DNA of 64,000 nt from Blastocatellia bacterium (lineage in GTDB: Bacteria; Acidobacteriota; Blastocatellia; Pyrinomonadales; Pyrinomonadaceae), in the NCBI GenBank assembly GCA_003168335.1, contig PMSM01000006.1:510320-574319 (forward strand), given 5' to 3'. The notes below the pieces were generated by a model. The model did not search any database, was not told where the DNA came from, and saw nothing but the letters and a program-made list of their open reading frames with translations. The translations under genes were made by a program, and so were the position numbers. Shown here piece after piece: positions 1 through 64,000 of the stretch; positions within the stretch are counted from its first letter, which is position 1, and each line of letters opens with the position of its first letter.

Positions 1-395
1 GATGCGCAAGCCGTGATCACGCGCGTGCGCTTCATACACGTACATCACGGAAGGAAAGTTAAGTTCGGAATAAACAATCTTGCGGCGGGTCGATTTTTCC
101 GGCAGCGGCAGAAAGCACGAGAGAATCAGTGACTGACAAATCGAAACGTTCTGATGCATCACGACCGTATCGCTGTCGGCGCCGATGATGCGTCCAACTT
201 CGTTCCCCACGGTCACGGGCTTGTTCCACCAGCCTTCGGCCCAGGCGCGCACGCCGCGCGTCGCCCAGATGTCGGCGTATTCATGCAGGCGGTCGTAGGT
301 GGCGCGCGGCATCGCGCCGAGGCTGTGCGAAATCAGATAGACCGCTCGGTCGAGAATGGGAAACTCAGAACGCCATTTGAGAAGATCATCCGTCA
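1..395 (-). CDS. kynU: Kynureninase-like PLP enzyme, N-terminal part (cut by window edge)
   Basis: Only the first ~131 codons are in the window; the gene continues past position 1. The visible part resembles the N-terminus of kynureninase (L-kynurenine to anthranilate plus alanine, PLP-dependent, cytosolic): a YLISHSLGAMPR segment matching the family's YLDGNSLG.MP signature, then a WAEGWWN stretch and VGRIIGADSDTVVMHQN. The PLP lysine lies outside the window. No in-frame ATG is available; a TTG at 395-393 has GGAGAA six bases upstream and an in-frame TAG just before that, so I take TTG as the start. It diverges from the oxidoreductase at 547, with a palindrome between them. Another aminotransferase class V member is possible, but the downstream context (anthraniloyl-CoA-type monooxygenase) favours kynureninase. 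Confidence 0.7.
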
Positions 396-459
396 AGAAG
401 AATTCTCCGTTTGGTTCGAGCTAATTTACCACAGTTGGGCGATCAGACTTGCCCTATAT

Positions 460-516
460 GGAGTGCGCTGACTTGTCAGCGCTTTCAAAAGCGGCGACTA
501 GTCGCCGCACTCCAAA
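460..516. repeat. Palindromic REP pair (GGAGTGCG family)
   Basis: Two adjacent palindromes, GCGCTGACTTGTCAGCGC and GCGGCGACTAGTCGCCGC, are enclosed by GGAGTGCG and CGCACTCC. The same family recurs at 54072-54248, and related versions flank the transposase at 7840-8406. It lies in the divergent promoter region of the kynureninase and the oxidoreductase. Confidence 0.85.
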
Positions 517-546
517 AAATGCTCGTCGTGTTAGAGTGAGCATGCG

Positions 547-2019
547 ATGTGGAAGTTCGCGAATCCAATCAAGCATCCGATTCCCGAAGCGCGCTGGCCC
601 ACGGCGGAAGAGGCCACTCGATCATCATTGTTTCAACCCGTCCGTGTCGGTTCGCTCGAGTTGGACAACCGCACCTGGGTGCCGGCAATGGTTCCCTGGC
701 GCGCAACTGAAGATGGCTTCGTCACCCCGGACAATCTTGATTGGTATCGACGATTCGCTGCGGGCCAGCCGGCCGCGCTGGTCGTCGAAGCCACCGGCAT
801 ACGCGATATTCCCAGTGGCCCGCTGTTGCGAATTAGCCACGATCGATTTCTTCCCGGCTTGCGGAAACTGGTCGAGACGGTGCGCGAAGCCAGCCAGGGT
901 CACACCAAACTTTTCATTCAGATCATCGACTTCCTCGCGGTCAAGCGCCGGCCTGAAGCGCAAAAATACTTCCAGCGCTTTCTTGAAATCACTGAACATC
1001 ATCGCCAGGCGATTGCCGAACTCACCGAAGATTCAAAGTGGCTGAGCGCTGACGCAGCAGGCATCCGGGCATTTCTTGGCGAGGCGGCTGATGAAATCAT
1101 TGCCGGTGTCCTCAACGAACGCGAACTGGAATCTCTGCGCTTCGGCTATCGCGAGCGCGTCACCGATCTGCACCTGCCGCACGTTCGCGAATTGCCGCAG
1201 GTTTTGCCGGCGATTTTTGCCGCAGCCGCGCACCGAGCGCGCGAAGTTGGATTTGACGGTGTCGAGTTGCATTACGCGCACGCATACACGATGGCGGGTT
1301 TCCTGAGCGCGTTGAATGATCGCGGTGATGGTTACGGCGGGCCGCGTGAAAATCGCGTACGTCTGCCGCTGGAAGTTTATCGCGCGGTGCGCCAAGCGGT
1401 CGGCGATAATTACGTTGTCGGTGCGCGTTTCCTGGCCGATGAAGTGATCGCCGGCGGCAATCGCTTGGATACGGCCGCTTATTTCGGAGTCGAATTCGCG
1501 AAAGCCGGCCTGGATTATCTTTCCATCTCGAAAGGCGGAAAGTTCGAAGACGCCGAGCAACCAAAGATTGGTCAGGCTGTCTATCCTTACACCGGCCAGA
1601 GTGGTTACGAATGCATGCCGACAACTCTATCGGATGAACGCGGACCGTTCGGCCGCTCCGTACCTCTGGTCGCAAAGATCAAACACGCGGTGAACGCTGC
1701 TGGATTGACTACGCCCATCGTCGCCACGGGCGGCATCACGACTTTTGCACAAGCCGAAGCGATCCTTCAGCACGGTGATGCCGACATTGTCGGGCTGGCG
1801 CGCCAGGCTCTCGCCGATCCTGATTGGTTCATCAAGGTAAAGCTGGGACGTGGCCATGAAATTCGTCGCTGCACTTACACAAATTACTGCGAGGCCCTTG
1901 ATCAGGCGCATCGTCAGGTCACCTGCAAGCTATGGGATCGGAAGGAACTGGACGAAGCGGGGATTGCGATGGCCGCGGATGGGCGGAGAAGACTCTTGCC
2001 GCCGAAGTGGCCAAGGTAA
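547..2019 (+). CDS. Old yellow enzyme-type NADH:flavin oxidoreductase with an insert
   Basis: 490-residue FMN-dependent TIM-barrel oxidoreductase. The N-terminus has LFQPVRVGSLELDNRTWVPAM, the usual OYE strand-1 region. The active-site segment GFDGVELHYAHAYTMAGFLS gives the substrate-binding His pair at H242 and H245, followed by DGYGG (261-265) and ENR (268-270). IVATGGI and DIVGLARQALADPDW are the C-terminal FMN phosphate-binding part. Residues ~130-210 carry an insertion compared with ordinary OYEs of 350-400 residues, and the Cys-bearing tail (RRCTYTNYC, QVTCKLWDR) recalls dienoyl-CoA-reductase-type members but no FAD/NADPH half follows. Known fused anthraniloyl-CoA monooxygenase/reductases have an OYE domain, so it may reduce the product of the monooxygenase at 2118-3296; that link is inference. 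Its stop codon is at the edge of a repeat. Confidence 0.8.
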   Translation: MWKFANPIKHPIPEARWPTAEEATRSSLFQPVRVGSLELDNRTWVPAMVPWRATEDGFVTPDNLDWYRRFAAGQPAALVVEATGIRDIPSGPLLRISHDRFLPGLRKLVETVREASQGHTKLFIQIIDFLAVKRRPEAQKYFQRFLEITEHHRQAIAELTEDSKWLSADAAGIRAFLGEAADEIIAGVLNERELESLRFGYRERVTDLHLPHVRELPQVLPAIFAAAAHRAREVGFDGVELHYAHAYTMAGFLSALNDRGDGYGGPRENRVRLPLEVYRAVRQAVGDNYVVGARFLADEVIAGGNRLDTAAYFGVEFAKAGLDYLSISKGGKFEDAEQPKIGQAVYPYTGQSGYECMPTTLSDERGPFGRSVPLVAKIKHAVNAAGLTTPIVATGGITTFAQAEAILQHGDADIVGLARQALADPDWFIKVKLGRGHEIRRCTYTNYCEALDQAHRQVTCKLWDRKELDEAGIAMAADGRRRLLPPKWPR

Positions 2020-2149
2020 TCCGCAGATTGCGCAGAGAACGAATCATGATTTGTCGGACTAATAAGCCAAGCCGCCCGGGTTGCTCGTCGTAGGTTTCGG
2101 CCTCTCTTGCTCTGTTTCTAATCTGTGAAATCTGCGTCATCTGTGGATC
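2018..2149. repeat. Inverted repeat pair (CCGCAGATTGCGCAG family)
   Basis: AATCCGCAGATTGCGCAG at 2018-2035 is matched in inverted form by CTAATCTGTGAAATCTGCGTCATCTG near 2119-2149. The pair fills the whole space between two convergent genes and encodes the last residues of the monooxygenase. The same family occurs at 12941-13085. Confidence 0.8.
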
Positions 2150-3296
2150 CTGCTTCGTAATTCGCCACAAACGCGGGATCGCGTTTTCGCAAACTCTCGC
2201 GATCGACTTTCCCGCTCCGCGTCATCAAGACATAAGCCAGTTCAACCGGCGCCAAATGCATGTAGTCTCTCGCCTGCTCAAACCAAATCATGCTTTCGTA
2301 AGCCGCAGCCTGGTATTCCTCGATGACCGGCTTGCGCACCTCTTCGAATCGCTGCAGAGCCGCTGGCACATCTGACGTTTCATCGAAGCATTCTTTCAGG
2401 GCAATCGCATCTTCCATTGCCAGTTTTGTGCCTGAGCCAATCGAGAAGTGCGCCGTGTGCAAGGCATCACCCAGCAGCACGACATGTCCGACAAACTTTA
2501 GTTTGTCGTGCTCCCCGCCGAAACTCCAATGCGCGTTTTTCACGAGCAGGAAGTTGAGCCATTTCGAATTGTTTGAAAGCAGCGGCTGACCATTCAGATC
2601 CGCTGCGAATACTTCCGCAAGATAGGCACGCGTTTCTTCATCCGACATTTCGGCGAAACCGGCGCTGTTCCACGTCCCGGGATCACATTCAACGATGAAG
2701 GTGCTGGTGGTTTGGTCGAACTTGTACGAATGCGCCGCGAAGACACCGGCCGGCGTTTCGCGAAAGGTGAGCGTTAGTCCATGAAACAGATGGCTCGTGC
2801 CGAACCAGATGTATTTGTTCGGGCGCACGCTGAGTTCGGGCCGAAACTTATCCTCAAAGGTTTGGCGGACGAGGCTGTTAACACCATCCGCGGCGACCAG
2901 CAGATCGCAATTCGCCTTGAGCGACTCGATTTCCGCAACTTCGTCCCGAAACTTGATTTCGACGCCGAGTTCTTCGCAGCGCTGCTGCAGGATCTTGAGC
3001 AGGCGCAGGCGGGCTATTCCGGAAAAGCTGTTGCCATGGATGGAAATTTTCTCGCCGCGATGAACGACATCGACGTTGTCCCAGGCTTCAAAGTTCCGCG
3101 TGATTTCCGTGTGCGAAGGCCCATCTGCTGAGCGGAGATTGGCCAGTGTCTTGCCGGAGAAAACTACCCCCCAACCAAATGTATCGTCGGGGCCGTTGCG
3201 TTCATGGATGGTGATTTCGTGTGCGGCATCGGCCTTCTTCATGAGGATGGCGAAATACATTCCGGCCGGGCCGCCACCGATGATGTTGATTTTCAT
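2118..3296 (-). CDS. FAD-dependent monooxygenase, salicylyl/anthraniloyl-CoA 5-hydroxylase type
   Basis: 392-residue group A flavoprotein hydroxylase. The Rossmann motif GGGPAG (7-12), FGWGVVFSGKTLANL, the VAADGVNS (DG) motif and the VVLLGDALHTAHFSIGSG (GD) motif with the C-terminal FEQARDYMHLAPVELAYVLMTRS match the N-terminal half of bifunctional salicylyl-CoA 5-hydroxylase / 2-aminobenzoyl-CoA monooxygenase-reductase, in which an OYE domain normally follows in the same chain. Here that half is separate and an OYE gene converges from the left. Two repeat-derived pieces are visible: an in-frame DKLKFVG segment immediately before the GD motif, encoded by a palindrome, and the tail STDDADFTD, encoded by another repeat. 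No Shine-Dalgarno is obvious; the nucleotidyltransferase ends 16 bases upstream. The substrate (anthraniloyl-CoA) is inferred from the kynureninase neighbour. Confidence 0.85.
   Translation of the reverse strand: MKINIIGGGPAGMYFAILMKKADAAHEITIHERNGPDDTFGWGVVFSGKTLANLRSADGPSHTEITRNFEAWDNVDVVHRGEKISIHGNSFSGIARLRLLKILQQRCEELGVEIKFRDEVAEIESLKANCDLLVAADGVNSLVRQTFEDKFRPELSVRPNKYIWFGTSHLFHGLTLTFRETPAGVFAAHSYKFDQTTSTFIVECDPGTWNSAGFAEMSDEETRAYLAEVFAADLNGQPLLSNNSKWLNFLLVKNAHWSFGGEHDKLKFVGHVVLLGDALHTAHFSIGSGTKLAMEDAIALKECFDETSDVPAALQRFEEVRKPVIEEYQAAAYESMIWFEQARDYMHLAPVELAYVLMTRSGKVDRESLRKRDPAFVANYEAGSTDDADFTD
2486..2508. repeat. Palindrome inside CDS (GTCCGACAAACTTTAGTTTGTCG)
   Basis: Single copy of the CGACAAACT/AGTTTGTCG palindrome, located inside the monooxygenase gene. 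Read on the minus strand it encodes DKLKFVG. Intergenic copies occur at 9865-9935, 18941-18993 and 33395-33473, and another intragenic pair at 45192-45251. Confidence 0.85.
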
Positions 3297-3312
3297 GCGG
3301 TATCTGGCGCGG

Positions 3313-3882
3313 CTATTGAATTTCCTTTACGGCCCGCTCGAGCAAGTCGAGGACACCTACTCGTTCGGCCCAGAGTCGTAAGTAATCAAAGTCAAGGGCA
3401 GACCCCTGAGTACCGAGGATTCCCTTGACGTCACGCCATTGCAACTCTGAAACCTCCTCGCCGAGTCGATACCAGTGAAGCTTGGCAAGGATTGTATCCT
3501 CCGCCGTAGCGATCCAAACCTCGTGCGACCCGTCGGCGTCGATCGAATGAACTTCTCGCCTTGCAAGTTGCTGTTTGCCCAAATCGCTGGCCGGGAGAAA
3601 GACATCGACCTTGAAGATTCCTGCCAGATGAATAACGTTAAATGAGCGGCCCCGCGCAATGGCCTTGCTGACAGACACATCATCGATGTAGAAGTCGTCG
3701 CGGAGTGCATTCACGAGCGGTCGAACCTGTTCGTTGCTGATGTCGGCAACCACATCGATATCGGCGCTGGTCCGGTAGTCACCATGGACTGAGCTGGCAA
3801 CCGATCCGACGACGACGTAGTCGATCCCAACTGCCTTGAAGGCGTTGATTAATTGGAACAAAGCAATGATGGGGTTCTCCAT
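3313..3882 (-). CDS. Small nucleotidyltransferase-fold protein
   Basis: 189 residues with a nucleotidyltransferase (polymerase beta-like) core: VVVGSVASSVHGDYRTSADIDVV contains the GS motif and the metal-binding pair D41 and D43. The C-terminal half (AEDTILAKLHWYRLG, RDVKGIL) resembles DUF6036/AbiEii-like nucleotidyltransferases often annotated in antitoxin/toxin-like pairs. The preceding 86-residue gene ends 8 bases upstream, so the two are probably one transcription unit, and both interrupt an otherwise catabolic gene string. Whether it modifies RNA, protein or a small molecule cannot be read from the sequence; at 189 residues it is much shorter than a typical AbiEii toxin. Confidence 0.7.
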   Translation of the reverse strand: MENPIIALFQLINAFKAVGIDYVVVGSVASSVHGDYRTSADIDVVADISNEQVRPLVNALRDDFYIDDVSVSKAIARGRSFNVIHLAGIFKVDVFLPASDLGKQQLARREVHSIDADGSHEVWIATAEDTILAKLHWYRLGEEVSELQWRDVKGILGTQGSALDFDYLRLWAERVGVLDLLERAVKEIQ

Positions 3883-3890
3883 CGCAAAGA

Positions 3891-4151
3891 TTAGCGGCTC
3901 TCAATGTTGGGATCGAAGCCATAGGCGCGAATCACATCTTCGCGTGACAGTAGCTTTGAAATCAGATGGCGCCGCAGTTGGACTTCGTCCGCGGCCGGAA
4001 ATCGGCGCCGAAGTCCGGCGAGGACGAGCAAGCGTGCGGTTTGAATTAGATCGAAAGTTAACGCGATCTTCTTGCCGGCAGGGGCACTTCGAAGCAATTC
4101 AAGAACCACTTCCTGAGCTTCGGGTGAAGTATCAAGAGATAAAGATCTCAT
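3891..4151 (-). CDS. Small conserved partner of the nucleotidyltransferase, unknown function
   Basis: I do not recognise a named family. The 86-residue protein starts MRSLSLDTSPEAQEVV; it is mostly helical and charged, with a central ALTFDLIQTARLLVLAGLRRRFP segment and the end SREDVIRAYGFDP. An in-frame upstream ATG at 4196 would overlap the aminotransferase; the ATG at 4151 leaves a 16-base gap and is chosen for that reason. Its position 8 bases before the nucleotidyltransferase suggests a two-protein unit, possibly toxin-antitoxin-like or an accessory subunit, but nothing in the sequence decides this. Confidence 0.6.
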   Translation of the reverse strand: MRSLSLDTSPEAQEVVLELLRSAPAGKKIALTFDLIQTARLLVLAGLRRRFPAADEVQLRRHLISKLLSREDVIRAYGFDPNIESR

Positions 4152-4167
4152 GCGTATCGAGGTTACC

Positions 4168-5247
4168 TCATCCTCGCAGATCATCCAACGCCGCACCCAA
4201 TCTCTTCACTCCTTCGTTGAACAGTTCAGGCTCAGCGCACATGCCAACACGAAAGTGCTGCGGAGATTCAAAGAAGCGACCGGGGACTATGCCAGTGTCG
4301 TATTTTTCATGGAGCACAGTGTAGAGATCTTCGACGCGACCCTTTAGCAGCCGCGGAAAAGAGGTCGTGCCTGAATCGGTTCTGACAACCTGGAGCTCCT
4401 CGCGCGATGCAAGAAATTCAGTCAGCACTGCGCGATTACTTTCCAAAATCCTTTTCGCGCGCGCGATGAACTTTGGCAGCTTGGCCAGCGCCACGACGCT
4501 GAGACGTTCGGAAGGCTGTGGCCCCACGGCGCCAAAAATATCGTGCAGCAGACGCATCTGCCGCGCGACATCCGCCGTGGCCAGGATCCATCCACAGCGC
4601 AGGCCGCTAAGTCCATAACCCTTTGTCAGGCTACTTGTGGTAATGAACTCGGGCCCCAGATGAACCGCTGATCGCGGCGCGGCTTCGAACATGGCTTCGA
4701 GATAAACCTCATCAACCAGCACACGCGCTCCTACCTCGCGCGCTAGCGCGCCGATTTTCCGCAGTGTTCCTTCGTGGATCTGGACACTACTCGGATTGTG
4801 CAGGTTCGTCACTACGATCAGCCGCGTGCGCATCGTGATTTGTTTCTCGAGTTCGTCAACGTCCACGCGAAAACCGTGCTCAAACAATCGGGGGAAGCGC
4901 TTAACCCGGGCTCCAAAATATTCCGCTAGTGCGAGGATTGGTTCGTAGGTCGGCTCTTCAATCAAAACTTCATCGCCATGTTCCAGCACTGCGGCCATCG
5001 CCAGATGGTTCGCCATCGAAGTGCCGCCAGAGATCGTAACGACAGATTCAGAGGCAACACCGCAGTGGGTGGCAAGCATGTCAACCAGCGGCCGATAGCC
5101 GTAAGCGTTGTCGCCACACAGATCCAGATCTTCGATCTTCGCCCCGAGTTCGGCGAAGGGAAGATTAAGGATGCCGCTTAACGCCAGATCATATTTGACC
5201 TTCGGACGCGTCTTGGCCCAATTCATGTAAGTAGATTGCGTGTTCAT
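4168..5247 (-). CDS. PLP-dependent aminotransferase class I/II
   Basis: 359-residue fold-type I aminotransferase. Visible family features: YMNWAK near the N-terminus, the PLP-stacking region ISGGTSMANHLAM, NLHNPSS (the Asn that contacts the PLP pyridine O3'), VDEVYLEA with D179, and the Schiff-base lysine K209 in SSLTKGYGLSGLRCGW. R313-type carboxylate binding is suggested by HFRVGMC near the end. It lies 5 bases after the permease stop, so it is co-transcribed with the APC permease and acyl-CoA dehydrogenase. In this setting it may act on kynurenine or another amino acid, but the sequence alone does not give the substrate. Confidence 0.8.
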   Translation of the reverse strand: MNTQSTYMNWAKTRPKVKYDLALSGILNLPFAELGAKIEDLDLCGDNAYGYRPLVDMLATHCGVASESVVTISGGTSMANHLAMAAVLEHGDEVLIEEPTYEPILALAEYFGARVKRFPRLFEHGFRVDVDELEKQITMRTRLIVVTNLHNPSSVQIHEGTLRKIGALAREVGARVLVDEVYLEAMFEAAPRSAVHLGPEFITTSSLTKGYGLSGLRCGWILATADVARQMRLLHDIFGAVGPQPSERLSVVALAKLPKFIARAKRILESNRAVLTEFLASREELQVVRTDSGTTSFPRLLKGRVEDLYTVLHEKYDTGIVPGRFFESPQHFRVGMCAEPELFNEGVKRLGAALDDLRG

Positions 5248-5252
5248 TTGTG

Positions 5253-6635
5253 TTAACCCGAAACAGATTCAGTCTCGCGCTCGACTCGACGCCGGCGCAG
5301 CCAGGCCCAGACAAAATATGCAGGCATGCCCGCGAGCATGATCCCCAGGCTGATCGCGCAGTTCAATGGCTCTTTATAGACCACGCTAAACGTGATGACG
5401 CAGCACGCGATGATAAAGAAAGCGGTCGTGAACGGATGACCCGGAATGCGAAAGAAGTCGCCACGACCCTGATTACGTTTTCTGAAGACGAACACACAGA
5501 CGGCCGTCAGACCAAAGAAAATTATGTCGACGGAGACAACGTAATTCAGAATCTGTTCGAAGCGGCTGGCCACCAGCACAATCACGATGGCGAGCCCTCC
5601 CTGGAGCGCAATCGCTATTGCCGGAACGCGCGCGCGATTAAGCCAGGCGAGTTGTTTGAAAAAAAGTCCGTCGTCAGCCATGGCGAAATAAACTCGCGGC
5701 GCGGTCAGCATGCTTTGACTCAAAAATCCAATCGTGGAAATCGCAATGCCCGCGGCCAGAAAGCGCGCGCCTCTTTCGCCCAGCGCCAGACGCATCACCG
5801 CCGACGCCGGCGCCTTAGTTTGCGCCAGGCCCTCCGCGCCCAACGCGTGCACACAGACATAGTTCACTGAAAGATAAACCACGATCACGCCCAGCACGCC
5901 GAACAGCAGTCCGCGCGGGAGGTTCCGGCGCGGGCTGCGCACTTCGCCCGCGACAAAGCAGGCCGTCTGCCAGCCGCCGTAAGCGAACTGCGCCGGGATC
6001 AAAGCCGCGCCAAAGGCGATCAGCGACTGTCCTAACGTCGCCGACGAGGCAGTGGGGATCGTTACTCCCGCACTTTGAGCCGGGCTGCTAATCGTCAGCC
6101 CGAAAGCTACCAGCGCTCCGATCGCAATCAACTTTAGAACCATGAAAACATTCTGGGTCACGCTGCCGGCGCGCACTCCGATACAGTTTATTATGGTTAG
6201 AAGGGCCAGCGCAGCCGAAGCCAGGAGAGCTGCGCGCAAATCCGTTACCCGCACGCCCACTAATTCAAAAACGTGATTCGCAAAGATGAGCGCGACCGCG
6301 GCCATCCCGCCGGTCTGAATCACGAACAGCAAACTCCAGCCATAGCCGAAAGCGACCAAAGGATGAAGCGCGTCGCGCAGATAAACGTACTGTCCGCCGG
6401 ACTCTGAGCTTTGCGATGAAAGTTCCGCGTAGATGAAAGCGCCGGACAGCGCAATCAAGCCGCCCACGGCCCAGGCTCCCAGAATCAGAAATGGCGTGTG
6501 GACCTGCTGCGCGACTACGTAGGGATTGGTGAAGATGCCGGCGCCGATGATCCCGCCCATCACGATCATCGTCGCATCGAAAAGGCCGAGACGCCGCGCG
6601 AGATGAGAATCAGATGTAGTTGGTTTGGTGCTCAC
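5253..6635 (-). CDS. APC-family amino acid permease
   Basis: 460-residue inner-membrane transporter with about 12 hydrophobic segments. The N-terminal GLFDATMIVMGGIIGAGIFTNP contains the APC-superfamily G-I-G-A-G-I-F motif that binds the amino acid backbone in TM1. The start is a GTG (6635-6633) overlapping the stop of the acyl-CoA dehydrogenase by four bases (GTGA), which indicates translational coupling; a GAAAG stretch lies just upstream. The likely role is uptake of the amino acid degraded by neighbouring enzymes, perhaps tryptophan or kynurenine; that substrate assignment is inferred from context only. Confidence 0.85.
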   Translation of the reverse strand: MSTKPTTSDSHLARRLGLFDATMIVMGGIIGAGIFTNPYVVAQQVHTPFLILGAWAVGGLIALSGAFIYAELSSQSSESGGQYVYLRDALHPLVAFGYGWSLLFVIQTGGMAAVALIFANHVFELVGVRVTDLRAALLASAALALLTIINCIGVRAGSVTQNVFMVLKLIAIGALVAFGLTISSPAQSAGVTIPTASSATLGQSLIAFGAALIPAQFAYGGWQTACFVAGEVRSPRRNLPRGLLFGVLGVIVVYLSVNYVCVHALGAEGLAQTKAPASAVMRLALGERGARFLAAGIAISTIGFLSQSMLTAPRVYFAMADDGLFFKQLAWLNRARVPAIAIALQGGLAIVIVLVASRFEQILNYVVSVDIIFFGLTAVCVFVFRKRNQGRGDFFRIPGHPFTTAFFIIACCVITFSVVYKEPLNCAISLGIMLAGMPAYFVWAWLRRRRVERETESVSG

Positions 6636-7786
6636 TCTTTCAAGAGTTGATTCGCGATGACCAGCTTTTGAATTTCGGAAGTGCCTTCGTAGATACGCAG
6701 GGCGCGCACGTCGCGATAGAGCCGCTCGACGACCGTGCCGCGCACCAGACCGGTGCCGCCGTGAATCTGCACGGCTTGGTCGATGATGCGGCCGGCGGCC
6801 TCAGTGGCGAACAGCTTGGCTTCGCTGGCTTCTCGGGTTGAGTGTTCGGCGCTGGCATCTTTCGAATACGCGGCGCGATAAACCAGCAGCCGGGCAGCGT
6901 CGAGTTCGGTCGCCATGTCCGCCAGTTTCTCCTGAATCAACTGATGGCCTGAGAGCGGGCGGCCAAATTGTTCGCGTGATTTTGCATGCAGAATACTTTC
7001 GTCGAGCGCACGACGGGCCATGCCACACGCGGCCGCGCCGACGCTGGCGCGAAACATATCCAGAGTCTGTAGCGACAGTCGCAGTCCATCGCCCTGCTTG
7101 CCAATCATGTCTTCGGCCGGGACTTTGCAGCCTTTGAATTCAAGTTCGCCAATTGGATGAGGCGCCATCATTTCAGTTCGTTCACTCACTGAAAAACCCG
7201 GCATGCGCGCGCTGACGATGAACGCGGAAATCTCTGAGCGTCCGTCTTCGCGCGTTCCGGTGCGCGCAAACACTGTGTAAAAATCAGCCACGCCCGCGTT
7301 TGAAATGAAGCGCTTGCGGCCATCGATGATGTACGCGTCGTCTTCGCGGCGCGCAGTCGTCTTGAGGGCAGCGACGTCGGAGCCAGCATCGGGTTCAGTC
7401 AAGGCAAAGGCGCCGATGGCCTTGCCATTTGCCGCGCGCGCCAGCCAAAAGTCGCGGACGTGTTCGGTGGCAGCGAGGCTGATCGCGTAAGTGCCCAGCC
7501 CTTGCATCGTGAATGCGAGATCGGCAAGTGACGAGGAGTACGACAGTGTTTCGCGAATGATGCAAAACGAGCGCAGATCAAATGCCTGGCCGGGTTCCGC
7601 GACGGCATAGCTCAGCAGGTCCGCTTCGAACAGCAGCATGACGTAACTGCGCACAGCCTCGTCGACATCTTGCTCGTCGTCGCCGGCCCGCACTTCGACT
7701 TCGCGCTCGGCCAGGTCGGCCACGCGCTCCGCCAACGTGCGGTGCTCAACAGAGAAGAACGGTGTTGTGGCGATGAAGGAATCCAT
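6632..7786 (-). CDS. Acyl-CoA dehydrogenase
   Basis: 384-residue FAD-dependent acyl-CoA dehydrogenase. Seen: GKAIGAFALTEPDAGSDVAALKTTA (FAD/substrate-binding signature), RKRFISNAGVADFYTVFART, the helix region REQFGRPLSGHQLIQEKLADM, and the C-terminal GGTGLVRGTVVERLYRDVRALRIYEGTSEIQKLVIANQLL, where the E of YEGTSEIQ is the catalytic base of short/medium-chain members. I place the start at 7786 (MDSFIATTPFF); an upstream ATG at 7846 would add residues encoded by a palindromic repeat. The initiating ATG therefore directly abuts the left repeat of the RAYT element. It is coupled to the permease gene downstream and probably acts in beta-oxidation-like ring-cleavage steps. Confidence 0.9.
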   Translation of the reverse strand: MDSFIATTPFFSVEHRTLAERVADLAEREVEVRAGDDEQDVDEAVRSYVMLLFEADLLSYAVAEPGQAFDLRSFCIIRETLSYSSSLADLAFTMQGLGTYAISLAATEHVRDFWLARAANGKAIGAFALTEPDAGSDVAALKTTARREDDAYIIDGRKRFISNAGVADFYTVFARTGTREDGRSEISAFIVSARMPGFSVSERTEMMAPHPIGELEFKGCKVPAEDMIGKQGDGLRLSLQTLDMFRASVGAAACGMARRALDESILHAKSREQFGRPLSGHQLIQEKLADMATELDAARLLVYRAAYSKDASAEHSTREASEAKLFATEAAGRIIDQAVQIHGGTGLVRGTVVERLYRDVRALRIYEGTSEIQKLVIANQLLKE

Positions 7787-7787
7787 T

Positions 7788-7830
7788 TTGGAGTGCGCCG
7801 GCAGAGCGCAGCGGCGACGGCGCTTTGGAT
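7788..7830. repeat. Left palindrome flanking the RAYT gene
   Basis: GGAGTGCGCCGGC...GCCGGCGC-type palindrome ending in CGCTTTGG. The same sequence in inverted orientation is found at 35311-35354, and a sibling flanks the other side of the transposase at 8435-8474. Confidence 0.8.
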
Positions 7831-7839
7831 TGCGCTGAG

Positions 7840-8406
7840 CTACCACTCAGGCGCAACATCATATTCGTCAAGAATCTTTAGTCTGTCCGTTTTGAACCCG
7901 TAGATTGTTTTCACTTGGGCTGGCCTGGCCGTGCGCTCAAACCAACTTGCCGAACACCATGGATACTGGTTGGCCACTGCTACCAAGCCGTCTCTGACCG
8001 GATTCTGATGCACATAGTTTAGGCGCGCAAGATAAGACTTCTCATAAGTAAGTCGGGTCTCCCAGAAGTTATGCCAGACTTCGCGTCCCACGACGTTCTC
8101 AAGCCGGTTGATCCATTTGGCAGTTTTCTCGTGAAGCAGGCCTAGCATTTGCGAGAGGCTTTCAGCCCCATCCTCGTCGTGAGGAGAGTGCGCTATGAAG
8201 TGATAGTGATTCGAAAACACAGCCCAAGCCTCCAAGTGCCAACCGAAATCGCGAGTGACCTTAAGCAAACCCCGATGCAAAACCTTCAACCGCGCAGATC
8301 CTCGAAAGTAATGCTGCTTCCGATACGTACCAGCAGTAAGAAAATAAGTACCGCGCGCGGAAAGTTCGTGTAGAGGCGCGTGAGGCCATGAAATTTTCTC
8401 TGCCAT
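7840..8406 (-). mobile_element. REP-associated tyrosine transposase (RAYT, Y1_Tnp)
   Basis: 188-residue single-strand DNA transposase of the IS200/TnpA-REP family. The HUH-type motif is HYH at 67-69 (NHYHFIAHS) and the nucleophile is Y131 in YVHQNPVRDGL, the canonical RAYT tyrosine motif; FWETRLTYEKSY precedes it. The gene is intact and flanked on both sides by inverted palindromes of the GGAGTGCG/CTTTGG type, just as RAYTs are flanked by REP sequences. The whole unit lies between the acyl-CoA dehydrogenase start and the enoyl-CoA hydratase stop. RAYTs are thought to be domesticated and to move REPs rather than themselves, so it is a candidate source of one repeat family here. Confidence 0.9.
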
Positions 8407-8434
8407 TGTCGATGTTGTGTTTGGGATCGGTTAT

Positions 8435-8474
8435 CCAAAGCGGTGTCGCGCTGCGCTTGCCACCGCGCTCCAAA
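8435..8474. repeat. Right palindrome flanking the RAYT gene
   Basis: CCAAAGCGGTGTCGCGCTGC followed by GCTTGCCACCGCGCTCC; stem arms GCGGTG and CACCGC. It ends one base before the stop codon of the enoyl-CoA hydratase. Close copies lie at 35242-35283 and 54072-54110. Confidence 0.8.
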
Positions 8475-9266
8475 TTACTTGAACTTTGCCTCCCGCTTCT
8501 CCAGAAACGCGGCGTGCGCTTCGTTGAAATCCGGATGCTGCATACAAAGCGCTTGCGCCACGGCCTCGGCTTCCAACCCGGACTCAAAACCCATGTGCAT
8601 TTCGCGGTTCAGCATTTCTTTGGTCTTCGCCAGGCCCAGCGCCGGACCGCGGGCCAACTTTTCGGCAAACTCGCGCGTCACAATTTCCAGTTGATCGCGC
8701 GGCACGACCCGATTGTACAACCCGATCGCTAAGGCCTCCTGGGCCGAGATGAAATCGCCGGTCATCAACAATTCAGTCGCTTTTGCCAGACCAACCATGC
8801 GCGGCAACAGATATGTCGCACCCATGTCGGTGCCCGCCAGGCCAACTTTCACAAAGATGAAAGCGATCTTTGCTGATTCGGCCGCGATGCGAATGTCGGA
8901 AGCCAGCGCGATACATGAGCCGGCCCCCGCAGTCGTGCCGTTCAGACTCGCAATGATGGGTTTCGGCAGCAGACGCATGTTGCGAATCAGTTCGCAGGTC
9001 AAACGCGTGAAGTCGAGCAGGCCTGCGGCATCGCGTCCCTGAAGTTCGCCGATGATGTCGCGCACGTCGCCGCCGGAACAGAAGGCGCGGCCGGCGCCGG
9101 TGATCACCGCGACGCGGACATCTTTTTCATCACGCAGCGCCGCGAACATATCAGTCAGTTCGCGATAGACTTCGAACGTAATCGCGTTCAGACGTTCCGG
9201 ACGATTAAGCGTAATCGTCGCGATGCCATCGCGTTGTTCGTATAGAAAAGATTTTGGTTCAATCAT
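8475..9266 (-). CDS. Enoyl-CoA hydratase/isomerase family protein
   Basis: 263-residue crotonase-fold enzyme. AVITGAGRAFCSGGDV and SLNGTTAGAGSCIALASDIRIA are the two oxyanion-hole and CoA-binding segments. In the position where hydratases carry the second catalytic Glu the sequence reads GLAGTDMGATYLLPR, with Asp, as in several isomerase or ring-hydrolase members, so the precise reaction is open. The ATG at 9266 is chosen because CCAAGGATT lies just upstream; an earlier in-frame ATG at 9368 would add an unconserved leader encoded by repeat-rich DNA. The stop codon abuts the RAYT flanking palindrome. It probably belongs with the acyl-CoA dehydrogenase in CoA-ester degradation. Confidence 0.85.
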   Translation of the reverse strand: MIEPKSFLYEQRDGIATITLNRPERLNAITFEVYRELTDMFAALRDEKDVRVAVITGAGRAFCSGGDVRDIIGELQGRDAAGLLDFTRLTCELIRNMRLLPKPIIASLNGTTAGAGSCIALASDIRIAAESAKIAFIFVKVGLAGTDMGATYLLPRMVGLAKATELLMTGDFISAQEALAIGLYNRVVPRDQLEIVTREFAEKLARGPALGLAKTKEMLNREMHMGFESGLEAEAVAQALCMQHPDFNEAHAAFLEKREAKFK

Positions 9267-9324
9267 TTCTAATCCTTGGATTTGCTCTGCGCCGCCCAGC
9301 GTCCTGGCAGGCAGCTGAAAAACT

Positions 9325-9405
9325 AACACGAACCACGAACCCACACGAAACGAGCACGAAGAAGACATTCAATTCTGCTTATTTCGTGTGATTTCGTGGA
9401 TCGTT
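9325..9405. repeat. Imperfect inverted repeat (ACACGAACCACGAA / TTTCGTGTGATTTCGTGG)
   Basis: Between the hydratase start and the Rid gene, a CACGAACCACGAACCCACACGAAA stretch faces TTTCGTGTGATTTCGTGG. This resembles the other two-arm repeats of the window but is a separate sequence family. Confidence 0.5.
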
Positions 9406-9434
9406 CCACTAGTCTTTACCGATGCCCATCAGCG

Positions 9435-9833
9435 CTACAGCACCGCAATCCCTTCGATCTCAATCTGCGCGCGACCTTCCACCAAACCCGCGACCTCGAC
9501 CAGCACCATCGCCGGAAAATGCTTGCCCATGCGCGCGCGATAGCGTTCGCCGATTTCTTTCATGTGCACGCGATACTCGCCCTTGTCGGTTACATAGATC
9601 ACCAGCCGGGCGATTTGTTCCGGCTTCCCGCCCGCTTCAGTAACGACAGTAATCACATTCGCCAGCGCCTGATCAAATTGTCGGACAAGATCGTCGGCGA
9701 CGATTCGTTGTTGCTGATCCCAGGCGACCTGGCCGGCAATGAAAAGCAGGCGGCCACCAGCGTCGGTTAAGACGCCATTCGAATAGCCGTGTGGCGCGCC
9801 GAGCGATTCAGGATTGATGAAATCGAAGCTCAT
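9435..9833 (-). CDS. Rid-family (YjgF/YER057c/UK114) protein
   Basis: 132-residue Rid-fold protein: LFIAGQVAWDQQ, FDQALANVITVVTEAGGKPEQIARLVIYVTDKG and VLVEVAGLVEGRAQIEIEGIAVL are family landmarks. Archetypal RidA imine deaminases have a conserved Arg in a P-A-R-(T/S) context that binds the substrate carboxylate; here the aligned segment reads FPAMVLVEV, with Met in that place, so it looks like a Rid subfamily without the standard imine-deaminase Arg. AGAGGAAAG lies directly upstream of the ATG, a strong ribosome binding site. The context with a putative anthraniloyl-CoA pathway, where an enamine/imine nitrogen must be released, makes it interesting, but the missing Arg argues against simple RidA activity. 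Confidence 0.85.
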   Translation of the reverse strand: MSFDFINPESLGAPHGYSNGVLTDAGGRLLFIAGQVAWDQQQRIVADDLVRQFDQALANVITVVTEAGGKPEQIARLVIYVTDKGEYRVHMKEIGERYRARMGKHFPAMVLVEVAGLVEGRAQIEIEGIAVL

Positions 9834-9864
9834 CTGCTTTCCTCTGTGAATCCTCTGTGGGACT

Positions 9865-9935
9865 GTGCGACAAACTTCAATTTGTCGATGTGCCTACTTC
9901 CACTCAAGTGAAGCGACAAACTAAAGTTCGTCGGG
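9865..9935. repeat. CGACAAACT palindrome pair
   Basis: GTGCGACAAACTTCAATTTGTCG and, inverted, GCGACAAACTAAAGTTCGTCG. Each half is itself a palindrome. The pair separates the Rid gene from the upstream VOC gene. Confidence 0.85.
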
Positions 9936-9946
9936 CATCAACAAGA

Positions 9947-10318
9947 TCACCCAGACACCTGCTGCACTATCTCCAGTTGGTTCCCGCCCGGATCGCGCAC
10001 ATAGAAACGCTGCGTCCCCGGCAATGGCCGCGCATCCGGAATGATCTCTACGCCCGCGTCGCGAAAGCTTTTTTCGGTTGCGCCCAGATCGGAAACTGCA
10101 AAGCAAATATGGCGCGAGCTCAGTGAACTGAGCGGCTCGTCTTCCACAGACAGGTGCAACTGGTTGGCGCCGATCTGGTACCACGCGCCGCTCTGACGTG
10201 AGGCGGCCGGCTTCGGCACTTGAACCAGACCGAGCACCGTGCCATAGAATTCCTTCGTCACCGATTCCAGCTCGGGCGGGACTGTGACGTTTACGTGATG
10301 CAGTTCGGTCACCATCAT
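9947..10318 (-). CDS. VOC (glyoxalase/bleomycin-resistance/dioxygenase) superfamily protein
   Basis: 123 residues, one pair of beta-alpha-beta-beta-beta modules. TELHHVNVTVP supplies the first metal-ligand position, NQLHLSV the second, HICFAVSDL the third and FYVRDPGGNQLEIVQ the fourth (Glu). The start ATG overlaps the stop of the upstream VOC gene (ATGA), so the two small VOC proteins are translationally coupled. Substrate unknown; members act as glyoxalases, dioxygenases or binding proteins. It lies at the head of the run of same-strand catabolic genes. Confidence 0.8.
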   Translation of the reverse strand: MMVTELHHVNVTVPPELESVTKEFYGTVLGLVQVPKPAASRQSGAWYQIGANQLHLSVEDEPLSSLSSRHICFAVSDLGATEKSFRDAGVEIIPDARPLPGTQRFYVRDPGGNQLEIVQQVSG

Positions 10319-10680
10319 TGAATTTTGAAATTCGGATTCTCGATAATTCCGAAGAGGTTGCCGAAAGGATCTTTGACAGTTGCTACTTTGATTCCGCCGC
10401 CGACGTCCTGAACTGCTTCATGAATCGTCGCGCCTAGTTCCAGCACTCGCTGGCAAGCGTCTGCCGCGTTTTCGACGCCCCAATACGCGACAGCGCCGTC
10501 GGCCTTTTCTCCACCTTGTCCGGCACTCGGCTGCAAGCCAAGCTCGTAACCACCGACATTAAAACCAACATAGAACGGTTCGTCAAAGTAAGGCTTTACG
10601 CCGAGGACTTCGGCGTACCAGGCTTTACCTTTTTCGATGTCGTCAACGTGATAAATTGCGGTTCGCAAGCCAAGAAACAT
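10315..10680 (-). CDS. VOC superfamily protein
   Basis: 121-residue VOC protein beginning MFLGLRTAIYHVDDIEKGKAWY, with GYELGLQ and VKDPFGNLFGIIENP as further family positions; it resembles bacterial glyoxalase-like proteins of unknown substrate. I start at 10680 because GAGGTGGGAG lies about five bases upstream; an upstream ATG at 10701 would place that ribosome binding site inside the coding region. Overlaps the next VOC gene by four bases. A repeat pair lies immediately upstream. Confidence 0.8.
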   Translation of the reverse strand: MFLGLRTAIYHVDDIEKGKAWYAEVLGVKPYFDEPFYVGFNVGGYELGLQPSAGQGGEKADGAVAYWGVENAADACQRVLELGATIHEAVQDVGGGIKVATVKDPFGNLFGIIENPNFKIQ

Positions 10681-10704
10681 GTTTTCTCCCACCTCATGCA
10701 TCGA

Positions 10705-10768
10705 GTGTCAGAAGCCCGACCGTCAGGGAGGGCTACCAGCCCTTGCTCACGCGCGGGCTTCTGACACT
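10705..10768. repeat. GTGTCAGAAGCCCGACC inverted repeat
   Basis: GTGTCAGAAGCCCGACCGTC followed by AGGGAGGGCT, then the inverted arm CGGGCTTCTGACAC. Two further copies are at 25116-25189 and 52555-52631. It separates the VOC operon from the DinB-like gene. Confidence 0.9.
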
Positions 10769-10772
10769 CAAG

Positions 10773-11387
10773 TCAACGTTCCCGGTTCTGTACCGCAAAG
10801 TCCATCACTTCATCCAAACGACTTTCGCGCGGAGTGGCCGAAGATTCTTTCATCTTTTGCTCGAGATGAGCATTGAATTCGGCCGACTTATTGCGCGGCA
10901 CACTCAGGCTCTGCCATTCATTCGATTTGAAATGCTTCGCGAGAAAAACGATCTGACCCGTGTGATAAGCATAATGCGCAAGCTGGCGATTGATCATTTG
11001 CACCACGGTGTGTTCCTGCCCGCGAATCATTGCAGTGCGCATCAGGTCTTCAGGCGGTAGAGGTTCAATCGCATCAAAGACGCACCGCCAACCCTTCTCC
11101 CAGTAAGCAAGCATCTCGTCTTTCGTGGTGCCCGGCAACATCACGAATTCTATGTCACGGTCACGTTCAGGCTTTTCGCCGTCGGTCGTTAGAAAGTCTG
11201 TCCAGCGCGAGATCATGTTCCCGGCCATGTGCTTCATATTGACGGCGATGCTGTTCGTTTCTTCGTCGAGTGTTTTGAAGAAGTCCTCGTCGCTGATTTG
11301 CGCGAAAGCCCGTTCCGCGAGCTTCTTGTAATCGCGAAACGTATGCCGCGCGTCGTCGAGATAATGTTGAGTGAGTGATTCGATCAT
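10773..11387 (-). CDS. DinB-superfamily protein (DUF1572 type)
   Basis: 204 residues, all-helical. NMKHMAGNMISRW carries the first conserved His and RQLAHYAYHTGQIVFLAKHF the pair of His residues that would complete the metal site of the DinB/YfiT-like four-helix bundle; the whole protein matches the DUF1572 layout. Members bind a divalent metal and are suspected thiol-dependent transferases or hydrolases, but the function is not established. The gene stands between two repeat blocks and its C-terminus comes close to the repeat at 10705-10768. Confidence 0.8.
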   Translation of the reverse strand: MIESLTQHYLDDARHTFRDYKKLAERAFAQISDEDFFKTLDEETNSIAVNMKHMAGNMISRWTDFLTTDGEKPERDRDIEFVMLPGTTKDEMLAYWEKGWRCVFDAIEPLPPEDLMRTAMIRGQEHTVVQMINRQLAHYAYHTGQIVFLAKHFKSNEWQSLSVPRNKSAEFNAHLEQKMKESSATPRESRLDEVMDFAVQNRER

Positions 11388-11392
11388 GGTTC

Positions 11393-11480
11393 TCCCCCTC
11401 TCCCTTTTTGGGAGAGGGGCCAGGGGAGAGGGCTTACGGCGCTAATCCCTCCCCTTTAATCCCCCTCCCAGAGGGAGGGG
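11393..11480. repeat. CCCCTCTCCC/GGGAGAGGGG and CCCCTCCC/GGGAGGGG palindromes
   Basis: Two stem-loop-forming repeats in a row (TCCCTTTTTGGGAGAGGGG and TTTAATCCCCCTCCCAGAGGGAGGGG). The histidyl-tRNA synthetase reading frame enters them, so its last residues (SPPSGRGIKGEGLAP) are repeat-encoded and its TAA stop is at 11434-11436, between the two hairpins. Confidence 0.85.
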
Positions 11481-12858
11481 ACAACGCCTTCGCGACATCC
11501 TCGCGCTTCACCGATCGCTGCTCTCCCGAGCGCAGATCCTTGATCGCAACTTCTCCGCGCGCGCTCTCATCATCACCGACAATCGCCACGAACGGAATGT
11601 TTCGCGCTGACGCGTATTTGAACTGCTTCCCCATTTTGTCAGCTTCAGGATAGACATCGACGCGCACGCCTCCGCTTCTCAATTCACTCGCGAGCGCCAG
11701 CGACTCGCCAATCGAGTCTTCATTCCAGATCGTGACCATTACATCCGCAGGCGATGTCACCAACTCAGCGGGAAACTTATTGCGCTCGGTCATGACGACA
11801 ATGATGCGCTCCAGCCCGAGCGAGAACCCGCACGCGGGAACATCCTTGTCCAGAAACATCCCGACCAGATTGTCGTAACGACCGCCGCCTCCCAGGCTGC
11901 CGGCAAGATCAGGAACACTAATCTCAAAGATCGAACCAGTGTAATAAGAGAGTCCCCGAGCAAGGTTGAACTGAACGCTAATTCTGTTTTCAACCCCTAG
12001 GCCTTTCGCCAATCCGAGAATTTCCGCCAATTCGTTGACGCCTTCAATACCGTCAGACTCTTTAAGCCAATCAGTTGCAATCTTGTGCAGCGCTGCTTCG
12101 TTATAGAGGGCAGGGCCTTGTCCTGATTGCCACTGCGGGTCGAGCTCTCTTGAGTCGTGAAGCTCTTTTTCCCAGAACGCGAAATCAAGAAGGCCCGTCG
12201 CCGCCTTTTCAAGAATTCCTTTGATCAAGAGTTCTTCACGCGCAGCATCGGCACCGATCTTGTTAAGCTTGTCCAAAACGATTAGAGCTTCCGCATGTTG
12301 GATCCGTGGTATTGAAAAGTGCTCGAGGATACCCGTTAGAATTCTTCTGTGATTAAGCTTAACGACAAAGTTCTCAAACCCCAGCGCCACCAGCGCATCA
12401 CTCGCGGCCGCGATCAATTCAGCCTCAACCACCATCGACTTCGATCCCAGCACATCAACATCGCATTGATAGAACTCGCGAAAGCGGCCGCGCGCCGGAC
12501 GGTCGGCGCGCCAAACGGGTTGAATCTGATAGCGCTTGAAAAACTTTGGCAGCTCGTTTTGATATTGCGCGACGACGCGAGCCAAAGGCACGGTCAGATC
12601 ATAACGAAGGGCCAAGTCGGCCTCGCCGGTTTTGGCATGCTCGCCGCGTTTCAGGATTTTGAAGATGAGTTGATTGCCTTCGTCACCATACTTGCCCATC
12701 AGGGTTTCGATGTTTTCGACGGCGGGCGTTTCCAGCGGCTCGAAACCGTAGCGCTCGTACACTTCCTTGATCACGCCGATGACGTACTCGCGTTTGCGCA
12801 CGTCGGCCGGCAGAAAGTCGCGCATGCCGCGCGCAGGTTGAGTCTTGGCTGAAGACAT
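11434..12858 (-). CDS. hisS: Histidyl-tRNA synthetase
   Basis: 474-residue class II aminoacyl-tRNA synthetase, charging tRNA-His in the cytoplasm. PARGMRDFLPADV at the N-terminus is the HisRS start signature; ALRYDLTVPLARVVA and REFYQCDVDVLGSKS form motif 2 with its loop; LARGLSYYTGSIFEI is the histidine-specific HisA-type region; and CGFSLGLERIIV is motif 3. The anticodon-binding domain (VDVYPEADKMGKQFKYASARNIPFVAIVGDDE) follows. An ATG at 12858 (MSSAKTQPARG) is preferred over the one at 12888. The C-terminal ~15 residues are encoded by a dispersed repeat and are not expected in homologues. Confidence 0.97.
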   Translation of the reverse strand: MSSAKTQPARGMRDFLPADVRKREYVIGVIKEVYERYGFEPLETPAVENIETLMGKYGDEGNQLIFKILKRGEHAKTGEADLALRYDLTVPLARVVAQYQNELPKFFKRYQIQPVWRADRPARGRFREFYQCDVDVLGSKSMVVEAELIAAASDALVALGFENFVVKLNHRRILTGILEHFSIPRIQHAEALIVLDKLNKIGADAAREELLIKGILEKAATGLLDFAFWEKELHDSRELDPQWQSGQGPALYNEAALHKIATDWLKESDGIEGVNELAEILGLAKGLGVENRISVQFNLARGLSYYTGSIFEISVPDLAGSLGGGGRYDNLVGMFLDKDVPACGFSLGLERIIVVMTERNKFPAELVTSPADVMVTIWNEDSIGESLALASELRSGGVRVDVYPEADKMGKQFKYASARNIPFVAIVGDDESARGEVAIKDLRSGEQRSVKREDVAKALSPPSGRGIKGEGLAP

Positions 12859-12940
12859 TGATTTAGCTCTGTAGTAATTCGCCGCCAATCATAACCTGAA
12901 ATCGCGTTGTGTCAGTAGCTCCATCGCAAAAAAGCACGGT

Positions 12941-13085
12941 ATCCGCAGATTGCGCGGATTACACCGATAACAGATCCGAACTCAGAGACAGCAATGATAG
13001 CCAAGGGGACCCGCGCAGCCTGTCATGGTATCCCGGTCAGTTGTTTACTCTATCTCTAATCCGTGAAATCTGCGTAATCTGCGGA
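12941..13085. repeat. Inverted repeat pair (ATCCGCAGATTGCGCGGATT family)
   Basis: ATCCGCAGATTGCGCGGATT at 12941-12960 faces AATCCGTGAAATCTGCGTAATC ending at 13085. Same family as 2018-2149. It fills most of the space between hisS and the M28 peptidase; nothing gene-like is visible in the 372 bases from 12859 to 13229. Confidence 0.8.
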
Positions 13086-13229
13086 CAGTCCCACCTGCTT
13101 GAATCTTTGTAACTTTCCGAGTATAAGCAACGTCAATTCAACTAAAGTTTGTCTGTCCGTTTAGCTCAGGTAGTCTCAAAGCAAACGAACAGTTTTCCAA
13201 AACCAAATACCAGAATAGGAGTCTCTCCA

Positions 13230-14954
<1,725 letters not shown>

Positions 14955-14987
14955 GACCGAGCGGCAAGAGTAGGAAGTCAGAAAAAT

Positions 14988-15026
14988 CAAAGGGCAAACT
15001 GAGGGTTGTCTCTCGCTCGCCCTTTG
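14988..15026. terminator. Hairpin between convergent genes
   Basis: CAAAGGGC and GCCCTTTG form a perfect 8-bp stem with a ~23-base loop, followed by TCTGTTT. It sits between the convergent peptidase and VWFA genes and may end transcripts from the left; the loop is long and the T-run short, so this is tentative. Confidence 0.4.
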
Positions 15027-15108
15027 TCTGTTTACCTACAGCGAGGATAGGCGCAACTGCTACTGTCGCCCGCCGCGCAGAAACCGACCGGGGAACCACT
15101 CCCACGGC

Positions 15109-17367
15109 TCAGTTTAAAATTTCAAAATCAATCCACTGCGTCGCCATGCGGTGTTGCTTGTCGGCGAGCGCATCCGTGACGACAACTTGCAGGACGTATT
15201 CGCCGGGCGCCAACTGCGAGCCGAGCTGTAGTCGCCCGCCGATCTTGAGCCGCTCCAAGTCCGCCTGCTGGCTGGGATCGAAGGGCTGCACTAGCCCCGC
15301 AAACACCTCTTTACCATCGCGAAAAAGCCGCGCCTGGGTCGTCAACTGCGGGTGGAGTGTGGCGCTGTCCAGCCGCGCGTTGTAGATGATGAAGCCGTAA
15401 TCCAACTGCATTCCGCGGCGGAAGTTTCGCGAGGCGGGACCGATCTCCGGATCTTCAGCTTCGGCCGTGCCGCCACCGCTTGCAACAGAGTCTGGCTTGC
15501 GAGCTGAAGATACTCCCGAAGCGGAAGCAACTACCAAACCCGAAAGCGTCAGCCGCTTCTGGCTGAGGTTTGGGACTGAAACGTATTGGCTGGCCGACCC
15601 GACTCGCCCCGTTGCGGTGTCGCGAACGGCGACGCGCAGTTGATAGCCACCCGGGCGTTTGATCGGAACATTCAAGTCATAAACCATTCCCTTGCCAAGA
15701 AACCGCTGGAGTGCTTCAGGCCGCACGCGAATAGTCTCAACCCGATTTAGTTGATCAATCACTTCCCATTTCTCGCCGACAGTAACGGCGAGGATATCCA
15801 TCACCGCCTGATACTGCCCGTCCGGCTGCTGCGTGAATGTGAGATTACGGGGGTCGATCAGCAGCATCGAGCGCATGACCGGGCCCGTCGCCGGTTCGCT
15901 CATGAAGAGGGATGTCAGGCGCAAGTTGACGTCCCCGGCGCCAAATGGTGAAACCAGCGCCGTCATCAACTGCTCGGCGCGCGTGTGCGGTTGCGGGCGC
16001 GCCTCCTTTTCCGCAACGCCGATGAAACCGGTGCGCGAGCGGACCAACAACTTGGGCCGGTTCTTGAGCCGAACAGTCAGACGGTTGAAATGAACGCGCC
16101 CCGTGGCTGGCTCGAAGGTGCCCTCGTCGGGCCGGTAGCCAATCAAATAGTAGCCGCTCATATCATTGAGCGCGCGCCGGATGCCTTGATTCACGTCGTT
16201 GTTATTAATGAGAGCAACGCCGCCGGTTCCTTTGGCAAGGTTACGCAGGCCGTCCTGGTTACGGTCCATTTGAGCGCTTCGCACGCTGAGGACTTGCATC
16301 CCAATTTGGTCGGGACGCAGGTAAGGTAACGGACTACCGATAGAGCCGTTCGTGTTGTCCGCCGCCGTCAGGCCATTTGGCTGCACGCCGCGCGTATCTA
16401 TGGTGTAGAAAACCACCGAGGCGCGGTTAGCGAGATCAACCAGGCGTTGCAGGCTGGTTAGTATTTGTGTGCTTTCTCCATGCGAATCTTGAATCGAAAA
16501 ACCATCCGAGAACAGGACGACGGCCTTTCGGCCGGGCAGTTCGCGCAGCCCGTTAACCACGAAGCTGAGCGCGCCCAGAGTGCCGACAGTGAATCGCTCC
16601 ACACGGTAATCATTCAACTCTTTGAGACCAACGCGCTGACTGTCCCCGCTGTCCGGCAGAGTACTCTGCTGCCTCGTTGTGTCCCCAGCTAACCGGTCGA
16701 GCGGATTGATCGGCGCAAAGGCGCCTTGCAAACCACCGCCAGTTGGTATCCAGCGCACGCGCTCAATAGCTGCGTAAAGCCGCTGCCGGTCATTGGTGAA
16801 CTGTTGCAACGTTCCGATACCGGCACCCGCGCGGATGATTGCCACCAGGTCGCCGGGCTGCACCTGTTCGTCCACATACTTCTTGAGGGCCCTACGGGTG
16901 TAGTAGACGCTGTCCCCTGACATCGTCAGATCGTCAACGACGAGCGCAATGGTACGTTGAACTTGCGTCGGTCGCAGGCGCGCGGGTGGCACCGGAGGTA
17001 CGTTCGGATCACGCCGGGGCTTTGCTGAAGCAGGTGCAGCAGCGGCCGCTGCCGGAATCGCAGTCGGGCCGATCGTGATGTAAGAGAAGTTCGAAATCTG
17101 CTTCACGCGTCCGTTCTCCAGGATCTCGAAGTCCTCCGGTCTTAGGTCGGTCACCTGGTTCCCATCGCGATCAGTGACGACGGCGTCCACCTGCACCAGG
17201 TTCGTCGTGATCCGCACCACGTCATCATCTGCCAGGGGGGCTTGCGCCGGGACGGCTCTGGGCGATGGCTGCGGCGATGGGGCGGGTGCCGGTGGCCTCT
17301 GTTGCCCAAGGGCGTTAATAACCAGAATGGAAATCAGGGCGGAAACAAGCGCGGCTGGTTTGATCAT
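15109..17367 (-). CDS. Secreted VWFA-related domain protein of Acidobacterial type
   Basis: 752 residues with a signal peptide (MIKPAALVSALISILVINALG) followed by a proline-rich linker. The segment VVRITTNLVQVDAVVTDRDG, then DLRPEDFEILENG, is the hallmark N-terminus of the VWFA-related Acidobacterial domain family. The VWA domain follows (IALVVDDLTMSGDSVYYTRRALKKYV, a D-x-T-x-S-type MIDAS; VVLFSDGFSIQ; SVVFYTIDTRGV). The C-terminal half is beta-rich. Function is unknown; probably periplasmic or surface ligand binding. The ATG at 17367 follows GAAAGGTCTG; the ORF open upstream has no signal-like sequence. The nearby TPR gene on the same strand may belong to the same unit. Confidence 0.9.
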   Translation of the reverse strand: MIKPAALVSALISILVINALGQQRPPAPAPSPQPSPRAVPAQAPLADDDVVRITTNLVQVDAVVTDRDGNQVTDLRPEDFEILENGRVKQISNFSYITIGPTAIPAAAAAAPASAKPRRDPNVPPVPPARLRPTQVQRTIALVVDDLTMSGDSVYYTRRALKKYVDEQVQPGDLVAIIRAGAGIGTLQQFTNDRQRLYAAIERVRWIPTGGGLQGAFAPINPLDRLAGDTTRQQSTLPDSGDSQRVGLKELNDYRVERFTVGTLGALSFVVNGLRELPGRKAVVLFSDGFSIQDSHGESTQILTSLQRLVDLANRASVVFYTIDTRGVQPNGLTAADNTNGSIGSPLPYLRPDQIGMQVLSVRSAQMDRNQDGLRNLAKGTGGVALINNNDVNQGIRRALNDMSGYYLIGYRPDEGTFEPATGRVHFNRLTVRLKNRPKLLVRSRTGFIGVAEKEARPQPHTRAEQLMTALVSPFGAGDVNLRLTSLFMSEPATGPVMRSMLLIDPRNLTFTQQPDGQYQAVMDILAVTVGEKWEVIDQLNRVETIRVRPEALQRFLGKGMVYDLNVPIKRPGGYQLRVAVRDTATGRVGSASQYVSVPNLSQKRLTLSGLVVASASGVSSARKPDSVASGGGTAEAEDPEIGPASRNFRRGMQLDYGFIIYNARLDSATLHPQLTTQARLFRDGKEVFAGLVQPFDPSQQADLERLKIGGRLQLGSQLAPGEYVLQVVVTDALADKQHRMATQWIDFEILN

Positions 17368-17463
17368 CGCACAGACCTTTCGTAGCAATCGCAGCTTAAC
17401 ATGCAGCAGTTGCTGTATGCACGAACAGGCGACGGAAAGATAGATCGAGGCAAAATGGAAAAG

Positions 17464-17499
17464 CAAAGAGGGTGAGAGTCGAACGGCTCTCACCCTTTG
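17464..17499. terminator. Perfect hairpin between two minus-strand genes
   Basis: GGGTGAGAG at 17470-17478 pairs with CTCTCACCC at 17487-17495, extended by AAAG/CTTT outside. On the minus strand it lies after the TPR gene stop and is followed by T-rich sequence, so it probably ends that transcript before the VWFA gene. Confidence 0.6.
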
Positions 17500-17578
17500 T
17501 TCTTAGAAATTATTGGCCGGAAAATTATCTGAGCGACTCATTAGTGAAGCCAGGCGCAAATTAACAATTTGCGCTGGA

Positions 17579-18829
17579 TCAACTACGGATAATTACGACT
17601 TCAAACCAATAACGCCGAAGCTTTTCGCGATTGTCTTTACGGTAGGCGGCGTAGTCACGCGCGATGCCTTGATCGGGATGGGCAAACAAAACGTAAGCTT
17701 CCAGAAACCCGTCCTCATTCAGCTTTACCAGCACCGCAAGCGAGGGTTCGAGAGCTTTGACCTTGCCGGACTTCAAATCCCTCGCCCCAGCCTCTGCGAC
17801 CATTCGAAACGCCGCCGCCTCTTCCCTCACGCTGTGCCGGTACACCTTCTCCTCAGGGTAATTCTTGAAGAACTCTCCTTTGGACCACGCGATCCGCGTC
17901 AGGTCGTACATCAGCCATTCGTTCGACCCGTCAGTACTGTTAAGGGTCTTCGGATCAATTGAGAGGGTCGTTTGGCCACCTTCCGTGCGGGTGGAATTAG
18001 GCGGCTCGATCTTTGGATGACCGAGGGTCACTTTGTGACGTTCAGCCCATTGCGTCAGACCGACATAAGGTTGGCGACTGTAAGGTTCAGCGATGATTGC
18101 ATCGACAAACTTGTCGCGGGCCTGATCGGTCTTGCCCTGTGCATCCAAAGCGTCTCCCCAGTAGCGATAGGCTGTCTCGCGGTTCGCGTTGATTGCGATT
18201 GCTTTCGCGAACCAAACTCCGGCGGCGTCAAAATGGTCGCTGCGAAACTGCGGGTCAGTCGAGTTGGACGCTTTTTTGAACTCGGCATCGCCCGCGTAAA
18301 GTGCTGCGTCGTAGAGATTAGGATCCGACTCGAGAGCGCGCTTGTACGCCGCGATCGCCCTATCCATATCACCGCGCACAAAGGCCGCTTCACCTTCGCG
18401 GATTGCTGCCTCTGCTGTCTTGATATCCGAAAAAGGGAGCTGAGACGCATCGGGCGCGGACAACGCGTCGAGGATCATCGTGGTGAGATTACTGCTGTCG
18501 CCGAGCGAACGCGATCGCATTAGAGTTACGCGCGCGCGATCTCGCATCTTTTGGCGCAGGGCCGGATCTTTTTCGCTCGCAGAGTTGGCATAAAGCGCAA
18601 AGCCCAAACGTGAGAGAATGACCGCATCGTTAGGATTGGCCGTAGCGACCTTTTCCAGCAGCGGCAAAGCGGCCGCGAAGTTGTTCGACTCGTAAAGGTC
18701 TATTGCCTTCTGCCGTTCGGCTGGATCCTGTGTGCGAGCAAAGGCGCCCGCCGCGACTACGAGCATCGCTACAATCAACAGACAAGCATTGAGGAAGATT
18801 CTTTTTGCGGTTAAGCTTTGGTTGAGCAT
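17579..18829 (-). CDS. Secreted TPR-repeat protein
   Basis: 416-residue protein with a hydrophobic N-terminus (IFLNACLLIVAMLVVAAGAFA) that looks like a signal peptide. TPR-like helices run through AIDLYESNNFAAALPLLEKVATANPNDAVILSRLGFALY, GEAAFVRGDMDRAIAAYKRALESDPNLYDAALYAGD and WFAKAIAINANRETAYRYWGDALDAQGKTDQARDKF. The C-terminal ~150 residues (WLMYDLTRIAWSKGEFFKNYP) are not a repeat and I do not recognise them. GGAGG lies about eight bases before the ATG at 18829, which decides the start. Probably a periplasmic scaffold; neighbour of the VWFA protein. Confidence 0.8.
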   Translation of the reverse strand: MLNQSLTAKRIFLNACLLIVAMLVVAAGAFARTQDPAERQKAIDLYESNNFAAALPLLEKVATANPNDAVILSRLGFALYANSASEKDPALRQKMRDRARVTLMRSRSLGDSSNLTTMILDALSAPDASQLPFSDIKTAEAAIREGEAAFVRGDMDRAIAAYKRALESDPNLYDAALYAGDAEFKKASNSTDPQFRSDHFDAAGVWFAKAIAINANRETAYRYWGDALDAQGKTDQARDKFVDAIIAEPYSRQPYVGLTQWAERHKVTLGHPKIEPPNSTRTEGGQTTLSIDPKTLNSTDGSNEWLMYDLTRIAWSKGEFFKNYPEEKVYRHSVREEAAAFRMVAEAGARDLKSGKVKALEPSLAVLVKLNEDGFLEAYVLFAHPDQGIARDYAAYRKDNREKLRRYWFEVVIIRS

Positions 18830-18940
18830 TGCGAGAGCCTCCGAAACTGGAGTTGCCGGGCAGCCGGTCTGTTTGGGAAGACGGCGCAAGTCTAGAGCCA
18901 ATTTCAGAGAGCTGTCAACGCATTTGAATTTGACGAACTT

Positions 18941-18993
18941 GTCCGACAAACTTCAGTTTGTCGAATAAGACACGACCAGCTAAAGCTTGTCGA
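18941..18993. repeat. CGACAAACT palindrome pair
   Basis: GTCCGACAAACTTCAGTTTGTCG plus a degenerate inverted second half (CGACCAGCTAAAGCTTGTCG), in the divergent gap between the TPR gene and the oligopeptide ABC ATPase. The second half ends about 14 bases before the ABC gene's ATG. Confidence 0.8.
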
Positions 18994-19006
18994 ACACACG
19001 AGCACC

Positions 19007-20038
19007 ATGTCCCATCTACTCGAAGTCAAAAATCTTCACACGTACTTTCAGACGCGCGAGGGGTTGGTGTGCGCGGTTGAGGGCGTCAGTTTTCATCTCG
19101 ATCGCGGAGAGTTGCTCGGCTTGGTGGGCGAGAGCGGCTGTGGCAAGTCGATGACTGCGCTTTCCGTAATGCGCCTGGTCGCAGCGCCAGGTAAGATTGT
19201 GGCGGGCGAGATCCTCTTTGACGGCAAGAATCTATTGGAGTTGTCGAACGCCGAGATGCGCGATGTCCGCGGCAATGACATCGCGATGATCTTTCAGGAT
19301 CCGATGACTTCGCTGAACCCGGTTTTTACCGTGGGCGAACAGATTGCCGAGGCCCTGCGCCTGCATCGCGGTCTGTCGCGTAAAGCAGCTCGCGCGGCGG
19401 CGACTGAAGCAATGCGCGAAGTTTCAATCCCCGATCCCGCTCTGCGGGCTGACGATTATCCGCATCAGCTTTCCGGCGGCATGCGACAGCGAGTGATGAT
19501 CGCGATGGCCCTCGCCTGCGATCCGAAAGTGCTGATAGCCGACGAACCGACGACGGCACTGGACGTCACGATTCAGGCCCAGATTCTTGAGCTCCTTAAT
19601 AATCTGCGGAAAACGCGTGAGCTCGCCGTGCTGCTGATCACGCACGACCTCGGCGTGGTCGCGGAAGTTGCCGAACGCGTGGCCGTGATGTACACGGGAA
19701 AGATCGTTGAAGAGTCGCCGGTGGATGAATTATTCGCGCGACCCAAGCATCCCTATACCGAAGGGTTGTTGCGATCAGTGCCCCGGCTGACTGCGAAAGA
19801 TGTGGCCAAAGCCGAACGATTGCAAACCATCGAAGGCACGGTGCCTAAGCCAACCGCTCTGCCGCCGGGCTGCCACTTTGAGCCCCGTTGCAAGTACCGG
19901 ATGGCGCGCTGCAGAGAGGGCGAGATTCCGCTTTACGATGTGATGCCCGGCGTGCAGGTGAGATGCTTGCTGTTCGATCCGGCAATGGCGGCGAGCACAT
20001 CAGCCGAACGTGAAGTTCGAGAGCGGAATGGTTCTTAG
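19007..20038 (+). CDS. Oligopeptide/dipeptide ABC transporter ATPase (OppD/DppD type)
   Basis: 343-residue ABC ATPase. [12 protein letters not shown] is the Walker A motif, [12 protein letters not shown] the Q-loop, [19 protein letters not shown] the signature, [11 protein letters not shown] Walker B and [13 protein letters not shown] the H-loop. The C-terminal [14 protein letters not shown] and the Cys-bearing CHFEPRC...YRMARC...VRCL segments are the Opp/Dpp-specific extension with possible Fe-S cluster ligands. It would energise uptake of short peptides together with the ATPase at 20154. No permease or solute-binding gene accompanies the pair here. Confidence 0.95.
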
Positions 20039-20153
20039 GAAGGGCCATTCGATGAGCCATCGTAGATGGCGCTTTGCGGGCTTGTTGAGTTACTTCAATT
20101 TAGAAGTGGGTCCTGTGGGTTGGTTCTCTCTCGAAGGATCCAGTTGAAACAAG

Positions 20154-21167
20154 GTGACGCCAGATCAAAATCACAAAGACCCACTCGTCCGCGTCAGCGG
20201 ACTGGTAAAGCACTTCCCCGTCGAAGACAGCGACGATGTCTGGCGCGCCGTCGATGGCATCTCGTTTGAGATCCTGCGCGGCGAAACGCTCGGGCTGGTC
20301 GGCGAATCCGGCTGCGGCAAATCTACTGCCGGTCGCTGTCTCCTGCGTCTGATCGAGCCAACCAAAGGCGAAATCCAATTCGAAGGCCGCGATGTGATTG
20401 CCATGGGCAAGACCGAATTGCGCCAGTTGCGACGCGAGATGCAGATCATCTTTCAGGATCCGAACGCGTCGCTGAATCCGCGCATGAAGGTTGGCGACAT
20501 CGTCGCCGAGCCGCTCGTTATTCACAAAATCGGCAATCGAGCACAGCAGCGCGAGCGGGTGGCCTGGCTGCTCAAGAAGGTTGGTCTCGACGCGGACTTT
20601 ATGAAACGCTACAGCCACGAATTCTCAGGCGGACAGTTGCAACGGATCGGGGTGGCGCGCGCGCTGGCGCTTAATCCGAAATTAATCGTCGCGGACGAGC
20701 CCGTCTCGGCCCTCGATGTTTCAGTCCAGGCCCAGGTAGTTAATCTGCTGCAGGACTTGCAGCAGGAATTTGAACTTACTTATCTTTTTATCTCGCACGG
20801 TCTCGCCGTGGTCGAGCACATCTCGACGCGTGTGGCCGTGATGTATTTGGGTCGCATCGTTGAGATTGCCAGCGCTGCGGACCTATACCTGCGCCCACTG
20901 CATCCCTACACCCAGGCGTTGCTTTCGGCCATCCCGGTTCCCGATCCGCTGGCCCGGCGCGACCGCATAATTCTAAAGGGCGATGTGCCCACCTCAAGAA
21001 ACCCGCCGTCGGGATGTCGCTTTCGTACTCGATGTCCGGTCGCTATTGACGAATGCTCGCACATCGATCCAGAGTTGCGTGAGATTTCGCCCGGACACAC
21101 CGTCGCCTGCATCCGGGTTGAGGGATACGAAAGGGCGCCCAGTGCCGAGACCCGGCCGGGGCAGTAG
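20154..21167 (+). CDS. Oligopeptide/dipeptide ABC transporter ATPase (OppF/DppF type)
   Basis: 337-residue ABC ATPase beginning at a GTG (20154). [11 protein letters not shown] is Walker [15 protein letters not shown] the Q-loop, [19 protein letters not shown] the signature, [14 protein letters not shown] Walker B and [13 protein letters not shown] the H-loop. [17 protein letters not shown] and the Cys segment [14 protein letters not shown]...VACIR are the Opp/Dpp C-terminal extension. It pairs with the ATPase at 19007 from which it is separated by ~115 bases. AAGGATCC lies about 13 bases upstream of the GTG; the start is therefore less certain than the rest. Confidence 0.93.
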
Positions 21168-21425
21168 GTCGACCGCTTTGGAGCGCGCCGGTTTGGAGTG
21201 CCGTAGGCACGGAATATTTACAGCACCGGGTTAAATTTTCTTGTTCCAAGCCCATTTAATGGGCGCAGGAAACATTTCGCCGCCATGGGGCAAAACCTTG
21301 AGCGAACCCGTTATCTGAAACATGGACCATCTTGCAAGCGTAAGAACAATTCGAGTTAAATCTAAACCTAACCATCGGACGGACCGGGCAGTCTCCCCGT
21401 CCTCTAACTTAGTCGGAGGAAAATC

Positions 21426-22424
21426 ATGAGCGATCCGAACCAGGAATTTCAGCCGCCAGCGCCGCCAACGATTGCAGACGAAAGGGCGCCCCGAGCCTCG
21501 AAGTTAATTCCGTATGGAATCGGCTTATTCGTCATCGGTCTGATCGTGTGCGTGCTGGGGATCGTCAAGGTAGTGCCCGGCGGCATCGGCACCGGGGCTG
21601 CGTTTGCCTTTTGGGGCGTACTGCTTTTCGCCTTCAGCTTCATCCCTCTGCCGCAATCGAAAGGGGACGAAGAGCCGGCGATGTCAGGACTGCAGAAGGT
21701 GTTCGGAATCTTTTATGAACCGACCCGGGTTTTTCGCAACCTGAGAGCGCATCCGCACTGGCTCGCAGCGTTTCTGGTGGTCGTGATCGTCAATGCAGTT
21801 TACGCGACGGCCTTTGTGCAACGACTCACCCCGGAACGCATTGTGGGTTACACGATGGATAAGCTCGAGCAAAGCCCGATCAAGCCTCCCGAAGATCGAA
21901 TGGCGCAGGCGAAAGAGGACGCGCTCCAGACGGCGAAGCAACCAATTCAGAGAGTGCAGACATTCGCAAAGAGTTTTGTCGCCATCTTTGTCTTTGTTTG
22001 TTTTGTGGCCGCGCTTTGCTTGTTAGGCGTTTTAGCGTTTGGTGGTCGCATGAACTTTTGGCAGGCGTTCGCGGCAGTGTTCTATTCCTACTTGCCGGTT
22101 GCGGTCATTGGAAAACTCGTGAGCACCGTGATTCTCTTCATCAAATCCCCGGACGACATTCATCCGATTCTGGGCCAGGAAACCCTCGTGCAGGACAATC
22201 TGGGAATCCTGTTCACCCCGGGGGAGCACCCGGCTCTCTTTGTTCTGGGCACTGCGGTTGGAGTTCTCTCTCTCTACGGCCTTTGGTTGAAAGCCAAAGG
22301 ATTGTCCAATGCCGGTCAAAAAGTGAGTTCCAGTGCGGCCTGGGGAGTTTCGATATCGCTATGGGTTTTGAGTCTGATTATCGGAATGATCTTCGCCACG
22401 CTGTTCTCAAGCTTCATCTCCTGA
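21426..22424 (+). CDS. Yip1-domain membrane protein
   Basis: 332 residues with about six membrane segments. An N-terminal proline-rich cytoplasmic leader precedes two TM helices (IPYGIGLFVIGLIVCVLGIV and FAFWGVLLFAFSFIPLP). Then FGIFYEPTRVFRNLRAHPHWLAAFLVVVIVNAVY is the entry to the Yip1 domain, continued by VAALCLLGVLAFGGRMNFWQAFAAVFYSYLPVAVIGKLV. The function of bacterial Yip1 proteins is unknown. CGGAGGAAAATC directly precedes the ATG. The 258-base gap upstream (21168-21425) has only a short GAGTGCCGTAGGCAC element and no gene. Confidence 0.8.
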   Translation: MSDPNQEFQPPAPPTIADERAPRASKLIPYGIGLFVIGLIVCVLGIVKVVPGGIGTGAAFAFWGVLLFAFSFIPLPQSKGDEEPAMSGLQKVFGIFYEPTRVFRNLRAHPHWLAAFLVVVIVNAVYATAFVQRLTPERIVGYTMDKLEQSPIKPPEDRMAQAKEDALQTAKQPIQRVQTFAKSFVAIFVFVCFVAALCLLGVLAFGGRMNFWQAFAAVFYSYLPVAVIGKLVSTVILFIKSPDDIHPILGQETLVQDNLGILFTPGEHPALFVLGTAVGVLSLYGLWLKAKGLSNAGQKVSSSAAWGVSISLWVLSLIIGMIFATLFSSFIS

Positions 22425-22474
22425 GCGGTTCGCCTACGGCGCTTCGGCTTTGCGCGGCTTGATTAAAGACGGTC

Positions 22475-23731
22475 TTATTCGTATCTGAGCGATTCGATCG
22501 GATCAAGCCGCGCGGCTTTCCATGCCGGCCACAATCCAAAGATCATGCCGATGCCCACGCTGGCGATAAAGCCGGCCAGAGGGGCCCACAGCGGCACATA
22601 AGAAGGCATGATCAATTTCACTACCAACGTCAGCAGCCAGCCAATCGCCAATCCCAGGAAACCGCCAAAGCCTGTCAGGGTCATCGCTTCGATCAGGAAT
22701 TGCCAGAGGATGTCTTGGCGGCGCGCGCCGATGGCTTTGCGCACTCCGATCTCGCGGGTGCGCTCAGTCACCGACACCAGCATGATATTCATCACGCCGA
22801 TGCCACCAACCATCAAGCCGACCGATGAAATGACCACCATGGCGATGGCAATGCCGCCGGTGATTGAATGAAAGGTGCTGATGAGTGATTCAGTTGTTTC
22901 AATGCCGAAGTTATCCGGGCTACCGAAAGGGACTTGCCGGCGAACGCGGAGCGCGTCGGTCACTTGATCCATGGCTTCCGCCATCATGCCCGGTTTGGCC
23001 ACCGCCATCAGTTCGACGTCTTCGGAGTTGGGTTTCAGTTTGCGGGCGACGTTGTAAGGCATGTAGATGACATTGTTCTGATCGTCGCTGCCGCCGCTAA
23101 ACAGAAACTGCTCGCGCTTCTGCAGTACGCCGACCACTCGGAACTCTTCCGAACCGATCTTAATCGTGGCGTCCACCGGCGAGCCAAACGGGAAGAAATC
23201 GTCTGCCACCTTCGAACCGACCACGCAGACACTTTGATTCTGATCGTTTTCAAACTGGGAAAAAAAACGGCCTTCAGCAACGGTTTGCGTTCCTGCCCTT
23301 TCGAAATCCGGCAGCGTCCCCTGCAGCCCTACCTGGGCGGAAGTTTTGCCGCCACCGCTCACCAGGATCTTCTGGCCAAAGAAATTGTTTGTGATCTCCA
23401 GGAAAGGCACCGCCACTTCTATGGTCGGAAGTTTGGAAAGGAAGATCGCGTCGTCGTACGTGAGCGGCTTGCGCATGCGTTCCTCGCGCGACAGCCGGCC
23501 GACGTGAATGCCCGGGTTGTACTTGCTGATGTACATCGAACGCGTGCCGAATGATTCGACCTCTTTGGTGAACGACGTGTCGATGCCGCTGATAATCGAG
23601 GCAATCAGCATGACGGTGACGACGCCGATGATCACGCCGATGACTGTCAGGAATGAACGCAGCTTGTTGTCACGCAGCGTGGCTAAAGCCAGCCACAGGT
23701 TTTCGAGAATGTCGCTTCTTATCAATTTCAT
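22475..23731 (-). CDS. MacB/FtsX-type ABC transporter permease (fourth of four)
   Basis: 418-residue permease with the MacB layout: one N-terminal TM helix after DNKLRSFLTVIGVIIGVVTVML, a large periplasmic domain (~230 residues), then three TM helices. GIGVMNIMLVSVTERTREIGVRKAIGARRQDI is the conserved FtsX motif, and the tail GLWPAWKAARLDPIESLRYE is characteristic. It is the last gene of a run that starts with the adaptor at 30072. CAAAGATT precedes the ATG at 23731; an earlier ATG at 23788 only adds an unconserved leader. Forms, with the ATPase at 27791, a MacAB-like exporter or substrate-extrusion system. Confidence 0.9.
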   Translation of the reverse strand: MKLIRSDILENLWLALATLRDNKLRSFLTVIGVIIGVVTVMLIASIISGIDTSFTKEVESFGTRSMYISKYNPGIHVGRLSREERMRKPLTYDDAIFLSKLPTIEVAVPFLEITNNFFGQKILVSGGGKTSAQVGLQGTLPDFERAGTQTVAEGRFFSQFENDQNQSVCVVGSKVADDFFPFGSPVDATIKIGSEEFRVVGVLQKREQFLFSGGSDDQNNVIYMPYNVARKLKPNSEDVELMAVAKPGMMAEAMDQVTDALRVRRQVPFGSPDNFGIETTESLISTFHSITGGIAIAMVVISSVGLMVGGIGVMNIMLVSVTERTREIGVRKAIGARRQDILWQFLIEAMTLTGFGGFLGLAIGWLLTLVVKLIMPSYVPLWAPLAGFIASVGIGMIFGLWPAWKAARLDPIESLRYE

Positions 23732-23823
23732 AATCTTTGGTCCTTGTACTTTGGTCTTTGCTCCCCGGGCTCTTTGAACCTGGTACAAATTGAGGTCAAG
23801 GTTCGAAGATCAGAGCGCAAAGA

Positions 23824-25065
23824 TCATAACTCTGTTCTTAGTGCCTCGATCGGATCCAACCGCGCAGCTTTCCACGCAGGCACGATTCCGGAAAGTACCC
23901 CCATTCCTCCGGATACTGCCAGAGCGAACAGAATCGCCAGGAGCGAAAGGTACGTGGGGAAGATCATCGCAGTAACAACCTTACCCACAATCCACGCCAG
24001 AAAAATACCGATGGCCCCGCCGATTGTGGCCATTGTGATGGCTTCAAACAAGAACTGTTTCAAGATGTCGCCCTTGCGGGCGCCCAGCGACTTGCGCAGC
24101 CCAATTTCTTTGGTGCGCTCAGTTACCGACACCAGCATGATGTTCATGATAACGATGGCACCAACGATTAAGGCTATGAAAGGGACGGCGATCGCGACAA
24201 TGAAAATCGTGCCGAAAAGCCGATCGCGCAAACCGGTGATCGCATCCGGCGTCACGATCCCAAAGTTGTCTTTCTCGTTCGGTCCCAGGTGACGGCGCGC
24301 GCGCATGAGGAGTCTGGCCTCCTCAACCGCGTCGTTGAATCCAGCATCAGTCCTTGAGGTGGCCACAAAGTAAAGCGAGCGTTGCCGCTGCAGCGTGCCA
24401 AAGTTAACCGCATAGGTCTTTAGCGGAATGATTATGAAGTTATCCTGCGGTATGCCGAACACTGTGCCTTTGACCTCTTCGACTCCAATGACCCGATATG
24501 GCAAGCCGGCGATCGAGATCTCTCCACCCACGGGATTGCCCGCGGGAAACAGCTTGGTGGCGATGTCCGCCCCGACATAGGCCACCCGCGCCGCGCCATC
24601 ATTTTCGGTATCTGTGAAGAAGCGTCCATTGGCGATATTGCGATTGTCGATCTCCGCCGTATTTCCCGTGGCGCCAATCACGATAACATCCTGGAGCACT
24701 TGATCGTTGCGCTTGACTTCCGAAGGCGTGCCGCGGGCTTTGGCTCCAATCTTGCCGATGAGCGTCGCGTGGTCTTTCAGGTAATCGTAGTCTTCCAGCG
24801 TCAGCTCCTTATTACGACGCTGGGCGGCCGCGATGGTGTCGGTATCCTTGAAGTCCTCGAACGGGTTGAAACGCTGAACCGAAAATGATTTGGCGCCGAT
24901 GCCGGCAATCTTTTCGTCAATGTAAACGTTAAAGCCCTGAATCAGGGATACCACGGTGACAAACGCCGTGACCCCTACGATCATGCCCAGCAGTGTCAGC
25001 GCCGAGCGCAACTTGTGCGCCCAGATTGCCGCCACTGCAACTTTGAGGACTTCAAAGAGGTTCAT
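23824..25065 (-). CDS. MacB/FtsX-type ABC transporter permease (third of four)
   Basis: 413 residues with the same organisation: HKLRSALTLLGMIVGVTAFVTVVSLIQGF (TM1), periplasmic MacB-core domain, then IVIMNIMLVSVTERTKEIGLRKSLGARKGDI and a C-terminal GIVPAWKAARLDPIEALRTEL. The periplasmic domain differs clearly from its paralogues, so it could recognise a different partner. Lies in the same-strand run, 93 bases from the fourth permease. Confidence 0.9.
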   Translation of the reverse strand: MNLFEVLKVAVAAIWAHKLRSALTLLGMIVGVTAFVTVVSLIQGFNVYIDEKIAGIGAKSFSVQRFNPFEDFKDTDTIAAAQRRNKELTLEDYDYLKDHATLIGKIGAKARGTPSEVKRNDQVLQDVIVIGATGNTAEIDNRNIANGRFFTDTENDGAARVAYVGADIATKLFPAGNPVGGEISIAGLPYRVIGVEEVKGTVFGIPQDNFIIIPLKTYAVNFGTLQRQRSLYFVATSRTDAGFNDAVEEARLLMRARRHLGPNEKDNFGIVTPDAITGLRDRLFGTIFIVAIAVPFIALIVGAIVIMNIMLVSVTERTKEIGLRKSLGARKGDILKQFLFEAITMATIGGAIGIFLAWIVGKVVTAMIFPTYLSLLAILFALAVSGGMGVLSGIVPAWKAARLDPIEALRTEL

Positions 25066-25115
25066 TGCTACTAGTACGGATGACGAAGGGTTTTGGTTAC
25101 TAGTTCGGGTCGAGC

Positions 25116-25189
25116 GTGTCAGAAGCCCGACCGTCAGGGAGGGCTCCTCCCATTAGGCTGGCCCTCCCTGACGGTCGGGCTTCTGACAC
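25116..25189. repeat. GTGTCAGAAGCCCGACC inverted repeat inside the permease operon
   Basis: GTGTCAGAAGCCCGACCGTC, AGGGAGGGCTC and, after a short spacer, GGCCCTCCCTGACGGTCGGG and CTTCTGACAC form a nearly perfect long hairpin between the second and third permease genes. A stem of this size in the mRNA could attenuate expression of the two genes downstream. Confidence 0.9.
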
Positions 25190-25196
25190 GATACAT

Positions 25197-26438
25197 TTAT
25201 TCATATCTCAGCGATTCAATTGGATCCAGCCGCGCCGCCTTCCAGGCGGGCCACAACCCGAAAACGATCCCCACGGCGGCTGAGACGCCTACACCCACGC
25301 CGATTGCCCAGACCGGAACAAAAGCCGGCAGCGGCGAGTACTTGTTCATTAGAATGCTGGCCAACTCTCCTACGGCCAGCCCCAGGAGGCCGCCGATTCC
25401 CGTCAGCACCACGGCTTCAATCAAGAACTGCCAAAGAATGTTGCTCCGCGTCGCCCCTACTGCTTTGCGCAAGCCGATCTCTTTGGTCCGCTCGGTAACA
25501 GAAACCAGCATGATATTCATCACGCCGATGCCGCCAATCATCAGCGCCACAAACGAAATCGCGGTCAGCACCAGATACGTCGCGCCGGTCAGCTGGTTGT
25601 AAATGTCGAGCAGCGCGTCCTGGGACGATATGCCGAAGGTATTGGGCGCGCCCAGCGGTACGCGGCGGCGGCGGCGCATGATGTCGGTCATCTCGTCAAC
25701 CGCGGATTTTACATAAGCGCGCGACACTGGCCGGACAATGATCACGTAGATGCTTTCGGGAAAGTGCAGCTCGGGATAGTACTTTTCAAACGTCTTGATC
25801 GGTATAAAGATAGAGTTGTCGCGCGACTGACCGAGAAAGTTGCCCAGCGGCTCCATCACGCCGATCACCTTAAAGGGTTTGCCGGCAATCTTGACCTGCT
25901 TATCCAGCGGATCGGTAAAAGGGAACAGCGCCTTGACCAGGTCCTGTCCCACCACACAGACATTCGAGCGTTCTTCCACGTCCAGATCGGTGATAAAGCG
26001 GCCGCGCCCGACATAACTGGATTGGGTGAACTCGTAGTACGGCGTGACGCCGAGCAGGATCGGCGTGTCGCTCTGCTTGTCTTCGTAACGCACCGTCTCG
26101 GCAATCTTGCGATAGAGCGGAGAGACGCTCATCGCCGAGGGCGCTTCGCGGCGAACGGCATCAGCATCGTCGAGCGTCAGTTCCTTGCGGTGCAGCTCTT
26201 CGGAGTTCGGTTGATGGCCGAAGCTGGGTTCGAATTTCGTCATCCAGATCGAGTTCGAGCCCAGCGCTTCGATCTGCTCAGCAAATGACTTGTTGAGGCC
26301 CTGAATGATCGACACCATAAAGACCACCGTGACCACTCCCACACTGACACCAAGAATAGTCAGCATTGAGCGCAGCTTGTTTGCGCGCACGGTGTCGAGC
26401 GCCATGAAAGCGGATTCTTTAAGGTCGATGAAGTTCAT
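25197..26438 (-). CDS. MacB/FtsX-type ABC transporter permease (second of four)
   Basis: 413 residues. RANKLRSMLTILGVSVGVVTVVFMVSIIQGL is TM1 and GIGVMNIMLVSVTERTKEIGLRKAVGATRSNILWQFL the conserved FtsX motif; the protein ends GLWPAWKAARLDPIESLRYE, almost the same tail as the fourth permease. The stop of the first permease is only three bases upstream of this gene's start, so the two are co-translated. The periplasmic segment (SVSPLYRKIAETVRYEDKQSDTP) fits the MacB core domain. Confidence 0.9.
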   Translation of the reverse strand: MNFIDLKESAFMALDTVRANKLRSMLTILGVSVGVVTVVFMVSIIQGLNKSFAEQIEALGSNSIWMTKFEPSFGHQPNSEELHRKELTLDDADAVRREAPSAMSVSPLYRKIAETVRYEDKQSDTPILLGVTPYYEFTQSSYVGRGRFITDLDVEERSNVCVVGQDLVKALFPFTDPLDKQVKIAGKPFKVIGVMEPLGNFLGQSRDNSIFIPIKTFEKYYPELHFPESIYVIIVRPVSRAYVKSAVDEMTDIMRRRRRVPLGAPNTFGISSQDALLDIYNQLTGATYLVLTAISFVALMIGGIGVMNIMLVSVTERTKEIGLRKAVGATRSNILWQFLIEAVVLTGIGGLLGLAVGELASILMNKYSPLPAFVPVWAIGVGVGVSAAVGIVFGLWPAWKAARLDPIESLRYE

Positions 26439-26441
26439 CGC

Positions 26442-27779
26442 TTACTCGGATCTCAGGGCCTCAATCGGATCCAACTTCGCCGCCCTCCATGCCGGCCACA
26501 GACCGCTAATCACGCCAACAATGGACGACGTGCTGACACCCAGCACGGCCGACCAGGCACTGAAAAGCAGGGGAAAACCGATCAGCAAAGCAATCAACCA
26601 GGCCACCGCAAACCCGGTCAGGACACCCAGCGCACCTCCGATCGCGGTAACCGTGACGGCTTCAATCAGAAACTGCGTAAGTATATCTTTCCGGCGTGCA
26701 CCCACGGCTTTACGAATACCGATTTCTTTCGTGCGTTCAGTCACTGAAACCAGCATGATGTTCATCACCACGATGCCGCCCACGACCAGCGAGATGGCTG
26801 AAACGCCGATCGTCACGACATAGATATTCGCGGTCGCGCTGGTATAGAGATTCAGAAATACATCCTGGGTCTCGAGCGCAAAGCCGTCGTCTTCGTCACG
26901 AAAAGTCCTGCCGCGCCGGTTGCGCAATACGGCCCGAGCCTGATCTTCGGCCTGCTCGAGTTGCGGCGCCGTCTCAGTCTGGATGAATACTACCAGCGAG
27001 TTGTGGGCGCCAAAGTTCTTTTCGAAATTCGCATAAGGTATATAAATGATGTTGTCACGCGAAGCCCCGAAGATTTTGCCCAGCGGTTGCAGGATACCGA
27101 TGATCGTGAACTTATGACCACCAGTCCAGATGTCCTGGCCGATAGCGCGATCCAACGGCACATCAGGAAACAGATTGGTCACCACGTCCGGACCGACAAC
27201 GCAAACTTCACGCGCCGCGGCACTTTCACTTTCAGTCCAGATGCGACCGATATCGATTGTCACGCCGTCAATGTCGAACATCGCCGCCGGTGTGACCGCC
27301 CGCAGGCGCACGCCTTCAAACTTCTGATCGCCGTGTTTGGCAATCTCGAAGCTATTGGCCGCGATGCCCGTGCGCCAGCACGCCGTGCAGGATCTGAAAA
27401 TGGCTTCAGCGTCTTCGCGTACGACATCCTTGCGCTTGTTGAACTTGATAAAGTCTTCCCGCGAAGTAATGACCTGCGGCCGCTTCGAGATCGTGAACAC
27501 GGTCGAACCCTGTGAAGAGAAGGTCGAGGCCACGGTCTGATCCAATCCCTTGATGATCGTGACCACGGCAATCACCGCCGTCACCCCGACAATAATCCCA
27601 ACCAGGGTCAGCACCGTGCGCAGTTTGTTTTGACGCAGACTGGCCGCCGCAACCAGGAAGGCTTCCCAAAGCGCGGCGATCCGGAAGACTGGAAACGAAC
27701 GGATTCTGGAGGGACGTGAAATGCGTTTGCCGAAGGCATCACCAGCGGCCTCCGGTTTTGCGTCGCTGCGCGGGGACAT
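26442..27779 (-). CDS. MacB/FtsX-type ABC transporter permease (first of four)
   Basis: 445 residues; it has a longer, basic, N-terminal cytoplasmic leader (~40 residues) before LRQNKLRTVLTLVGIIVGVTAVIAV (TM1). The periplasmic domain has two Cys close together (SCTACWRTGI), unlike its paralogues, possibly a disulphide. GIVVMNIMLVSVTERTKEIGIRKAVGARRKDI and the tail SGLWPAWRAAKLDPIEALRSE are conserved. It starts 11 bases after the ATPase stop. Confidence 0.9.
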   Translation of the reverse strand: MSPRSDAKPEAAGDAFGKRISRPSRIRSFPVFRIAALWEAFLVAAASLRQNKLRTVLTLVGIIVGVTAVIAVVTIIKGLDQTVASTFSSQGSTVFTISKRPQVITSREDFIKFNKRKDVVREDAEAIFRSCTACWRTGIAANSFEIAKHGDQKFEGVRLRAVTPAAMFDIDGVTIDIGRIWTESESAAAREVCVVGPDVVTNLFPDVPLDRAIGQDIWTGGHKFTIIGILQPLGKIFGASRDNIIYIPYANFEKNFGAHNSLVVFIQTETAPQLEQAEDQARAVLRNRRGRTFRDEDDGFALETQDVFLNLYTSATANIYVVTIGVSAISLVVGGIVVMNIMLVSVTERTKEIGIRKAVGARRKDILTQFLIEAVTVTAIGGALGVLTGFAVAWLIALLIGFPLLFSAWSAVLGVSTSSIVGVISGLWPAWRAAKLDPIEALRSE

Positions 27780-27790
27780 CGCAGCGCCTC

Positions 27791-28555
27791 CTATCTGATG
27801 CGCTCGTCTTTTTCGATCAGCCCATCGCGGATCGAGATGATGCGGTGCGCGCGAGCCGCGATATCGTGCTCGTGCGTGACAAGGATAATAGTATTGCCGG
27901 CTTCGTGCAGTTTCTCGAACAAGTTCATGATGTCGTAGCTGGTGGAGGTATCGAGGGCACCTGTCGGTTCGTCAGCGAGTAAAATCGACGGATGATTTAC
28001 CAGGGCACGCGCGATGGCCACCCGCTGACGCTGGCCGCCGGAAAGCTCGTTGGGGCGGTGCATCATGCGATCGGCGAGATCAACCTCCGCCAGAGCTTGT
28101 TTGGCCATCTCGTGGCGCTTGGCTCCGGGGATCCCTCCGTAGATCAGGGGCAGCTCAACGTTGTGCAGGGCCGTAGCCCGAGCCAGCAGGTTGAAAGTCT
28201 GAAACACAAAGCCGACTTCCTGGTTGCGAATTCGCGCCAGCTCGTCGTCGTCCATCTCAGAAACATTTTTTCCGTTCAGCCAGTACTCACCCTGCGATGG
28301 CGTGTCGAGACAGCCGATCAAATTCATCAGCGTTGATTTCCCCGACCCGGACGGCCCGGTAATGGCCAGATAGTCGCCCCTGGTCACCTCGAATGAAACG
28401 CCATGCAGCGCGTGCACTTTCTCTGCGCCCATGTCGTAGGTCTTCCAGAGGTTGCGCATCAAGATCAGCACGTCAGCCTTGCCGTTCGATGGCAACTCAG
28501 GTTTGGCGATTACGCCGGAAGAAGTTGGCGATGTTTCGACCGTAGCTTCGGTCAT
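27791..28555 (-). CDS. MacB/LolD-type ABC transporter ATPase
   Basis: 254-residue ATPase, with a ~28-residue N-terminal leader before the domain. Walker A GPSGSGKS (67-74), Q-loop FVFQTFNLL, signature [16 protein letters not shown], Walker [13 protein letters not shown] and H-loop [10 protein letters not shown] are all present. Its ATG overlaps the stop of the adaptor gene by one base (TAATG). It is the only ATPase in a run with four permeases, so it probably serves several of them, as heterodimers or alternative pumps. Confidence 0.95.
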
Positions 28556-30072
28556 TAGCTTCCTCCGCCGGCGTTAGCGTTGGCCAGGGAAGCCTTAGAT
28601 TGACGCTTCACACTGGCGCCTTCCTTCAAAGTTTTCAGCACGCGACTGGGCCCGGTGATGACTTCGGCCCCGGCTTGCAGGCCACTGGTGATTTCGATGT
28701 CCGATTCGCCGGTAATCCCCGTGACCACTTCAACGAATTTGACCTTGTTGTTTTTATCCAGGATGTAAACGCCTTTTTGGTCCTTTGGTTTCTCCCCCAC
28801 CGGTGTCGGAGCGCTGCTGGCAATCGCAGGACCGGGTGATGGTGCGGGTGGCAACTTCTCCACAATCGCCTGCAGCGGTACAGCGATTACGTTGTTCTTG
28901 GTCTTCGTGGTGATAGTCGCCGTGGAGCTCATGCCCGGACGCAGCTTGCCGCGCTCATCATCGTTCAGGTCCTTGAGTTCGAGGGTTACCTTAAACTCTT
29001 TGGCCTCCTGCACATTCACGCGATTGTTAAGACCGCCGGTGGTGTCGGATTTGGCGACGGCCAGCGGGTTTTTCAGCGTCACGACGGCGTTGATTTCTTT
29101 GTCACCCAGCGCGTCAACCTTCACCTTCGCCTGTTCTCCGACCTCGACGTTGGCGATTTCGGTTTCGTCGACGTTGACTTCGATGTTGATGGTTGACATG
29201 TCGGCGATGGTCATCAGCGAGGTGGTCGACAGACCCGCCACGGCGTATTCACCTACCCGAGTGGGAATATCAGCAACCACGCCGTTCAAAGGAGAATACT
29301 GGGTCGCTTTTTCGCGCTGGCTGGATTGACCGCGGAGAAAAGCTTGCTGCTGACTAGCGCGCGCCTCGCTGGACTTCACGCTGGTTTGCGATTCTTTGAC
29401 CGCGACCCGTTGTTGATTGGCGCGCTCTACCGCTTCCTTGACGGCGAGCCTTTGCGATTCCAGATTTGCTCTGGCAGTGTCCAGCGCAACCTTGGCTTGG
29501 TCGTAGCGATCGCGAGCGGCGTCGTAATCAAAACGCGAGGAAACGCCCTTCTCAATTAGTTCGGTGGCCCGCTTTAGTTCGCGGTCAGCAGTATTTAAGT
29601 CGATCTGCGCACGATCGACGGCGGTCTGTTGGGCAATAACCTGCTGGCGTGCCGTAGTCACAGAAGCCTCGCTGACGGCGAGCCCCTGCTGAGCCGAAGC
29701 CACCGCAATGCGCGAGTTCTGCACATCGCTGATCGAAGCCTGGGTAGCGGCAAATTGCGCTTCCTGGCTGGATTGCAACTGCGTAGGATCGACGCGTACC
29801 AAAGCCTGCCCCTTTTTCACCTGGTCGCCGGCGTTGACGAAAATCTCCAGGATGCGGCCGGGCACTTCGCTGGTTAGCTTGATGTATTGAACCGGACGCA
29901 CCTCGCCCGAGGCAGTTACGGTTGACCGCAGCTCGGGCCGCACGTCCAGCTTTACCGTGGTGACTTCGGGCTCGTCTTTGCGGCTGGCGACGACGCTGAT
30001 GATAACGATCAGCGCCAGCACGACGACCGCTGATGCGGCGATGATGATTTTCTTCTTTCTACTGAGGGCCAT
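28555..30072 (-). CDS. Periplasmic adaptor (HlyD/MacA family)
   Basis: 505-residue membrane-fusion protein. A basic N-terminus and one TM helix ([24 protein letters not shown]) anchor it. The lipoyl-like domain ([37 protein letters not shown]) encloses a long coiled-coil hairpin (~95-265) rich in Gln, Ala and Ser; the beta-barrel ([28 protein letters not shown]) and membrane-proximal domains follow. A PAPSPGP linker lies near 405. It would connect the inner-membrane ATPase-permease complexes to an outer-membrane channel; no TolC-like gene is in the window. First gene of the operon. Confidence 0.92.
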
Positions 30073-30413
30073 TGAGTTTCGGATCCTTAATTAACTTGAT
30101 TTAGCCGGGGTCTTGCTCTTGTCTGATTAGATACACGCGCTGCGAATAGTTCGGCTTGAGATGTTTTTACGATGAAATCCGGCGCCCGGTTTCAAAGAAA
30201 TCTCGGTGCGACAATCAATTATAGACGATGATCGCGATCCTACCGAACCCTCTGGACCTGCCCGGGCACCTTTGGTTTCACCCCGGCGCACAGGCATACT
30301 TTTGACCGCTATCTGCGGCGATTCAGTGCCGTTGGCGCGGTCAACAGTTTCGCGCTAAGATGTCTTGCCACGCAGGTTGATTTCGCCGATAAGACCTGCG
30401 CTCTGGAACAGTA
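30073..30413. other. Divergent intergenic region
   Basis: 341 bases between the start of the MacA-like adaptor (minus strand) and the first FHA gene (plus strand). No gene and no large repeat is visible, which is unusual for this window. It must hold both promoters. Confidence 0.6.
30218..30247 (-). promoter_or_regulatory. Candidate promoter of the adaptor/ABC operon
   Basis: On the minus strand a perfect TATAAT lies at 30223-30218, with TTCGGT at 30247-30242 and an 18-base spacer. The -35 is weak, and the leader to the adaptor ATG would be about 140 bases. Confidence 0.3.
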
Positions 30414-30995
30414 ATGATCATTTGCGAGAGGTGCGGAACAGAGAACCTGAACGGATCGCGCTATTGCGACGAGTGCGGCGCCGCCCTTTGGCTGGCGGGA
30501 AAATCCGGCGGACTTTCGTTGCCTGGAGCCAAAAGCAACGGATCAGATGGCAATGGAGGCAAGAATGCGTCAGCTATCGTCGCTCAATCGGCCGGGAAAG
30601 CGAACTCGCCGGTGATATCAGAGCAGCAAACTTCAGCGCCGCTGGCCGAGTCCGGCAACAAGGCGCACGCGACGCTCGTAATAGAACGTGGCAATTCCGC
30701 GGGCAAGCAATTTCCTTTGAGCAATCAGGAGGCCAACATTGGCCGCTGGGATGCCGACGGCGGAGTGTTCCCGGACGTCGATTTGGATTCTGACGATCCT
30801 GAAGCCAAGGTATCCCGGCGTCACGCCCGCATTTCGCTGCGCGATGACCAGTACCTGATCGAGGATTTGGGATCCACGAATGGGACGTTTGTAAATCGCG
30901 GCCATCGGTTGGCGCCCGGTGATCGTCAGCCTCTAAAGGATGGCGATGAAATCATCGTCGGCAAAACTTTTTTGCGTTTTCGTGTGGCCAAATAG
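30414..30995 (+). CDS. Zinc-ribbon plus FHA domain protein
   Basis: 193 residues. The N-terminus MIICERCGTENLNGSRYCDECG is a four-Cys zinc ribbon. A low-complexity linker (Ser/Gly/Asn-rich, ~40-95) leads to an FHA domain: ATLVIERGNSAGKQFPL, NIGRWDADGGVFPDVDL (GR of the phosphothreonine site), KVSRRHARISLRDDQYLIEDLGSTNGTFVN (S-x-x-H and N-G motifs) and the end GDEIIVGKTFLRFRVA. It would bind phosphothreonine, probably on the neighbouring kinase or its substrates; the kinase at 31059 carries the same two modules. Cytoplasmic; no TM segment. Confidence 0.9.
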   Translation: MIICERCGTENLNGSRYCDECGAALWLAGKSGGLSLPGAKSNGSDGNGGKNASAIVAQSAGKANSPVISEQQTSAPLAESGNKAHATLVIERGNSAGKQFPLSNQEANIGRWDADGGVFPDVDLDSDDPEAKVSRRHARISLRDDQYLIEDLGSTNGTFVNRGHRLAPGDRQPLKDGDEIIVGKTFLRFRVAK

Positions 30996-31058
30996 GAAGC
31001 ACGAAGCCGACTAAGATATCGAATCGAACTTGTTTTTCGACCTTCCCGGAAACTAGCA

Positions 31059-32726
31059 ATGATCCTTTGTTGTGAATGTGGCGCCAGTCTGGGGCCCGAC
31101 GAAAGCTTCTGCGGCCGTTGCGGCACACCCCGGCAGCGCGACGACGCACCAGTTGTGTCGAGTAGTGGAAGTGTGAGTAATGAAGCCAAGGCTGTCGGCG
31201 AAAATTCCAACGCGATGGTCTCAAACTATTCACACAAGCTGGCCGAAGATGGCAGTACCTGGACGGAGGAGAAGCAGAACGCGGCCCCGAGCACCGGCGA
31301 ACTTGGCGAGAGCGCTGAGTTTTCATCGATGACTTCCCGCGCCGATGAGGTCCCGGACAAGCGACCCAAGCCCAAGGCTCTCGCCGGGGGAAAAGTCCTG
31401 AACAGTCGTTATGAAATCGTGCGCCGCATCGGTGGTGGCGGAATGGGCGCTGTCTATCTGGCCAAGGATCGCAACCTGGGCGAAGCGCCGCGCGCCGTCA
31501 AGGAAATGATCGAGTCGAACATCGACGATGCCCAACACGAAAAGGCGATCGCCGACTTCAAACGCGAATCACTGCTGCTCACGGAACTTGAACACCCGTC
31601 GATTCCCACGGTCTACGACTATTTTTATGACGATGCTTCAGAGCGCTTCTATCTGGTAATGAAATTCATTCCCGGCAGCGATCTGTCTTTGCGGCTGCGA
31701 CATGCGCCGGGCGGACGCATCGACGAACTGACGGTGACTGAGTGGGGAATCCAGGTCGCCGATGTCCTGCAGTATCTGCACACGCGACCACAACCCATTA
31801 TTTATCGCGACCTCAAACCGGCGAACCTGATGATCGACAGCAACAACAACCGCATCATGCTGATCGATTTCGGAATCGCGCGCTGGGTGAATAAAAAAGA
31901 GAAGGGCGTCACCGCAGTTGGCACGATGGGCTATGCGCCGCCTGAGTTATTTAGCGGCCAGGCGGATGCGCGCGTAGACATCTACAGTTTGGGCGCGACG
32001 ATGTTTCATTTGTTGACCGGCTCAGATCCGCAGGACAACCCGCTGCTCATCTTTGACTTCACCAAAAATCCGCGCCCACGCCAGATTAACCCCGCGCTTT
32101 CCAGCGAGATGGAACGGCTGCTGATTCGCGCGGTTGAATACAAGCCGGAACATCGCTTCCAGTCGGGAGCAGAGCTGCGCGAAGCCCTCGCCGGCCACCT
32201 CGAAAAATTGCGCTCAGGCCAGGTCAGCTACGGCGCGCCGGCGCTCGAACTGGGCGGCGAGACCATGCGCGCGGCCATAGTTTTTTGCGGGTTCTGTGGC
32301 GGTCGCATTGCGGCTGATGATATTTTCTGCGCGCATTGTGGCTCGCGCCAGCCGCAGGCCGGCGGCGACTCCAGCGCGGCGCTGGCTCAGGCGCGCGCCA
32401 CCGCAAAGCTAATCGTGGCCGGCACGACTGAGCTGGATGCTTCCTTCCTTTTGCAAAAAGACAGCAACCTCGTGGGGCGAACAGATCCGCTGTCGAACAT
32501 TTTCCCCGAAGTGGATTTGTCGCGGTTCGATCCGCAGACCAAAGTCTCGCGTCGTCACGCCCGCATCTGGCGGGAAGGCGAAGCATTCCTGGTCGAGGAC
32601 CTGGGCTCGGTAAACGGAACGGTGATCAATGATATGATTCGCCTCGAGCCCCGACAGCCACGCGCATTGGATAGCGGAGATCGGATTCGGATGGGCGAGA
32701 CTACCCTGCACTTCCTGGTTGGATAG
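31059..32726 (+). CDS. Ser/Thr protein kinase with two zinc ribbons and C-terminal FHA domain
   Basis: 555 residues in the order zinc ribbon (CCECGASLGPDESFCGRCG), variable linker (~30-105), Hanks-type kinase (~110-385), second zinc ribbon (VFCGFCGGRIAADDIFCAHCG) and FHA domain (~450-555). Kinase motifs: P-loop IGGGGMGAVYLAKD, the catalytic lysine in APRAVKEM, the catalytic loop IIYRDLKPANLM (Tyr instead of His in HRD), LIDFGIARW and the activation segment TAVGTMGYAPPE. FHA motifs: GRTDPLSN, VSRRHARIWREG, LGSVNGTVIN. No TM helix, so a soluble kinase. It lies between an FHA protein and an RDD protein; the group ends with a PP2C-type phosphatase, a plausible opposing enzyme. Confidence 0.93.
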   Translation: MILCCECGASLGPDESFCGRCGTPRQRDDAPVVSSSGSVSNEAKAVGENSNAMVSNYSHKLAEDGSTWTEEKQNAAPSTGELGESAEFSSMTSRADEVPDKRPKPKALAGGKVLNSRYEIVRRIGGGGMGAVYLAKDRNLGEAPRAVKEMIESNIDDAQHEKAIADFKRESLLLTELEHPSIPTVYDYFYDDASERFYLVMKFIPGSDLSLRLRHAPGGRIDELTVTEWGIQVADVLQYLHTRPQPIIYRDLKPANLMIDSNNNRIMLIDFGIARWVNKKEKGVTAVGTMGYAPPELFSGQADARVDIYSLGATMFHLLTGSDPQDNPLLIFDFTKNPRPRQINPALSSEMERLLIRAVEYKPEHRFQSGAELREALAGHLEKLRSGQVSYGAPALELGGETMRAAIVFCGFCGGRIAADDIFCAHCGSRQPQAGGDSSAALAQARATAKLIVAGTTELDASFLLQKDSNLVGRTDPLSNIFPEVDLSRFDPQTKVSRRHARIWREGEAFLVEDLGSVNGTVINDMIRLEPRQPRALDSGDRIRMGETTLHFLVG

Positions 32727-32853
32727 CAACCGCAGTTTTGATTTGCGATTTTTGATTTTTGATTTAGTCTTAGGCCTCGCGTCTTAGTCAAAGCCGGGCC
32801 AGCCAGTAAACAATCGCGAATCGTAATCAAGAATCAAAAATGGAAAGCCCCTT

Positions 32854-33387
32854 ATGACCGCCAAGGTTCAAACTGCAAGATTACCGTCCGATGTTGTAAG
32901 TCGGCGGGCTGAGGCGCGCGTACGCTTTCGCGCGCCCTTTGCTCTCCGCTGCGGGGCGTTATTAATCGACTATATTTTGCTGGCGCTAATCCTGACTTTC
33001 AGTATTATGGTCGCCCGTCTGATGGGCGGCGGCGCGCGTATGGCCGGCGGGACCGCCGAGAAGATCGGCGGCTTTATCACCTTGATCGTAGCCGTGCTTA
33101 ACCTGGTGGTGCTGGCTGGACTGACCGGAAAGACAGTTGGAAAGTGGACGACGGGTCTGCGCATTGAGCGCACTGACGGCCACTTGCCGGGAATTGTCCG
33201 GGCCGGGTTGCGTCACCTGATAGGATACCCTTTGTCACTGCTGCTGTTTGGTCTGGGTTTTTTGATCGTAGCAGTTAGTCCGACTGGCCGCGCGCTGCAT
33301 GATTTGATTGCCGGCACCATCGTGGTGCGCAGATCCGGCGGGCCCCTGGTGGCGCCCGCGCGCAAGCCGCGTCCTCAGGGCGCTTGA
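32854..33387 (+). CDS. RDD-family membrane protein
   Basis: 177 residues. RFRAPFALRCGALLIDYILLALILTF carries the R-D signature of the RDD domain (Arg before the first TM helix, Asp inside it), with further TM segments ITLIVAVLNLVVLAGLTG and YPLSLLLFGLGFLIVAVS. The segment GKTVGKWTTGLRIERTDG is the conserved cytoplasmic loop, and GRALHDLIAGTIVVR the end. RDD proteins are poorly characterised; some act as Na+/Li+ transporters. In this cluster it may be a membrane target of the kinase module. Confidence 0.88.
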   Translation: MTAKVQTARLPSDVVSRRAEARVRFRAPFALRCGALLIDYILLALILTFSIMVARLMGGGARMAGGTAEKIGGFITLIVAVLNLVVLAGLTGKTVGKWTTGLRIERTDGHLPGIVRAGLRHLIGYPLSLLLFGLGFLIVAVSPTGRALHDLIAGTIVVRRSGGPLVAPARKPRPQGA

Positions 33388-33394
33388 GTGTGAT

Positions 33395-33473
33395 GTCCGA
33401 CAAACTTTAGTTTGTCGTAAATACCCGAAGAGAGCGGTTGCAGATGTTATCGACAAACTGAAGTTTGTCGGAA
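33395..33473. repeat. CGACAAACT palindrome pair
   Basis: GTCCGACAAACTTTAGTTTGTCG and, inverted, CGACAAACTGAAGTTTGTCG with a 33-base spacer. The right half ends about 12 bases before the ATG of the phosphatase gene and so occupies its 5' leader. Confidence 0.9.
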
Positions 33474-33484
33474 CGTTCACTACA

Positions 33485-35209
33485 ATGGCTGAACTAATAG
33501 TCAAGTATCCCGACCGAGCTGCTGAGCATTTTCAGATTAGCCGCTTGCGCGTCACGATTGGACGCTCTGCTCGCAACGATCTGTGTATTCCCGATCCCTT
33601 TGCATCGCGGGTCCATGCGGAAGTGCGCAACGAGGGTGACGAATACTTTCTGCAGGACCTGGGATCGGCGAACGGCACGCTCTACAACGGGTCAGTAGTT
33701 GAAACGCCGATCACGCTCTCGCGTGGTGGGCGCATTCAGATCGGAGAAACGGAAATCGTTTTCAACGACAGTCCGTTTCCCCTCAGCAGCGGCGCGACGA
33801 TGATCACCGACAATTCGTCGTCGATTCCCGAGGCGACGATCGCCCTCTCTTCGGCGGACCGCACGACTTCGGGGCTATTCCAAACCATCGAAGGCGCGCG
33901 CACTCAATCCGAAGAAACCGCCGCCCACCGGCCCGCAAACCAAAGCGATCTGCTGGCTCTGATCAGCAAAGTGGGTGTCGCCCTGCTCGCCTCAGTCACC
34001 TTGAACGAAACGCTCGAGCAGGTCGTGAGCCTGGTATTCGAAGCTGTCCCGGCGGATCGCTGCATGGTCATGATGCGGGACGAGAAGAGCCCCGAGCTAA
34101 AGGTAGCGGTCGCCCGTTTGCGCGATCGGGTGGGCGAAGTCGGCGAGATTCGCATTAGCCGCTCCGTAATCGACGAAGTCGTCACCAACGGCAAGTCCGT
34201 TTTGACTTCCGATGCCCAGGCCGATCCGCGTTTTGCCGGCGGCACGGTAATGTTGCAGGGCGTGCGCTCAGTGCTGGCAGTGCCGCTGGGAGTTGGCGCC
34301 AATGTCTTCGGCATCATCTATGCCGATTCTCCGCTGGCTGAAGGACGTTTTACCGAAGATCACTTGAAAGTTTTGACGACGCTGGCTTCGGTCGCGGCCA
34401 TTCGCGTCGAGAACGCGCGTTTGACCGAAGAGCAGATGACACGCGAGCGCCTGGAACGCGAGCAGCAAGTCGCCAGCGAGATTCAACAGCGCTTTCTGCC
34501 CGCCACGGCGCCCCTGGTTACCGGTTATGAATTGCAGGGCATCAGCTTTCCCTGTTATGAAATCGGCGGCGACTATTACGATTTCATCCAGCGTGAAGGC
34601 GGCAAACTCGTCGTGGCCCTGGGCGACGTTTCCGGTAAAGGCACCGCGGCGGCATTGCTGATGTCATCACTGCACGCCGCTGTGCACGCACAGGCCGACA
34701 TTCACGACTCTCTGGTAAAAACGATCAGCGCCGTCAACCGCTATCTGGTCGAAAGCATCCCGCCCAATCGATTCGTCACGCTTTTCTATGCCGAGCTGGA
34801 TCCGAAGGACGGCGCCCTGGCATTCCTCAACGCGGGCCACAATCCGCCGCTTATCGTTCATGCCGGCGGCACAATGGAACAGCTCGCTGCGGGTGGTCTG
34901 CCGTTAGGCATTATGACGAACGCTGATTTTCGCGAAGGGCGCACGCAGCTTCATCCGGGCGATGTGCTGGTGATTTACTCGGACGGCGTTTCGGAAGCGA
35001 CGAACCCCAGCGGCGAAGAGTTTGGTCCCACGCGGCTTTACGAAGTAGTGGCGCGCAATCTTGATGCTTCCGCCGGCGGCATTCGCGATCGCATCGAATC
35101 CGCGTTGACAAAATTCTGCCAGGGCACGCCCGCCGCCGACGATATCACGCTGGTGATCTGTAAGCGCCTCGCCGAAGCATCGGAAGTCGGCATCGGCGCT
35201 GCGAGCTAA
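33485..35209 (+). CDS. FHA-GAF-PP2C (SpoIIE/RsbU-type) phosphatase
   Basis: 574 residues. FHA domain 10-95 (VTIGRSARNDLCIPDPFASRVHAEV, LGSANGTLYN), an S/T-rich linker, a GAF domain ~160-320 (LNETLEQVVSLVFEAVPADRCMVM, VRSVLAVPLGVGANVFGIIYAD), a short coiled coil (LEREQQVASEIQQRFLP) and a PP2C_SIG/SpoIIE domain: EIGGDYYDFI (first metal-binding Asp), VVALGDVSGKGTAAALLM, FLNAGHNPP and LVIYSDGVSEATNP, ADDITLVICKR (later metal ligands). The ATG at 33485 is used; the open frame continues upstream only through a repeat (DKLKFVG). It would remove phosphate from Ser/Thr residues, probably of an anti-anti-sigma factor or of partners of the kinase at 31059. Confidence 0.93.
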   Translation: MAELIVKYPDRAAEHFQISRLRVTIGRSARNDLCIPDPFASRVHAEVRNEGDEYFLQDLGSANGTLYNGSVVETPITLSRGGRIQIGETEIVFNDSPFPLSSGATMITDNSSSIPEATIALSSADRTTSGLFQTIEGARTQSEETAAHRPANQSDLLALISKVGVALLASVTLNETLEQVVSLVFEAVPADRCMVMMRDEKSPELKVAVARLRDRVGEVGEIRISRSVIDEVVTNGKSVLTSDAQADPRFAGGTVMLQGVRSVLAVPLGVGANVFGIIYADSPLAEGRFTEDHLKVLTTLASVAAIRVENARLTEEQMTRERLEREQQVASEIQQRFLPATAPLVTGYELQGISFPCYEIGGDYYDFIQREGGKLVVALGDVSGKGTAAALLMSSLHAAVHAQADIHDSLVKTISAVNRYLVESIPPNRFVTLFYAELDPKDGALAFLNAGHNPPLIVHAGGTMEQLAAGGLPLGIMTNADFREGRTQLHPGDVLVIYSDGVSEATNPSGEEFGPTRLYEVVARNLDASAGGIRDRIESALTKFCQGTPAADDITLVICKRLAEASEVGIGAAS

Positions 35210-35217
35210 GTTACAGA

Positions 35218-35354
35218 ACCGGGAGCGGTAGCGACCGATCCTTGGAGTGCGGTGGCAAGCCGAAGCAGCGACACCGCTTTGGATTCACCGGTCACTATCT
35301 CTCAAGATTAATCCAAAGCGCCGTCGCCGCTGCGCTCTGCCGGCGCACTCCAAA
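35218..35354. repeat. Two GGAGTGCG-family palindromes facing each other
   Basis: GGAGTGCGGTGGCAAGCCG...CACCGCTTTGG at 35242-35283 and, inverted, CCAAAGCGCCGTCGCCGCTG...CGGCGCACTCC at 35311-35354. The right one is almost identical, in inverse orientation, to the left flank of the RAYT gene. An ACCGGGAGCGGTAGCGACCG unit precedes them, as at 63022-63120. It separates two convergent genes. Confidence 0.85.
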
Positions 35355-35390
35355 TGTTGATTTCGCCTTCGGTCTATTCGATTGCAAGGT

Positions 35391-36548
35391 TCAAAAAACA
35401 GCCCGCTTCTGTTCGCTCGCTTTGCTCTCCAGACTAAAACGCGGCTCGATTTCTTCGTTATTACCTGCAATTCTGGTCGCGACATATTCACCCACGACGG
35501 GCCCGTGTTTGAAGCCGTGGCCCGAGCCGCCGCCAACTAACCAGACATTATCAAACCGCGGATGACGATCGATCAGGAAGTCGCCGTTGGCAGTGTTCTC
35601 GTACTGACAGACACGCGCTTCGATCACCGGCGCATATTTCAACGCCGGCAATCGCCGCGCGAGACACTGACGCGCCTCGGTCAGTCCTTCATCAGAAACG
35701 ACACGATTGCCAGCATCGGGATCAAAGGCCGGCCCGTGACGATCGATTGCGATCTTGACGCCACGCCCTTCGAGATCGGGCAAGCCATAAGCTTCGTCTT
35801 TGAAGTCGATCCAGGTGGGCAACTCCGTCGCCAAAAAGCTGCGATTACCTGCCGGAGCACCGAAGTAAAAAACTTCCTGACGCGTGGTCTGAATTCGGTC
35901 TGCTAACAAGTCGGGAAAGACTTTCGGCAACCACGGGCCGCAGGCAAAGACGTAGTTTCCCGCTGAGATTCGCCGGCCACCCGCGGTCGTAATTTCATTC
36001 AGCGAACCACTGCCCTCCGGCGTTTTAACCGCGTCCTGAAAATACTCGACGCCGTTGCGGATTGCTTCGCGGGTCACTGTCTGCACCGCACGACGCGCCA
36101 TCAGCACTCCGCTCTCGGGTTCGAGCAGGGCCCAGGAAATTCGCTCCAATCCAATTTGCGGGTAACGCCGGCGGATTTCAGCGACGGTCAAGCTGTCGAA
36201 AGGAACGTCGAGTTTGCGTAGCGTCTCGGCCGTCTTAACCGGATAAGGATCGCCTTTCTGCGCCAGCCACAAAACGCCGGTCTGATGAAAGAGCGGCTGG
36301 TCAACCCTCGTGAATAATTCCTGCCAGAGTTGCAGGGACCGGAGCGCCGAGCGCGTGTAGATCTCGTCCGCGCCATAGCCCATCCGAATGATGCGCGATT
36401 CGTCACCAGAACTTGAACGGCTGTTGCCCGAGCCGTAAGCGTCGATCAAGATCACCCGTTTGCTGGATCGTTCGAGCTGATAGGCAGTCCAGGCGCCAAA
36501 CACTCCCGCGCCGATCACTGCTACGTCATAGGTGCTGTCGTCCCCCAC
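35391..36548 (-). CDS. Monomeric sarcosine oxidase / N-methyltryptophan oxidase-like flavoenzyme
   Basis: 385-residue FAD oxidase of the DAO family. VAVIGAGVFGAWTAYQL is the dinucleotide-binding motif, GDESRIIRMGYG contains the Arg that caps FAD, and EARVCQYENTANGDFLIDRHP contains the Cys of covalent flavin attachment found in MSOX/MTOX; VWLVGGGSGHGFKHGPVVGE is the C-terminal FAD-binding part. It oxidises N-methylated amino acids such as sarcosine or N-methyl-L-tryptophan to the amino acid, formaldehyde and H2O2; which one is undetermined. The start is 7 bases upstream of the ammonium transporter stop, so they lie in one run. Confidence 0.88.
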   Translation of the reverse strand: MGDDSTYDVAVIGAGVFGAWTAYQLERSSKRVILIDAYGSGNSRSSSGDESRIIRMGYGADEIYTRSALRSLQLWQELFTRVDQPLFHQTGVLWLAQKGDPYPVKTAETLRKLDVPFDSLTVAEIRRRYPQIGLERISWALLEPESGVLMARRAVQTVTREAIRNGVEYFQDAVKTPEGSGSLNEITTAGGRRISAGNYVFACGPWLPKVFPDLLADRIQTTRQEVFYFGAPAGNRSFLATELPTWIDFKDEAYGLPDLEGRGVKIAIDRHGPAFDPDAGNRVVSDEGLTEARQCLARRLPALKYAPVIEARVCQYENTANGDFLIDRHPRFDNVWLVGGGSGHGFKHGPVVGEYVATRIAGNNEEIEPRFSLESKASEQKRAVF

Positions 36549-36555
36549 TCGCTAC

Positions 36556-37803
36556 TCAAATGCCTTCGACGTAGGCCGCTTCGCCGTGGATCGCCATATC
36601 GAGTCCCTCAGCCTCACCGGCTTCATCGATTTTTACTCTGGTGATCCGATCGATCAGCCACAGCATGCCGTAAGTAAAGACGAACGCCCAGATCGAAGAG
36701 ACAACCACTGCGCCGAGTTCGACGAAAAAGAAATGCTTGTTGCCGCGGAGCAATCCATCGACACCGGCCGGATTGAATAAGGTGGTGGCAAAGATGCCAC
36801 ACAGGACAATCCCGATGAAACCGCCAACCCCGTGCACGCCCCAGACATCAAGCGCGTCGTCCCATTTGAGTTTGTTCTTCAGCGCCACGGCGTAAAAGCA
36901 GACCACGCCGGCGATGATCCCGATGAGACATGCCGTCGCCGGTGAGACATAACCCGCGGCCGGCGTGATCGTGGCCAGACCCGCTACGGCGCCTGTCAGC
37001 AAACCAAGAAACTTCGGCTTCTTCGTGGTCATCCAGTCCATGCAGAGCCACGCGATCGCCGCGAAGCTGGCGGCCAGATCGGTATTCAGAAACGCGACCG
37101 CCGTGACCGAGTCGACGCGGAACTCGCTGCCGGCATTGAAGCCATACCATCCGAACCAGAGCAGGCCTGTCCCCAAGGCAACAAGAGGTATCGAGTGTGG
37201 CCCCGCGTCAGCGATCTTGCGCCGGCCCACGTACAGCACCGAAGCAAGCGCGGCGATGCCGGCGATATTGTGGACGACAATGCCACCCGCGAAATCCAGC
37301 ACGCCCCAACTCGCCATGATTCCGCCGCCCCAAACCATGTGCACAAACGGGAAGTAAACCAGGGTGAGCCAGCCGGTGAGAAAGAGCATGTACGCTTTGA
37401 AGGTCACGCGATTCGCAAACGCCCCGGTGATCAGCGCCGGCGTGATGATCGCAAACATCATCTGGTAAGCACAGAACACTATCATCGGGATTGAAGGATT
37501 GATTAGCGACGGCGTGTCCAAAGTGATCCCGCGGAGAAAGGCCCAGTGGAAGTTACCCAGGATGCCGAAGAAATCCGTTCCGCTTTTGAGATCGCCGCTG
37601 AAGCAGACCGAGAAACCAAACGCCCACCACAGTACCGTCGTCCAACCCATGGACACGAAGCTTTGGATCATTATCGCCAGCACATTCTTGCGGCCGACCA
37701 GGCCTCCATAGAAGAAGGCCAGCCCCGGCGTCATCAGCATGACGAGGCTGGAGCAGAGCAACATGAAAGCCGTGTTTCCGGTGTCGATGGTTAGAGGCGG
37801 CAT
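36556..37803 (-). CDS. amt: Ammonium transporter
   Basis: 415 residues, 11 TM helices, no obvious signal peptide. TPGLAFFYGGLVGRKNVLAIM is the N-terminal signature; FAGGIVVHNIAGIAAL contains the first pore histidine and DVWGVHGVGGFIGIVLCGIFA the second (twin-His of the NH3 path). It takes up ammonium across the inner membrane. No glnK/P-II gene is next to it, unlike the usual amtB-glnK pair. GAAGGAGAAACCACA lies directly before the ATG. Next gene on the same strand is the sarcosine oxidase-like enzyme. Confidence 0.97.
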   Translation of the reverse strand: MPPLTIDTGNTAFMLLCSSLVMLMTPGLAFFYGGLVGRKNVLAIMIQSFVSMGWTTVLWWAFGFSVCFSGDLKSGTDFFGILGNFHWAFLRGITLDTPSLINPSIPMIVFCAYQMMFAIITPALITGAFANRVTFKAYMLFLTGWLTLVYFPFVHMVWGGGIMASWGVLDFAGGIVVHNIAGIAALASVLYVGRRKIADAGPHSIPLVALGTGLLWFGWYGFNAGSEFRVDSVTAVAFLNTDLAASFAAIAWLCMDWMTTKKPKFLGLLTGAVAGLATITPAAGYVSPATACLIGIIAGVVCFYAVALKNKLKWDDALDVWGVHGVGGFIGIVLCGIFATTLFNPAGVDGLLRGNKHFFFVELGAVVVSSIWAFVFTYGMLWLIDRITRVKIDEAGEAEGLDMAIHGEAAYVEGI

Positions 37804-37875
37804 TGTGGTTTCTCCTTCATGGGCGGTTATTTGAATGAACCGAGCGAGCCCGCTGCGCGGACGACAAGGCGTTGC

Positions 37876-37911
37876 GGCATGATACGCCTTTCGAGCGTGT
37901 GATCAAGATTC
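37876..37911. repeat. 36-bp direct repeat, copy 1
   Basis: GGCATGATACGCCTTTCGAG followed by CGTGTGATCAAGATTC. Copies 2 and 3 lie at 38663-38697 and 39194-39228 in the same orientation with two or three mismatches each. Confidence 0.85.
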
Positions 37912-37996
37912 ATTCCGCATGATAACGATGGCATCGGCGACATTCTCATTCTCACCCGGTTTCAACCGGGTGGACGCGGGCCCTTGAGATTCTCTA

Positions 37997-38017
37997 AACC
38001 GTTTCAACGGTTTTCCT
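37997..38017. repeat. CCGTTTCAACGG palindrome, left flank of transposase remnant
   Basis: AAACCGTTTCAACGGTTTTCC. The same unit is at 38540-38560 in inverted orientation and again at 44427-44472. It provides the TGA that ends the transposase remnant. Confidence 0.8.
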
Positions 38018-38462
38018 CGTCGCGCCATTCCAAGCCGTAGCGCTTGACGAAGAGTTCATACTCTTCCGTAAAGCTCTTCTTTCGGTGATGCTCTTCCTGG
38101 CGAGCGATGTAGTTTGCAACTCTACTTACATCGGAGTGCGAGACCGAAAAAGCTCCGTATCCTCTGCCCCAAGCGAATCTGCCTTTGACCAGATGGTTCT
38201 GATTGATTCAATGTGACGAACTACCCTTAAGAAGTTGAATCACCTGTTCGATCGTTAGACTTGTAGGAAGATCAATCAGCGCGTGAGTGTGCTCCGCGTT
38301 GAAGTAGTTAATCTTCATGTAGATGCCTTTCTCATTCGCATATTCCGACAGATTTATGGAAGCCCGCGCCGCCGCGCGCTTGTCCAGCATCAGCTCGCGG
38401 CGAAGCGTTTCCCAGATCACGTGAAGCCAGCAGCGCGAGTAAGAGTGAGTTGACCTTGGGGG
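38004..38462 (-). pseudogene. IS200-type Y1 transposase, inactivated by an in-frame stop
   Basis: Continuous similarity to a Y1_Tnp transposase in one frame from ~38462 to 38004, broken once. N-terminal part: STHSYSRCWLHVIWETLRRE, then MKINYFNAEHTHALIDLPTS with the HUH motif (HTH). After KGSSSH a TGA stands at 38210-38208 where homologues have Trp (SSHWIN), a single-base TGG to TGA change. The frame then continues INQNHLVKGRFAWGRGYGAFSV, SRVANYIARQEEHH and ends RDEENR. No clear ATG is available at the 5' end either (a Pro codon sits where Met is expected). It is flanked by inverted CCGTTTCAACGG palindromes and outside these by the 36-bp direct repeats. Confidence 0.85.
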
Positions 38463-38539
38463 AGCGTCTCCTTCTAGGTTTTATTTAGTTGCTATGGCAG
38501 ACCAGGGTGATCCTGATACTGAAGTGGCGCTTGAAGCAA

Positions 38540-38560
38540 GGAAACCGTTGAAACGGTTAA
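38540..38560. repeat. CCGTTGAAACGG palindrome, right flank of transposase remnant
   Basis: GGAAACCGTTGAAACGGTTAA, inverted relative to 37997-38017. The rest of 38463-38719 holds CCACCCGGCTGAAGCCG-type repeat sequence and copy 2 of the 36-bp repeat; no gene is seen. Confidence 0.8.
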
Positions 38561-38662
38561 CTGAAATTGTTGGGGCTTGCCTAGCCACCCGGCTGAAGCC
38601 GTGTGTGAATGAGACGAGGCTGACGAGCGGCAGAGCCGCACCTTACCTGCTCGAAATTCTTC

Positions 38663-38697
38663 GGCATGATACGCTTTCGAGAGTGTGATCAAGATTC
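38663..38697. repeat. 36-bp direct repeat, copy 2
   Basis: GGCATGATACGCTTTCGAGA followed by GTGTGATCAAGATTC; one base shorter than copy 1. With copy 1 it brackets the transposase remnant. Confidence 0.85.
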
Positions 38698-38719
38698 GGG
38701 GACGGCAATGTGTTCCCTA

Positions 38720-39148
38720 CTAATCTGCCAACTCATAATCATTTCGCTCGGCAGGGGCCGGCGAGAAGTACTGTACGAACTCCCAGTCATTGCCTTCGGG
38801 ATCGTAGAAGTAGACCCGCTTCCGGTGAGGGTGCGCGTTCGGGACAGTCGATTCTCGGTAGCCTGCTGCTTTGAGCCTCGCGTGCAGCGACTCTACGTCA
38901 TCCACCTCATAGGCGAGGTGGTTCACTCCCGGCTCGCCACTGTACGGGATCCAATGTCTCTCGGAATCTGTTTTCGCCTCACCCAGGGCGATGTAGCTGT
39001 CATTGCCGCCCACGTGGACCCATCGTGTGCCGTCATTACTCTGGCCTTCACCGCGCACCCGAGACTCAGGAAACGCAGTCTGCAAAAAACGGATCATTGC
39101 CTCAATGTCACGCACGCAGACGTTCGCATGTTCAAGCCGGAATTTCAT
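38720..39148 (-). CDS. VOC superfamily protein (glyoxalase-like)
   Basis: 142 residues. LEHANVCVRDIEAMIRFLQ begins the first module (His metal position), WVHVGGNDSYIALGE is its last strand, NHLAYEVDDVESLHARLKAAGY starts the second, and VYFYDPEGNDWEFVQYFS contains the final Glu. Such proteins include lactoylglutathione lyases, fosfomycin-resistance-type enzymes and dioxygenases; the substrate is unknown. It is bounded on both sides by copies 2 and 3 of the 36-bp repeat. Confidence 0.82.
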   Translation of the reverse strand: MKFRLEHANVCVRDIEAMIRFLQTAFPESRVRGEGQSNDGTRWVHVGGNDSYIALGEAKTDSERHWIPYSGEPGVNHLAYEVDDVESLHARLKAAGYRESTVPNAHPHRKRVYFYDPEGNDWEFVQYFSPAPAERNDYELAD

Positions 39149-39193
39149 CGGATACCTCCAGACGGCTAACTACTTTATCTGCGGAACTATTCC

Positions 39194-39228
39194 GGATGAT
39201 ACGCCTTTCGAGCATGTGATCAAGATTC
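39194..39228. repeat. 36-bp direct repeat, copy 3
   Basis: GGATGATACGCCTTTCGAGC followed by ATGTGATCAAGATTC. The remaining DNA to 39374 is GC-rich with GCCGGGGCAGCCCCGGC and has no gene. Confidence 0.85.
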
Positions 39229-39374
39229 AGCGACGGGGCAGTAGCCCGACCCCGGGGTCCCCGCCGGGGCAGCCCCGGCTGGGGTGGGAGGTGAGGGAGG
39301 GCGTGGATTGCCTCTCGCCCAACGACGTACCACACCCTAGCTCACGCGGGGAGCCACTGCCTCGATACCTGTCT

Positions 39375-40712
39375 TCAGTCTTGTGTCGTCAATGCACTAA
39401 CCTCTCCAGTCGCCTCAACCGCCGGGCTGCCGCCAGTCATCTGAAGTGCAACGATAAGCATGCGTCCTTCTTCTCTTAGCTTCGGCAAGCGCAGAGCAAA
39501 AACTGCGGCCCCCACGATACACACTGCCCCACCAAGCAGCACAGTGTTGGGCGCTCCCAAACGATGTGCCAGCGAGCCGGCGACAAGCGCGCCAATTGGA
39601 GCCATGCCCATGAACATCATCGAGTAAACCGCCATCACTCGTCCGCGTAAGTTGTCGGGCACCATCGCCTGAATCAGGGTATTTGACGCGGCCATTTCGA
39701 TCATCATCGTGAAGCCGACCGGCAAAAGGAGCGCCGCCGAAAACCAGTAGGAGTGCGATAACGAGAACAAGATAAGACTGGCCCCGAACCCGGCAGTTGA
39801 AACAGCAACCCAACGGCCCAGACCTCGTACTCGATTGCGCGCAGCTAAGCTCACAGCGCCGAGAAGCGCGCCGAAACCAGATGCGCCCATGAGCAATCCA
39901 AGACCGCTGGCGCCGCCGTGGAGAATCTGATCCGCGAAGATTGGCATTAGCACAGCGTACGGCGTTCCGAACAAACTGACGGCGCCCAACAGCAAGAGCA
40001 ATGCGCGCACAGGGCCGGCGTGCCACACAAAACGGAATCCCTCGACAACGTGGGCCAAGGGCGATCCGGGCAGCGGGACTTTGCGATGTGGAGTGACGCG
40101 CATCATCATCAGTCCGATGATGACCGCGATGTAACTCGCGCCGTTGAGAAAGAAGCACCAACCCTCGCCAATAGTTGCTACCAGGATGCCGGCAATTGCC
40201 GGCCCAACGATGCGTGCTCCATTGACCAGCGAAGAGTTCAGGGCGATAGCATTCATCAAGTCTTCTCTTCCCACCATGTCGACAACGAAAGCAGAAGCTG
40301 CGGGAACATAGAAAGCATAGGTGACACCTAACAGAGCGGCGAGCACAAAAAGATGCCAGACGTGAATTCGATGGGTCAGGGTCAGCGCCGCGAGAATAAA
40401 CGCCAGCACCATGGCCGCTATCTGGGTGACGATTATTATCCGATGGCGACTGCTCCTGTCCGCCGCTGCGCCGCCAATAGGAGCGAAAAGAAAAACCGGA
40501 ATCTGTGAAGCGAATGCAACCAGGCCCAGTAAGATAGCCGATCCCGTCAACCTGTAAACGAGCCAGCTTTGGGCCACCGACTGCATCCACGTGCCCGAGA
40601 GAGAGATGAACTGGCCGCCGAAGAACAATTGATAGTTCCTATGTCTGAGCGCGCGAAGAGACTCCGGGAGTTTCGACTCCGCCAATCGATTTCCCACTGG
40701 ATAGTTTTTCAT
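39375..40712 (-). CDS. MFS transporter, EntS/MFS_3 type
   Basis: 445-residue 12-TM transporter. LRALRHRNYQLFFGGQFISLSGTWMQSVAQSWLVYRLTGSA is the N-terminal signature of the enterobactin-exporter-like (MFS_3) group; GGAAADRSSRHRIIIVTQ is the loop 2-3 motif of MFS proteins; later VPDNLRGRVMAVYSMMFMG and APIGALVAGSLAHRLGA mark the second half. It probably exports a small molecule; the substrate is unknown. ATG at 40712 has GAGCAGG upstream; 40742 is an alternative start ten residues earlier. Confidence 0.88.
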   Translation of the reverse strand: MKNYPVGNRLAESKLPESLRALRHRNYQLFFGGQFISLSGTWMQSVAQSWLVYRLTGSAILLGLVAFASQIPVFLFAPIGGAAADRSSRHRIIIVTQIAAMVLAFILAALTLTHRIHVWHLFVLAALLGVTYAFYVPAASAFVVDMVGREDLMNAIALNSSLVNGARIVGPAIAGILVATIGEGWCFFLNGASYIAVIIGLMMMRVTPHRKVPLPGSPLAHVVEGFRFVWHAGPVRALLLLLGAVSLFGTPYAVLMPIFADQILHGGASGLGLLMGASGFGALLGAVSLAARNRVRGLGRWVAVSTAGFGASLILFSLSHSYWFSAALLLPVGFTMMIEMAASNTLIQAMVPDNLRGRVMAVYSMMFMGMAPIGALVAGSLAHRLGAPNTVLLGGAVCIVGAAVFALRLPKLREEGRMLIVALQMTGGSPAVEATGEVSALTTQD

Positions 40713-40896
40713 TGGTGCCTGCTCATTATTCCATAGAGACATCCACGAGTGCCAAAGGCGAGCGCATTACTTCTAAACCGCTTCCTTGACACTGCTCGCG
40801 GGGCTCACTTAGGCTGGGGTAACTTCATCAGCAGCATTAGGCTTTGCCGCCTTCCTGCCTTTATGATTTGTACTCCATTGACCGAGAACCGCTTTC

Positions 40897-42234
40897 ATGA
40901 TCAAAAACGAAATCATCAATTTAATTAAGGACCAGAGCGCCTGCGTCGGAGTTATCGGGCTCGGCTATGTCGGGTTGCCGCTGGCGACTGAGTTTGCCGG
41001 CAAGGGATTCAAGGCGATCGGATTCGAAGTTAACGAAAACAAGGTCGAGCAGATCAACGCCGGCCGGTCTTACATCGGCGATGTTTCCACCCAACAGGTG
41101 AAAGAGGCGGTTGACGCGGGCCGGCTGCGGGCCACCATCAATTTCGATCATCTGAAAGAGTGCGACGCAATCATCATCTGCGTGCCGACACCGCTCCGAA
41201 AAACGAAAGAGCCGGACGTCTCTTTCATTCTGGCGGCCGCGGAAGAGACCAAGCAGCGTCTGCGCCGCGGTCAGTTGGTGATCCTGGAATCGACGACCTA
41301 TCCCGGCACAACCGACGAAGTTTTGTTGCCCATGTTGGAAGCGACCGGTTTGAAACTTGACGAGGACTTCCTGCTGGCCTTTTCTCCCGAGCGCGTCGAC
41401 CCGGGCAACCCGGAATTTCAGACGCACAACATTCCGAAAGTTGTCGGCGGGGTCACTGATGATTCGACGGAAGCTGCCGCCTGTCTCTATTCACAGATCG
41501 TCAACGAGGTCCATTCGGTTTCCTCGGCGCGGGTCGCGGAAACAGCAAAGCTCCTCGAAAATACTTTTCGTGCTGTCAACATCGGCATGGCTAACGAGAT
41601 GGCGCGGCTCTGCTATGCGCTGAACATCGACACCTGGGAAGTGATTCGCGCGGCCGCCACCAAGCCGTTTGGCTTCATGCCGTTTTATCCCGGCCCGGGC
41701 ATCGGCGGTCACTGCATTCCGCTCGACCCGCATTACCTTTCGTGGAAGGCGCGACAACACGGTTTCGATTCGCGCTTCATCAGCCTGGCCGAGGAAGTTA
41801 ACTCGCACATGCCCGACCACGTCGTGCGGCTCGTCTCAGACGGATTGAATGATGATCGCAAAGCGATGAATGGCGCGCGGGTACTGGTGCTGGGCGTGGC
41901 TTACAAGCGCGACATCGACGATGTGCGCGAGAGCCCGGCGCTTTCGATCATCGACCGGCTGCGCACCAAGGGCTGTGAGGTGAGCTATCACGATCCGTTT
42001 GTGCGCCAGCTGACCTTTGACGACGCGCACAAGGAAGGCGGCGGCGGCCCGCTCTCTTCGGTGGAACTCAATGACGAAGAGATTCGATCCACCGATTGCG
42101 TGCTCATCGTTACTAATCATAGCCAGATTGACTACCGGCGAATTATTGAACTGGCCCCACTGGTCGTGGACACGCGCAATGCGCTAGACGGAGATCTGCG
42201 GCGCGCCAGTTCAGCCCGGATTATTCGATTGTAG
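40897..42234 (+). CDS. UDP-N-acetyl-D-mannosaminuronate-type nucleotide sugar dehydrogenase (WecC/WbpA-like)
   Basis: 445 residues of the UDP-Glc/GDP-Man dehydrogenase family, oxidising C6 of a UDP-(N-acetyl)hexosamine to the uronate with two NAD+. GVIGLGYVGLPLATEFAGKG is the NAD motif, LVILESTTYPGTTDEVL and LAFSPERVDPGNP are characteristic of the WbpA/WecC subgroup, KLLENTFRAVNIGMANE contains the catalytic Lys region, and GPGIGGHCIPLDPHYLSW has the catalytic Cys. VLVLGVAYKRDIDDVRESPA starts the C-terminal domain. With WecB at the right edge it could make UDP-ManNAcA. First gene of the polysaccharide locus. Confidence 0.9.
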   Translation: MIKNEIINLIKDQSACVGVIGLGYVGLPLATEFAGKGFKAIGFEVNENKVEQINAGRSYIGDVSTQQVKEAVDAGRLRATINFDHLKECDAIIICVPTPLRKTKEPDVSFILAAAEETKQRLRRGQLVILESTTYPGTTDEVLLPMLEATGLKLDEDFLLAFSPERVDPGNPEFQTHNIPKVVGGVTDDSTEAAACLYSQIVNEVHSVSSARVAETAKLLENTFRAVNIGMANEMARLCYALNIDTWEVIRAAATKPFGFMPFYPGPGIGGHCIPLDPHYLSWKARQHGFDSRFISLAEEVNSHMPDHVVRLVSDGLNDDRKAMNGARVLVLGVAYKRDIDDVRESPALSIIDRLRTKGCEVSYHDPFVRQLTFDDAHKEGGGGPLSSVELNDEEIRSTDCVLIVTNHSQIDYRRIIELAPLVVDTRNALDGDLRRASSARIIRL

Positions 42235-42255
42235 AGCCGAGAACGCGATTCTAAT

Positions 42256-42352
42256 GCTGGGAGCGCGGACGTCTCGTCCGCACTGAGCGCGCAGCGCGAA
42301 TAGTCTTGGCTTGCTACGCAAGCTGTGCGGACGGGACGTCCGCGCTCCCAGC
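42256..42352. repeat. GCTGGGAGCGCGGACG inverted repeat
   Basis: GCTGGGAGCGCGGACGTCTC and, inverted, GGACGTCCGCGCTCCCAGC with GAGCGCGCAGCGCGAATAGTC in the middle. A near-identical copy is at 46405-46504. Both lie at the 3' ends of polysaccharide genes. Confidence 0.9.
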
Positions 42353-42365
42353 GTCCGGTCGATCT

Positions 42366-44309
42366 TCACTGATCAATAAAAGCTCGCTGCCACAATTCCA
42401 AAGTCAGCAACTGAAACACCTGCAAGTTATAGTCTTCTCTGCCCGAAAGGTTCGCGTCGATAACTCGCTTCACTTCTTCCGGCCGGAAAAGACCGCGGCG
42501 CTTGATCGTCTCTGCCGACAACAAATCATTCACCATTGGTTGCAAAGGCCCGCGCAGCCATGAACGAATCGGCGCGCCGAATCCGGCCTTCTTCCGCCAG
42601 ACAACTTCGCGCGGCAAAAGCTTCTCTGCGGCGCGCTTCAGGATGTACTTGCGCTTCAATCCGCGCAGCTTCAAATGGGTCGGCATGCGCGCGGTCAGGT
42701 CCAGCATTTCCTGGTTGAGAAACGGTACGCGCACCTCCAGGTTCGCCGCCATTGAAGTCTTGTCCGTGGTCATTAGATTCAAGCACGGCAGAAATGTTTT
42801 CAGATCGACGTAAAGCAGTTGGTTTAGCGGCGCTGCGTTTTTCACGCGCGCAAAGTAGCGGCGATGCGCGCTGTAAGCATCCAGGCCCTGCGTCGCCCCC
42901 CGCATCTCGTCCGTATAAAGTCGGGTCTTCGCTTCGTCAGTAAAGTACGTTTCGTACCCGAGGTAACGATCCTCGAAATCCAGCGCCGCACTGCGCGCAA
43001 ATTTTTTCGCATTGCGCAGTGGCGCAGTCAGTTTTCCCGGCAGGCCACCCGGCAAAACGTTTGCCAGCGTTCTCATCAGCGGCCGCCTGAGCAGTTGCGG
43101 CACCGGATCGAACGCACCCGCAATTTTCATCGCGAGTTGCCGTGGATAGCCGGCAAAAACTTCGTCGCCGCCCATTCCTGAAAGCATGACAGTCAAAGTC
43201 TCGCGCGCCGCGCGTGAAACCAGATAGCTGGGAATCGCCATGTCGATCGCCGGCTCGTCCATGTGATAGACAAGTTTCGGTAACAGCTCAGCCACGTCAG
43301 GCTGCAGCATGATCTCGTGATAGTCGGTGTCCAGTTGCTGGTTTACGCGGCGGGCCCACTGGACATCATCGGGAATAATGTCATAGCGCAGGTCTTCGGC
43401 TTCGATTCCGATCGTGTACGTGCCGATGCGTCGCCCGTCGCTGTGATGCTTCATCATCGCGACGATTGATGATGAATCAATTCCACCGGAAAGAAACGAT
43501 CCCAACGGCACGTCCGCGACCATCTCGAGTTTCACCACGCGCTCAAGCGTCTCCAGGACCTGCTCTTGCCACCACCCGTCGCTCTTTCCTTCTTCAATTG
43601 AGTCGAAGGAAATGTCCCACCACTCGCGGACATTCAATTCGTTCTTGCGCAGCGTCACGATGTGACCGGGCGGAACCGTTCTGATTCCTCGAAAGAGCGT
43701 ATTTGGATCGGGTACCCACAGGAAGGTCAGGAATTGGTGCAGCCTCTCTCGATCAAGCTCGGCCTTGACCAGACCACTGGCCAGGATCGATTTGATCTCG
43801 GAAGCGAATACGAAAGAGTTGGGAGCGCCGGCATCCTGCGCGCCTTCGGTTGCATAATAGAGCGGCTTGATGCCTACGCGATCGCGGACCAGAAAGAGCG
43901 TGCGTGCTCTCTCGTCCCACAGCGCGAAGGCAAACATGCCGTTCAGACGCGGGAGGCAATCCTCGCCCCATTCCGCCCACGCGGCCAGCAGAACCTCGGT
44001 GTCCGTCTGCGTCCGAAAGCTGTGGCCTTTGGTAGTGAGGTACTCACGCAACTCGCGATAGTTGTAAATTTCGCCGTTGAGAATTACGACCAGCCGCCCG
44101 TCAGAAGAAAGCATCGGCTGATGTCCGGCAGCGCTGGTGTCGATGATTGACAGACGCCGGTGGCCGAAGCAGACGCCCTGGCCCTCGTCGTTGATTGGGG
44201 ACGAAGTCCAGACACCTTCATCGTCGCGCCCACGATGCTCAATGGCTTTCAGCATCGCGCCAACGCGCGTCGCGGGGTCTTGGGTTATAAGTCCAGCGAT
44301 ACCGCACAT
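42366..44309 (-). CDS. asnB: Asparagine synthetase-type amidotransferase (AsnB family)
   Basis: 647 residues. The processed N-terminal Cys (MCGIAGLI) heads the class II glutaminase domain (HRGRDDEGVW, FGHRRLSIID, LVVILNGEIYNYRELREYL, RDRVGIKPLYY). The synthetase domain has the PPi-loop LSGGIDSSSIVAMM and VMLSGMGGDEVFAGYPRQ. It transfers glutamine nitrogen to an ATP-activated carboxylate. Inside a polysaccharide cluster such proteins amidate uronic acids (WbpS type) as often as they make asparagine. The start is fixed by the Cys2 requirement. A paralogue lies at 58663-60594. Confidence 0.9.
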   Translation of the reverse strand: MCGIAGLITQDPATRVGAMLKAIEHRGRDDEGVWTSSPINDEGQGVCFGHRRLSIIDTSAAGHQPMLSSDGRLVVILNGEIYNYRELREYLTTKGHSFRTQTDTEVLLAAWAEWGEDCLPRLNGMFAFALWDERARTLFLVRDRVGIKPLYYATEGAQDAGAPNSFVFASEIKSILASGLVKAELDRERLHQFLTFLWVPDPNTLFRGIRTVPPGHIVTLRKNELNVREWWDISFDSIEEGKSDGWWQEQVLETLERVVKLEMVADVPLGSFLSGGIDSSSIVAMMKHHSDGRRIGTYTIGIEAEDLRYDIIPDDVQWARRVNQQLDTDYHEIMLQPDVAELLPKLVYHMDEPAIDMAIPSYLVSRAARETLTVMLSGMGGDEVFAGYPRQLAMKIAGAFDPVPQLLRRPLMRTLANVLPGGLPGKLTAPLRNAKKFARSAALDFEDRYLGYETYFTDEAKTRLYTDEMRGATQGLDAYSAHRRYFARVKNAAPLNQLLYVDLKTFLPCLNLMTTDKTSMAANLEVRVPFLNQEMLDLTARMPTHLKLRGLKRKYILKRAAEKLLPREVVWRKKAGFGAPIRSWLRGPLQPMVNDLLSAETIKRRGLFRPEEVKRVIDANLSGREDYNLQVFQLLTLELWQRAFIDQ

Positions 44310-44353
44310 AGTTGTCTTCAGTGACTCATATGTCCAAATCTTCCGTTATTACT

Positions 44354-44513
44354 GAGGTGCTCTCTCATTAACACCCTGCTTCAGCAAGGTGGCAGCGAGA
44401 CGTGCACATAAGAAAGAACCGTTTTCAACGGTTTGCCTGAGAAGCCGTTGAAACGGCTTTGCCAGTTCCGGTTGAATCTGGTACACCTCGCTGCAGCGAG
44501 GTGCTAATGAAAT
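44354..44513. repeat. Nested inverted repeats before the GT39 gene
   Basis: Inner pair: AACCGTTTTCAACGGTTTG and AGCCGTTGAAACGGCTTTG (44427-44472). Outer pair: CTCATTAACACCCTGCTTC facing TGCAGCGAGGTGCTAATGA. The Shine-Dalgarno-like GAGGT of the glycosyltransferase gene and its ATG (44507) are inside the outer right arm. Confidence 0.8.
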
Positions 44514-46435
44514 CAGTCCCGCTCATGTCCAGCCGAGAGCCTGTTGTCAACGCCGCTTCACCGCGTCGCACTCGCTTCGCTATCTGCTTATTCATCTTTC
44601 TCACCGCTTTCGGCGTCCGGTTCTTGTCCTGGCATGATACACGCCTCGAGGTTGGAAAAGTACAGACCGTTGTCACCGCCGATTACCAGCGAGTCGCTCA
44701 CCTGCTCAGGCAAGGCGGCATCGCTTCATTTCTGAGTCCGTCATCACCACTCAGCGATCTCAACACTCTTGGTCACCCGCCGGGTTATTCGATTTTGATG
44801 GCGAAGATCTCCTGGGCGCTCGGCGAGTCGAATACCACCGTCCAGTTCGTCCAAATCATCGGCGACGCGCTGGCGGCCGTAATCATCTTTCTGATCGTCG
44901 CTGAATTATTGCCGCTGAGCGCCGCGCTCATTGCCGGAATGCTGGCTGCGTTTTCGCCACAGTTCGCGTGGAACTCTGTCCTGCTCTTGCCTGACTCTCT
45001 GGCGGTGCTGCCGATTTTGCTCGCCGTCTACTGCCTGGCGCGCGCAGGGCGCAATCCCCGCTTCGTCACCTTCATCATTGCTGGCGCACTGCTGGGAATT
45101 TCGTGTTGGCTAAGAGCGAACGCCATGCTGCTGACCTTCTTCCTGGGAGCCGCGGTGCTGCTGCTCGTCAGGAAACAAGAGGTCGCAAAAGGTCCGACAA
45201 ACTTCAGTTTGTCGTTATCCCCAGAACGCGACAGACTAAAGTTTGTCGGACAACGATGGCGTTATGCGCTCTCTATCATTTTCGGCACGTTGCTGATCGT
45301 CCTGCCGCTGACGATCCGAAACGCGATCGTTTTTCATCGCTTCATTCCCCTCTCACTGGGCGCGGGCCAGACTCTGCTCGAAGGGATTGCCGACTACGAT
45401 CCGGCGGGGCGATTCAACATTCCCAACACCGACATAGGAATCATGAAACAGGAGGCCGAAGCCTTTCACCGGCCTGATTATTTCGGCACGCTGTTTAATC
45501 CCGATGGAGTTGAGCGCGAGCGTTGGCGTCTGGCGCGCGGCTTTGGGGTTATTCGCCGTCACCCTTTCTGGTTTTCGGGAGTGATGTCCCGTCGCGCAGC
45601 CTCGATGCTGAGACTGGAACGATCTCGTCTGGTTTCGACGGACCCACCAGTTAGTCATTCGCTCGCAGCTGTAGACAAGCGGGAACCCGTCTGGACGAAC
45701 CGGGCCGAAGACTTACTCGCGACCGGAGTCGTGTCTCCGCAAGCTAGCGCAGCCCTTCTGCCCGATGGTGTAATTCTTGTTCTTACGGGTGACTGTGAAA
45801 AATATGGCGAGCAACTCCTGTCGCCACCGATTCCGGTGCAGCAGAACAACGACTACGTCTTTACGGTCCCCATCAAGATCGAACGGGGACGAATGAAGAT
45901 AAGCGTGAAAGACTCGAGCGGAAAAGTTTATTCGTCAGCGATCGTCGAAACCCTGGAAACTATTTCGCCAGACGCGCAGCCCGTCAATCAGATTCAACTT
46001 CCCTTTGTCGCCACGAAAAACGAGCAGGCGCGAATCGTGTTTAGTAACGAAGCGTCTAATCCGCCGAACCCCGTGGCGCAGATCGGCACGACCAAACTCT
46101 TCGAACTCGGACCGTCACGATTTCTTTGGACGCGCTATCCTCGCTTTGTCGTACACGCAGTGCAGAAAATCTTTTTGACCGCCGTCATCCTGCCGCTGGC
46201 AATCATCGGGCTTGGGCTATTGATAATCCGCCGCGCCAGTCGGGCCCTGATCATTCTCTCGGTCGTTCCCGTCTACTTCTTCTGTGTGCAATCAATCGTG
46301 CACACTGAGTATCGCTACGTGCTGGCAGTTGATTATTTTCTGTTCGCGTTGGCGGCGGTGAGTGTTTCGTGGGCTATCCGTCTGGTTATGACGCGCTCCT
46401 ATTCGCTGGGAGCGCGGACGGCCCGTCCGCATTGA
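44507..46435 (+). CDS. GT39-like membrane glycosyltransferase with repeat-encoded insert
   Basis: 642 residues, about 11 TM segments, of the dolichyl-P-mannose mannosyltransferase/ArnT-like superfamily. FGVRFLSWHDTRLEVGKVQ starts the first periplasmic loop; LGHPPGYSILMAKISWALG and PQFAWNSVLLLPDSLAVLPILL are conserved. A paralogue lies at 52611-54038 (shared SCWLRANAML, LGAGQTLLEGI/LGAGTNLWEGI, ARRHP-like segment). Between TM segments a GPTNFSLSLSPERDRLKFVG stretch, absent from the paralogue, is encoded exactly by the 60-bp repeat at 45192-45251. A C-terminal periplasmic beta-rich domain precedes four final TM helices. The tail YSLGARTARPH is encoded by another repeat. It would transfer a sugar from a polyprenyl-phosphate donor outside the membrane. 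Confidence 0.82.
   Translation: MKSVPLMSSREPVVNAASPRRTRFAICLFIFLTAFGVRFLSWHDTRLEVGKVQTVVTADYQRVAHLLRQGGIASFLSPSSPLSDLNTLGHPPGYSILMAKISWALGESNTTVQFVQIIGDALAAVIIFLIVAELLPLSAALIAGMLAAFSPQFAWNSVLLLPDSLAVLPILLAVYCLARAGRNPRFVTFIIAGALLGISCWLRANAMLLTFFLGAAVLLLVRKQEVAKGPTNFSLSLSPERDRLKFVGQRWRYALSIIFGTLLIVLPLTIRNAIVFHRFIPLSLGAGQTLLEGIADYDPAGRFNIPNTDIGIMKQEAEAFHRPDYFGTLFNPDGVERERWRLARGFGVIRRHPFWFSGVMSRRAASMLRLERSRLVSTDPPVSHSLAAVDKREPVWTNRAEDLLATGVVSPQASAALLPDGVILVLTGDCEKYGEQLLSPPIPVQQNNDYVFTVPIKIERGRMKISVKDSSGKVYSSAIVETLETISPDAQPVNQIQLPFVATKNEQARIVFSNEASNPPNPVAQIGTTKLFELGPSRFLWTRYPRFVVHAVQKIFLTAVILPLAIIGLGLLIIRRASRALIILSVVPVYFFCVQSIVHTEYRYVLAVDYFLFALAAVSVSWAIRLVMTRSYSLGARTARPH
45192..45251. repeat. CGACAAACT palindrome pair inside the GT39 gene
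   Basis: GTCCGACAAACTTCAGTTTG then TCGTTATCCCC and the inverted half CGACAGACTAAAGTTTGTCG ending GAC. Exactly 60 bases, i.e. 20 codons in frame, so the reading frame survives the insertion. Confidence 0.9.
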
Positions 46436-46504
46436 GCGCGAAGCGCGAATAAAGTCTTAGCTGGCTGCGCAAGCTGTACGGACCGGGACGTCCGCGCTCC
46501 CAGC
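46405..46504. repeat. GCTGGGAGCGCGGACG inverted repeat, second copy
   Basis: GCTGGGAGCGCGGACGGCCC and GACGTCCGCGCTCCCAGC enclose GAGCGCGAAGCGCGAATAAAG. The GT39 stop codon (46433-46435) lies inside the left arm, so the protein's end is repeat-derived. Confidence 0.9.
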
Positions 46505-46518
46505 ATCAGAGGTCAGCG

Positions 46519-47712
46519 TTAACTCCCCGACTCGACCTTTTCACGAAGCGCCTGCTCGATCAGATCACTGACCCACTCAGCCCGCGCGTCCCAGGTGCCA
46601 TCACGAACCGCGTCCTGACGGCCCTGCGCCAGTGCCGTCCCTTCTTCGCGCAGGGCCTCTGCAACCAATTCAAGGAACTGATCGCGGCTGCGGCCGATGC
46701 GCAGCACTTCGCTCATCGATTCGTATTCCGGCAAAGGCGCTATGACCACAGGCTTGCCCGAGGCGAGATATTCCCGAACCTTGATCGCCGAGCCGTAACT
46801 GGTAAAAGTGACATCCGTGTTCCACGGTAGGACGCAGACATCGAATCCCGCGGCGTAATTTGGCAAGTCTTGATACGAAACCGGCGGCAGAAAATGCACG
46901 TTCGGCAAGCTCTCGATTTCCAAACCTCGCGACTTGTTGCCGACGAAAATCCAGTTCCAATCAGGACGCTCCTGCGCCGCCTGCCTGATCAGTTCCTGGT
47001 CGACCAGCCAGGGCTCTATCGCCCCGAAATATCCTATTCGGGGCCGCGGAATCTGCTCGACCTTTGCAGCGATGCGCACGTCGCCACGGCTGATCTTTGC
47101 CCAGTGATCGAAGTCGACTGCTTGCTCCAGCAGGTGCGATCGTTCCAATCCGCGCGTAGCTTCTGCCAGCAGCTTGCGGCTGGAATAAAAAATCAGATCC
47201 GCGGCCTCGATCGCCCGCTCATGCAAGCGGCGAATGAAAGCCGGATCCGTCGCGTGATCCATCGTGTTCGCGTCGTACTTGTCTGAGACGTGATAGATGA
47301 CCAACGATTCGTTCAACCGGCCCACGACTTCGATCGCCGTAGGAATCGCGATCCAGAGGATGGGGCGGGACAAGCCCCGGCGTCGCGCCAGTCCCGCGAT
47401 TTGCGCAGTCAGCAAGCGCCGGTTCGCGATCGTGGCGGCGCGACTGCCGAAAAACGGAATGACCGCAGGCGATACAACCGTGATCCCTTCTTCGGTCGTG
47501 CGGGCGAGCTTGGCATAGCTTTTCAGCTTGCGGGCGATGCGTGGGACCAGGTCCTTGCTTTTGACCGAAGCCAGGCCCATCGAAATCGAGTTAACGAAGA
47601 TGACTTTGTTTCCGGCGCGCGCGAAACGACGCATCAGATGGTTTTTCGAATGCGGATGGTGATACCACCAATCCTCGCCGCCAAAACAGATGATCGATTT
47701 GTCGTGCAGCAT
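46519..47712 (-). CDS. GT4-type glycosyltransferase
   Basis: 397 residues with a GT-B fold. N-terminal domain: SIICFGGEDWWYHHPHSKNHLMRRF, LIVSVSP-like TVVSPAVIPFFG; C-terminal domain: RPRIGYFGAIEPWLVDQELI, WNWIFVGNKS, VHFLPPVSYQDLPNYAAGFDVCVLPW and IKVREYLASGKPVVIAPLPE, the E-x7-E-like donor-nucleotide region of GT4 enzymes. Substrate unknown. Start chosen at 47712 (MLHDKSII); an upstream ATG at 47757 adds 15 unconserved residues. It diverges from the deacetylase-like gene with a palindrome between. Confidence 0.82.
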   Translation of the reverse strand: MLHDKSIICFGGEDWWYHHPHSKNHLMRRFARAGNKVIFVNSISMGLASVKSKDLVPRIARKLKSYAKLARTTEEGITVVSPAVIPFFGSRAATIANRRLLTAQIAGLARRRGLSRPILWIAIPTAIEVVGRLNESLVIYHVSDKYDANTMDHATDPAFIRRLHERAIEAADLIFYSSRKLLAEATRGLERSHLLEQAVDFDHWAKISRGDVRIAAKVEQIPRPRIGYFGAIEPWLVDQELIRQAAQERPDWNWIFVGNKSRGLEIESLPNVHFLPPVSYQDLPNYAAGFDVCVLPWNTDVTFTSYGSAIKVREYLASGKPVVIAPLPEYESMSEVLRIGRSRDQFLELVAEALREEGTALAQGRQDAVRDGTWDARAEWVSDLIEQALREKVESGS

Positions 47713-47779
47713 CACGGTCCGCGCCGATTGGCGCCGGGTGATAGTACAATACGCCATGACTTCGTTCTATGTATTCTGA

Positions 47780-47836
47780 GTGGCACAGACTTCAGTCTGT
47801 GTTTCTCAGTCAATCACAGACTGAAGTCTGTGCCAC
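47780..47836. repeat. GTGGCACAGACTTCAGTCTGTG inverted repeat
   Basis: GTGGCACAGACTTCAGTCTG and the inverted CACAGACTGAAGTCTGTGCCAC, both self-palindromic. It lies in the 5' region of the deacetylase-like gene and ends four bases before its ATG. Confidence 0.9.
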
Positions 47837-47840
47837 TACC

Positions 47841-48980
47841 ATGAAGCCGACCATCCATCTCGCTCTAACTCACGATTGGGAGCTACGCGGCGATGGCTCA
47901 GGTGATATCGAGCAGATTCAATTCGCGCCGCTGCGCCGGCTGTTGGAAGTCTATGCGCAGGCTGGCGCGCGCACGACAATTCTTCCCGACGTAATGCAGC
48001 AGTTGGCTTTCAGGCGCTGCGAAAACAAACATCCCAATTTGAAACCGTTGGCCGATTCATGGGACGAGCACGCGCGCGCAGCTTTCCTTCAGGGGCACGA
48101 CGTTCAATTGCACCTGCATCCGCAGTGGAGAAACGCTGAGTATGCGAATGGCCGTTGGCATTTGGACGGTGACTGGTCGATTCTGAATTACGAACGCGAT
48201 GCCGCTTATGCCATGCTCGCCGAAGGCAAGCAGTATCTCGAGAATCTTCTGCCACCCCTTGACTCGTCATATCGCTGCCTGGCTTTTCGGGCCGGAGCAC
48301 TGGCCGCCGCGCCTTCGACTCATCTGTTCAAGTCCCTCGCCGATCTGGGAATTCAACTCGACGTCAGCGTTGCCGCCGGTGTGTTCGTCAACACTAACAA
48401 GCTGCAACTTGATTACCGCGACTGCGAAGAAACCTTCCTCCCGTTTTTTCCGATGATGGAAGATGCGCGAAAAGTCTCAAACAAACCCGAGCCGATTGTT
48501 TGCGTTCCGCTCAACCATTTCTTCGGATCGCGGCGAGCTGTTACCCGGCAAAATATCTCTCTGGCCCGGCACGAAGTCCGACGTAAGCGTTCCGCCGCGC
48601 CGGCGGCGAATGATGCTCCGGCCAGGAACCAATCCTCGGCTTCGCGTTTCGAGTTAGCGTACGAAAAGTTGATCCTGCCGTTGGTGAAGCGCAAGCATTT
48701 CGTCTCCGATACCGGCCGCCTGAACTATCCGCTGATGCGCGAGATGCTTGCGTCCATTCGGCGACGCGCGCAGGCCGCCGGTATGGCTCACGTTCCCGTG
48801 GTGCTGACGAATCACCCGAAAGATATTCGCGACTTGCCGGCCATCGAACGCTTTGTCGGCGAAGTTTCACAAGCCGAAGATGTCCGGTTTATTACACTGA
48901 GTGAGATGGCGGGAAAGCTGCGCAGTGGTGAGTTTCAGGTTCGAACCGCTGTAAGCAAGCCACGGATGAACACGAATTAG
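47841..48980 (+). CDS. Polysaccharide deacetylase-like (NodB-fold) protein
   Basis: 379 residues. LALTHDWELRGDGSGD would be the first motif (catalytic Asp; the usual second Asp is not preserved as DD), HDVQLHLHPQW provides the metal-binding His-x-His, and CLAFRAGALAAAP is motif 3 with the conserved Arg. The C-terminal HVPVVLTNHPKDIRDL could bring the last His. This arrangement is that of divergent NodB-homology proteins such as those of polysaccharide clusters; it may N- or O-deacetylate a lipid-linked sugar. No signal peptide, so cytoplasmic. The upstream ATG at 47769 lies in the repeat. Confidence 0.7.
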   Translation: MKPTIHLALTHDWELRGDGSGDIEQIQFAPLRRLLEVYAQAGARTTILPDVMQQLAFRRCENKHPNLKPLADSWDEHARAAFLQGHDVQLHLHPQWRNAEYANGRWHLDGDWSILNYERDAAYAMLAEGKQYLENLLPPLDSSYRCLAFRAGALAAAPSTHLFKSLADLGIQLDVSVAAGVFVNTNKLQLDYRDCEETFLPFFPMMEDARKVSNKPEPIVCVPLNHFFGSRRAVTRQNISLARHEVRRKRSAAPAANDAPARNQSSASRFELAYEKLILPLVKRKHFVSDTGRLNYPLMREMLASIRRRAQAAGMAHVPVVLTNHPKDIRDLPAIERFVGEVSQAEDVRFITLSEMAGKLRSGEFQVRTAVSKPRMNTN

Positions 48981-49070
48981 GACTAATAAGAAAACCAAAC
49001 CCTAATTTGCTAACGTGCTTTGCTCTGCCTTATCCGTGTCTATCGGTGTGAATCTGTGGCTAATCATCTG

Positions 49071-49964
49071 CTACTTCCGATACACCGATCGCGGATAAGC
49101 GATGATGTCCTGCTCGGCGAGCGACATCATTTCCTCGAAGAGTGTTGGAGCGTACGCGCGGAAGAACCGCATTCCTCGGATGGTCACATCTCGGCACGCT
49201 TTTTCCGAAACGTAAGTCCTCATGAAACGTGGCATGTCGGGATGCATTACGGTGCTCATATCGTGAGCATGTGTTCGAACCACAACGCGTTCGCCTTGAT
49301 AGGTGATGCAGGCCGCATCGAAAATCTGTTTATGATAGACGCGCACCGGAAACTTTTCTTTGAGCGCATCGTCGACGCAATACCCGAACGAAATGTAATT
49401 TGTCGAGGCGCCCAGGCCGACAATCTTCCCCCGATGTGCGATTAGCTTGTAGTAAGGACTGCACGTGTCGTAGGGATAGGGAGACAAGTGATGCGTGGCC
49501 GTTAGTTCTTTGGCCGCCGGTCCGATGGCGCAGACCGACTTACTGGGATGAAGACTGCGGACCGCGTTTCGTTGCCGCCGGGCAAACTCAGTCAGGATAC
49601 CCGTATAAGAAGGCGTCCGGCGCACGTCAAAAACTTTTCCCTGGAGCAGATACTCGTAAGAAGAAATCAGATGGTTCGGGTAAGTTGGGAAAACCACCGT
49701 TCCGCCTGGGCCAATCACTTCCTGAATCAGAAACAGAATCCGATAAAACGGGAAAGCGAGATTAAGTCCGTCCATCCCGCTATGCACGTAAACGACGTCG
49801 CCGGCCTCCATACTAAGATCGCGGATCAGAATCTCGCGAAAGTCCGGCTCGGTCAGCGGCGAGAGCAAGGCCACTCGGCGTCGTTCCCGTTCCCACTTAA
49901 CGCGCCGCAGCTGGGCCAGCGCGCGCCCGGGCAAGACCGCTCTGGCAATCTTTTGCAGGTCCAT
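49071..49964 (-). CDS. AAC(3)-fold N-acyltransferase of a polysaccharide locus
   Basis: 297 residues of the aminoglycoside 3-N-acetyltransferase (YokD/FrbF) fold. DVVYVHSGMDGL, GTVVFPTYPNH, TPSYTGILTEFARR, RSLHPSKSVCAIGPAAKELTATHH and SPYYKLIAHRGKIVGLG are clear landmarks. In place of the catalytic THxHxAE segment of true AAC(3) enzymes there is STNYISFGYCVDD, which lacks the His and Glu. It most likely acylates an amino sugar or is a degenerate relative; antibiotic resistance is not implied. It is next to KAS III and close to an acyl carrier protein, so the acyl donor could be an ACP thioester. Confidence 0.75.
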   Translation of the reverse strand: MDLQKIARAVLPGRALAQLRRVKWERERRRVALLSPLTEPDFREILIRDLSMEAGDVVYVHSGMDGLNLAFPFYRILFLIQEVIGPGGTVVFPTYPNHLISSYEYLLQGKVFDVRRTPSYTGILTEFARRQRNAVRSLHPSKSVCAIGPAAKELTATHHLSPYPYDTCSPYYKLIAHRGKIVGLGASTNYISFGYCVDDALKEKFPVRVYHKQIFDAACITYQGERVVVRTHAHDMSTVMHPDMPRFMRTYVSEKACRDVTIRGMRFFRAYAPTLFEEMMSLAEQDIIAYPRSVYRK

Positions 49965-49982
49965 CTTAGATAATCTCGACCC

Positions 49983-51005
49983 TTAAATAATCTTGACCAT
50001 GGCTGCGCCCCATGAATAACCGACTCCAAAACCAACCAACGCGACCCGGTCGCCGGGGTTAATTCGCTTTTGATCCATCGCACTCTCAAGGGCAATGGGA
50101 ATCGTTGAAGACACGGTATTGCCGCAGTTTTCCATGTCGATCCAGAATTTTTCAACCGGTATCTTCATCTTGCCGCGCAGACGCTCGAGAATGAACTTGT
50201 TGGCCTGATGCAGCACAAAGAAGTCAATCTGATCGAGCGTCAGTCCGGCCTTTTCCAGCAGTTGATCGACGGCCGGCGGCACCGTCCTGAGCGCGAAGCC
50301 GAACACATCCGCGCCGTTCATGTAGAGGTTCTGCGCCGAACGCCAGTTACCGGCGTCGTCTTCCTTTTCGATGGCGGTCTCGGGCGTCGGGGGACAGCGC
50401 AACCCGCCGGCAGGAACGATGATTTGGTTCGCGCCGCGGCCATCGGTTCCCAGAACGAACGGGCCGATCATTTCTGAATTACTCTCGACTGTGCTAACCA
50501 GGGTGGCGGCCGCGCCATCGCCAAACAACGTGCGGATCGAGCGGTCCCGGCGATTGATAAATTTCGTGTAGGTATCGGCAGTGATAAGCAAAACGTTAGA
50601 CGCCGAGCCGCCCTCAATTAAACTCTTCGCCAGCGTCAGACCATACACGTAGCCTGAGCAGCCCTGATTGAAATCAATCGCACCGCAACTTGTCTTCAAA
50701 CCCAACCGATCCTGCATCACGCAAGCGGTGGTCGGGGTGAAATAATCAGGACTCTGGGTGCAAAAGAGGAGGAAGTCTATTTCGCCCGGCGTGCAGGCGC
50801 CGCTCTCAAACAAACGCTTTCCGGCGGCTACGCCGAGGTCCGAGGCCGTCTCGTCCGTGCCCGCCACGCCGCGCACAGACACACCGGTTTTGGAAAGGAT
50901 CTGGCTGGCGTGCCAGTCACCGAACTCTTCCGCGAGTTGTTCGTTGGTGAGTTTTCCCGCCGGTAAGAAAGAAGTGATCGCTTTGATTGTAGCTTTCTGG
51001 TTCAT
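49983..51005 (-). CDS. 3-oxoacyl-ACP synthase III-like condensing enzyme
   Basis: 340 residues of the KAS III/FabH family. The catalytic Cys is in FNQGCSGYVYGL, His in FFVLHQANKFIL and Asn in NCGNTVSSTIPIAL: the full Cys-His-Asn triad. LLITADTYTKF and RTLFGDGAAATLV are family motifs. It condenses an acyl-CoA with malonyl-ACP or performs an ester-forming variant. In this locus it diverges from the ACP gene and stands beside the AAC(3)-fold protein, suggesting a special acyl group for the polysaccharide rather than housekeeping fatty-acid synthesis. Confidence 0.9.
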   Translation of the reverse strand: MNQKATIKAITSFLPAGKLTNEQLAEEFGDWHASQILSKTGVSVRGVAGTDETASDLGVAAGKRLFESGACTPGEIDFLLFCTQSPDYFTPTTACVMQDRLGLKTSCGAIDFNQGCSGYVYGLTLAKSLIEGGSASNVLLITADTYTKFINRRDRSIRTLFGDGAAATLVSTVESNSEMIGPFVLGTDGRGANQIIVPAGGLRCPPTPETAIEKEDDAGNWRSAQNLYMNGADVFGFALRTVPPAVDQLLEKAGLTLDQIDFFVLHQANKFILERLRGKMKIPVEKFWIDMENCGNTVSSTIPIALESAMDQKRINPGDRVALVGFGVGYSWGAAMVKII

Positions 51006-51188
51006 GACGATTCTGGCGCGGCGCAGGTTGCCTTCTTGAAATCCAATCGCTATCGCTCGCGATTCCCGATCGCGCTGTCATTATAGCCGGATCGTTAGCA
51101 CTATTTCATAACCTGGAGTCAGCAGATATAGGCCCTGCTTTGATCTCTCCCAGAGCTACGCTAGAATCACCGGGCCGAAAGGAAGCAC

Positions 51189-51497
51189 ATGCCGCATCAG
51201 GAAAGGATTGTGAAAGCTGTTTACGCCGCCGTGGACGAGCTTAACCAACAACTGCCCAAGGGCGTTTCGGTCGATAAGTCTCTGGATGCGCCGCTGTATG
51301 GCGGCGCCGGCAAGCTCGAGTCGCTCGACTTCGTTACCTTCATCATGGAGGTCGAAGAAAAAATCAAAGCTGAATTCGGCGTGGACTTTACCATTACCGA
51401 CGAGAATCTTTTGTCGAAAGAGAAGAGCCCCTTTTCCAGTCTCCGGACTTTGATCGAGTACCTGGAAGAATTGCTGAAGCAGGAAGGCGCAGCTTGA
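51189..51497 (+). CDS. Acyl carrier protein-like
   Basis: 102 residues, acidic and helical. GGAGKLESLDFVTFIMEVEEKIKAEF is the ACP helix II region; the phosphopantetheine Ser is S45, in ESL rather than the standard DSL. TLIEYLEELLKQ is helix IV. Longer than FabF-type ACPs (~80 residues) because of an N-terminal extension. CGAAAGGAAGC precedes the ATG. It converges, with 8 bases between, on the methyltransferase and diverges from the KAS III; probably the carrier of that enzyme. Confidence 0.82.
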   Translation: MPHQERIVKAVYAAVDELNQQLPKGVSVDKSLDAPLYGGAGKLESLDFVTFIMEVEEKIKAEFGVDFTITDENLLSKEKSPFSSLRTLIEYLEELLKQEGAA

Positions 51498-51505
51498 TCA
51501 GCCCT

Positions 51506-52516
51506 TCAGCTTGCCCCTCTTAATTTTCCATAGCCCCGCCAACTGTTCTTGTTGTGCCAGCCGATGATTACCTCCTCGGCGCCAACCTCCTGCCACCACG
51601 ATTCAAACTCTGCGCGGGGAATGTAAAACGTCGTCGGCGCCACCAGATGATCAAAGACTATCGAATGCTGCTCGCGCCAGTTGAAAGCGGAAACGAAACT
51701 CAAATAGTCGTTATAGAATAAATGCCGCGCGATGGCCGCGCCGTGCGAGCTGCGATTCAAAGGGCCGTAGAAAAGTTTCGTGACCGCGTACATGATCGCC
51801 GCCGGAAATTTTGAAAGATGAAACAGGAAACGTGGGTTCATGCGCGACGTCACGTACTCGCGGACAGGGTTTACGCACCTGACAATCCATCCGTTGTTCT
51901 CAGCTCCATAGATCCACGCGGACACGTCGCCGCCCGGTTTGACCTTTGCCACCAGCGACTTAAAACCTGCCCGCGGGTCCGGCAGGTGATGCAGCACGCC
52001 CAGCGAGAAGGCGTAATCGAAGACGGCGCGCAAAGGCAAATGGTAAATGTCCGCCTGGATGACGTGCGCATTCTCGATCCCGCGCGTGGCGGCAAAGGCG
52101 AGATCCACTGCTTCGCTTAGATCAACCGCCACGATGTCGCGCGCTCCCCAGCGCGCAATCCTGTGTGTATGTCGCCCTTTGCCGCAGCCTCCTTCGAGCA
52201 CCACTTTTCCCGGGAAGAATTCGGGACGGACCGGAGCGATCCAGCCCAGCAACTCATCGCCGTACTTTTCGTCCTCGTGAGAGAACTCCTGCCATGACCA
52301 GCCGAAGTTCTCAGCCGTCGCCTGCTTTCCTTCGCCAATCAATGCCAGGTCCGCAAAACGAGGAACGCCCCCACGAACGGCAAAGCCTTTCAGACAAGCC
52401 GCGCACTCCAGCTCGCCCGAGATGATTTCGATCCCATCTTCTTCAGAAACTGAGCGCAGGCGAATTGAGGCGCCACAAGAGGGGCAGGCAAGATAATCCA
52501 GGAGTCGTCTCTTCAT
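51506..52516 (-). CDS. SAM-dependent methyltransferase with N-terminal zinc domain
   Basis: 336 residues. Residues 1-55 form a Trm112-like zinc ribbon (LACPSCGASIRL, LECAACLKGF). The class I methyltransferase domain follows: VVLEGGCGKGRHTHRIARWG (SAM motif I), IVAVDLSEAVDLA, VIQADIYHLPLR and FDYAFSLGVLHHLPDPRAGF, then RAKVKPGGDVSAWIYG-type motif. The C-terminal ~120 residues are specific. Methylates probably a sugar or lipid intermediate of the polysaccharide. Confidence 0.8.
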   Translation of the reverse strand: MKRRLLDYLACPSCGASIRLRSVSEEDGIEIISGELECAACLKGFAVRGGVPRFADLALIGEGKQATAENFGWSWQEFSHEDEKYGDELLGWIAPVRPEFFPGKVVLEGGCGKGRHTHRIARWGARDIVAVDLSEAVDLAFAATRGIENAHVIQADIYHLPLRAVFDYAFSLGVLHHLPDPRAGFKSLVAKVKPGGDVSAWIYGAENNGWIVRCVNPVREYVTSRMNPRFLFHLSKFPAAIMYAVTKLFYGPLNRSSHGAAIARHLFYNDYLSFVSAFNWREQHSIVFDHLVAPTTFYIPRAEFESWWQEVGAEEVIIGWHNKNSWRGYGKLRGAS

Positions 52517-52554
52517 AAAGACAGCTATTCGTCGTCCGGCGCGATAGTTGGCGG

Positions 52555-52631
52555 GTGTCAGAAGCCCGACCGTTAGGGAGGGCTGGTCGCCATTCCACGC
52601 GAGCCCTCCCTTACGGTCGGGCTTCTGGCAC
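52555..52631. repeat. GTGTCAGAAGCCCGACC inverted repeat, third copy
   Basis: GTGTCAGAAGCCCGACCGTT, AGGGAGGGCTGG, spacer, then CGAGCCCTCCCTTACGGTCG and GGCTTCTGGCAC. The right arm contains the TAA stop (52611-52613) of the GT39 gene. Confidence 0.9.
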
Positions 52632-54038
52632 TTCAGTGAATGCCGAAAGCTTCCGGCTGACGGCGAATTCCTTTAGGCGCCACAAAGCGAGACCGGCAAA
52701 GATGGTCAGCAAAGCGTGCATCGGAAGTCCGTAGCGGATGTGCGTGTGCATCATCGAGCCGACCACCAGATAATAGAACACAGTTGCCATGATTAACGCG
52801 GTCGTGCGCCAATCCGAACGGAAAGCCAGGATCGCTCCCACCAGCATCAACGGCAGCAGAACGTAGCGCAAGACGCTCTGAAACATTCCGAGAGTATTGA
52901 CGAACACCGCCACGACCCCGCCTTGCCATTCCGGCGGCAAAGATTTCCTGCTCGTGACGTTGATGCCTGCGCTTCCATAAATGCCGGAAGGCTCTCCAGC
53001 ATACTTCATGACGGCGGCCATCCGGTGCACGACCGTGCCCGCGTACCAGATGGGATGCCGTGCGATGATCGCCAGAGCTTTGCTCGTGCGCTCGCGGTCG
53101 CGGCGAATGCCGTCGGGGTAATAGAGATCAAATGGTGCATCGGGCGGAACCTGAAGTGCTGCGCGTTCCTGCTCAACCAGATCACGATCATTCGGCGCCG
53201 CGCCGAACTCTTTCGCGCCTCGCTCAGTCTCGCCGATGCCTTCCCACAGATTAGTTCCGGCGCCCAGGCCGGTCGGCACGAAAGCATGAAACGCGATGAC
53301 GTTTCGCACCACGACCGGCGCAATCACGAGCATGGCCGCGAGCGTTACGCCGGCGCTCAAGAGAACCCGCCGCCGCCAATTGGCCTGAACAAACAAAAAC
53401 AGTGCGAGCGCCCAGAAGAATAGGAGCAACATTGCGTTGGCTCGCAGCCAGCACGAAGCGCCGACGAGTGCGCCCGCCCCTAAAGCCCAGCCAATGCTCT
53501 GTCGCTTGGCCGCCAGCAGCAGCATCCACGCCGCTCCCACGACAATCCAGGCCGTGGGCGCATCGGCTAACGGGGCCGCGCCGGACAGCGCCAGCAAGGG
53601 CCAGACCGCCGCAATCCATCCGGCCCCGAGTCCGGTGCGCCAACCAAAAGCTGTCACCCCCGCGCCGACGATCAAAAGCACCGAGAAAGAGTCGAGCACC
53701 CACTGCACGTTCTGAACTGCGCCCGGAGACCTTCTGCCGGTCAGGGTGTAGATGAAGGCCAACCACAGCGGATAACCCGGCGGATAAATCGCCGCATCCG
53801 TGTGTGAAGGATCGTCGATCCAGAAAATAGATGCGCGTCCATCAAGCCAGCCCTGCGCCTGACGATCGAAGGCCGCATAGATGCCGCTGGGAAACCAGCC
53901 CGGTTCGTTGAGATGCGCGCGCACAAAATTCGCGGTCAGGGCGCGCACGGTGAACGCGAGCAGCAGGATGAAGAAGAGCGCCAGAATCCGCCGTCGTGTT
54001 TGTGATGGAAAACTAGTCAAGGATATTGATCGTCTCAC
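52611..54038 (-). CDS. GT39-like membrane glycosyltransferase
   Basis: About 475 residues and ten TM segments. ALTANFVRAHLNEPGWFPSG, AAIYPPGYPLWLAFIYTLTG, ASCWLRANAMLLLFFWALAL, VVRNVIAFHAFVPTGLGAGT and RHPIWYAGTVVHRMAAVMKY are shared with the paralogue at 44507-46435, while the large periplasmic C-terminal domain is missing. The tail EVPEARP is encoded by the repeat at 52555-52631. The start is uncertain: the open frame reaches 54179 but its first 45 codons are repeat sequence; I propose a GTG at 54038, 26 residues before the first TM helix. Probably transfers a sugar from a polyprenyl phosphate donor. Confidence 0.78.
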   Translation of the reverse strand: MRRSISLTSFPSQTRRRILALFFILLLAFTVRALTANFVRAHLNEPGWFPSGIYAAFDRQAQGWLDGRASIFWIDDPSHTDAAIYPPGYPLWLAFIYTLTGRRSPGAVQNVQWVLDSFSVLLIVGAGVTAFGWRTGLGAGWIAAVWPLLALSGAAPLADAPTAWIVVGAAWMLLLAAKRQSIGWALGAGALVGASCWLRANAMLLLFFWALALFLFVQANWRRRVLLSAGVTLAAMLVIAPVVVRNVIAFHAFVPTGLGAGTNLWEGIGETERGAKEFGAAPNDRDLVEQERAALQVPPDAPFDLYYPDGIRRDRERTSKALAIIARHPIWYAGTVVHRMAAVMKYAGEPSGIYGSAGINVTSRKSLPPEWQGGVVAVFVNTLGMFQSVLRYVLLPLMLVGAILAFRSDWRTTALIMATVFYYLVVGSMMHTHIRYGLPMHALLTIFAGLALWRLKEFAVSRKLSAFTEVPEARP

Positions 54039-54071
54039 CGTTTCGGGCCCAGCCCGCCAAACGGCACGAAT

Positions 54072-54248
54072 TTGGAGTGCGGTGGCAAGCGCAGCGCGAC
54101 ACTGCTTTGGAGTGCGCTGACTTGTCAGCGCTTTGGAACGCGGCGACTTGTCGCCGCCGACCACCTCGGTCAGTGGCAACCTTGTCCCAAGTTGACCTGC
54201 GCTGACAAGTCAGCGCAATTGAAAGCGGCGACAAGTCGCCGCACTCCA
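54072..54248. repeat. Cluster of GGAGTGCG-family palindromes
   Basis: GGAGTGCGGTGGCAAGC...CACTGCTTTGG, then GCGCTGACTTGTCAGCGC and GCGGCGACTTGTCGCCGC, a spacer, and the inverted GCGCTGACAAGTCAGCGC and GCGGCGACAAGTCGCCGC. Four palindromes make one large inverted array between the methyltransferase and the GT39 gene, covering the latter's promoter. Confidence 0.85.
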
Positions 54249-54262
54249 TAAACTGCGCCCCC

Positions 54263-55087
54263 TCACTTCCGGGCGGTTATGATCACATTCCCGCCAAAGC
54301 TGCGGCGCAGCCGGCGAAACATTGCTTCCGGAATAATTCGTCCCAGTATGAAGAGTTCAGCACGAGTAAGTTGTTCGACCTGGATCTTGACTTCACGAAA
54401 CATCGAAAACAGTTTGCGGGCCTCGCGGCGGCTGTAAACTTTCACCAGTGGACGCCCTCCACTCTCATTGACTTCGACATAGCGGCTCATGATCTCTGCC
54501 GGCGAATCCCCGCGCAAGAGTTCGCCGCCCAGCAGACCGTGACGCAGGATGATGTCGCCCCAATAGGCCACGGATCCCCGGTGATACAACATCACGCGCG
54601 CCAAGCCGCCCGGGCGCAGCACCCGATGGATCTCGCGCACCGCGCCCGCGGTGTCGGGCGTGTGATGCAGGACGCCGTTGGAATAGACAACCTCGAAACT
54701 CCCATCGGCGAACGGCAAAGTTTCACAGTCGCTGACCGCAAAGTCGCCCCTCGCACCGTAGACTCCAAAGTGTTGCCGCGAGATTTCTATCGAGCGCGCG
54801 GTTAGATCAACCCCGGTCACTTCGGCCCCGCCGCGCGCAAATTGCAAAAGGTCCGTGCCCATGCCGCAGCCAATCTCGAGCAACCGGGCGAGGGCAAACT
54901 TATTGAAGCCCATCACCTCACACATCCACGGCGCGTACTCGGTGTAACGATGGCGCTCGACCGCGTCGAAGAACTCACGCGTGCCAAACTCGTGCTCGCG
55001 GCCATACAAGGCGCCGGCGGGATCGTGGCTCCACTGCTCTCGCGCCCGTTGTTTTTCGTCGACGACTAGATCGCGGTTTTCATTCAC
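54263..55087 (-). CDS. Class I SAM-dependent methyltransferase
   Basis: 274 residues. LLEIGCGMGTDLLQFARGGAEVTGVDLT is motif I plus the acidic motif II residue, FAVSDCETLPFADGSFEVVYSNGVLHHTPD is motif II/III, and EIHRVLRPGGLARVMLYHRG motif IV/V, of the UbiE/Methyltransf_11 type. C-terminal ~80 residues are variable. The FGTREFFDAVERHRYTEYAPWM segment at the N-terminus is seen in methyltransferases of polysaccharide loci. Substrate unknown. Confidence 0.8.
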   Translation of the reverse strand: MNENRDLVVDEKQRAREQWSHDPAGALYGREHEFGTREFFDAVERHRYTEYAPWMCEVMGFNKFALARLLEIGCGMGTDLLQFARGGAEVTGVDLTARSIEISRQHFGVYGARGDFAVSDCETLPFADGSFEVVYSNGVLHHTPDTAGAVREIHRVLRPGGLARVMLYHRGSVAYWGDIILRHGLLGGELLRGDSPAEIMSRYVEVNESGGRPLVKVYSRREARKLFSMFREVKIQVEQLTRAELFILGRIIPEAMFRRLRRSFGGNVIITARK

Positions 55088-55120
55088 GAGTTTTCAAATC
55101 GGCAGACCGAAGATGGACTA

Positions 55121-55350
55121 TTCAATGAGCCATCGAAGATGGCGGCAGAGTGTAGCCCCGGGCATGAGCCCGGGGGAACTCAAGAAAAAATCAATGAGCC
55201 CCGAAGGGGCGACAGAGTTTCTCGGTATTCCAATTGAGCGAACGATTTCTGCTGCCCGCTAAAGCGGGCTTAGAATCCTATCGGACCCTGATCCCCGGGC
55301 TTACGCCCGGGGCTACACTCTGCCGCCGTCTGCGACGGCTCGGTGAGCAG
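55121..55350. repeat. Large inverted array with CCCGGGC palindromes
   Basis: TCAATGAGCCATCG...GGCGGCAGAGTGTAGCCCCGGG on the left faces CCCGGGGCTACACTCTGCCG, CGGCTCGGTGAGCA on the right. Inside are AGCCCCGAAGGGGCGACAG and GCCCGCTAAAGCGGGCTTAG. It fills the gap between a methyltransferase and a glycosyltransferase; no gene is seen in it. A short relative (GATGAGCCATCGTAGATGG) is at 20049. Confidence 0.85.
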
Positions 55351-55370
55351 TCCACCCTAAGTCCATTCAT

Positions 55371-56999
55371 TCAGAGAGCTCTGGACCACTCTTCATAGCT
55401 ATCAATCACGCGCTGTGCATTGTGTTTCCAGGTATGCTTAGCGATGGCCGCTGCGCGCGCCGCGGCGCCTAAACGATGGCGTAATTCCGGCGAACCGCTC
55501 AACTGCAAGATGGCATCAGCCAACTCTCGCGCGTTGCCGGGCCCGGTCAACAACGCAGTTTCCTGATCGACGAGCACCTCACCGATTTGCCCGAGGCGAC
55601 TCGCCACGATCCCTTTGCCCATCGCCATGTACTCAAACAGTTTCGTGGGCGAGCCGAAAAACTCGCTGCCGTCTTCCAGTGGCACGTGCGGCGACAAGAG
55701 CATGTCGCAGGCGTCCAGCAAAGTCGGAACGCGTTCATGCTCGACATGTCCAGCGAAAATCACCTGCTGCTCTTTTCCCGCCGCGCTAATAATTCCCTGA
55801 ACCTCGTCGCACAACTTGCCCGCACCGACCAGCAGGAAGCGCACCCTGGAGTCGGCGGGCAGCAATGTGATCGACTCAGCCAGGGTCAGCACGCCATGCC
55901 ACGGGCCAAAGGTGCCAACGAAACCGGCGAGTGTTTCATCTGCCGCCACGCCCAGTTCGCGACGAACTGCATCGCCACCAATGCCAGGCCGGAACTTTTC
56001 AGTATCAACGCCGTTGGGATTGACGACGATTTTTTCATCGGCGATGCCGGCGCGCAGAAGATTGCGGCGTTCGACGTCCGCCACCACGAAGATGCGCGCC
56101 GCTGCTTCCAGGTTCAAACGCTCGAATCTTGCCAGCAGCGGCAACTGGCTCCCTCGGTCCCAGTGCTTTCCGATCCAGACTTCCGACCCGTTGTATTCGA
56201 GGAACAACGGCACGCCCGTGCGCAAGCCGGCGGCAACTCCGGCCCAGCTAAAACGAGCATAGCGCTGGTAAATCAAATCAACCGGCGAGTGCTCGATCTC
56301 TCGCTGCGCTCCGGCCGAAAAAATTAGATTGTTGCGCAGGTCAAAAGCCGCGCGCGTCGAACCCAACGGTTCCGGATCGATCAGCGTCAGGTTTGTCTTG
56401 TCGATTCCGGCGATGTAGTCGTTGCTGATCATTCTGATCTCTGCGCCCAGCTCACTGGCCGCGTTGACAAAGCCATTGATGTGCGTCGCCGCGCCACCGG
56501 CGTGCGTGCCCACGCCCGGCGTGCCGCGCAGGTAAGCTATCCGCAGCGTCGCAAGATCTTTCGCGGCCGGCTTGGAAAAGGAGTGCGCTCGATTCTTAAC
56601 AGCCCGCTCAAGTTTTTTAAGACCGGAATGCGAACTAGCAATTACCAGCGCGCTGGCCACCGCCTCGCCGGCGAAGCGAAATGGTGCCCGCCCCAGGATC
56701 GCAGCACTCGTCTCTTCTCTGCTGTTGCCGCTCGTGTCAAACAGCACGACGCGACGCGCGCCCGCGAGAGATCCAAAAAGTAGCAGGGCATTCTGCCCGC
56801 TCTGCCAGGCGAGCCGTTCAGTGGCGACTGCGAGAATATCCGGACGAAACGAACGCAGCACACTTAGCCGGCGCAATGGTGTGTGGCCTTCAAGTTCGCC
56901 GCGGGAAATCCTCTCAATGTTGGCGCCGGGATAGCTCTTCTGCAACCATTCGCGGGCCTGATCCGGATCACCGCTAAGCACAAGCAAAACTATTTTCAT
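55371..56999 (-). CDS. GT4-type glycosyltransferase with an extra N-terminal domain
   Basis: 542 residues. The GT-B enzyme proper begins near 152 (LRIAYLRGTPGVGTHAGGAATHINGF, the N-terminal Rossmann start with a Gly-rich loop); VPLFLEYNGSEVWIGKHW, KIVVNPNGVDTEKFRPG, AGFVGTFGPWHGVLTLAESI, VIFAGHVEHERVPTLLDACDMLLSP and SPTKLFEYMAMGKGIVAS (E-x7-E region) follow. Residues 1-150 form an additional Rossmann-like domain (MKIVLLVLSGDPDQAREWLQ, FRPDILAVATERLAW), not present in most GT4 enzymes and unrecognised by me. Stop is near the Wzx-like gene's start side; the two genes are 6 bases apart and co-transcribed. Confidence 0.85.
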   Translation of the reverse strand: MKIVLLVLSGDPDQAREWLQKSYPGANIERISRGELEGHTPLRRLSVLRSFRPDILAVATERLAWQSGQNALLLFGSLAGARRVVLFDTSGNSREETSAAILGRAPFRFAGEAVASALVIASSHSGLKKLERAVKNRAHSFSKPAAKDLATLRIAYLRGTPGVGTHAGGAATHINGFVNAASELGAEIRMISNDYIAGIDKTNLTLIDPEPLGSTRAAFDLRNNLIFSAGAQREIEHSPVDLIYQRYARFSWAGVAAGLRTGVPLFLEYNGSEVWIGKHWDRGSQLPLLARFERLNLEAAARIFVVADVERRNLLRAGIADEKIVVNPNGVDTEKFRPGIGGDAVRRELGVAADETLAGFVGTFGPWHGVLTLAESITLLPADSRVRFLLVGAGKLCDEVQGIISAAGKEQQVIFAGHVEHERVPTLLDACDMLLSPHVPLEDGSEFFGSPTKLFEYMAMGKGIVASRLGQIGEVLVDQETALLTGPGNARELADAILQLSGSPELRHRLGAAARAAAIAKHTWKHNAQRVIDSYEEWSRAL

Positions 57000-57005
57000 G
57001 CACGA

Positions 57006-58391
57006 TCACTCGTGGGTCTTGGTTGGGGACACGAGGCGTACTTGCACCAGCAAGTTCCGTAGCTCGCGACTGCGCAAGAGAAATATCTCGCCCGGACGGC
57101 GGCTGGTCTTCATGCAAAAGTACCCCGCCACCAACACAAAAATTAAAGCGTAACTGATCGTCGAAGTGACCGCGGCGCCGCGCGCACCAAACACGGGCAC
57201 CAGCGCGAAGTTGAGCCCCAGACTAATCGCCAGCGTGATTAGCCAGAAGATCGGAATCGCGAGGGGCAAACCCGTTCCCGTGAAATGCTGCACCAACACT
57301 GACTCAATGCCGATGAGACAAACGCCGGGCAAAAGGATCAGCAACTGGACCGTCGCATCCGCAAAACCCACGCCGTAAATTAGCGGCAGTAGGAAAGAGC
57401 CGGCCGCGGCTGCGGCGCACATAATCAGCATCACGAACGATACATGCCGGGTAACCCGGATCGCGAACTCGCCGCGCGGATCCTGATAGGACGCGACTCG
57501 CGGGAACAGCAGCATGGCGATCACCCCCGGCAACATGGTTAACAAATTTGCGACCTGCGACGCAACCGCGTACACGCCGGTCTCGGCTGCCCCCCGAAAG
57601 TGATTCACGATCAGGAGATCGACGCGAAAGATCAGTATCGCGGCCATCAATGGAATGCAAAACCTGAGGCCGTAACCAATGGCGTCTTTAAATAGCCGTC
57701 CGTCCGGGCGAAACGCGACCCGCTCCTTCTGCCGGGCCACCAGACGGGCAATCGCCCAAAGCATGCACCCGCTCAGCACAACCGTCGCCACGGTATTGAA
57801 AGAGACCAACACCTTGAGGTTGGAATGCAATATTACGAGCACCACAATCGCATTGAACAAAGCAAAAGCGGGCGCCATCGCATCCAGAAAATTCAGCTGG
57901 CGAATTCGATCCATCGCCAGCAGCACGTTGAGGCCAAGGGAAAGTAGAAACTGAAAAGGAATCGAAACTGCGGCGATCAAGATCAGATCCGCGGAAACGC
58001 CACCAAACAGCGCTGGGTTGATCTGCGCGAGCGCCACCACCGCCACCGCGACCAGAATCCCGCCGAATATTGCAAAGACAATCGCGTTGGCCCACACCGG
58101 CCCGAGCGTTTTGCGATCCCTGGCGATGAAGTAAGTATTAGCTGACGTCAGGCCGAGGCTGCCGATCGTCAGGGCCAGCACAATCATGGTGTTGAGCACC
58201 GCCAATGCCCCGAGGCCTTCCGGGCCCAGCCAACGCGCGACGATCACGCTGGACCCGACGACGCCCACCAGCATCAATAATCGTGTCCCGATCGTCAGCG
58301 CCACTCCCGACGCAAAACTACCGAAAGCTCCCGCTTCAACCGGCGTCACGGCCGCGGCACTGCAAGTCTGTAAGTTCTTGTTCTCTGACAA
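57006..58391 (-). CDS. Wzx-type oligosaccharide flippase
   Basis: 461 residues with about 12-14 TM helices and the MATE/MurJ-like organisation of polysaccharide flippases: GVALTIGTRLLMLVGVVGSSVIVARWLGPEGLGALAVLN (TM1-2), FRVDLLIVNHFRGAAETGVYAVASQVANLLTMLPGVIAMLLFPRVAS (TM7-8 region), IYGVGFADATVQLLILLPGV and VPVFGARGAAVTSTISYALIFVLVAGYF. It would move the undecaprenyl-linked repeat unit across the inner membrane. Next to a GT4 and an AsnB-type gene. Confidence 0.88.
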   Translation of the reverse strand: MSENKNLQTCSAAAVTPVEAGAFGSFASGVALTIGTRLLMLVGVVGSSVIVARWLGPEGLGALAVLNTMIVLALTIGSLGLTSANTYFIARDRKTLGPVWANAIVFAIFGGILVAVAVVALAQINPALFGGVSADLILIAAVSIPFQFLLSLGLNVLLAMDRIRQLNFLDAMAPAFALFNAIVVLVILHSNLKVLVSFNTVATVVLSGCMLWAIARLVARQKERVAFRPDGRLFKDAIGYGLRFCIPLMAAILIFRVDLLIVNHFRGAAETGVYAVASQVANLLTMLPGVIAMLLFPRVASYQDPRGEFAIRVTRHVSFVMLIMCAAAAAGSFLLPLIYGVGFADATVQLLILLPGVCLIGIESVLVQHFTGTGLPLAIPIFWLITLAISLGLNFALVPVFGARGAAVTSTISYALIFVLVAGYFCMKTSRRPGEIFLLRSRELRNLLVQVRLVSPTKTHE

Positions 58392-58421
58392 ACCTTTGTG
58401 ACCTTAGATGAAGCGCTCTAC

Positions 58422-58620
58422 GAGCCTGCAAAGCAGGCGGCATATTGTTAGCCCCGGGCGTAAGCCCGGGGAAGGAGCAACGAAAAGATTCTGAGCCCCG
58501 TAAGGGACGAGAGGTACGGAACCGCTCGTGGTAGCGAGCGGGTAGCGTTGCGCGTCAGGCCCGCTTGCTACCGCAAGCGGTTCCGTACCAATTCTGCCGC
58601 CCGCTATCGCGGGCTCATTG
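58422..58620. repeat. Array of CCCGGGC- and GGTACGGAACCGC-type palindromes
   Basis: GAGCCTGCAAAGCAGGCGG, AGCCCCGGGCGTAAGCCCGG and GAGCCCCGTAAGGGACGAGAG, followed by a strong pair GGTACGGAACCGCTCGTGGT facing CGCAAGCGGTTCCGTACC, then GCCCGCTATCGCGGGCTC. Noncoding; related to the array at 55121-55350. Confidence 0.85.
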
Positions 58621-58662
58621 AGCCCTTTAACTGTCTGGTTGCAACCTCGCTCGCGCTTTGTA

Positions 58663-60594
58663 TTAATCCGCGCGCGCGATCCAATGCTCGTACCACAGAC
58701 TCAGATTGAGCAAACACCACAGATTGGCGCTCCAATCGCGCGTCCCCCGCGCGTGTTCGTCGGCCATGCGCTGGATAAACGAATAGTCAAAAAAGTTTCG
58801 CTCACGCAGTGACGAATTCATCAGTTGCTCGACCAGCCCGGCGCCTCCAGGTCCGCGAAACCACTCATTTATCGGGGCCCCAAAGCCGCGCTTGGGTTTG
58901 TACAGCACGTCTTTCGGCAGCACCGATTCCAGCGCCCGCTTCAAAATATGTTTTCCGGTAGCGCCTTTCACTTTCAATTCTCGCGGCAGCCCCATCGCAT
59001 ATTCGATCAGATGATGATCGAGAAAAGGCACGCGCGCTTCAACCGACGTGGCCATGGTGATCTTGTCCACGCGCATCAGCAGCAGCTCAGGCAGACGAAG
59101 TTTCAATTCCAGGTAAGTCATCCGCGCAGCGTAATCCGAATCGGGACGCGCGGCAGCGATGGTTTCCTGATACTGGCGCACGACGTCGTAAGTTGATAGT
59201 CCGTTGTATCGCACGCGCATTTCCTGGCTTAGCACACTCGGCTTCATCGTCTCGTCAAACACCACCGCGCCACCCCAAAACAATGATTCGTTGGCTCCCA
59301 GCCGCCGGACCAATTCGCCGGCCATTCGTTTCTTCACGACCTTCCTGACTAGCGGTTTTGCGATTGCTGCGGCCGCCCGGCGCGCGGACAACGGCGCGCG
59401 CTCGGCATGACGCCAGAACCTCTTTTCGATATTCAAATAAGTCCTGAACCAATCATAGCCGCCAAAAATTTCATCCGAGCCTTCGCCGACCTGCACCACG
59501 ATTGTGCCTGTATCGCGCGCCAGTTTCGAAACATAGTAAAGCGGCACGCAAACCGGATCGGCGATCGGCTCGTCCTGGTGAAAGACGAGCTCGGGAAGAA
59601 ACTTGATCATCTCTGCGCGGCCGATCATTACCTCGTGATGGTCCGTTCCGAACCGTTTTGAGATCTCGCGCGCTGACTCCAACTCGTTAAGAGCTTCAGT
59701 ATCATGAAAGCCGACGGTGAAAGTTCTGACGGGTTGGGTCATCAATTCAGACATCAGCGCCACATTCGCCGACGAATCGACTCCGCCGGAAAGAAAAACG
59801 CCGAACGGCACGTCGGCCATCATGCGTTTCTTGATCGAAGCCCGCAGCAACTCCAGAATATTCCGCTGATGCTCTTCTTCACTCCGTACCACAGGTGAGA
59901 CCGGAGGCAGCGCGTCCCAATATTGTGTCGTGCGCACTGCCCCACTGCGATCGATGACCAGCAGGTGGCCGGCGGGAAGTTTTTGCACGCCACGAAAAAG
60001 AGTTTGCGGCGCCGGCGTAGTTACGAAAGTAAGATAGTGATAAAGCGCCTCTTCGTTTACTTCGGGAGTAACGGACGGATGTTCGAGAATTGCTTTGATT
60101 TCAGAAGCGAAGATGAACCGCCCGTTGTGCTGGTGAAAATAGAGCGGTTTCACCCCCGCACGATCTCGCGCCAGCACGAGTTGTTCGCGATCGGCGTCCC
60201 ACAAGGCGATGGCATAGTCACCTTCGATATCGTGCACAAAATCGAGCCCGCGTTCTTCATAAAGGTGCAGGATAGTTTCCGAGTCAGTGCGCGAAGCGTA
60301 AATGTGACCGCGCTGTTCCAGGCCTGCGCGCAACTCAGCGTGATTGTAAATCTCGCCGTTGAAAACCAACCAGACGCGATCGGTGCAACCACGCATCGGC
60401 TGGTGGCCGGCTGCTGACAAATCGATTATCGACAAACGCCGAAACCCAAACCCGCCGCGGCCGGCGTCAAAGATCAACTCTCCCGCATCGTCCGGCCCAC
60501 GATGCGTCATCACGTCGCGCATGCGCTCGACCAGCGCGCGTTTGACGCGGCCTTCCGTCGCTCCATATTCCCAGACTCCGCAGATGCCGCACAT
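58663..60594 (-). CDS. asnB: Asparagine synthetase-type amidotransferase (AsnB family), second copy
   Basis: 643 residues. MCGICGVWEY gives the glutaminase Cys2; MTHRGPDDAGELI, FGFRRLSIIDLSAAGHQPM, LVFNGEIYNHAELRAGL and ARDRAGVKPLYFHQ follow. The synthetase domain has VFLSGGVDSSANVALM (PPi-loop) and QVGEGSDEIFGGYDWFR. Only moderately like the first copy, so the two may differ in acceptor. In this position (after Wzx and before the heparinase-like gene) it is more likely to modify a uronic acid than to make asparagine. Confidence 0.9.
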   Translation of the reverse strand: MCGICGVWEYGATEGRVKRALVERMRDVMTHRGPDDAGELIFDAGRGGFGFRRLSIIDLSAAGHQPMRGCTDRVWLVFNGEIYNHAELRAGLEQRGHIYASRTDSETILHLYEERGLDFVHDIEGDYAIALWDADREQLVLARDRAGVKPLYFHQHNGRFIFASEIKAILEHPSVTPEVNEEALYHYLTFVTTPAPQTLFRGVQKLPAGHLLVIDRSGAVRTTQYWDALPPVSPVVRSEEEHQRNILELLRASIKKRMMADVPFGVFLSGGVDSSANVALMSELMTQPVRTFTVGFHDTEALNELESAREISKRFGTDHHEVMIGRAEMIKFLPELVFHQDEPIADPVCVPLYYVSKLARDTGTIVVQVGEGSDEIFGGYDWFRTYLNIEKRFWRHAERAPLSARRAAAAIAKPLVRKVVKKRMAGELVRRLGANESLFWGGAVVFDETMKPSVLSQEMRVRYNGLSTYDVVRQYQETIAAARPDSDYAARMTYLELKLRLPELLLMRVDKITMATSVEARVPFLDHHLIEYAMGLPRELKVKGATGKHILKRALESVLPKDVLYKPKRGFGAPINEWFRGPGGAGLVEQLMNSSLRERNFFDYSFIQRMADEHARGTRDWSANLWCLLNLSLWYEHWIARAD

Positions 60595-60653
60595 TCAGTT
60601 ATTTCCGATTGCCGATTGCTGATTTGGCAACCGATCAAGGGCTTACCTTTTCC

Positions 60654-60886
60654 AAACCCGCGTAGCGGGTGCAAGCATAAAGCCTGGGGTGGAGCGGAGC
60701 GGAACCCCAGGTAAACGGCGGTAAGAAAACCGAGCGCGCCAAGCGTGCGATAGCGCAAACGCCATGATTTGCTGATGATGAATGGCTATGGCCGCGCTGC
60801 GCGGGCTCTTTCTTTCTACCCGGACGATCCTGGGGTTCCGCTCCGCTCCACCCCAGGCTTTATGCTCTCGCCGCGCTCCGCGGGCT
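60654..60886. repeat. CCTGGGGTGGAGCGGAGCGG inverted repeat
   Basis: AAAGCCTGGGGTGGAGCGGA and GCGGAACCCCAGG on the left face CCTGGGGTTCCGCTCCGCTC and CACCCCAGGCTTTATGCTC on the right, more than 100 bases apart. Between them are CGCGCTGCGCGGGCTC-type units. The 304 bases from 60595 to 60898 contain nothing else. Confidence 0.85.
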
Positions 60887-60898
60887 TAAGAGAAAGCT

Positions 60899-63016
60899 TC
60901 AACCAACTTGATCAGCCTTTCCAAAATTTATCGGACGGCTTAATCCCAGGCGTTCGCTCTCATCATCGTCTGAACCAACGGGAACCACCACGAATTGCGC
61001 GGTAAAAGGCACCGCAGCGTGGACGGCCCAGCAGACGGAAACGGACGACGCTTTGGCTCCGTAATCTCGGGATGAAAAGCGTTCTTCCAGTCCAGCCTGG
61101 ACGCCGATGCCGCTCGCGACGATCAGCAACCGCGCGCCGCTCATCTTATCGCACACTTCGACGATTCCATCAGGACGAACTTTGATCTTGAGCCCTGACG
61201 CGAAGTGAAAGCGAAAAGAAAGATCGTGGGCACCTGCGCCGCTCAATTCATCCTCTATCACCCAGAAACGCTTTGGCTTTTCAAACCGGACCGTTCGACG
61301 ATGTGTCAGCGGGTGCGACAGACGCTGGTAGCCGGTATGCTCGGCGATCGCCACATCAGTCTCCGGGCCACTCTCCCAACTGATCAGGCGCGGTTCCGCC
61401 TCGTTACCAATGATGAACGGCACCTGCTCGTCGGTAGTGTTCTGCTCAATCCCGTCGACCTCGACCGTGGAGTGATAAGCGGTCGAGCGGAACCGGTGTC
61501 TTTCATGCAGGTCAGCCGTGTAAACGTACGAGCCGGGATCAACAATAAAGGCCGTCCCGCACGCTGAGACTTCGATGGTGAGCGCATCGTTGTGACCGTG
61601 CGAGCCGCGGCCACAGACCCCGCTGCCGCTCGCGTTGAAGAGCAGGTAGAGATCGTCCTGTCGGAGAATGTAAGTTCCAGCGGCGGGGAACGCTTGCGAC
61701 TGCGCCGGTTCGCCGTCCGGCAGCGCCTGGTAATCGCTGACGCCCTGCTCTCCCAAAATCCACAGCAGCTCTTCCGGCGCGCGTAAACCTCTAATCTTAA
61801 AATGCGGCTCGCGGAAAATTGCCGCGCCCAGGGCCAGCACGTAAGCGTGATCGTCGCCGGCGTGTCGCACCATCGGAAATGCCTGGCCGGAGTCCGTATC
61901 GCCAATCAACGGCGCGCGCCCATCGGGTCGCAGGTACGCGCGTACGTATTCGATCATCCTGCGCAGCTTGTCCCAGTATCTCTGGTCGATATCGATGGCG
62001 TTGATATGACAAAGCACGAAGGAGTAGAGGAACAGCTCCAGCTTCAAACGATGATAGCCAGTCGAAGCTTCATAGTCCGCTCCGTCTGCCAGGATCTGTT
62101 TGTCCATCTCACTGAGCAATTCCTGCAAACCAAATTCCCGCCATTCAGCGGCCGCTGCCAACTCAGGCAGCATCATTCCCAGCCACAACAGACCCGTCAC
62201 GTCGGCCAGATAATGATTACTGGTCGCGATGTGTGAAAACTCCAGGTTGCGGCGAATATGAGCGCCATGCTGATCGAAGATCCGGAGAAGTTCGGCCAGC
62301 TCAGCTTCATTCATTTGCGGCGCGCGCAGAAATAGCTCGAACGCCGCGAGCAGGTTGATCGACCGCAGCGCGACTTCCATCGCACAATTCCAATTCACGC
62401 CCCGCCCGACCGGATTCTGCTCTCGCCAGCTTGCTAGTTGTCGAAAAATTTCGGCGCTGAATCTTTGATTATCAGTAACCGCGTAGGCGCGCCCGAGCGT
62501 GATTAGGTGCGCGAGGCGATTCAACTCCCAAACCACGCGTACGTCCGAGCCGTCGTTACGCGTAAGATTGATGTCCGCATGATGAGCGAGCGGCCAGTCA
62601 AAGCCGGACAGCGGATCGAGATTCCAATCAATCTCCCCCACGCCGAAACACTTTTCGCTCCAACCAAGCAGCGTCCAGCAATGCTCGTTGGCAATGCGCT
62701 TCGCCTGGTTAATCAGTGCCGTGGTCTCTTCGGGGAAAAGCTCCTGCTGCAGGGCCGCTGTTTGCTGGGCGCCGGCCGCAAAGCCAGGAAAGAATTCCGG
62801 ATTGTTCCGGGAACGAAAATGCGCCAGCAACTCAGACGGTGACCGGAGGGAAAACTCCGCGCTCAGCCGCGCGGGTTGCCGATCGAACTGCGGAAGTTTG
62901 GCACGCTCTCGGCGTCGAGCGAGCGAAGAGCGAATTCGCCGCAGCGTCTCGAGCGCAGCCGTGCGCACACTGACCTCGCCGCGGAGCATGCGTCTTATCT
63001 TGGTGAATGTGCCCAT
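60899..63016 (-). CDS. Heparinase II/III-family protein
   Basis: 705 residues. N-terminal (alpha/alpha) toroid: DWPLAHHADINLTRNDGSDVRVVWELNRLAHLITLGRAYAVT (the family's W-E-x-N-R segment) and HIATSNHYLADVTGLLWLGMM; D-G-A-D-Y-E-A-S-T-G-Y-H is the characteristic motif with Tyr and His of the catalytic site. C-terminal beta-sandwich: GSHGHNDALTIEVSACGTAFIVDPGSYVYTADLHERHRFRSTAYHSTVEVDG carries the HGHND and the zinc-site motif. No signal peptide, so it looks cytoplasmic, unlike secreted heparinases; in polysaccharide gene clusters such proteins are thought to act on the nascent or recycled polymer. Its start lies 6 bases from a repeat pair. Confidence 0.85.
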   Translation of the reverse strand: MGTFTKIRRMLRGEVSVRTAALETLRRIRSSLARRRERAKLPQFDRQPARLSAEFSLRSPSELLAHFRSRNNPEFFPGFAAGAQQTAALQQELFPEETTALINQAKRIANEHCWTLLGWSEKCFGVGEIDWNLDPLSGFDWPLAHHADINLTRNDGSDVRVVWELNRLAHLITLGRAYAVTDNQRFSAEIFRQLASWREQNPVGRGVNWNCAMEVALRSINLLAAFELFLRAPQMNEAELAELLRIFDQHGAHIRRNLEFSHIATSNHYLADVTGLLWLGMMLPELAAAAEWREFGLQELLSEMDKQILADGADYEASTGYHRLKLELFLYSFVLCHINAIDIDQRYWDKLRRMIEYVRAYLRPDGRAPLIGDTDSGQAFPMVRHAGDDHAYVLALGAAIFREPHFKIRGLRAPEELLWILGEQGVSDYQALPDGEPAQSQAFPAAGTYILRQDDLYLLFNASGSGVCGRGSHGHNDALTIEVSACGTAFIVDPGSYVYTADLHERHRFRSTAYHSTVEVDGIEQNTTDEQVPFIIGNEAEPRLISWESGPETDVAIAEHTGYQRLSHPLTHRRTVRFEKPKRFWVIEDELSGAGAHDLSFRFHFASGLKIKVRPDGIVEVCDKMSGARLLIVASGIGVQAGLEERFSSRDYGAKASSVSVCWAVHAAVPFTAQFVVVPVGSDDDESERLGLSRPINFGKADQVG

Positions 63017-63021
63017 GCTAT

Positions 63022-63120
63022 GAGGTCAGTACCGGGAGCGGTAGCGACCGGGTTCAACGCACCAAACGACTCGAGATCGAGGAAGCGACCCGGTCGCTAC
63101 CGCTCCCGGTACTGACCTCA
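63022..63120. repeat. ACCGGGAGCGGTAGCGACCGG inverted repeat
   Basis: GAGGTCAGTACCGGGAGCGG then TAGCGACCGGGTT, and the inverted ACCCGGTCGCTACCGCTCCC followed by GGTACTGACCTCA. The pair sits between the WecB 3' end and the heparinase-like gene; the WecB frame reads through its right arm. Confidence 0.9.
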
Positions 63121-64000
63121 CTTTTTGCTACGAGTGCCTCAAGGATCCGATCCGCGGTGTGCCCGTCCCAAAGCGGCGGAATGCGCAGTGCGGATGCGTT
63201 TGGGGGATTGTTCAGCCCGCGAAATGCGGCCGCGACGATGTTTCCCGGGTCGGTCCCGGCGAGGGTGTTCGTGCCCATCTCAACTGTGATCGGCCGCTCG
63301 GTATTTTCGCGCAAGGTGACGCAGGGGATGCCGAGCACGGTGGTTTCTTCCTGAATCCCGCCGGAATCAGTCAGCACCAGACGCGCGCCGCTGAGGAGTT
63401 GCAGAAAATCCAAATAGCCAACCGGATCGATCACCAGCAAGCCTTTAATCTTTTCGACTCTCGCGGTCAAACCAAGCTCGTCGATCATTTTGCGCGTGCG
63501 CGGATGCGCCGGGAAAACAATCGGCAAACGTCTCGCGATCTCTGACAGCGCCTCGATGACGCGAACAAATGCCGTTGGGTCATCAACATTCGAAGGACGA
63601 TGCAACGTCAGCACCGCATATTCTTTGTCCACCAGACCGAGGTTCGCGCGCGCACTGGATTGTTGGGCGCGAGGGAGTTGACTTAGCAACGAATCGATCA
63701 TCACGTTACCGACAAACCGGATTCGTTCTGCGGGAATTCCTTCGCCACGCAGGTTCGCATCGGCATCCTCGGAAGGCGTCAACAGAAGATCTGCGATCTG
63801 ATCGGTCAGCAGACGATTGATCTCTTCGGGCATCGTCCGATCGCGACTGCGCAAACCAGCCTCGACGTGCGCCACTTTGATGCCCAGCTTCACGCACACC
63901 AGTGCGCATGCCAGCGTCGAGTTTACGTCGCCGACAACTATTACCCAGTCCGGTTTCTCTTTGACGACCACAGGTTCGAACGCCTGCATGATCGCGGCTG
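63054..64000 (-). CDS. wecB: UDP-N-acetylglucosamine 2-epimerase (WecB), cut by window edge
   Basis: The C-terminal ~315 codons are in the window; about 60-70 N-terminal residues of the usual ~370 lie beyond position 64000. Reversible epimerisation of UDP-GlcNAc to UDP-ManNAc in the cytoplasm. Seen: WVIVVGDVNSTLACALVCVKLGIKVAHVEAGLRS, the catalytic PEEINRLLTDQIADLLLTPSE, LTLHRPSNVDD, FPAHPRTRKMI, LVLTDSGGIQEETTVLGIPCVTLRENTERPITVEMGTN. The C-terminal EVSTGSGSDRVASSISSRLVR tail is encoded by the repeat at 63022-63120 and is not expected in homologues. With the dehydrogenase at 40897 it would give UDP-ManNAcA. Confidence 0.93.
   Translation of the reverse strand, partial: AAIMQAFEPVVVKEKPDWVIVVGDVNSTLACALVCVKLGIKVAHVEAGLRSRDRTMPEEINRLLTDQIADLLLTPSEDADANLRGEGIPAERIRFVGNVMIDSLLSQLPRAQQSSARANLGLVDKEYAVLTLHRPSNVDDPTAFVRVIEALSEIARRLPIVFPAHPRTRKMIDELGLTARVEKIKGLLVIDPVGYLDFLQLLSGARLVLTDSGGIQEETTVLGIPCVTLRENTERPITVEMGTNTLAGTDPGNIVAAAFRGLNNPPNASALRIPPLWDGHTADRILEALVAKSEVSTGSGSDRVASSISSRLVR

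Follow-up and report, generated by a model that had tools for sequence, protein, structure and literature searches.

A REP-type palindromic repeat pair lying in frame within a membrane glycosyltransferase gene of a Blastocatellia bacterium

The 60-bp palindromic repeat pair at 45192-45251 very probably belongs to a dispersed, non-autonomous family of REP/REPIN-type palindromes, one copy of which was inserted into the gene of a membrane glycosyltransferase and has been tolerated in a loop between two helices of the protein. The window, that is, the whole stretch of 64,000 nucleotides analyzed here, corresponds to positions 510320-574319 of contig C9 in a genome (G000) of 5.16 Mb and 14 contigs. 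The original prediction had placed such a pair in frame within a membrane glycosyltransferase, and this was borne out, since both arms were located, the reading frame is open throughout, and its product matches PMT_2 (2.3e-13) and PMT (3.3e-6), both over the Pfam gathering cut-offs. The features concerned are the following:

45192-45214, + strand: first arm of the pair, exact match to the unit GTCCGACAAACTTYAGTTTGTCG
45229-45251, - strand: second arm, inverted, one mismatch to GTCCGACAAACTTYAGTTTGTCG
44507-46435, + strand: GT39/PMT-type membrane glycosyltransferase of 642 aa, bearing the insert (ORF and Pfam)
52611-54038, - strand: paralogous PMT_2 glycosyltransferase without the insert (Pfam and alignment)

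The two arms lie head-to-head with a spacer of 14 nt, and the anatomy of the element, hereafter the GTCC element, is REPIN-like. With up to three mismatches, the half-site GTCCGACAAACTTYAGTTTGTCG occurs 66 times in the forward and 63 times in the reverse orientation (approximately 129 in the 5.16-Mb genome), while a reversed-pattern control gave 0 occurrences in the same genome; the repeat matches at 45192-45251 are thus far beyond chance. The 71 sites examined comprise 46 head-to-head pairs and 25 singles, the pairs measuring 55-151 bp (mostly 55-90 bp), with spacers that vary in length and are mostly unrelated in sequence between copies. The consensus is at-GTCC..-N-..GGAC-at, and most copies have an (A)TGTC tag followed by CGACAAAC-TTYA-GTTTGTCG. 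The RNA of 45192-45251 is predicted to fold as one long hairpin (-34.9 kcal/mol, z -8.9). Among congeners, the exact core is present in G001-G004 at 2-27 sites and absent from G005 and G006; beyond these it is encountered again in G010, G014 and G032. The survey of genes versus intergenic regions refers to the listed sites and not to every degenerate copy.

Five sites of the element were found in the 64-kb window, four of them outside the glycosyltransferase gene:

9865-9936, + strand: pair, intergenic (repeat search)
18941-18995, + strand: pair touching a gene edge, with a degenerate second arm (repeat search)
33395-33473, + strand: pair, intergenic, just upstream of an ATG (repeat search)
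2486-2508, + strand: half-element within the FAD monooxygenase gene, in frame
2118-3296, - strand: FAD monooxygenase gene, relative of salicylyl-CoA 5-hydroxylase/VioD, with this single in-frame half-element

At least three intergenic copies had been counted before; the pairs at 9865-9936 and 33395-33473 are indeed intergenic, but 2486-2508, possibly included in that count, lies in frame in a gene, and 18941-18995 touches a gene edge. The half-element at 2486-2508 contributes about 10 amino acids (GGEHDKLKFVGH) ahead of the VVLLGDALHTAHFSIGSG motif of the monooxygenase, and these extra residues are missing in 17/17 homologues.

In the glycosyltransferase, the element is open in the frame of the gene (..VAK GPTNFSLSLSPERDRLKFVGQ RWR..) and encodes residues 229-249, approximately. 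It measures 60 nt, which is the length of 20 codons as had been claimed, yet it starts at codon position 2 and is therefore not aligned to codons. The insert is missing from the paralogue at 52611-54038, as had been noticed from the sequence, and likewise from 20 homologues of relatives and from 23 homologues taken from genome contigs, a set that overlaps the 20. The closest named homologues come from MAGs such as gp4 AA24, AA26, UBA11740 and Centralia_MAG_6, and named relatives put the genome in the Pyrinomonadaceae (Acidobacteriota, Blastocatellia); the tblastn alignment is interrupted at residues 222/248 in most relatives. None of the homologues carries the element at this place, nor was the same non-repeat stretch found there in distant ones, so that among the homologues and congeners compared the GTCC insert in the glycosyltransferase is restricted to one genome. 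An AlphaFold model built with 23 sequences (mean pLDDT 84.5) places the insert between the helices 204-220 and 239-276, which agrees with the proposed position in a loop between transmembrane segments; most of the insert has a pLDDT of about 58-60, and its final residues enter the start of helix 239-276. The positive charge of the insert loop suggests that it lies on the cytoplasmic side. Besides the element, the loop of the window is about five residues (QEVAK) longer than that of G004. Repeats of other families are found at the ends of both paralogous genes: at 46405-46435 (+ strand) a repeat of the GCTGGGAGCGCGGACG family encodes the final nine residues of the glycosyltransferase, LGARTARPH, and the stop, and the C-terminal VPEARP and stop of the paralogue are encoded by the third repeat family (GTGCCAGAAGCCCGACCGTAA, 52603-52631).

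The same loop has received other repeats in congeners. The genomes G001, G003 and G006 have inserts of their own there, and the loop DNA of G001 forms the twin hairpin GCGAGCAGGATGCTCGCGAACCGCCGCCAAGATGCCGGCGCTCC, which belongs to another family and is more or less decayed in G003 and G006; relatives of this twin-hairpin family were found elsewhere, in low copy, in 7/7 genomes of the genus. In the glycosyltransferase gene tree, G001, G003 and G006 form a clade (support 0.991) to which neither the window nor G004 belongs, so that unrelated repeats must have been inserted into this loop at least twice. A comparable situation was observed in the asparagine synthetase gene that adjoins the glycosyltransferase:

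42366-44309, - strand: asparagine synthetase AsnB, whose GIKPLYY..FASEIK loop holds repeats
43822-43839, - strand: half copy of the twin-hairpin (second) family, GCAGGATGCCGGCGCTCC, giving the peptide QDAGAP in frame in AsnB

In G004, this AsnB loop contains a GTCC half-element and another hairpin; in G003 and G001 it is occupied by the third repeat family (TGTCAGAAGCCYGACCGTRAGGGAGGGC), present in 90-94 copies in these two genomes (control, 0), while G006 has a twin-hairpin copy and G005 half of one.

The search for in-frame copies in other genes was also productive, and in the genome of the window internal GTCC copies are in frame in MoaA, the FAD monooxygenase, the glycosyltransferase and an ORF of 501 aa, the latter with two homologues only. 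In G004, of which 16 contig stretches were covered, five genes carry in-frame copies, namely those of MoaA, an exosortase, a P1-type peptidase-like protein, a sugar nucleotidyltransferase and an S1C-type protease-like protein, where the copy lies near the N terminus/signal peptide; the names of the peptidase, which has no NCBIfam match, and of the protease were read from sequence. In both G000 and G004, the MoaA loop ahead of DLALTTNG is occupied by the GTCC element; it is empty in most other homologues, and in G010 (locus L147) the same loop contains in frame a heptamer-like tandem repeat (ATTCAGGATTCAGG..ATCCAAAATCC). The MoaA with the insert is the only moaA copy found in G000, its TIGR02666 score stays over the cut-off with the match divided at the insert, and the gene is under purifying selection on either side of the insert (dN 0.07-0.09, dS approximately 1.05, G000 vs. 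G004). The exosortase of G004 and that of G002 carry the GTCC element, and its counterpart in the genome of the window has a different repeat, one of the GGGAACGCGGACGG type present in the window. Four loops, those of the glycosyltransferase, AsnB, MoaA and the exosortase, thus carry different, unrelated repeats in frame across species. No convincing case of a gene split out of frame was found among the 71 GTCC sites, as expected if disruptive insertions are purged; two candidates were dismissed, one being the end of a LarA-like ORF and the other an antisense frame. At 2560-2621 of locus L107 (C7:366059), a LarA-like ORF of at least 436 aa, so named by reading and without profile support, ends in a GTCC repeat (..LVSDKL-stop) that supplies the stop codon.

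Two of these loops give an indication of the age of the insertions. The MoaA elements of G000 and G004 are both 80 bp long and 19/34 spacer positions are identical (shuffle p 5e-5), and with equal length and similar spacers a single ancestral insertion is likely. Both 23-nt arms (46 nt) are identical between the two genomes, with a flanking dS of approximately 1.05, and the probability that the arm codons would all have stayed free of silent changes is roughly 4e-4 to 7e-4, a value that concerns one locus, tested after being noticed. The exosortase elements of G004 and G002 are both 78 bp long with 18/32 identical spacer positions (p 2e-4), and their arms, aligned by eye, differ at 6/46 positions. 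At the intergenic sites apparently common to G000 and G004 (L204/L096 and L206/L104), the arms are near the consensus. The concatenated FastTree tree, (G005,(G004,(G000,((G001,G002),(G003,G006))))), in which the order of G004 and G000 is weakly supported (0.719), explains the MoaA insert by one gain and one loss, no MoaA having been found in G002, and the exosortase insert by several losses or a second gain.

As to the origin of the copies, the genome has 14 matches to the Y1_Tnp profile, and a GTCC repeat was found within 1.5 kb of 0/14 of these loci, the nine best of which are bounded by other inverted repeats. Our search found no cognate transposase and no transposition event of the GTCC element, and no target-site duplication could be recognized; a flanking AT..AT is common at its copies, and the empty site of the glycosyltransferase cannot be aligned to the base, the loop being variable. 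We infer that the REP/REPIN-type copy in the glycosyltransferase gene was produced by an enzyme acting in trans, which may be one of the Y1 transposases. This copy would have survived because its length keeps the frame, it is read through without a stop, and the inter-helix loop can accommodate about 20 residues; purifying selection against disruptive insertions, together with loop tolerance, would decide which copies stay. In this way the same loops would be hit again and again by whichever families are active in each lineage. Judging from the open frame and the conserved flanks, the insert is presumably translated, and the glycosyltransferase bearing it is presumably made and working. The simplest view would be that the element is mobile selfish DNA, and nothing shows that it is of service to the protein.

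Other features of the window touch on mobile or repeated DNA. At 38097-38441 lies a frame that resembles a Y1 transposase and contains an internal TGA; inverted repeats of the AACCGTTTCAACGGTT kind are located at 37997 and at 38543, and a hairpin similar to AACCGTTTCAACGGTT is found at 44443-44458, upstream of the glycosyltransferase. No known RNA family was matched at the element in the Rfam search of the window, whose sole match is Acido-Lenti-1 (RF01687, 40.6 bits) at 55293-55340; this match shares positions with the second arm of a 71-nt inverted repeat pair (55105-55363). At 22474-26804, direct repeats of 76 and 185 nt, four in all and 1.2-1.4 kb apart, probably reflect tandem paralogous genes.

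Of the other explanations, the one with the greatest claim to attention is that the palindrome is kept for a role in DNA or RNA, e.g., as a protein-binding or supercoiling site or as an mRNA hairpin, the peptide being merely tolerated. The identity of the MoaA arms over 46 nt despite the low chance of silent constancy, the near-consensus arms at the intergenic sites apparently shared with G004 and the very stable fold of the window copy all speak in its favor. However, the MoaA result comes from a single intragenic locus tested after it was noticed, the exosortase arms did diverge, congeners have lost or never had the MoaA insert, and homogenization with other copies, a possible cause of the constant arms, predicts the same pattern; we regard such a role as rather improbable. 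It is far less probable that the insert is an adaptive new segment, for instance a helix extension or a binding site, selected for its residues. The frames GPTNFSLS..DRLKFVG and DKLKFVG do recur in several membrane and soluble proteins, but this is simply a consequence of the repeat having frames without stops. Moreover, unrelated repeats, even simple tandem ones, fill the same loops in relatives, the spacer peptide drifts in MoaA, and the loop of the window is modeled with low confidence.

That no insertion took place at all, the stretch being an ancestral loop lost in every other lineage or a chance palindrome, is the least credible reading and can hardly be entertained. The loop varies among homologues, and its long forms in some congeners had raised the suspicion of an ancestral loop; this was ruled out when the DNA of those loops proved to be copies of a different repeat family. 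Chance had already been set aside in favor of insertion in the original prediction. Against this reading stand the match to a repeat of approximately 129 half-sites and the absence of the stretch from every homologue, the nearest included; repeat counts and gene tree both contradict it. The insertion of a dispersed REP/REPIN-type palindrome into a tolerant loop accordingly remains our preferred explanation.

The mechanism is already known in kind from intragenic REPs and Rickettsia palindromic elements. CGTC/TGTC-tagged REPs are short hairpins without an associated transposase, some of which lie in ORFs and add approximately 20-30 aa (Di Nocera et al. 2013, PMC3733652). The GTCC element resembles them in its TGTC-like 5' tag, 8-bp stem, 4-nt loop, mostly head-to-head dimers, dispersion and lack of a transposase, and the superfamily is defined by a CGTC (or TGTC, CCTC) tag, a stem of 8-9 bp and a loop of 4-5. 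Nevertheless, we do not place the element in it, because its stem starts with C-G/G-C, while nearly all CGTC units start with A-T, and because no CCA tail is evident, the sequence after the hairpin being variable. The sole mention of Acidobacteria found in that work concerns tyrosine transposases and not these repeats, of which no report in Acidobacteria was found in the open-licence literature. Rickettsia palindromic elements are described as selfish sequences of about 150 bp with a conserved peptide, in frame in unrelated conserved genes at fold-compatible positions (Ogata et al. 2000, 2002; PMC10969869). The GTCC element is likewise palindromic DNA read in frame in conserved genes (glycosyltransferase, MoaA, FAD monooxygenase, exosortase and others), but it consists of short arms with a variable spacer unrelated between copies, and it resides in acidobacterial genomes of 4-6 Mb with several repeat families. 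With REPINs, which according to the account of REPIN-RAYT systems in PMC8049555 persist long-term in vertical lineages, it shares a self-complementary unit, whose 23 nt fall within the 20-40 bp of REPs, in many copies, mostly as inverted dimers with a variable spacer; unlike them, it flanks none of the Y1 transposase genes represented by the 14 Y1_Tnp matches. ERIC and the QMITE1 of Coxiella, described as MITEs with in-frame fusions (PMC10969869), are also non-autonomous inverted-repeat elements adding peptide to host genes, whereas the interior of the GTCC element is not conserved and no parent insertion sequence was found.

What is new is the turnover of several families at the same loops, and the identity of the MoaA arms while the spacer and nearby synonymous sites diverged; the only hint of such turnover in the literature consulted is recB of Xanthomonas, in which different REPs lie at about the same site, in one case (PMC3733652). 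Tentatively, and with more doubt than conviction, we propose that throughout the genus unrelated palindromic families may act as a standing source of loop material, fixed loops of conserved enzymes, on the surface or between helices, being filled, emptied and refilled in frame by one family or another in the course of species divergence, with the coding arms kept unchanged in the DNA itself. Palindromic insertions read in frame are known above all from Rickettsia, whose intracellular genome is reduced, and from REP-rich bacteria, in which cross-species comparisons are scarce. Since at least four loops carry different repeats in related species, one can trace on a tree how protein segments made from repeats are gained, decay, are lost and are replaced, and this soil lineage, with genomes of 4-6 Mb, allows one to ask whether an intragenic palindrome is maintained on account of its DNA or of its peptide.
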